NCBI GenBank assembly: GCA_024226235.1
Contig: JAAELW010000143.1
Location: 1-34,142 of the forward strand
Source of the DNA: a bacterium
GTDB taxonomy: Bacteria; Myxococcota_A; UBA9160; UBA6930
Direction: 5' to 3'
Length of the DNA stretch: 34,142 nucleotides
A program made the translations under genes and the position numbers. The number at the start of each line of letters is the position of its first letter. The stretch's first letter is position 1. The notes under the pieces were generated by a model. That model saw only the letters and a list, made by a program, of their open reading frames with translations, did no database searches and was not told where the DNA came from. Of the stretch, positions 1 through 34,142 are shown one piece after another.

Positions 1-88
1 CGGGCGCGGCGATGTCGAGCCGAACGTGTTCACCGCGAGACGTCAACGCCTCGATCCGGCCTACGGCTTCGACGATGCCCGTGAACAT
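1..88 (-). CDS. ribE: Riboflavin synthase alpha subunit, N-terminal part (truncated by window edge)
   Basis: Reverse complement from ATG at 88 reads [29 protein letters not shown], matching the characteristic MFTGI(V/I)E start of riboflavin synthase; ATG overlaps the thrC stop (TGATG). Not in the ORF track because it runs off the window. Confidence 0.85.
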   Translation of the reverse strand, partial: MFTGIVEAVGRIEALTSRGEHVRLDIAAP

Positions 89-1461
89 CAAGCGGTCCCA
101 CTGGAGCCACTGGATCCACCGAAGCGAAGCTCGATCTCTTTCAACATCCGGTCGCGTACCGGCTCGTACTCGGCGGGCAGCTCGATCGCGGGATTCGGAC
201 GTTCGGAGACCACGTCATTCAGCTGCATGTCGTGATAGGCCACCTTGAAATCGGTGAACTTGAGACCGTGAGCAGTCGAGATCACGACGACCCGATCCGA
301 CGGCCGGATCGTGCCGCGTTCCACCAGTTTTCGCGTGGCCGCGAGGGCCACTCCGGTATGCGGGCAGTTGAAGAGCCCGGTCCGGTCGGCACGGGCGCAT
401 TCTTCTGCGAGTTCGGCTTCGCTGGCCTGCTCGACGATGCCGTCGTAGCGCTTGATTGCGTCCACAGCCTTTGCGTAGGAGACCGGATTGCCGATCTGGA
501 TCGCCGACGCGAGTGTGGGTCGAGCGTGGATCGGTTCGAAGACCTCGAAATCCCGTTGGAACGCCAGGTAGAGCGGGTTCGCCTGCTCGGCCTGGGCACA
601 GACGATTCGTGGTTTTCGCCAGATCAGCCCGAGCTCGAGCATCATGTCGAGGCCCTTCGCCAAGGCCGAGACGTTGCCCAGGTTTCCACCCGGAATCACG
701 ATCCAGTCCGGCACCTCCCAATCGAATTGCTGGACGATCTCGATACCGACGGTCTTCTGGCCCTCGATGCGCAGGCTGTTCATCGAATTCGCGAGGTAGA
801 TCCCGTCCTTCTCGGCGACCTTCTTGACGATCTCCATGCAGCCGTCGAAATCCGTGTCCAACGCGAAGACGATCGCACCGTTGGCAATCGGCTGGATGAG
901 CTGGGCCGTCGAGATCTTTCCGCGGGGCAAGAAGACGATGGCGGGAATCGAGGCCGCTGCCGCGTAGGCCGCAAGGGCAGCACTGGTGTCGCCGGTAGAC
1001 GCACAGGCGACGGCCTGGACCTCGCGGCCCCGCGCCCGCATCTCGTTCACCATCGAGACGAGCACCGTCATACCGAGATCCTTGAAGGAACCCGTATGCG
1101 TATTGCCGCAGAGCTTGAGCCAGAGATCCTCGAGCCCGAGCTCGCGCCCATAGCGTTCCGCCCAGAACAAATTGGTGTGGCCCTCGTACATGGAGACCAC
1201 GTTCTCGGGATCGACTTCCGGAAGCACCCATTCCTTCTTGCCCCAGACGCCAGAGCCGTAGGGCCATTCAGAGCGGTGGCCCCGATCTTCGAACCGTTTC
1301 TTCCAATCCGCAGCGGAGACCTTGCGCAACTCGTCCATGTCGTGGACGACCTGAAGCAACCCGCCGTCGCGATCGGTGTAGACGACCTCGTCGAGCGCAT
1401 AGCGGTCCCCCGGGTGCTGGAGACTCTGGAACCAGGCGCGGGGCCGGCAATCGTCGGCCAT
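88..1461 (-). CDS. thrC: Threonine synthase (PLP-dependent)
   Basis: [12 protein letters not shown]... start overlapping the hom stop; PLP-lysine motif [14 protein letters not shown]; downstream of hom. The ORF-track extension to 1713 overlaps hom and is unlikely. Confidence 0.9.
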
Positions 1462-2792
1462 CACATATCCTCCTCGATCCTCACCAGACGCGTGGGCGCC
1501 ACGACTTCGGGCAGCTGATCGATCTCGGCCAGCGCCGATCGTACTGACTCTTCGATCGCGGGATGGGTCAACACGACCACCGGGACCGCACGAGCACCCT
1601 CCCGCTCCGGCTGCTGAATCACCGACTGGATGGAGATGTCGTTCTCGCCCAGGATCGTCGCGATCTGGCCAAGCACCCCGGGCCGATCCTCGGCACTGAA
1701 GACGAGATAGCAACGTGCATGGACCTCACCTGACGACACCAGGGGCTTTCGCTCGAGATGGTCGGGCATGTACGAGAGCGGTGCGACGCGCCCCGCATTG
1801 CCGCGACGAATCTCGCGAGCCACCTCCATCAGGTCGGCCACGACCGCGCTCGCCGTCGGCATCTCGCCGGCGCCTGCGCCGTAGAAGAGGGTCGGGCCGA
1901 CCGCATCACCGTGGACCGCGATCGCGTTCATCGCACCGTCTACGTTCGCCAGCAGGCTTCCGCGCGGAATCATCGTGGGATGTACGCGAACCTCGATCCG
2001 CTCTTCACCGCCCTTCCCTTCGCGGCGTTTGGCGATGCCGAGCAGCTTGATCCGGTAGCCGAACTGTTTGGCCGCTTCGAAATCGAGCGGCGCAAGGCCA
2101 CGAATGCCTTCGGTCGGGATGTCATCATCCGTCAATTCGGCACCGTACGCCATCGCGACGAGCAGCGTGAGCTTGTGGGCCGCATCGATTCCGTCCACGT
2201 CGAATGTCGGATCCGCCTCGGCATAGCCCAGATCCTGCGCGCGCTTCAGCACCACATCGAAGGACTCGCCCGTGGTCTCCATTTCGGTCAGCACGTAGTT
2301 CGTCGTTCCGTTCATGATGCCGTGGAGGCTCTCGATCCTGTTCGCGCTGAGGCCTTCGCGCATCGAGCGCAGGATCGGGATCCCACCACCGACACTCGCC
2401 TCGAAAGCCACGTCCACGCCACGCTTCGCGGCGGCATCGAAGATCTCCTTGCCGTGCTTTGCGAGCAGTGCCTTGTTGGCCGTCACCACGTGCTTTCCGG
2501 CGGCAATGGCCTCGAGTGTGAACCGGCGCGCTACTTCGTAGCCCCCGATCAATTCGACGACGATATCGACCTTTGGATCGGCAATCAGACCCGCAGCATC
2601 GCTGTCGAATTGAACACCCGTGAGGTCGATCCCACGATCGGTCTCCAGATCGAGATCCGCTACACGAACCAGGCGCAATGAAAAACCGAGACGTTGGCTG
2701 ATCACGGACGCATTCGCGTCGAGAACCCTTGCCACGCCCGTCCCGATGGTTCCCAGACCGATCAGACCGACGCCGATGGCGTCCCCACTCAT
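1461..2792 (-). CDS. hom: Homoserine dehydrogenase with C-terminal ACT domain
   Basis: [24 protein letters not shown] Rossmann motif; [11 protein letters not shown]-terminal ACT-like segment [33 protein letters not shown]. Confidence 0.93.
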
Positions 2793-2826
2793 GGATCCTC
2801 CTGCACGCTCCTCCAAGGGCTTGGAG

Positions 2827-4089
2827 CTAGATGGTCGCATTGGACAGGAAACGGCGGATGCCGCGAACAGCCTGACGGATACGATGGGTGTTCTCGACAA
2901 GGGCGAAGCGCACGTAGCCCTCGCCACCTTCCCCGAAGCCGACCCCCGGGGCCACAGCGACCTGGGCCTCCCGAAGCAACTTCTTCGAAAACTCCAGGGA
3001 CCCGAGACTCCGGAAGGGCTCCGGAATCGGCGCCCAGACGAACATCGTGGCCAGCGGCTTTTCGATCTTCCACTCACCCGGTCCTTGCTGGCCCAGACCC
3101 TCGATCAGCGCATCCCGCCGCGCCTGGTACTCGTCGCAGACCTCGGTCACGCAATCCTGGGGCCCGCGCAACGCGACGATTGCGCCGAGCTGGATGGGAG
3201 TCGGGATTCCGTAGTCGAGGTAGCTCTTGATGCGGGTGAGCGCGTGGATCATCTCCCGGTTTCCCGCGGCGAAGCCCACCCGCCAGCCCGCCATCGAGTG
3301 GCTCTTCGAGAGCGAGAGGAACTCGATCGCGACATCCCGTGCACCTGGCACCTCGAGGATGCTAGGTGGGCGGTAGCCCTCGAAGCAGATCTCGGCATAG
3401 GCGAAATCGTGCACCACCATCAGGTGATGCTCCTTGGCAAAGGCGACGATCTTCTCGAAGAACTCCCGTGTGACCGTCACCGTGGTCGGATTGTGGGGAA
3501 ACGAGAGGATCAGCAGCTTCGGCTTCGGCCAGGTTCGCGCAACCGCCTGCTCCAGATTCTCGAGAAAGTCGGTCTCCGCGTTCAACGGGACGTGGCGCAG
3601 ATCGCCGCCGGAGAAGATCACCGAGTACTGGTGGATCGGGTAGGCGGGATCGGGAGCGAGCACGACATCACCCGGGCCGATGGTCACGAGTACGAAGTGG
3701 GAAAGCCCTTCCTTGGCACCAATCACGGCGATCGCCTCGCCGTCCGGATCGATTTCGACTCCGTGGTTGCGCGCGTACCACTCGCTGCAGGCGGCCCGCA
3801 GGTTCGGCACGCCGCGGGAGGCCGAATAGCGATGATTGCGATCGACCGCCGCCGCCTCACAGATCTTCTCGACCACGTGGGGCGGGGTCGGTAGATCCGG
3901 GTTGCCCATGCCGAGATCGATCACGTCCTCACCGGCCCGGCGGGCCGCATGGCGCAACTCCGTCACCTCGGCCAGCACATAGGGCGGCAGTCGGCGGAGC
4001 TTGTCGAAATCGTGGCGGAAATCGTCGGACAACGGAGGCCTCGAACGCTGTAGACGGTCGAGATTATTGGAGAAATCCGACCTGGGCAA
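2827..4089 (-). CDS. PLP-dependent aminotransferase, AlaC/LL-DAP aminotransferase-like
   Basis: RRLPPYVLAEVTELRHAARRAGEDVIDLGMGNPDLPTP and SLSKSHSMAGWRVGFAAGN PLP-lysine motif; TTG start as given in the ORF track is uncertain. Confidence 0.85.
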   Translation of the reverse strand: MPRSDFSNNLDRLQRSRPPLSDDFRHDFDKLRRLPPYVLAEVTELRHAARRAGEDVIDLGMGNPDLPTPPHVVEKICEAAAVDRNHRYSASRGVPNLRAACSEWYARNHGVEIDPDGEAIAVIGAKEGLSHFVLVTIGPGDVVLAPDPAYPIHQYSVIFSGGDLRHVPLNAETDFLENLEQAVARTWPKPKLLILSFPHNPTTVTVTREFFEKIVAFAKEHHLMVVHDFAYAEICFEGYRPPSILEVPGARDVAIEFLSLSKSHSMAGWRVGFAAGNREMIHALTRIKSYLDYGIPTPIQLGAIVALRGPQDCVTEVCDEYQARRDALIEGLGQQGPGEWKIEKPLATMFVWAPIPEPFRSLGSLEFSKKLLREAQVAVAPGVGFGEGGEGYVRFALVENTHRIRQAVRGIRRFLSNATI

Positions 4090-4101
4090 GCAATCCGCCC
4101 A

Positions 4102-5436
4102 TCAGCCCCTTCGGCGCAGCAGAGCGTAGACCGGGAGTCCGGCCGCCAGGAAGAGCAGCCCGTAGATCGCCTCTGTGGGTCGCCCCACGGCCAGGCCGAT
4201 CGCAATCCCTACGTTCGCCACGAGGTAGAGGCCGGGCACCCAGGGAAAGCCCCAGGCCCGATACGGGCGAGGCCGATCTGGCTGGCTCTTGCGAAGCGCG
4301 AAGAGCGCTGCGGTATCGGCAATCGTCGCCAGCAGGATGGCGAACGTGGTGTAGTCGAGAGCGCTCGGAAAGCTCTGGAGGAGCACAACCAGAGCGATCG
4401 CGACCCCCGCCTGTACCGCGATGGCCCCCCCGGGCGTGCGATACCCCTCGTGCACCCGTTCGACACCGCGGGCGAACAGGCCGTCCAGGGCCATCGCATA
4501 GGCGATCCGGGGGCCCACCAGCACAGTGGCGTTCAACGTTCCGAGGATCGAGACGAGCACGAAACCCGCGACGAGCCGCCCGCCGAGTTCCCCAAAGAGC
4601 ACGCGAGCGGCGCCCTCCCCTGCATTCGCGGTCACCCGCAGCTCCGCGATCGGAAGCGCATACAGATAGACCGCATTCATCACCAGATAGACCGCGGTGC
4701 AGATCGCCAACCCGACGAAGAGCGAGCGTGGAACGTTGCGTCCCGGGTCTCGGATCTCGCTGGCCACGAAGACGGATGCGTTCCAGCCCAGGTAGCTGAA
4801 CAACACGGGAGAAAGCGCCAACACGAAAGCCAACGGCGGCGCTGCATCGAGAGCACCACGGGCCAGGGGACGCAGATTCGCGAGATCCCCCGCTCCCGTG
4901 AAGGGGGCGACCACGCCGAAGGCAAGCAACGCGACGATCTTGAACCAGGCGGTGAGATTGTTGACGATCGCCCCGTGGCGGACACCGCGAAAATTGAGAA
5001 GAGAAGATGCGGCGATCGATGCAATCCCGATCGGCACGGCCCACTCGCCCGACCAACCCATCAGCGCACACAGCGCTTCACCGAAGCCCACGCCGAGCGC
5101 AGCCACCGTGCCGGCGAAGATCGACACGAAGGAGAGCCAGCCGACCAGGAAACCGGCCAGCGGGTGAAAGGCCTCGCGCAGGTAGACGTAGTCGCCGCCG
5201 GCGCGCGGAAACATCGCACCGAGCTCTGCATTGGCGAGCGCGCCCGCCAGCGAGAGCAGCCCGCCGACCATCCAGGCGGCGAAGATCAGTCCCGCGTGGG
5301 GCAACCGATCCGCGATCGTACCGGGCGTGAGGAAGATCCCGGAGCCGATGACCGACGCCACGACCAGGAAGACCGCATCCCGCAGCGATAGCTCGCGTCT
5401 CAGGCGATCCAGCGGATGGGCCGCGGGATCGCTCAT
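4102..5436 (-). CDS. APC-superfamily amino acid permease
   Basis: SLRDAVFLVVASVIGSGIFLTPG motif typical of APC transporters; multiple hydrophobic helices. Confidence 0.88.
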   Translation of the reverse strand: MSDPAAHPLDRLRRELSLRDAVFLVVASVIGSGIFLTPGTIADRLPHAGLIFAAWMVGGLLSLAGALANAELGAMFPRAGGDYVYLREAFHPLAGFLVGWLSFVSIFAGTVAALGVGFGEALCALMGWSGEWAVPIGIASIAASSLLNFRGVRHGAIVNNLTAWFKIVALLAFGVVAPFTGAGDLANLRPLARGALDAAPPLAFVLALSPVLFSYLGWNASVFVASEIRDPGRNVPRSLFVGLAICTAVYLVMNAVYLYALPIAELRVTANAGEGAARVLFGELGGRLVAGFVLVSILGTLNATVLVGPRIAYAMALDGLFARGVERVHEGYRTPGGAIAVQAGVAIALVVLLQSFPSALDYTTFAILLATIADTAALFALRKSQPDRPRPYRAWGFPWVPGLYLVANVGIAIGLAVGRPTEAIYGLLFLAAGLPVYALLRRRG

Positions 5437-5458
5437 CCGGCTTTCTCCTCCCCCGCTC

Positions 5459-7495
5459 CTAGAGGAACGGGATCATCAACAGCGCAACGATGTTGATCAG
5501 TTTCAGCATCGGGTTGATCGCCGGACCCGCCGTATCCTTGTAGGGGTCACCGACCGTATCACCCGTGACCGAGGCCTTGTGGGCTTCGGAGCCCTTGCCA
5601 CCGTACTGACCCGCCTCGATGAACTTCTTGGCATTGTCCCAGGCAGCGCCGCCAGTCGTCATGGATATGGCGACACAGACGCCGGAAACGATCGAGCCGA
5701 TCAAGAGCCCACCGAGCGCCTGCTCGCCGAGGATCAGGCCGACCAGGATCGGAACCACCGCGGGAATCAGCGCGGGAGCGATCATCAGCCTCAGTGCAGA
5801 AGCCGTGACGAGATCCACGCAGGTCCGGTAGTCGGGCTTCGCCGTACCCTCCATGATTCCCGGAATCTCCCGGAACTGGCGGCGCACCTCTTCGACGACC
5901 TTTGCGCCGGCTTCGCCGACCGCATTCATTGCAAGGGACGCGAAGATGAACGGGATCATCGCACCGATGAACAATCCGGCGAGCACCATCGTGTTCGAGA
6001 GATCGAAGCTGGTCGCGACGTCGCCCGTGCCGAGGCGTTTCAGGTCCTCGATGAAGGTCGCAAAGAGTACGACTGCGGCCAGACCCGCGGATGCGATCGC
6101 ATACCCCTTGGTCACGGCCTTGGTGGTGTTGCCAAAGGCATCGAGCGGGTCGGTGACGTTTCGAACCTCTTCCGGCAGCTCTGCCATCTCGGCAATACCG
6201 CCCGCATTGTCGGTGATCGGACCGTAGGCATCGATCGACACGACGATGCCGGCCAGGGAGAGCATGCTCATCGCGGCCACACCCACACCGAAGAGCCCGG
6301 CGAGCTCGAAACTGAATACGATGGCCAATGCGATCACGATCACCGGAACCACGGTGGCCTGCATTCCGACAGCCAGACCGGCAATGATGTTCGTGGCATG
6401 GCCGCTCTCGCTCGCTTGGGAGATGTTGTCGACGTGGCGCGAGCCGTCACCGGTATAGTAGTCGGTGACCCACATCATCACCGCGGTCACGCCTGCACCG
6501 AGAGCGGCACATACCCAGATTCCGGCGCCACTGATGGAATGACCCGAGATGGCGTTGGCCGGAAAGTCGATGAAGAAGCCGGCCACCAGCAGCAAGCCCA
6601 ACATCACGGCCGAAGCCACTCCGAGTCCCTTGTACATCGCACCCATCACTGCGGGCTGCTGCCCTTCAGCGGGCTCGTCGATCGTGACCATCGGGATCGC
6701 GATCAGCGATCCGATGATTCCAGCCGCACCGACCAACATCGGATACAGGAACATCGAATCACTACCCGGGAAGATGATGTGCGCGAGCAGCATCGCCGCC
6801 GCCGCCGTCACGCCGTAGGTCTCGAACAGGTCGGCGGCCATGCCGGCGCAATCGCCCACATTGTCGCCGACGTTGTCGGCGATCACGGCCGGGTTGCGCG
6901 GATCGTCCTCGGGGATGTTGGCTTCGACCTTGCCGACCAGATCGGCACCGACATCGGCGCCCTTGGTGAAGATGCCTCCACCGAGCCGTGCAAAGACCGA
7001 AATCAGCGAGCCACCGAAGGCCAGGCCGATCAGTGCATCGGGCTCGGTGTAGTTCGCGCTGTGCATCGCATAGACGATCGCAGCCAGCGAGAGCAGGCCC
7101 GCGCCGACGACCATCAAGCCGGTGACGGCACCCCCCTTGAATGCCAGGCCGAAGGCCTCGCCGTAGCCATTGTGTGCAGCCTGGGCGACTCGCAGATTCG
7201 CGCGAACCGAGACATTCATGCCGATGAAGCCCGCCGCGGCACTGGCGATGGCACCCAGCACGAAGCCGCCGGCGTACCAGGAGTTCAGGAAGAACCAGAT
7301 CACCGCCAGGATAGGTACGCCGACCATCGCAATCGTGCGGTATTGGCGAGCCAGGAAGGCCTCCGCGCCGGAGCGAATGGCGCTGGCGATCTCGTTGGCA
7401 CGGGCGCCACCGGTCGGGGCCGCGAGCACCGAGCGATACAACACGATGGCCATGCCAATGGCGAGCAGACTGGCGATGAAGGCGATCACGGTCAT
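5459..7495 (-). CDS. hppA: Membrane-bound proton-translocating pyrophosphatase
   Basis: [56 protein letters not shown] signature; start ATG at 7495 ([16 protein letters not shown]). ORF-track extension to 7702 is likely non-coding. Confidence 0.95.
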
Positions 7496-7613
7496 ACGGG
7501 AGTTCTCCCTGCCCGGCCCGGGGGCAACTGGTGGATGGGCCCGCCGGAGGCGCAGACGCGAAATACGGGCGAAAGAGGCCCGCCGTCGCATCCCCCGGAG
7601 CGGCCGCACTTTA

Positions 7614-7646
7614 GGGGTCGGGAGCGCAGGTTTCCACCCCGACCCC
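7614..7646. repeat. Inverted repeat GGGGTCGGG-N15-CCCGACCCC in the divergent intergenic region
   Basis: Perfect 9-bp arms at 7614-7622 and 7638-7646, between hppA (-) and the ThDP enzyme gene (+). Confidence 0.7.
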
Positions 7647-7728
7647 CGGGAATTCCCCTTCCATCCCGGGTATGTTGGGGTTCCCACTCCCCCGCGGGAC
7701 AACTCTTCGGGGCGATCAGGAGGGCCCG

Positions 7729-9267
7729 ATGAACGGCGCCGAGACGATGATCCGTACCGCGACCCAGGCCGGGATCGAGGTCTGCTTCGCGAACCCGGGA
7801 ACCACCGAAATGCCGCTCGTCGCGGCGCTCGACTCGGTGCTCGGCATGCGCGCGGTGCTCGGGGTTTTCGAAGGGGTCTGTACTGGCGCCGCCGACGGAT
7901 ACGGCCGGATGACGGGGCGTCCGGCCCTCACCGTGCTCCACCTCGGGCCGGGGTTTGCCAACGGCATTGCAAACCTTCACAACGCGCGAAGGGCCCACAC
8001 TCCGGTCGTGAATCTGGTCGGCGACCAGGCCAGCTGGCACCTGGCCGCAGACGCACCGCTGACCTCGGACATCGCCTCCCTGGCCCGACCGGTGGGCTGG
8101 GTGCACGAGGTGACCGGGCCCCGGGAATCGGCACGCGCCACAGCCAGCGCAATCGCAGCGTCCCTGGGACCGCCGGGACAGGTGGCCACGCTGATCGTAC
8201 CAGCCGATGCGCAGTGGGAAGACGCGGAGAGCGCGCCTGCCGAGGTTGCGGAACCGCAAATGCCCGCACTGGACGAGGCACGGATCGCGAGCCTGGCGGA
8301 AACCATCCACGGAGCGGATCGCTGCGTGCTGTTGCTCGGCGGACAAGGCCTCGGCGAAGCCGGTCTGCGTGCCGCCCACCGCCTTGCCGCAAGTGGCCTC
8401 GCCGACGTCATGATCGAAACCTTCTGCGCGCGCATCGAACGCGGCGCCGGCCTGCCGGATTTTCCGCGGCTTCCCTACTTCCCCGAACAAGCAGTGGAAG
8501 CGCTGGCCGGCACGACCCACCTCGTGCTCGCGGGTGCGCTCTCGCCGGTTGCATTCTTCGGCTACCCGGAAGGCCAAAGCCGGCTCTGCCCGGCCAGCGC
8601 CCAGGAGCACTGTATCGCGCAGCCCGGAGAGGACATCGCAGGCGCCCTCACTGCGTTGGCGGATCGGCTCGGCGCGGACACCCATCCGAAGCTGGCCGAT
8701 GCTCCCCGCCCAGAGCCTGCGCACGGGCCGCTCGATCCGGCAAGCCTGGGCCGCACGCTGGCTGCACTTCAACCGGACGGCGCGATCGTCGTGGACGAAG
8801 CCGCAACCACCGGCTTCGGCTACACGCCCTTCGCCGCGAACGCTCTGCCCCACACCACGCTGGGCCTGACCGGAGGTGCCATCGGCCAGGGCCTGCCTTG
8901 CGCGACCGGTGCGGCCATCGCTTGCCCGGACCGTCCGGTGATCGCATTCCAGGCCGACGGCTCGGGCCTGTTCACCATCCAGGCCCTTTGGACCCAGGCC
9001 CGCGAGCAACTCGACGTCACGACGGTGATCTGCGCAAACCGCAGCTACCGCATCCTCCAGGTCGAACTCGCCCGCGCGGGAATCGCCGAACCCGGCCCCA
9101 ATGCACTGAGCCTCACCGACCTCCGAAATCCCGAAATTGGCTGGACCCATGCAGCCGAGGCTTTCGGCGTCCCGGGCACCCGCGTCGAAACTGCAGAAGC
9201 CTTCGCCCAGGCCTTCCTCCAAGCCCAATCCGAGCCCGGCCCCCACCTCATCGAGGCCCTCCTCTAA
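7729..9267 (+). CDS. ThDP-dependent enzyme, acetolactate synthase large subunit/benzoylformate decarboxylase-like
   Basis: [65 protein letters not shown]; ThDP-binding-like [15 protein letters not shown]...NRSYRIL. Strong SD AGGAGG 5 nt upstream of ATG. Confidence 0.85.
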
Positions 9268-9310
9268 ACGCCACACCGGAGACGCTCCAGGACGCAACAC
9301 CCTGTTGCAC

Positions 9311-10468
9311 TCATTGGCAGATCGCGTGGAGATCGGCGTCGTCGATTTCGGGTTTGGTGGCTGCCAGCACCTGGAAGCGGCGAAATGCCTTCTCCAACGG
9401 AGCCTCGGAGAGGCGATAGCCCAGTGCCGCGACGCGTTGCGCGAAGCCACCACGACCGGAGAGCTTTCCCAGCACGATCTGGGTGCCGACGGTGTGGCCG
9501 ACGGCCTCCGGATCGAGGACCTCGTAGGTTTCGCGCTGCTTCAGGACACCGTCCTGGTGAATCCCGGAGGCGTGACGGAACGCGTTTCCGCCCACTACCG
9601 CCTTATTAGGCGGCACGCCGACTCCCGACCGCTCGGCGACCAGAGCCGATACCCGGCCCATATCGCGCAACTCGACACCGGTTGCGACGTCCAGCCGCTC
9701 ACCGTGTACCGAGAGGCCGGCGACCACTTCCTCGAAGGCCGCATTGCCCGCTCGTTCGCCAATACCATTGACGGCGACTTCGACCTGTCGAGCGCCGGCT
9801 GCGACCGCCGCCAGTGAGTTCGCGGTGGCGAGCCCCAGATCGTCCTGACCGTGGAAGGAGATCACCGCCTCGGGCACCAGGCCGCGCACGAACGCCACCA
9901 GTGAGGCCACCTGATCGGGCGTGGCGAATCCAACGGTATCCGGCAGATTGATCGTGGTGGCTCCGGCCTCCACCGTCGCTCGGGCCAGCTCGCCGATGAA
10001 CGTCCGATCGGCCCGGGTTGCATCCATCGGGCTGAATTCGACATCGTCCGTGAATTCGCGAGCGCTTCGCACCATCGCGGACGCCATCGCAATGACCTGC
10101 TCCCGCGTCTTGTTCAGTTGGTGGGCCAACTGCATGTCGGACGCGTTCACGAAGACGTGGATCCGGGGCTCCTCCGCATGACGCAGGGCCTCTCCGGCAG
10201 CCGCGACATCCTTCGGGACGGCCCGGGCGAGTGCACAAACCCGGGCTCCGCGGACGTTCGCGGCCACTTCCGCGACTGCGGAACACTCGGAGGCGGAGTT
10301 CACGGGGAAGCCCGCCTCGACCACATCCACCCCCATTTCGGCTAGCGCGAGGGCGATCTCGACCTTGTCGGTCGCAGAGAAACAGACCCCCGCGGTCTGC
10401 TCCCCATCACGCAGGGTCGTGTCGAAGATCACGACATGTTTGGGATCGGTCGGGTTGAACTCGGACAT
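9311..10468 (-). CDS. leuA: Short 2-isopropylmalate synthase-like protein (LeuA family, no C-terminal regulatory domain)
   Basis: IFDTTLRDGEQTAGVCFSATDKVEIALALAEMGVDVVEAGFP; NGIGERAGNAAFEEVV; HASGIHQDGVLKQRETYEVLDPEAVG. Only 385 aa. Preceded by a Leu-rich leader peptide. Confidence 0.85.
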   Translation of the reverse strand: MSEFNPTDPKHVVIFDTTLRDGEQTAGVCFSATDKVEIALALAEMGVDVVEAGFPVNSASECSAVAEVAANVRGARVCALARAVPKDVAAAGEALRHAEEPRIHVFVNASDMQLAHQLNKTREQVIAMASAMVRSAREFTDDVEFSPMDATRADRTFIGELARATVEAGATTINLPDTVGFATPDQVASLVAFVRGLVPEAVISFHGQDDLGLATANSLAAVAAGARQVEVAVNGIGERAGNAAFEEVVAGLSVHGERLDVATGVELRDMGRVSALVAERSGVGVPPNKAVVGGNAFRHASGIHQDGVLKQRETYEVLDPEAVGHTVGTQIVLGKLSGRGGFAQRVAALGYRLSEAPLEKAFRRFQVLAATKPEIDDADLHAICQ

Positions 10469-10503
10469 GGATTCGCTCCGGTGGTGCCTCCCGGCCGGAA
10501 CGC

Positions 10504-10518
10504 GGGCAACTCTTGCCC
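10504..10518 (-). other. Short hairpin between attenuator and leuA RBS (GGGCAA-GAG-TTGCCC)
   Basis: Perfect 6-bp inverted repeat with 3-nt loop, just downstream of the U-rich tract. Confidence 0.5.
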
Positions 10519-10519
10519 C

Positions 10520-10557
10520 AAAAGGAAAACCCTCCCCGGCCGTTCGGCGGGAGAGGG
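10520..10557 (-). terminator. Rho-independent terminator/attenuator in the leuA leader
   Basis: Minus-strand RNA CCCTCTCCCGCC-GAAC-GGCCGGGGAGGG (11 of 12 positions pair, one G.U, one C/C mismatch) followed by TTTTCCTTTT. Confidence 0.8.
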
Positions 10558-10584
10558 TCTCGCTAGGTCGCGCTTCGTTTGGCG

Positions 10585-10656
10585 CTAGCAGACCTCCCCC
10601 GCCCTGCTAAGAAGCAGGCCGAGGAAAAGCAGCTGGCTGAACGAGCGACCATTCAT
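10585..10656 (-). CDS. leuL: leu leader peptide MNGRSFSQLLFLGLLLSRAGEVC
   Basis: 23-codon ORF (ATG at 10656, TAG at 10585) with six Leu codons within the eight residues LLFLGLLL, directly upstream of an attenuator and leuA. Below the ORF-track length cutoff. Confidence 0.8.
   Translation of the reverse strand: MNGRSFSQLLFLGLLLSRAGEVC
10591..10618 (-). promoter_or_regulatory. leu attenuator segments 1-2: hairpin over Leu codons and antiterminator strand
   Basis: CCTGC-TTCTTA-GCAGG hairpin (10603-10618) over CTG CTT CTT; GGCGGGGGAGGTC (10591-10603) is complementary to GACCCTCTCCCGCC (10546-10559), the 5' arm of the terminator. Confidence 0.7.
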
Positions 10657-10665
10657 GGTCCGATG

Positions 10666-10694
10666 AGTATCGACTGAACGGCGCGGAGAGTCAA
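10666..10694 (-). promoter_or_regulatory. Sigma70-like promoter for leuL-leuA
   Basis: TTGACT (10689-10694), 17-nt spacer, GATACT (10666-10671) on the minus strand, 9 nt upstream of the leader ATG. Confidence 0.6.
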
Positions 10695-10705
10695 GTTCGA
10701 CCGGA

Positions 10706-11275
10706 CTAGAGCTCCAGCAGCTCACCCAGGCGCCCCGGATCGAAGCCGATCACCAGCTGACCGTCGATATCGATCGTCGGTGTAGCCCAGCGGGCCACCT
10801 TTCCGCGCAGGTTCTCCTGGGCGCGATCGGAACGGATGTCCAGCTCCGTATACGGCACCTGGTGACGTGTAAACCAATTGGCTGCCGATTCGCAGGCGTG
10901 GCAGCCCGGCGAGCTGTACATGACCACCTCGTGGGAGGCGACCGCAAAGGGACGCGAACCTCCTGCAGCATCCTGCCGGGGCCCCGATGGGGCCGGGATC
11001 GACGCGCCCAGCTCGATGCGCCCGACGTCATCCCGAAAGCGCTCCGGAACCTGCTCCAGCGAGTCGACGAACTGGACAGCGCCCTGCTCGTCCACGTACT
11101 GGAAGAGCACCCGTTGCGGGCCCTTCTCGAAATCCGTGAAGGATTCCGCGAACTCGAAGGGGGCACCCTCCTGCGCCCAGCTGGCAAGTTTCTCGGAGGC
11201 GTAGCGGGAAAGGACCCAGCCACCGACGGCCGAAACCACCAGCATGCCCGCCAGCGCCAGGAGAAAGGAACGCAT
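10706..11275 (-). CDS. Membrane-anchored glutaredoxin-like protein with N-terminal DUF4124-like segment
   Basis: N-terminal hydrophobic MRSFLLALAGMLVVSAVGGWVL; YVDEQGAVQFVDSLEQVPERFRDDV resembles DUF4124; C-terminal VVMYSSPGCHACESAANWFTRHQVPYTELDI...ATPTIDIDGQLVIGFD is glutaredoxin-like with CHAC. Confidence 0.75.
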   Translation of the reverse strand: MRSFLLALAGMLVVSAVGGWVLSRYASEKLASWAQEGAPFEFAESFTDFEKGPQRVLFQYVDEQGAVQFVDSLEQVPERFRDDVGRIELGASIPAPSGPRQDAAGGSRPFAVASHEVVMYSSPGCHACESAANWFTRHQVPYTELDIRSDRAQENLRGKVARWATPTIDIDGQLVIGFDPGRLGELLEL

Positions 11276-11313
11276 GGCCCCTCTTTCGGCAGGTCGAACC
11301 CGTGACTCCAGAC

Positions 11314-13725
11314 CTATCCGACCCCGACCAACGCCAGCCGGTCGCCCCAGCGGGTCCGCACCGAACGGGCCAGCTCCGGGGCCCGACGGAGACCCGGATC
11401 GGCTCTCAGGGTCTCGTTGGCCGCTTCGCGGGCTACAGCCACCCACCTGGCGTCCCGGACCAGATCGGCGAATCGAAGGTCCGGCAACTTGCCATGTTGG
11501 CGGGTGCCCAGGAACTCACCCGGCCCACGAATGCGCAGATCCGCATCGGCGATGCGAAAGCCATCAGTCGTCTGCAGCATCGCCCGCAAGCGGGCCTCGC
11601 TGTCCTCCCCGCCACCACGGGCCACCAGTACGCAGGTTCCGGGTCGCTCGCCCCGACCCACGCGCCCCCGCAGCTGATGGAGCTGGGCCAGGCCGAAGCG
11701 CTCGGCGTGCTCGACGACCATCAGCGTGGCAGCGGGAACATCGACACCGACCTCGATCACTGTCGTAGACACGAGGATCCGCGTCTCCCCGGCCATGAAC
11801 CGAGCCATCGCTTCGGCTCGAGCTCCGGCATCGAGGCGGCCATGAACCAGATCGACCGCCACATCGGAAAACGCCGCACGGATCCGCTCCGTACTCTCGG
11901 TCGCCGCGCGCAGGTCGAGCTTCTCGGACTCCTCGACCAGCGGATACACCACATACACCTGCTCACTGCGATCCAGAGCTTCGCGGACGAGACGCGTCAC
12001 CTGTTCGCCCTCTCCCTCCCTGAGCAGCAATGTCTCGGTCGGGCTTCGACCCGGTGGCAGTTCATCGATCACGGACAGCTCGAGATCTCCATACAAGGTC
12101 AGGGCCAGGCTGCGGGGGATCGGAGTGGCCGTCATCACGAGCACGTGTGGGCTGACACCACCCTGTGTCTTTTCGGCCAGGGCCGCCCGCTGCATCACGC
12201 CGAAGCGATGCTGCTCGTCGATCACGACCAGGGCCAGGCGGGCGAATCTCACATCGCTCTGCACCAAGGCATGGGTGCCGACGACCAGATCGACTTCTCC
12301 TTCCGCAAGAGCCTCCCGCACTCTCGGAGCATCCGGAGCCGAAGATGTCAGGAGACCGATCCGGAGCCCGGTATCACCGAGCAACTCTCGGAGCGTCCGA
12401 TCGTGCTGCTCCGCCAGGAGTTCGGTGGGCGCCATCAGTGCGGCCTGGGTACCCGCACGCGCGGCGACCACGGCAGCCAACGCTGCGACAGCGGTCTTGC
12501 CGCTTCCCACGTCGCCCTGGAGCAGACGATTCATCGGATGGGGCTCGCGCAGATCACGTCGGATCTCGCCCCACGCGCGCCCCTGCGCACGGGTCAGGCG
12601 AAACGGCAATGCGTCTTCGGCTTCCCGGAGCACCGACTCGTCGGCAGGCAATGCGATTCCGGGCTCGGCCGCCCGCTCGGCCCGACGCTGCGCGAGGCCC
12701 ACCTCGAGCAGGTAGAGTTCTTCCAGCACGAGCCGCTCATGGGCGGGCGTGGTGCGTTCGCGCAGCGCCTCGACATCCGCCTCGCCACTCGGCTGGTGGA
12801 TCTCGTGCAAGGCCATCGGCGTCGACGGGAGCCCCCGCTCCGCGACCAATCCACTGGGCAACGTGCTGGGCACGAGATCCGCGAAATTCTCCACGGCTAC
12901 GGCAACCAGTCGCCTGAAGGTGCGGGCAGGCACGCCTTCGGGCACCGGATAGTCGGGCACGATCGGCTCGCCTACGGCTGCGCCGTCTTCTTCTTCCTGC
13001 TCGATCCGGTCGATCTCGGGATGGGTGATCTCCTTGTTGAAGCGGTAGCGGCGAACGTCCCCGGTGACGAGCAGACGCGTTCCCTTCGTCACCGTCTTCT
13101 GAAGGGATTCGCCGCCGCGGAACCACTTGAGCGTCACGCTACCGGTTCCGTCCCCGACGACGGCCTGAAACAGCCGACCCCCACGAGCGCGGCCCCGCAT
13201 CGGAACGAAGTCCGCGAGCATCACCTCGGCTTCGAAAGTCGCGCGGCTTCCAACCTCGAGTTCACCCACCGCAACGCGCTCTCGACGATCGTCATAGCGG
13301 CTCGGAAGGTGGAACAGCAGGTCCGCGATCGTTCGCAAGCCCCGCTTCGCGAGTGACTCGGCCCGCTTCGCACCGATCCCGGGCAACGTGGCAATCGGCC
13401 GGGCGATCGCAAGATCACAGAAGTCAGGCACAAGGAGCGGCCCCAGCAGTTCCAGCGCACCCTCGACTGCCCGACGCCGCTCATCTCCATCGACAGGCAC
13501 AGAGAAGATCTCCGCCACCTGCGCAAGCGTCTTTCGCACATCCGGCGGGACCGCCATGCCCATGGCCCGCTCGACCCCCAGAAGGACCGTCTTCTGCAGA
13601 TCCACGAGCCGCTCGGCATGGCTCCCCGCTGCGAACGCCAGTGGCTTCCGAATCGCCTCGATGGCTGCCGGGAACTCCATCCGACGAGGGTAGCGAGGGA
13701 AAGAACGCCCCCCCTCCGGGTTCAT
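11314..13725 (-). CDS. recG: ATP-dependent DNA helicase RecG
   Basis: LQGDVGSGKTAVAALAA (Walker A), MAPTELLAEQH, VVIDEQHRFGVMQR, VMTATPIPRSLALT, QLRGRVGRGERPG. Start either 13725 (MNPEGG) or 13680 (MEFPAA). Confidence 0.95.
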   Translation of the reverse strand: MNPEGGRSFPRYPRRMEFPAAIEAIRKPLAFAAGSHAERLVDLQKTVLLGVERAMGMAVPPDVRKTLAQVAEIFSVPVDGDERRRAVEGALELLGPLLVPDFCDLAIARPIATLPGIGAKRAESLAKRGLRTIADLLFHLPSRYDDRRERVAVGELEVGSRATFEAEVMLADFVPMRGRARGGRLFQAVVGDGTGSVTLKWFRGGESLQKTVTKGTRLLVTGDVRRYRFNKEITHPEIDRIEQEEEDGAAVGEPIVPDYPVPEGVPARTFRRLVAVAVENFADLVPSTLPSGLVAERGLPSTPMALHEIHQPSGEADVEALRERTTPAHERLVLEELYLLEVGLAQRRAERAAEPGIALPADESVLREAEDALPFRLTRAQGRAWGEIRRDLREPHPMNRLLQGDVGSGKTAVAALAAVVAARAGTQAALMAPTELLAEQHDRTLRELLGDTGLRIGLLTSSAPDAPRVREALAEGEVDLVVGTHALVQSDVRFARLALVVIDEQHRFGVMQRAALAEKTQGGVSPHVLVMTATPIPRSLALTLYGDLELSVIDELPPGRSPTETLLLREGEGEQVTRLVREALDRSEQVYVVYPLVEESEKLDLRAATESTERIRAAFSDVAVDLVHGRLDAGARAEAMARFMAGETRILVSTTVIEVGVDVPAATLMVVEHAERFGLAQLHQLRGRVGRGERPGTCVLVARGGGEDSEARLRAMLQTTDGFRIADADLRIRGPGEFLGTRQHGKLPDLRFADLVRDARWVAVAREAANETLRADPGLRRAPELARSVRTRWGDRLALVGVG

Positions 13726-13726
13726 C

Positions 13727-16962
<3,236 letters not shown>

Positions 16963-16963
<1 letters not shown>

Positions 16964-18228
16964 CAGTGTCCCACCTGGGTCGGGGCGCCGGCTGCCGACT
17001 TGCCCTTGGAGATCTGGGCGCCGGTCGCCGACTTGCCCTTGGAGATCTGGGCGCCGCTCACCGTCTCGCCAGCCTTGTGGCGAAGGGTCATGGTGCGAAA
17101 GCGCTCGAAGAAGTAGCGGACGTCATGAGGCCCGGGAGAGGCCTCCGGGTGATACTGCACGGAGAAGAGAGGCAGCTCTTCGTGAGCGAGCCCCTCGACC
17201 GTGTCGTCGTTCAGGTTCACGTGGGTGATCTCGACCGGCTCCCCCGCCTCGCGAAGGGAATCCGCCTCGACCGCATAGCCGTGGTTCTCGGCGCAGATCG
17301 CCACCTTGCCCGTCGCCAGGTCCTTGCCCGGCTGATTGCCGCCGTGGTGACCGAACTTGAGTTTGCGGGTGCGACCGCCGAGAGCGAGAGCCAGGATCTG
17401 GTGGCCCAGACAGATGCCGAACATCGGCATATCCCGGGAGAGCGCTCGCACGTGCTCGCGCACGCCGTTTACGGCCACCGGATCGCCGGGGCCGTTCGAA
17501 AGAAAGATGGCGTCCGGCGAGAGCGCGCGGGCCTCACTGGCAGAGGTCGTGGCCGGAACCACCGTCACATCGAAGCCGTGGTCCACCAGCAAACGCAATA
17601 TGTTCCGCTTCACGCCGAAGTCGTAAGCCACCACGCGGAGCCGCGGGTCGGGAATCCCGGACGTCGGCAGTTGGCCTTCGATACCCGCCCAGCCGCCTTC
17701 CTTCCACTCATACGAGGCCTCGCAAGTGACCTCCGCAACGAGATCCTGCTCCTCCAATGGAGCGGCAGCGCGTGCCAGGGCCAATAGCTCCGCCTCGTCC
17801 TGCTTCGCGGGGTCCGTGCTGAGAACACCATTCTGGAAGCCCTGGTCTCGGATCCGCCGCACCAACGCCCGCGTATCCAGACCCGCAATGGCGGGAATCC
17901 CGAAACGCTCCAGATAGGCGGGAAGGCTCTCCTGGGCCCTGAAGTTCGACGGGTCCGAAAACAATTCCTTCACGATGAAGCCGCGCAGGAAGGGCTGGCG
18001 AGCCTCGTCATCCTCCGGATTCGTTCCCACGTTCCCGATCTCTGGTGCCGTCATCGTCACCAGCTGCCCGGCATAGGAGGGGTCGCTCAGGATCTCCTGA
18101 TACCCCGTCATGCTGGTGTTGAAGCAGACCTCACCGGTGGCCACGGCAGCCGCACCGTGGGCCATACCCCGGAAGATCGTGCCGTCAGCGAGTACGAGCC
18201 GAGCCTGCTTCGGCGTGGGTGCGGTCAC
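16963..18228 (-). CDS. carA: Carbamoyl phosphate synthase small subunit (glutaminase)
   Basis: GTG start overlapping pyrC stop; [37 protein letters not shown] catalytic Cys; C-terminal tandem-repeat tail. Confidence 0.97.
16985..17050 (-). repeat. 33-bp tandem duplication in the 3' end of carA (two copies, plus a 6-bp start of a third)
   Basis: 16985-17017 gcgccggctgccgacttgcccttggagatctgg and 17018-17050 gcgccggtcgccgacttgcccttggagatctgg, differing at 2 of 33 positions; encodes (S/T)[10 protein letters not shown] x2. Confidence 0.92.
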
Positions 18229-19526
18229 GGGAAAATCACTCCTCGATCGACATGGTAGACGAGCGCGCCGTCCACAAAGGTGGCAACGGGCCGCCCGATC
18301 ATTTCCTGGCCTGCCCACGGAGAGTTGCGGCTCTTCGAGTAGCCCTTGGCGGGGTCATAGATCCACTTGCGCTCCGGGTCGAGCACCGCCACATCTCCAG
18401 CCGAACCGCGGGTCAGCCGCCCGCCGGGTAGATCGAAGACCTGCGCGGGGTTCGAGGTGAGCGACGCGATCAGGCCCATCGGCGAGATCCGGTTCTTGCG
18501 CACCAATTCCATCACTGTCGGATAGGCCGTCTCGAACCCCAACACTCCGGGAGGCGCCTCCGTGAACTCGACCTCCTTCTCGTACACCGCATGCGGCGCG
18601 TGGTCCGTGGCGATCGCATCGAGCGTGCCGTCAGCCAACCCCTCGGCGCAGCCATCCACGTCGGCCGCACTGCGAAGCGGCGGTGACATCTTGGTGTTGG
18701 TGTCGTAGCCGAGCGTCGCCTCGTCGGTCAGCGTCAGATGGTGGGGCGTCACCTCCGCGGTGACATGAACGCCGCGCTCCCGGGCTTCGCGAATCAACGC
18801 GACTGCGCCAGCCGTGGAGACATGCCCGACGTGGAGATGGGCACCGGTGAACTCGGCCAGTTGGATGTCGCGAGCCACGTGCAGCGTTTCGGCCACGGCC
18901 GGATTCCCGGGCAGACCGAGCCGCGTCGAAACTGCTCCTTCGTTCACCACACCCTTGCGCACCAGCGTGAGATCTTCCGCATGAACCATCACAGGCTTGC
19001 TGACGAGCCGCGAGTACTCGAGGACCCGCCGCTGCATGTCGCTGTCCATGATCGTTCGGCCGTCATCGCTGAAGGCCACCGCGCCGGCCTCGACCAGTGC
19101 GGACATCTCGGTCATCACCTCGCCCCGCAGGCCCTTCGTCGCGGCAGCGACCGCATAGACGTGAACCGGACAATCCTGACGGGCCCGATCCAGGATGTAG
19201 TCCGTCACCGCCGGGTCATCGTTCACCGGATCCGTATTTGCCATGCAGGCCAGGCCGGTGAAGCCACCGGCCGCTCCAGCTCGCCCACCTGAGGCGATGT
19301 CCTCTTTGTACTCCTGACCGGGTTCCCGAAGATGCGCGTGGAGATCGATGAAACCCGGGGTCACCCAGCAGCCTTCGGCATCCAGGGTCTCGGCATCCGA
19401 GGCGGAGATGTCGTGGCCGACGGCCTCGACCCGCCCATCCTCCAGAAGAACGTCCGCGACCTCATCACGACCCGTAGAAGGGTCGATCACGCGACCGCCG
19501 CGAATCCACACCCGTCCCATCGTCAA
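18225..19526 (-). CDS. pyrC: Dihydroorotase
   Basis: [38 protein letters not shown] start at 19526 overlapping pyrB, or ATG at 19520. Confidence 0.96.
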
Positions 19527-20470
19527 GAATTCCCTCCCTCGTCCGCGGGTCTGCGGTGGCGTCGACCGGCCAGCAAGTAGAGCACGGCCATGCGCAGAGC
19601 GACGCCGTTGCGCACCTGATCCAGGATCACGCTGGGCCGATGGTCAGCCAGATCATGGGCCAGCTCGACACCCCGGTTCACCGGACCCGGGTGCATCACG
19701 ATCGCGTCATCCTTCGCGAAGCGGAGCTTTGCCCGGTCGAGACCGAAGGTGGCAGCGTATTCGCGCACGCTCGGGAAGTAGGCGCCGGCCAGGCGCTCCC
19801 GCTGGATGCGCAGCGCCATCACCACATCGGCTCCGTCCAGGGCCTCGCGGAGGGAGGAGAAGGGCTTTACGCCAAGTGTCTCCACTGCGGCGGGAATCAT
19901 CGTCGGCGGCGCCGCCACCCGGACCTCGGCACCCATCTTCAGGAAACCATGGATATTCGAGCGGGCCACCCTCGAGTGGGCGATGTCGCCGATGATCGTC
20001 ACGGTCAGACCATCCAATCGATCCTTCTCCTCGAGTACGGTCAACATGTCGAGGAGCGCCTGGGTCGGATGCTCGTGAGCACCGTCGCCAGCATTGATCA
20101 CCGGAGCATCCAACTCGTCCGCAATACGCTTGGGTACGCCGGCCACTCCGTGGCGTACGACGACTGCGTCGGGATCCATCGCGTCGAGGGTCTTGGCCGT
20201 ATCCAGGATGCTCTCGGATTTGGAGAGGCTCGAATGCGATGGTGTGAAATTCACGACATCTGCCGACAGCCGCTTTCCAGCGATCTCGAAGCTCGTCCGG
20301 GTGCGCGTCGAAGGCTCGAAGAAGAGGTTGATGATGGTCCGACCGCGCAGGGTCGGAACCTTCTTCACATCCCGCTCCGCCACCTCCTTCATGTGGATGG
20401 CGGTCTCGAGAATCGTCTCGATGTCTTCGCGCGCCAGCTCCTGGATCCCGAGCAGGCCGTTCTCCATCAT
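19523..20470 (-). CDS. pyrB: Aspartate carbamoyltransferase catalytic subunit
   Basis: [45 protein letters not shown]. Confidence 0.97.
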
Positions 20471-21144
20471 CGCGAAGCTCCCCCTGCCGCGGTTTCGGGG
20501 TGCAGCAGCACCACGTCGAGCGGCTCACCCTGGACGCCGTCCTCGGTCCGCATCTTCACCAGATCGGCGCGCTGCGTGGGGATGTTCTTCCCGACATAGT
20601 CGATCTTGATCGGCAGCTCTCGATGGCCTCGATCGACCAGAGCGACCACCTGCACTGCACGCGGGCGCCCGAAGTCCATCAGCGCATCCATCGCAGCCCG
20701 GATCGTGCGGCCGGTACTGCACACATCGTCCACCAGGATCACCACCCGATCGTCGACCGCCGAAGGCATCTCCGTATCCCGCAGCTTGGGACGCTTACCG
20801 CTCGAGATCAGATCATCGCGATACAGGGTCGTGTCCAGGATTCCGACCAACGGCTCGAGATCGGCAACCTGGTCGAGGTTCTCCGCCAGCCGGCGCGCCA
20901 GCGGAACGCCCCCGTTGGGCACGCCCACCAGGTAGAGGCTCTCCAGGTCGTCGTTGCGCTCGACGATCTCGTGGGCGATGCGCATCAATGCGCGGCCAAT
21001 CGAGACCGTGTCGAGCACCACCTGCGAAACCAGCGGAGTGGGCGCCGGCGATTTCGGCAACGGGGAGACTCCCTCAAGGGAGCCCTCGGACCCACCGTGG
21101 GGGCCTGCCGAGCGATTCGGGCGCTGGGGGGGGTGGTTCGCCAC
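20467..21144 (-). CDS. pyrR: PyrR bifunctional pyr operon regulator/uracil phosphoribosyltransferase, with about 40-aa N-terminal extension
   Basis: [50 protein letters not shown] motif; GTG start at 21144 with SD AAAGGA. Confidence 0.92.
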
Positions 21145-21150
21145 CTCGGT

Positions 21151-21183
21151 CCTTTCCCCGCCTCACCGGACGGGGTTAAAAGG
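21151..21183 (-). promoter_or_regulatory. Candidate PyrR-binding RNA stem-loop overlapping the pyrR SD
   Basis: CCUUU-UAA-CCCCG-UCCGGUGAGG-CGGGG-AAAGG: two 5-bp stems separated by a 3-nt bulge, loop matching UCCNGNGAGG; 3' arm AAAGG is the SD. Confidence 0.75.
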
Positions 21184-21198
21184 TCTCGAGCCGGCGGG

Positions 21199-21227
21199 AA
21201 GATACCCACTCACCACCGAGCCGCCAA
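21199..21227 (-). promoter_or_regulatory. Candidate sigma70-like promoter of the pyr cluster
   Basis: TTGGCG (21222-21227), 17-nt spacer, TATCTT (21199-21204), upstream of the PyrR-like stem-loop. Confidence 0.4.
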
Positions 21228-21270
21228 GAAACGGTGTTTCGGTGACGGCCTTGGGACAGACCAGCGATCC

Positions 21271-22107
21271 CTACCCGGCCGCATTCTCCGGTGGAAACAG
21301 CATCTCCTCGTCTGGACCGAAGCACTCCGTGAAACTACCCATCCGCCCCCAGCGGGTCTCCGAGGTCAGGTTTCGGATCCAGGTGAGCGGGTTCAACAGA
21401 TCGAGCCAGGTACCGTTCCAGTTCCAGGACCAGTAGAGCAGGCCGGCAGGGCCGGCGAGTTCCTTTTTCCGGACCGTGCCGAAACGGCGGCCGTCATGGG
21501 AATTGTCCCGGTTGTCGCCCATGAAGAAGAAGCGGCCTTCCTTCACCTCGAATTCCGTCACGTCCTGGTGGGACCAGGCGGGATCGTCGAGGATGAAGTG
21601 CCGACAGCTACCGAGCGTCTCGATCTTGAGGTCGAACACACGTCCTCTCGCGTCGGTGAATGTCCGTCCTGTGTCCTCTACGGCAAGTAGCTCGCCATTG
21701 ATGGTCAGACGTTGGTTCCGAAACGAAATGCGATCGCCGGGCAAGCCGATCAATCGTTTCACGAAGGCATCCGTGCGCACTCCCTTGGCTTGATCCAGCG
21801 GAAATATGCCGCCGTTCGCACCACGACCGAGATCGAAGACGACGACCTCACCGCGTTCGGGCTCCCGGAAGCCGGGCAGCTGAAGCTCCGTGAAGGGGAC
21901 GCGGGCACCGAAGACGAACTTGTTCACGAAGACATGGTCGCCGACGAGCAACGTCGGGAACATCGAATCCGAAGGGACATAGAATGTCTGGAACAGGAAG
22001 GTCCGGATCAGGAGCGCGACCGCCACCGCCGCGACCAGGGTCGGCAGCTCCTCCATGAAGGTCGGCTTCGCATCGGCCTCTACGTCGGCTCCCGTCCGAT
22101 CGTTCAC
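21271..22107 (-). CDS. lepB: Signal peptidase I
   Basis: [23 protein letters not shown] (catalytic Ser), [15 protein letters not shown] (catalytic Lys), [17 protein letters not shown] start overlaps the lepA stop. Confidence 0.95.
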
Positions 22108-23906
22108 GAGTCGTCTCCGAGTTTCAGGGCCGCCAGAAACGCCTCCTGAGGGATCTCGACCGAGCCGACTCTCTTCATCCGACGCTTCCCTGCCTTCTGC
22201 TTCTCGAGGAGCTTGCGCTTTCTCGAAATATCTCCGCCATAACATTTCGCGGTGACGTTCTTGCGAAGCGCCTTCACCGTGGTGCGGGCAACCACCTTCG
22301 CGCCGATCGCCGCCTGGATCGCCACCTCGAACATCTGACGGGGAATGAACTCCTTGAGTTTCCGAGCCAGATCCGCACCCCGGGTGTGGGCCTTGTCGCG
22401 GTGCACGATCAGCGACAACGCATCGACAGGATCTCCGTTCACGAGGATGTCGAGCTTCACGAGGGCTGCCGGTGTGTAGCCCACGAGATCATAGTCGTAG
22501 GAACCGAACCCACGCGTCGAGCTCTTGATTCGGTCGTGGAAGTCGGCCACGACCTCCGCCAGAGGCAGCTCGTAACGGATCTGGACCCGACTCCCGTGAA
22601 CAGCCATATCCCGCTGAATCCCGCGGCGGTCCTGGCACAATGCGATCACGGCGCCCACATACTCCTGGGGAACGTGGATCGTGGCCAGGATGGTGGGTTC
22701 ATGGATCGCGACGATCTCCGTGACGTCCGGTAGCGCCGCCGGAGTCTCGATCTCGATCGTCTCGCCGCTCTTCTTCTCGACGCGATAGCGCACGGTCGGC
22801 GCCGTGGTGATCAAGTCCAGGCCGTACTCTCGTTCGAGCCGCTCTTGGATGATCTCGCAGTGGAGGAACCCGAGGAAGCCACAGCGAAAGCCGAAGCCCA
22901 GGGCCGCGCTGGTCTCGGGCTCGTATTGGAAGGAGGAATCATTCAGTCGCAGCTTCTCCAGGGCGGCCTTGAGCGAGTGATAGTCCTCGGCCTCCACCGG
23001 GTAGAGCCCGCTGAAGACCATCGGCTTGACCTCGCGAAAACCCGGCAGGGCATCCGGCAACGGCCGCTGGGCTGGAACGATCGTGTCGCCAATCTTGACC
23101 TCATCGAGGCTCTTGATGCCGCAGATCACCACTCCCACTTCCCCCGCACCAAGCCGTTGCACGCGGCGCGGATGGGGGTCGATCACGTGCAGATCCTGGA
23201 CGTCGTGCTCGCTGCCCTGGGATCGGAGCATGATCCGACTGCCCATTGCGACCTCACCATCGACGACCCGCACCAAGGCGGCCACGCCGACGTAGGAATC
23301 GAACCAGGCATCGAAGATCAGTGCGCGCAGTGGGGCTTCGACATCACCGCGCGGAGGAGGCACGTTCGCCACGATCCGCTCGAGCAGCTCATCGACGCCG
23401 ACGCCCTCCTTTGCGGAAATGGGGAGCACCTCCGCGGCATCGAGACCGATCACGTCCTCGACTTCCTGCGCCGCACCCTCAGGATCGGCGGCAGGCAGGT
23501 CGATCTTGTTGACGACCGGAATCAGATCCAGATCTGCTTCGATCGCGAGATAGGCGTTGGCCAGCGTCTGGGCTTCGATCCCCTGCGACGCATCCACCAC
23601 CAGCACGGCTCCTTCACAGGCCTGAAGCGCACGCGATACTTCGTAGGAAAAATCCACATGGCCCGGGGTATCGATCAAGTTGAGGATGTAAGTCTCACCG
23701 TCCTTGGCCTGGTAGGACATACGCGCGGTCTGCGCCTTGATCGTGATACCGCGCTCCTGCTCCAACTCCATCTTGTCGAGGAACTGGTCACGTCGCTCGC
23801 GCTCACCAAGAGTTCCGGTGGCGTCGAGGAGACGATCCGCCAGAGTGCTCTTACCGTGGTCGATATGCGCGATGATGCAGAAATTCCGGATCCTGGAGGC
23901 GTCCAT
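22104..23906 (-). CDS. lepA: Elongation factor 4 (LepA)
   Basis: [38 protein letters not shown]; ...[29 protein letters not shown]. Confidence 0.98.
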
Positions 23907-24856
23907 CAGAGTTGTCTGAGCGCCTCCACGAAGTAGTCGCGCGTGCGCTCGAGCCCCTCGGCGGGGCTGACCTCCGGCTCCCAGCCCAGCACCGTCCTGG
24001 CAACCGTGATGTCCGGCCGACGCACCTTGGGGTCATCGGGGGGAAGAGCGCGGTAGACGATCTTCGACGAGCTGCCCACCAGATCGATGATCTTTTGCGC
24101 GAGCCCCTGCATCGAGATCTCGGCCTCGCTACCGATATTCACCGGTGTCGGATAGTCGGAGCCGAGCAGCCGCCACAGGCCCTCGACCAGGTTGCTCACG
24201 TAGTTGATCGAGCGCGTCTGACTGCCATCCCCGTACACGGTGACATCCTCTCCCCGGATCGCCTGGGCAAAGAAATTGGGAATCGCTCGACCGTCGTCGA
24301 GCTGCATGCGCGGACCGAACGTGTTGAAGATGCGAACGATGCGTGTATCCACGCCATGATGGCGCTGGTAGGCCATGGTCATCGCCTCCGCGAAGCGTTT
24401 GGCCTCGTCGTAGACGCCGCGGATCCCGATAGGGTTCACATTGCCCCAGTAGGTCTCGGGCTGCGGGCTCACAGCGGGATCCCCATAGCATTCCGATGTA
24501 CTCGCCAGCAGGAAGCGGGCTCCCTTGGCCTTGGCCAGGCCCAGGGCCTTGTGGGTACCCAGGGATCCCACCTTCAGGATCTGGATCGGAAGGCGCTCGA
24601 AGTCCTTTGGACTGGCCGGCGAAGCGAAGTGCATGATGGCGTCGAGGGCACCATCGACGTGGAGGTAGTTCGTCACGTCGTAATGCTCGAACGAGAAGCG
24701 CGGATGTCCCAACAACTCAGAGATGTTCGCCATGCTTCCGGTCAAGAGGTTGTCGAAGACGATGACCTCACAACCCTCCTCGAGCAGACGCCGCGAAAGA
24801 TGAGAACCGATGAAGCCGGCACCTCCGGTGACCAGGACCCGTCCAAAATTCGTCAT
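23906..24856 (-). CDS. NAD-dependent epimerase/dehydratase family, UDP-glucuronate decarboxylase (UXS)-like
   Basis: [69 protein letters not shown]. Confidence 0.88.
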
Positions 24857-25752
24857 CGAGCCTTTCCTTTCCTGCGAGTGGCGGGAGCGTCCGGGCTGTC
24901 GAGATAGGCGGCCAGGGCCTCCCGCCAGGGCCGCATCGGCACACCGGCCGTTCGGGCTTTGCCGCAATCGAGCACTGAGTAACGGGGACGGGGCGCCGGC
25001 AGGGCCAGGGTCTCGGTGCCGATGCGATCGATCGGGACGCTACCGAAGCCGCGCAGGTCGAGAGCTTCTCGGGCCACGTCCCACCAGGTGGCCTCGTCGT
25101 CGTTGGCCACATGGAATATGCCGTGCCGATCCGCATCGACGAGGAAGAGAATCGCAGTCGCGAGGTCCTCCGCCCAGGTCGGACGGCCTCGCTGGTCATC
25201 CACCACCCGGAGAGATCCGCCTTCGGGAGCCACTCGCTCCGCCTGGCCGAGCACTGCAACCACGAAGTTCCGGCCCCGCCCGAACACCCAGCTGGTGCGC
25301 ACGATCAGCGCTTCCGGGTCCGCCGCCAGGACGAGCTTCTCGCCCTCCCACTTGGATTCGCCGTACATACTGCGCGGCGCCGGGCTCACGTCCTCCGCGA
25401 TCGGAGACACCGCCTCGCCATCGAACACGTAGTCGGTCGAGACGTGAACGAAACGGATCCCCAGACGCCTGCACAGGCGAGCGAGCCCTGCCGGTGCCAA
25501 TGCATTCACCCGCCTGGCCAGATCGGGCTCCTGCTCGCAGCGGTCCACATGCGTAAGAGCAGCGGCGTTGACCAGCACCGCAGGTGGTCCATCGGCCAAG
25601 CTCGCGAGTTCGGCCTCGACGGCGGCAGTATCCGTCACGTCGAGCTCCAGATCCCGACCGTGGAAGGCATCACCCCGAGCTTCGAGCTGCCCCCGTAGCG
25701 CGGATCCGAGCTGCCCTTCGGAACCGGTCACGAACCAACTGCCGATCGTCAT
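24853..25752 (-). CDS. rfbD: dTDP-4-dehydrorhamnose reductase-like (RmlD)
   Basis: [53 protein letters not shown]. Confidence 0.85.
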
Positions 25753-26357
25753 CGTGGATCTCGGGTCAACACCCATGTGGGCAGGCGGTGGTTCTTCTTC
25801 AAGCGCGCTGCCAACCGATCGGCCTCTGCGCGCTCGGCTACCGGTCCCACGCGAACCTTGAAGCGGGCCGAGCCACCCGTGTCCTCGACAACGTAGACCT
25901 CATAGCCCGCGACTCCGAGCTCCCGCGCCAGGCTGTCTGCCGCCTCGCGCTCGCCAAAGGCCCCAACCTGAATAGCGTGCCGGCCCGCGCGAGGGGACGG
26001 GGCCGCGACCTGAGGGCGAGCGGAGCGAATGGGCCGCTCGACGCCACTTCCGAGCGGCGCAGGCGATGCCTGAGTGTCCGCGGCCGATGCCTGCGCGTCC
26101 ATGGATGCAGGTTGCGCCCGCGTGCCCATGGATCCGGGCTCGGGCTGTGTATCTAGCGGCGGCTCACTGAGATCTTCCACTGGAACCGAGGTGGTTCGGC
26201 CGCTGAAGTGATCGATCACCAACTCCGGCTCGTCCCAGGCAGCCCCGGCAACCAGACCCACCCCGAAGCCCAGCACGATCAGTACGGCCGCCCCCCCCAA
26301 GGTGGCGAACCAGCCGGGCCCCTCGCGCTGCTTCCGCCGTCGCTCGCCTTCGCTCAC
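25749..26357 (-). CDS. SPOR-domain membrane protein
   Basis: N-terminal TM segment, Pro/Ala/Ser-rich linker, C-terminal AIQVGAFGEREAADSLARELGVAGYEVYVVE...FKVRVGPVAERAEADRLAARL; GTG start. Confidence 0.85.
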   Translation of the reverse strand: MSEGERRRKQREGPGWFATLGGAAVLIVLGFGVGLVAGAAWDEPELVIDHFSGRTTSVPVEDLSEPPLDTQPEPGSMGTRAQPASMDAQASAADTQASPAPLGSGVERPIRSARPQVAAPSPRAGRHAIQVGAFGEREAADSLARELGVAGYEVYVVEDTGGSARFKVRVGPVAERAEADRLAARLKKNHRLPTWVLTRDPR

Positions 26358-28108
26358 ATCCGCTCCGGGGCACTCATGCCGAGAAGTCCGAGCCCCCGCG
26401 CAAGCACGATGCGTACGCCTAGGGTGAGACCGAGCCGGGCAGCCGTCAGGCTGGCATCCTCGCTGAGAATGGCGTGACGGTTCTTGTCCTGCACGTAGGG
26501 GCTCCAGAGTCCTGCGACTTCACGAAGATAGTAGGCAACGTGATGGGGCGCGCGGGTCTCGGCCGCTCGAAGCGCAACCTCGGGAAACTCACCCAGCTTC
26601 TTGATCAGGTCGATCTCTTCCGGCAACGCGAGTCTGCTGGTGTCGACGTCGTCCGCGGTGGGCATGGCCACGCCGCGGGCCTGCGCCTGGCGCTCGATAC
26701 CATGGGTTCGGGCGTGCGCGTACTGAAGGTAGTAGGCCGGATTCTTGGTCCAGTCTTCTTCCTCGGCCAGATCGACATCGAAATCGAGATGGCTCTCGGG
26801 GCGGCGCTGGACCATGAACAACCGGAACACGTCCCTGCCCACGTCCGCAAGCAACTCATCCACCGTAATGAAGGTCGCCTTGCGGGTGGATTGCTTGACC
26901 TTCGTTCCCGCGCGCGAGAGCGTCACGAATTCATGAAAGACGAACTCGATCTGCTCCGAGTCGTGCCCCAATGCCTGGATCGCCGCCCGCACGAATGGGC
27001 CCTGGTCCTTATGATCGGCACCCTGGACATTGATGACCGTCTCGAAACCACGGCTGAACTTTTCCGTGTGGTAGGCGATATCGGGCAGGAGATAGGTGGG
27101 CTCGCCACTGCTCTTCACGAGCACCCGGTCACGGTCCAACCCAAGTTCGGAGAAGCGGAACCAGACGGCGCCCTCTTCTTCATAGACCTTCCCGGTCTCG
27201 CGCAATGCGCCGAGAGTTTCCTCGATCTTGCCATCGTCATAGAGACTGTTTTCGTTGAAGAAGACATCGAAATCGATGCCGATGGATTCGATGGTCTCGC
27301 GGATTTCGGCAAACAGCATCGCTTCCGCGGCTTCGCGGAAGCGACCCTCTCCGGGTTCATCCACCAGCGAGTCTCCCTCGGAATCGATCAGCTGCTGGGC
27401 GATGCCTCCGATGTACTCCCCCTGATAACCGTCGCGAGGGAACACCACCGGCAGGCCATCGATCTGCTCCGGCCAGGTCGCGTCTTCGTCCCCGAGCGCT
27501 TCCAGCCCGGGGGGCGCTGCGCGGCCGAGACGCTCGAGATACCGAGCGCGAACCGAGTCCCCGAGCACCCGCATCTGACGCCCACCGTTGTTGAAATAGT
27601 ACTCCCGCGTGACGCGGTAGCCCGCATTCTCGAGCATCCGAGCAATGCAATCTCCCAGGATCGCCTGCCGACCGTGGCCGATGCTCAACGGGCCGGTCGG
27701 ATTCGCGGAAACGAATTCGACTTGCACCTCGGCACCCTTGCCGGCATCACTCCTTCCGAAACGCGCACCTGCTCGAAGCAGATCGCCTAACTGCGCCTGC
27801 CAACGGTCTCCTGCCAGCCAGAAGTTCACGAACCCGGGGCCGGCAACCTCGGCCCGGGCCACCAGACCGCCGGCTCGACCCAGCTCTTCGATCAGGGCAT
27901 CCGCAATCTCACGAGGTGGCCGTTTCAGCCTCTTGGCCAGAACCATCGCTCCGTTGCAGGCATAGTCGCCATGCTCTTTCTGCCGGGGCGGATCCACAGC
28001 CACCGGCGGCACGGCGCCCTTGTCGCCTGCCGCAACCAACAGCCGGCCAAGGGCCAGCTGGATCTGCTCCGCCAATCGCTCCCGCATCGTCTCCTCGGCC
28101 GTAGCCAT
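26354..28108 (-). CDS. argS: Arginyl-tRNA synthetase
   Basis: VEFVSANPTGPLSIGHGRQAILGDCIARMLENAGYRVTREYYFNNGGRQ; MSKR-like KQSTRKAT region; C-terminal ArgRS anticodon-binding domain. Confidence 0.97.
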   Translation of the reverse strand: MATAEETMRERLAEQIQLALGRLLVAAGDKGAVPPVAVDPPRQKEHGDYACNGAMVLAKRLKRPPREIADALIEELGRAGGLVARAEVAGPGFVNFWLAGDRWQAQLGDLLRAGARFGRSDAGKGAEVQVEFVSANPTGPLSIGHGRQAILGDCIARMLENAGYRVTREYYFNNGGRQMRVLGDSVRARYLERLGRAAPPGLEALGDEDATWPEQIDGLPVVFPRDGYQGEYIGGIAQQLIDSEGDSLVDEPGEGRFREAAEAMLFAEIRETIESIGIDFDVFFNENSLYDDGKIEETLGALRETGKVYEEEGAVWFRFSELGLDRDRVLVKSSGEPTYLLPDIAYHTEKFSRGFETVINVQGADHKDQGPFVRAAIQALGHDSEQIEFVFHEFVTLSRAGTKVKQSTRKATFITVDELLADVGRDVFRLFMVQRRPESHLDFDVDLAEEEDWTKNPAYYLQYAHARTHGIERQAQARGVAMPTADDVDTSRLALPEEIDLIKKLGEFPEVALRAAETRAPHHVAYYLREVAGLWSPYVQDKNRHAILSEDASLTAARLGLTLGVRIVLARGLGLLGMSAPERM

Positions 28109-28135
28109 CCGGGCACCGGGCGCCCGCAGGCCGGC

Positions 28136-28447
28136 CTACGGCTGGCCCAGGACCGTTCCTTCAGCCCGGTCGCGCAAGATCACGACCGTGTCCCCGGACC
28201 TCGCGAGCCCAAGATCCTCGCGAATGGCGGCTTCGATGGCGAGGGGGTCTGCTTCGAGCCGGCCTGCCTCAGTTTCCAGCGCATCGATTCCTTGCTCCAG
28301 GCCCGCAATGCGGCCATGCGCGGCGGCCAGATCATCTCTCAGGCTCAGCCAACGACGAATCCCGGTCTCCGGATCCAGCCAAGCAAAGACCCAGGCGACG
28401 GCCAGGATCGCCGGCGCAAACCAGACCTGTCGCGTTCTCAGTCGCAC
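28136..28447 (-). CDS. FtsB/DivIC-like septum formation protein
   Basis: One TM segment followed by a coiled-coil LRDDLAAAHGRIAGLEQGIDALETEAGRLEADPLAIEAAIREDLGLARSGDTVV; likely GTG start at 28447 rather than TTG at 28480. Confidence 0.75.
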   Translation of the reverse strand: MRLRTRQVWFAPAILAVAWVFAWLDPETGIRRWLSLRDDLAAAHGRIAGLEQGIDALETEAGRLEADPLAIEAAIREDLGLARSGDTVVILRDRAEGTVLGQP

Positions 28448-28529
28448 CTCTCTTCCCCCGGAGGGAGGATACCTGTCCAATGCCCGGACGGAAGCCCCAA
28501 CAGCCAGGCATGCTGGAAGGCCCTCGGCG

Positions 28530-29063
28530 TTAGCCCTGGTCGAGCAACCGCTCGATCCGGCTCACATAGGCGGGCGAGTCCCACTCTCGAGGTCCGATGT
28601 AGCGTTCGACCAGGATGCCGTCGGGGCCGATCAGGAAGCTCTCGGGGTAGCGGTAGCTCTGGTACTCGAGAGCGACGGCCTTCTCCACGTCCATCAGGAT
28701 GGGAAAGGTCAGGCCGTGCAGATCACGGAACGGGAGAACGGGCTCATCGCTTTCATCGACCGAAATGGCCAACAGCTCGAAGCCCCGCGATTGGAGTGCC
28801 TGATAGAGGCGCTCCATGGCGGGCATTTCGTCCTCGCAGGGTTTGCACCAGGTCGCCCAGAAGTTCACGAGCACGACCCGGCCTCGCAGACTCTCGAGTT
28901 CGACGGCTCTTCCATCGAGATCGGATAGCGCGAAGGTCGGAGCCAGCAGACCTGGCTCGATCGGGGCCTCGAACCGCGCCTCCGAGAGCAGCCAGCCGAT
29001 TCCGACCGCAATGCCCAGGCCGACGAGCAGTGCCCCTGCGCGGCTTCTCACCTCGCCACTCAT
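28530..29063 (-). CDS. TlpA/ResA-like membrane-anchored thioredoxin-fold protein
   Basis: N-terminal TM; VVLVNFWATWCKPCEDEMPAMERLYQAL with CKPC; YPESFLIGPDG. Confidence 0.9.
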   Translation of the reverse strand: MSGEVRSRAGALLVGLGIAVGIGWLLSEARFEAPIEPGLLAPTFALSDLDGRAVELESLRGRVVLVNFWATWCKPCEDEMPAMERLYQALQSRGFELLAISVDESDEPVLPFRDLHGLTFPILMDVEKAVALEYQSYRYPESFLIGPDGILVERYIGPREWDSPAYVSRIERLLDQG

Positions 29064-29102
29064 TCAGGAAGCGCGCTCAATGGGTACTGCCACGGCTATC
29101 GC

Positions 29103-29468
29103 TCAACTGCTGCTGCGGTCGACCAGCTCCACGAGCGACATCGGCGCGGCATCTCCGACCCGCTGACGAACCTTCAGTACGCGGGTATAGCCGCCGGGCC
29201 GGGCCTTGTAGCGATCCGCCAACTCGTCGAACACCTTCGCGGTGATCTTCTTGTCACGAATCACCGACAGAGCCTGGCGACGAGCATGCAGATCGCCCCG
29301 CTTGCCCAGGGTGATCATCCGATCGGCGATGCGCCGGAGCTCCTTGGCCTTGGTATCCGTCGTCTCCACGACCTCGTGGTCGAGAAGCGATGTCACCATG
29401 TTGCGCAGGAGCGCCTTCCGGTGGGCGCTGGTGCGCCCGAGCTTTCCATGACGTTTGCGATGCCGCAT
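29103..29468 (-). CDS. rplQ: 50S ribosomal protein L17
   Basis: [46 protein letters not shown]. Confidence 0.99.
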
Positions 29469-29471
29469 CGG

Positions 29472-30500
29472 TTAGGCCTCTCGATCTCGCGACCGCTGAT
29501 CCAGCTCCTTGCGGGAGGGGAAGTTCTCGAGAATGATGCCCCCAAGCTCGAGGCTCATGGTGGCAAGAACCTCCTTGATCTCGTTCAGGGACTTCCGGCC
29601 GAAGTTCTTCGTCTTCAGCATCTCGCCTTCGGTGCGCTGCACCAGCTCACCGATGTAGCGGATGTTGGCGTTCTGGAGACAATTCGCCGAGCGAACCGAA
29701 AGCTCGAGCTCGTCCACCGACCGGAACAGATTCGGATTCAGCGGCTCGGGCTCGTCTACCGTGGAAACGGTCGCTTCCTCGGGCTCCTCGAAGTTGATGA
29801 AGATCGCCAACTGGTCCTTCAAGATCTTTGCGCCGTAGGCCACTGCATCAGCGGGCTCGAGTGAGCCGTCGGTCCAGACCTCCAGGTTCAGGCGGTCGAA
29901 ATCCGTTTCGCGACCGACCCGGGCAGGAGTGACCGAGTAGTTCACCTTTCGAACCGGCGAGAAGATCGAATCGATCGGTATCGTCCCGATCGGCATATCC
30001 TCCTGCTTGTTCCTCTCGGCTCGTCGGTAGCCCTTGCCGAGCTCCACCGTGCACTCCATTTCGAGATCGGCTTCACCGGTAAGCGTGCAGATCTTCTGAT
30101 CCGGATTCATGATCTCGACGGTCTGGTCGACCGACTCCAGCTCTCCCGCGAGCAGCACGCCTGCACCACTCTTGCGGATCCGCAGGGTCTTGGTCCCATC
30201 CGCGTGCATCCGCAGCCGGACCTCCTTCAGGTTCAGGATGATGTCCGTCACGTCTTCGGCAACGCCCGGAATCGTCGAGAACTCGTGGAGGACATCCGTG
30301 ATCCGTACGGAGGTGATGGCCGCACCCTGGAGCGAAGACAGCATGACGCGACGCAACGAATTGCCGAGCGTCTGTCCGAAGCCTCGTTCGAGGGGCTCAC
30401 ATGAGAAGCGGTTGTAGGTCAACTCGCCGGCGTCGCCCGTATCGAGCCGCCGCGGCCGAATGAGCTGACGCCAGTTCCGTGAAATGAGTTCCTGCTGCAT
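29472..30500 (-). CDS. rpoA: RNA polymerase alpha subunit
   Basis: [30 protein letters not shown]-terminal [49 protein letters not shown]. Confidence 0.99.
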
Positions 30501-30517
30501 TGGGTTCCCCCTTCGCG

Positions 30518-31147
30518 CTAGTAGCGAGAGTAGAGCTCGACGATCAGCTGTTCTTCGATCGGAAGCGTGATGTCCTCACGCTGCGGAAGTGCTGTGACCG
30601 TACCTGTGAATTGTTCTTTCTCGATTTCGAGCCACCCGGGAACCGCACGGCTCTCGAGGGTCTCGAGGGCGCCGACGACCCGGGCGACCTCATGGGATTT
30701 CTCCCGAAGGACGATCTTCATCCCCGGCCTCACCAGGAAGGAAGGCGTCATCGTCTTCCGCCCGTTCACCTGGAAGTGGCCGTGCTTGACGAGCTGGCGG
30801 GCTTCCGCCCGTGACGTGGCGAAGCCCATGCGGAAGACCACGTTGTCCAGGCGGCGCTCCAGCAGCCCGAGCAGATTGTCGCCCGCCCTGCCCTTCATCT
30901 GGGTTGCCTTGTGAACGGTTGCCGCGAACTGCTTCTCGAGCAATCCGTACATCCGCTTCACCTTCTGCTTCTCGCGAAGCTGGACACCATAATCCGAGAA
31001 ACGCGGCCGACCCTGGCCGTGCTGACCGGGCGGATAGGCGCGCCGATCCACGGAACAACGCTCGCTATAGCAGCGATCGCCCTTCAAGAAGAGCTTCGTC
31101 CCCTCGCGGCGACACTGCCTGCACACTGAACCTCGATACCTTGCCAT
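30518..31147 (-). CDS. rpsD: 30S ribosomal protein S4 (zinc-motif type)
   Basis: [46 protein letters not shown]4 domain [30 protein letters not shown]. Confidence 0.98.
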
Positions 31148-31155
31148 GGCGTCTC

Positions 31156-31536
31156 CTAGACCCTTCGCCGCTTGGGCGGCCGGCAACCATTGTGGGGAAC
31201 CGGAGTGACGTCGCGAATCATGCTGACGCGAATTCCGGCAGCCTGAAGGGCCCGAAGCGCGGACTCCCGGCCCGCACCGGGCCCCTTCACATATACCGAA
31301 AGGGTACGGACCCCATGCTCCATGGCACGCTTGGCACAATCCTCGGCAGCCACCTGGGCCGCAAAGGGTGTCGACTTCCGCGACCCCTTGTAGTGCTGCC
31401 CTGCGCTTCCCCACGCCAGGGTCCCACCACTCGGATCGGTGATCGTAATGATCGTGTTGTTGAACGTCGACTGGATATGAGCCACACCCGTCGCGATGTT
31501 CTTCTTGACCTTCTTCTTCGAGCCCTTCTTCACCAT
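31156..31536 (-). CDS. rpsK: 30S ribosomal protein S11
   Basis: [45 protein letters not shown] at 31536. Confidence 0.98.
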
Positions 31537-31540
31537 GATC

Positions 31541-31924
31541 CTACTTCTTGGTCGGGGTCTTCTTCTTCCCCGCCACTGTCTTGCGCGGGCCCTTGCGGGT
31601 ACGCGCGTTGGTATGGGTCCTCTGGCCACGCACGGGAAGCCCCCGGCGATGGCGCAAGCCTCGGTAGCAGCCGATATCCATCAGCAGCTTGATGTTCTGG
31701 GAGACCTCCCGTCGGAGATCGCCCTCTACCTGGTAGTCCCGCTCGATGATCTCGCGAAGTTTGATCACCTCGCCTTCACCGAGATGATCGGTCTTCGTAC
31801 TCGTATTCACCTCGGCCTTCTCGCAGATATCTGCTGCCAGACTACGGCCGATGCCGAAGATGTAGGTGAGTGAGATACCAATCTGCTTGTTGCGCGGAAG
31901 GTCCACGCCTGCGATTCGTGCCAT
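31541..31924 (-). CDS. rpsM: 30S ribosomal protein S13
   Basis: [59 protein letters not shown]. Confidence 0.99.
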
Positions 31925-31927
31925 GCC

Positions 31928-32041
31928 CTACCCCTGTCGCTGCTTGTGCTTCGGATTGTCACAAATGACTCGGACGACGCCGCGTCTCCGGATGATCCGG
32001 CACTTCTCACACATCTTCTTGACAGATGCCCGAACTTTCAC
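31928..32041 (-). CDS. rpmJ: 50S ribosomal protein L36 (CXXC type)
   Basis: GTG-initiated 37-codon ORF: (M)[36 protein letters not shown]; missing from the ORF track because of its length. Confidence 0.97.
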
Positions 32042-32049
32042 ATCGGCTC

Positions 32050-32619
32050 CTATCCAAGGGCAGCAGTGATTCTCACTGCCACCTCGTCGACTTCACCGAG
32101 ACCATCCACCAGCGCGAGAATGCTCTTCGCACGATAGTGGTCGATCAACGGTTCGGTTTTCTCTTCGTATACGGCCATTCGTGTCCGAATGGCTTTCTCG
32201 TTGTCGTCGGCACGTCCCTCGATCTCAGCCCGCTTGAGGAGCCGAGCCACCAGTTCCTCCGGATCGACCGTCAGCGCAATGCAACATTCGAGCTTGCAAC
32301 CCAGCTTGGGAAGCAGCCCATCCAAGGCCTCGGCCTGGGCTCGCGTCCGCGGAAAGCCATCGAGGATGAACCCGTCTGTCGCATCCGACTGACCGAGTCG
32401 CTCCTCCGCCACACCGATCACGACATGGTCGGGCACGAGTTCGCCAGCGTCCATATGCGCCTGCGCCGTCTTCCCGATCTCGGAGCCCGCGGCCACGGCC
32501 GCACGCAACATGTCTCCAGTCGAAATCTGGGGAATCCCGAGCTGGTTCGCCAGTCGTATGGCCTGGGTCCCTTTCCCGGCACCCGGCGGGCCGAGCAGCA
32601 GCAAGCGGCGCGCCGTCAT
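32050..32619 (-). CDS. adk: Adenylate kinase (short form)
   Basis: [57 protein letters not shown]; 189 aa. Confidence 0.96.
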
Positions 32620-33932
32620 TGCCCGAGCCTCCCGCGCATGCGCGCCCCCTGAACGAAGCCCTCGTACTGACGCGAGACCAGATGGGCCTCGATCTGGGCC
32701 ATCAGGTCCATGCTCACACCGACCACGATCAAGAGCGCGGTTCCGCCGAAGTAGAACGGCACCCGCGCCCAGATCGAGAGCAGCACCGGCACCAGGCAGA
32801 TGCCTGCGACATAGAGAGCACCGACCAGCGTAATGCGTCCGAGGACGCGATCGATGAACTCGGCCGTCTTCTTGCCTGGCCGGACTCCGGGGATGGACCC
32901 GCCCGAGCGTTTCAGGTTGTCGGCCACATCTTCCGGATTGATGATGATGGCCGTATAGAAGAAGGCAAAGAAGACGATCAGCCCGACGTAGAGCGCGTTG
33001 TACCAGAAGCCACCGAAGTTCAGGTAGTCCTGGAAGAAGCGGTTGATGGCGGAGCCACTGTCCGTGAACTGCGTGATCGTCGTCGGAAAGATCAACAGCG
33101 AGGACGCAAAAATCGGCGGGATCACATTGGCCGTATTCACCCGGAGCGGGAAGTAGCTCATGCCTCCCTGGGTCATCTTCCGCCCAACGACCCGCCTTGC
33201 GTACTGAACCGGAATCCGTCGCTGGCCGCGTTCGACGAAAACGACGAAACCGGTGAGCACGATGACGAAACCAATCAGCAGGATGACCTGCAGCAGTGAA
33301 AACTCGTCGGTCTGAACGAGCTGCCAGAGCTGGGCCAGGCCTCCGGGGATTCCGACGATGATTCCCGAAAAGATCACCAGGGAGATGCCGTTGCCGATGC
33401 CCCGCTCCGTGATCTGCTCACCAAGCCACATGATGAAGGCGGTCCCTGTGGTGAGAGTGATCATCGCCATCAATTTGAATTGCAGGCCGGGTTCGAGAAC
33501 GGCTCCCGAACCGAACTGGCCACTCTCGAGCGCGGATGCGATCAGCAGGCTCTGGAAGATCGAGAGGACGACCGTGCCGTACCGCGTGTACTGGCTGATC
33601 TTCCGATTTCCGCTCTCCCCCTCCTTCTTGAGGGCCTCGAGCGACGGAATCACCACGGTCAGGAGCTGCATGATGATCGATGCGCTGATGTAGGGCATGA
33701 TGCCGAGCGCAAAGATCGAGAGCTGCTCGAGCGCACCCCCAGAGAAGACGTTGAACAGGGCGAAGGCCGTCCCCGACACCTGGGTATCGAAGAACTGCTT
33801 GATCACCTCCGGGTTGATTCCCGGCGTCGCGATCTTCGCTCCCACCCGGTACACCGCGAGCATGCCGAGCGTGAACAGGATCCGGTTCCGAAGTTCCGTG
33901 ATCCGTCCGATGTTCTGAATGCCTCCGATCAA
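32616..33932 (-). CDS. secY: Protein translocase subunit SecY
   Basis: LGIMPYISASIIMQLL; GQRRIPVQYARRVVGRKM; NTANVIPPIFASSLL. Confidence 0.98.
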   Translation of the reverse strand: MIGGIQNIGRITELRNRILFTLGMLAVYRVGAKIATPGINPEVIKQFFDTQVSGTAFALFNVFSGGALEQLSIFALGIMPYISASIIMQLLTVVIPSLEALKKEGESGNRKISQYTRYGTVVLSIFQSLLIASALESGQFGSGAVLEPGLQFKLMAMITLTTGTAFIMWLGEQITERGIGNGISLVIFSGIIVGIPGGLAQLWQLVQTDEFSLLQVILLIGFVIVLTGFVVFVERGQRRIPVQYARRVVGRKMTQGGMSYFPLRVNTANVIPPIFASSLLIFPTTITQFTDSGSAINRFFQDYLNFGGFWYNALYVGLIVFFAFFYTAIIINPEDVADNLKRSGGSIPGVRPGKKTAEFIDRVLGRITLVGALYVAGICLVPVLLSIWARVPFYFGGTALLIVVGVSMDLMAQIEAHLVSRQYEGFVQGARMRGRLGQ

Positions 33933-34141
33933 CCGACGATCTCCACACTTCCACCCGCGGCTTCGACCTTCTCTCGGGCCGAGGCACTGGCCCGCTGGAC
34001 CTTGATCGTGATCTTGGAGGGCGCATCGCCCTCACCGAGGAGCTTCACCGGTGCCTTGCCCGAGGCGAGCCCCTTGCGCACCAGCAGTTCCACATCCACG
34101 GTGGCTCCATCGCCCAGCTCCGCGAGGTCGCGAAGGTTCAC
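33929..34141 (-). CDS. rplO: 50S ribosomal protein L15, C-terminal part (truncated by window edge)
   Basis: LVRKGLASGKAPVKLLGEGDAPSKITIKVQRASASAREKVEAAGGSVEIV, immediately upstream of secY as in the conserved spc operon. Confidence 0.93.
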   Translation of the reverse strand: MNLRDLAELGDGATVDVELLVRKGLASGKAPVKLLGEGDAPSKITIKVQRASASAREKVEAAGGSVEIVG

Positions 34142-34142
34142 G

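Follow-up and report, generated by a model that had tools for sequence, protein, structure and literature searches.

A predicted leucine attenuator before two types of leuA gene in an uncultivated Myxococcota-type lineage

The locus and the elements of the leader

The window, the whole 34,142-nucleotide stretch of DNA that we analysed, lies on contig C143 of a MAG (5.07 Mb in 564 contigs) from an uncultivated Myxococcota-type bacterium. The named carriers of orthologues are themselves MAGs labelled Deltaproteobacteria or Myxococcales, with isolate UBA9160 among these. On the minus strand, recG and a glutaredoxin-domain gene are followed by a leader and then by a short leuA-type gene (Table 1). 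The next gene downstream is acetolactate-synthase-like and lies on the opposite strand; thus, the short leuA appears to stand alone.

Table 1. Features of the leader and its surroundings, in minus-strand order
Feature	Position	Strand	Remarks
recG	11314-13815	(-)	First in the order recG, glutaredoxin-domain gene, leader, short leuA
Glutaredoxin-domain gene	10706-11446	(-)	Upstream neighbour of the leader; 3' end (10706) near the promoter
Sigma-70-like promoter	10666-10694	(-)	TTGACT 10694-10689, N17, GATACT 10671-10666
Leader peptide ORF MNGRSFSQLLFLGLLLSRAGEVC	10585-10656 including stop	(-)	23 codons, Leu-rich; ATG 9 nt past the -10 box
Segment 1 and 1:2 (anti-antiterminator) hairpin CCTGC-TTCTTA-GCAGG	10603-10618	(-)	Over Leu codons CTG CTT CTT; in the MFE fold
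Segment 2, 5' arm of antiterminator	10591-10604	(-)	Pairs with 10546-10559; codes for the peptide end RAGEV
GGCGGGGGAGGTC within segment 2	10603-10591	(-)	Sequence read directly
Segment 3 GACCCTCTCCCGCC, arm common to antiterminator and terminator	10559-10546	(-)	From sequence, folding and pairing counts
Segment 4 GGCCGGGGAGGG, 3' arm of terminator	10541-10530	(-)	From sequence and pairing counts
U-rich tail TTTTCCTTTT	10529-10520	(-)	3' of the terminator stem
Hairpin over leuA Shine-Dalgarno (SD), GTTCCGG...CCGGAGCG	10474-10501	(-)	SD unpaired 0.01, p 0.01; possible second layer
Short leuA-type gene	9311-10468	(-)	385 aa; HMGL-like and HCS_D2, without the LeuA_dimer allosteric domain

A first-pass annotation, made from the letters of this DNA, had described a promoter, a short Leu-rich ORF, a hairpin over its Leu codons, pairing segments and a U-rich tail, and we found all of these motifs in place, to the base. 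The promoter-like site is the sole one in 2 kb when both strands are scanned. The terminator consists of a GC-rich hairpin followed by TTTTCCTTTT, with an interrupted U-tract (in relatives the tail is commonly TTTCGTGTTTC), and it sits before a structural gene. The set of elements that the annotation had described is confirmed with one correction: the terminator stem contains a C.C mismatch, which is kept in relatives, and helix 2:3 is free of mismatches (one G.U). A simple terminator scan of the region did not list the attenuator hairpin.

Two measures set this region apart from shuffled sequence. The folding z-score of the 221-nt region is -4.3, and none of 200 shuffles was equally stable. 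Among upstream 12-mers, the best complement to segment 3 reaches -24.0 kcal/mol, a value that was reached in 0 of 500 shuffles (shuffle mean -11.3). The Leu content of the window's peptide (6 of 22 codons) is weak when taken alone, with P about 0.02.

Conservation and the competing helices

We sampled 80 genomes of the host's order and searched them with a covariance model built from 16 aligned leaders upstream of short-leuA orthologues. The model matches a leader in 68 of the 80 genomes, with E down to 1e-29, and some genomes from the wider class and phylum match as well. The short leuA is present in 25 genomes of the order and the whole leader lies directly 5' of it in 23; in one more (G033) the terminator half is found at a contig end, and in G014 the stretch upstream of the gene is masked, so that the leader count refers to genomes with readable upstream DNA. 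In every such genome of the order the leader directly precedes the short leuA (23 complete, one cut by a contig end). Upstream of all of the short-leuA orthologues, a Leu-rich ORF is followed by segments like GGGCGGGAGAGG, CCCTCTCCCGCC and GGCCGGAGAGGG, and every leader element of the window is conserved in the orthologues. By the annotation's own account, a lack of conservation of the Leu-rich ORF or the alternative pairing upstream of leuA orthologues would refute it; both are conserved there.

For comparison among leaders we assembled 63 with orthologous Leu-rich ORFs, 28 before a short leuA and 35 before a type-II leuA. All 28 short-leuA leaders contain a Leu-Leu run and 26 of them contain Leu-Leu-Leu; over the full set, LLL is found in 58 of 63, and 26-27% of residues are Leu. 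Of the leader Leu codons, about 31-32% are CTT, as compared to 4.7% in the window's leuA, recG and hppA, and such rarely used codons would sharpen the response. An exact-pattern scan of the host's own genome returned no further cassettes; this pattern also misses the window's own copy, from which it differs at one position (Y/C), and the null result therefore gives no evidence of absence.

The promoter is conserved in a fixed relation to the peptide. Counted from the start codon, TTGAC lies at -35 to -41 across leaders. A TTGAC box accompanied by a -10-like hexamer that ends 5-11 nt before an in-frame start codon occurs in 47 of the 63 leaders and in 0 of 1260 dinucleotide shuffles. At sigma-70 promoters, transcription begins about 7 nt past the -10 box. 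At this spacing the mRNA would therefore begin at or next to the ATG, and the leader peptide mRNA is probably leaderless.

To quantify pairing we used alignment A3, which comprises 61 leaders fitted to the covariance model; the model holds helix 3:4 and does not hold helix 2:3. Helix 2:3 is paired in 96.1% of cells and has 13 double-changed cells, compared to a shuffle mean of 2.0 (0 of 500 shuffles as high). Helix 3:4 is paired in 95.9% of cells and has 47 double-changed cells, compared to a shuffle mean of 12.8 (0 of 500 as high), a count that is favoured because A3 was fitted to a model containing this helix. Since related sequences are not independent, these shuffle counts are not probabilities. 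At column 145, within segment 3, U changes to C along with its partners in segment 2 and in segment 4 (11 and 12 sequences). Thus, helices 2:3 and 3:4 both show compensatory changes, and the covariation search that had been proposed for this locus finds them in both of the competing helices.

We then asked how the two folds respond to a ribosome, using constrained folding with a footprint assumed to extend 15 nt from the A site; the values are equilibrium estimates without kinetics. In the window, with the ribosome stalled at Leu codon 9, 10, 12 or 14, the probability of helix 2:3 is 0.80-0.92 and that of helix 3:4 is at most 0.05. A ribosome stalled at either of the last two Leu codons or halted at the stop codon, or the absence of a ribosome, gives the terminator a probability of 0.83-0.91: helix 3:4 has a value of 0.91 with the ribosome at the stop codon and 0.90 without a ribosome, where segment 2 is sequestered by the 1:2 hairpin and the terminator forms. 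The suggested RNA folding thus gives an on/off alternation of two folds in the window. A stalled ribosome switches the prediction from terminator to antiterminator in 51 of the 63 leaders, including that of the window (22 of 28 short-leuA and 29 of 35 type-II leaders), and 12 of 63 fall below the switch criterion in this simple equilibrium model. With the ribosome at the stop codon, the terminator forms in 61 of 63 leaders (26 short-leuA, 35 type-II).

Enzymes and transporters behind the leader

The best NCBIfam matches of the short LeuA are to 2-isopropylmalate synthase (IPMS), and all of them miss the cut-off, as the protein lacks the C-terminal domain; when the protein is tested for membership as a 2-isopropylmalate synthase, the catalytic HMGL-like and HCS_D2 domains are present and LeuA_dimer is absent. 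A further 41 genomes of the order have this leader directly before the gene of another enzyme, a type-II 2-isopropylmalate synthase, which carries LeuA_dimer and exceeds the NCBIfam cut-offs. The short form is found in 25 of 80 genomes and the type-II form in 42 of 80; they are found together in none, where 13 would be expected by chance. The Fisher value of 1.5e-11 overstates the evidence because the genomes are related, and MAG incompleteness may hide some genes in these co-occurrence counts. One type-II leuA, in G068, has no leader that the covariance model detects. The host (G000) also has a second, full-length LeuA (L225, on G000:C509), which has the allosteric domain, scores above the IPMS cut-off and has no leader. 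This gene closely follows a CDP-alcohol phosphatidyltransferase-like gene, and we rejected it as a regulated leuA on account of that close spacing and the missing leader. We also rejected an HMGL-like protein on G000:C107 as a type-II leuA, as it has no LeuA_dimer.

These data bear on whether the leader could be a real leucine attenuator before an enzyme other than isopropylmalate synthase, for example a citramalate synthase or another homologous synthase. The missing LeuA_dimer, the scores below every NCBIfam cut-off and the second full-length LeuA of the host, with its allosteric domain and its score above cut-off, are what such an enzyme might present; however, the best matches are all to isopropylmalate synthase, and behind this leader stands either the short form or a clear type-II isopropylmalate synthase, the two never occurring together. 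We consider another enzyme improbable, and the short enzyme is presumed to catalyse the isopropylmalate synthase reaction.

Both forms occur within one genus (short in G013, type II in G010) and within families f1, f4, f7 and f8. The type-II locus of G059 has the same carA-carB-recG flank as the short-leuA genomes G000, G013, G017 and G062, the genes that we take to be carA and carB having been named by sequence recognition. The gene was therefore apparently exchanged in place at the G059 locus, and the attenuator appears to have been retained. Other type-II loci have different neighbours from those of the short-leuA genomes.

Related genomes of the order also contain leaders with Trp codons, which lie before an MFS transporter gene (L165, L173, L174, L177, L181 and L195). 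In these leaders (WCW, WTW, AWTVWKW, SWWK), two or three Trp codons replace the Leu run. They share with the Leu leader the core of segments 2, 3 and 4 and the position before the gene, and differ in having Trp as control codons; some MFS homologues have no such leader, and the likeness of the segments could partly reflect a terminator type common to the lineage. In G017, an MFS homologue (L238; G017:C50:134947-136113) lies directly behind the short leuA, and this placement suggests that the transporter may be linked to leucine metabolism or export. In genus g44 (L188, L190, L192, L199, L220), several sites where we recognised no target gene share a conserved stretch GGAGG(G/A)(G/A)ACTCCG... 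with a CCCCTCCCGCC/GGCCGGAGGGG hairpin after it. For the terminator-only matches (model positions 87-139) before other genes in this genus, we found neither a Leu- or Trp-rich peptide nor a recognisable target, and they were not used. We see it as an evenly balanced call that the attenuator was kept while the enzyme behind it was swapped between two non-orthologous isopropylmalate synthases, with and without the allosteric domain, and that Trp codons took the place of Leu codons in a copy that came to control a transporter.

Mechanism and relation to known attenuators

The leader could instead act mainly on translation, with the hairpin over the leuA SD as its output, either alone or via a relay, with segment 4, once freed, pairing to the anti-SD arm. 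Pairing of the SD is almost complete in the window's genus; across relatives the trend is moderate, with SD accessibility in short-leuA leaders averaging 0.17, compared to 0.34 in shuffles (p<0.05 in 8 of 26). These values are suggestive of a second regulatory layer. However, when we modelled the relay, accessibility rose by more than 0.3 in just 2 of 26 short-leuA and 6 of 35 type-II leaders, and we rejected it. Moreover, the leaders conserve a terminator-like hairpin and its U-rich tail 70-150 nt upstream of the start codon, a feature for which a switch acting on translation alone would have no use, and we regard a mainly translational output as very unlikely. An ordinary terminator of the upstream glutaredoxin-like gene next to an unrelated small ORF, with no regulated switch, is less likely still and close to negligible: the upstream gene does end near the promoter and terminator-only matches do occur elsewhere in related genomes, but the peptide, segment 2 and the promoter are jointly conserved in 63 leaders, compensatory changes occur in helix 2:3 although a plain terminator has no need of it, and the element is kept before two leuA types.

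The leader is thus very probably a ribosome-mediated transcription attenuator that senses charged tRNA-Leu and controls the leuA-type gene. The attenuation architecture claimed by the annotation holds up in the conserved Leu-rich ORF, the mutually exclusive helices 1:2, 2:3 and 3:4 and the computed switch. RNA polymerase would start at or within a few bases of the leader ATG, and the peptide would be read from a leaderless mRNA. When Leu-tRNA is scarce, the ribosome would stall at Leu codon 9, 10, 12 or 14, the four upstream ones, leaving segment 2 free to pair with segment 3, and the polymerase would continue into leuA. When leucine is plentiful, a ribosome at the stop codon would cover segment 2, and segments 3 and 4 would form the terminator; with no ribosome, segment 1 would hold segment 2 and the terminator would form too. 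In this way tRNA-Leu may control leuA transcription. The attenuator assignment is based on the sequence and its conservation, on compensatory changes, on the spacing of promoter and start codon and on the computed switch, and from these we infer the transcription start site, translation, termination, leucine dependence and isopropylmalate synthase activity.

The annotation had placed the element under the enterobacterial leuL paradigm. This likeness is one of function and not necessarily of descent, shared with the leu operon attenuator described in Shewanella (PMC2659441): a Leu-rich peptide, an antiterminator and a terminator that share a segment, a 1:2 hairpin over the control codons and leuA downstream. 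A search of Rfam with the leader returned no family match, indicating that Rfam holds no such family, and Leu_leader (RF00512) did not match at the gathering threshold or among matches with E up to 10. Unlike leuL, this leader has other sequences and probably a leaderless peptide, precedes a single short leuA rather than a leuABCD operon, and is also kept before a second, unrelated leuA type. Precedents for leaderless leader peptides, with an mRNA that begins at or near the start codon as is probable here, are Streptomyces LeuL1/LeuL2 (PMC8079986), Corynebacterium glutamicum ilvBNC (PMC11857589) and S. meliloti trpL (PMC7298713). Streptomyces LeuL1 precedes leuA without a typical terminator; here, in contrast, the antiterminator/terminator pair is complete and conserved. 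The actinobacterial LEU element is described as a pseudoknot with the SD (PMC1262725); in our folds, which cover nested helices, segment 2 is the partner of the Leu codons and a local arm is that of the SD. A report on Streptomyces ilvB and leuA, in which mutation of candidate codons gave results that were not consistent with classical attenuation (PMC1262725), counsels caution.

Proteobacteria provide the best-known cases of classical amino-acid attenuation, and Actinobacteria and Firmicutes some partial ones (PMC2965389, PMC1262725). The mechanism proposed here is an ordinary one and is well supported; for the lineage and the RNA family we found no description in the open-access literature. 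Taken together, these data point to a deeply conserved leucine attenuator family, absent from Rfam, in an uncultivated Myxococcota-type lineage. They may also present a natural experiment on the exchange of roles between RNA regulation and enzyme allostery: as the short enzyme lacks a leucine-binding domain, leucine may control it solely through the attenuator, whereas the type-II enzyme behind the same leader retains the allosteric domain. With the copies in which Leu codons are recoded as Trp, the rewiring of tRNA specificity would become open to direct test.
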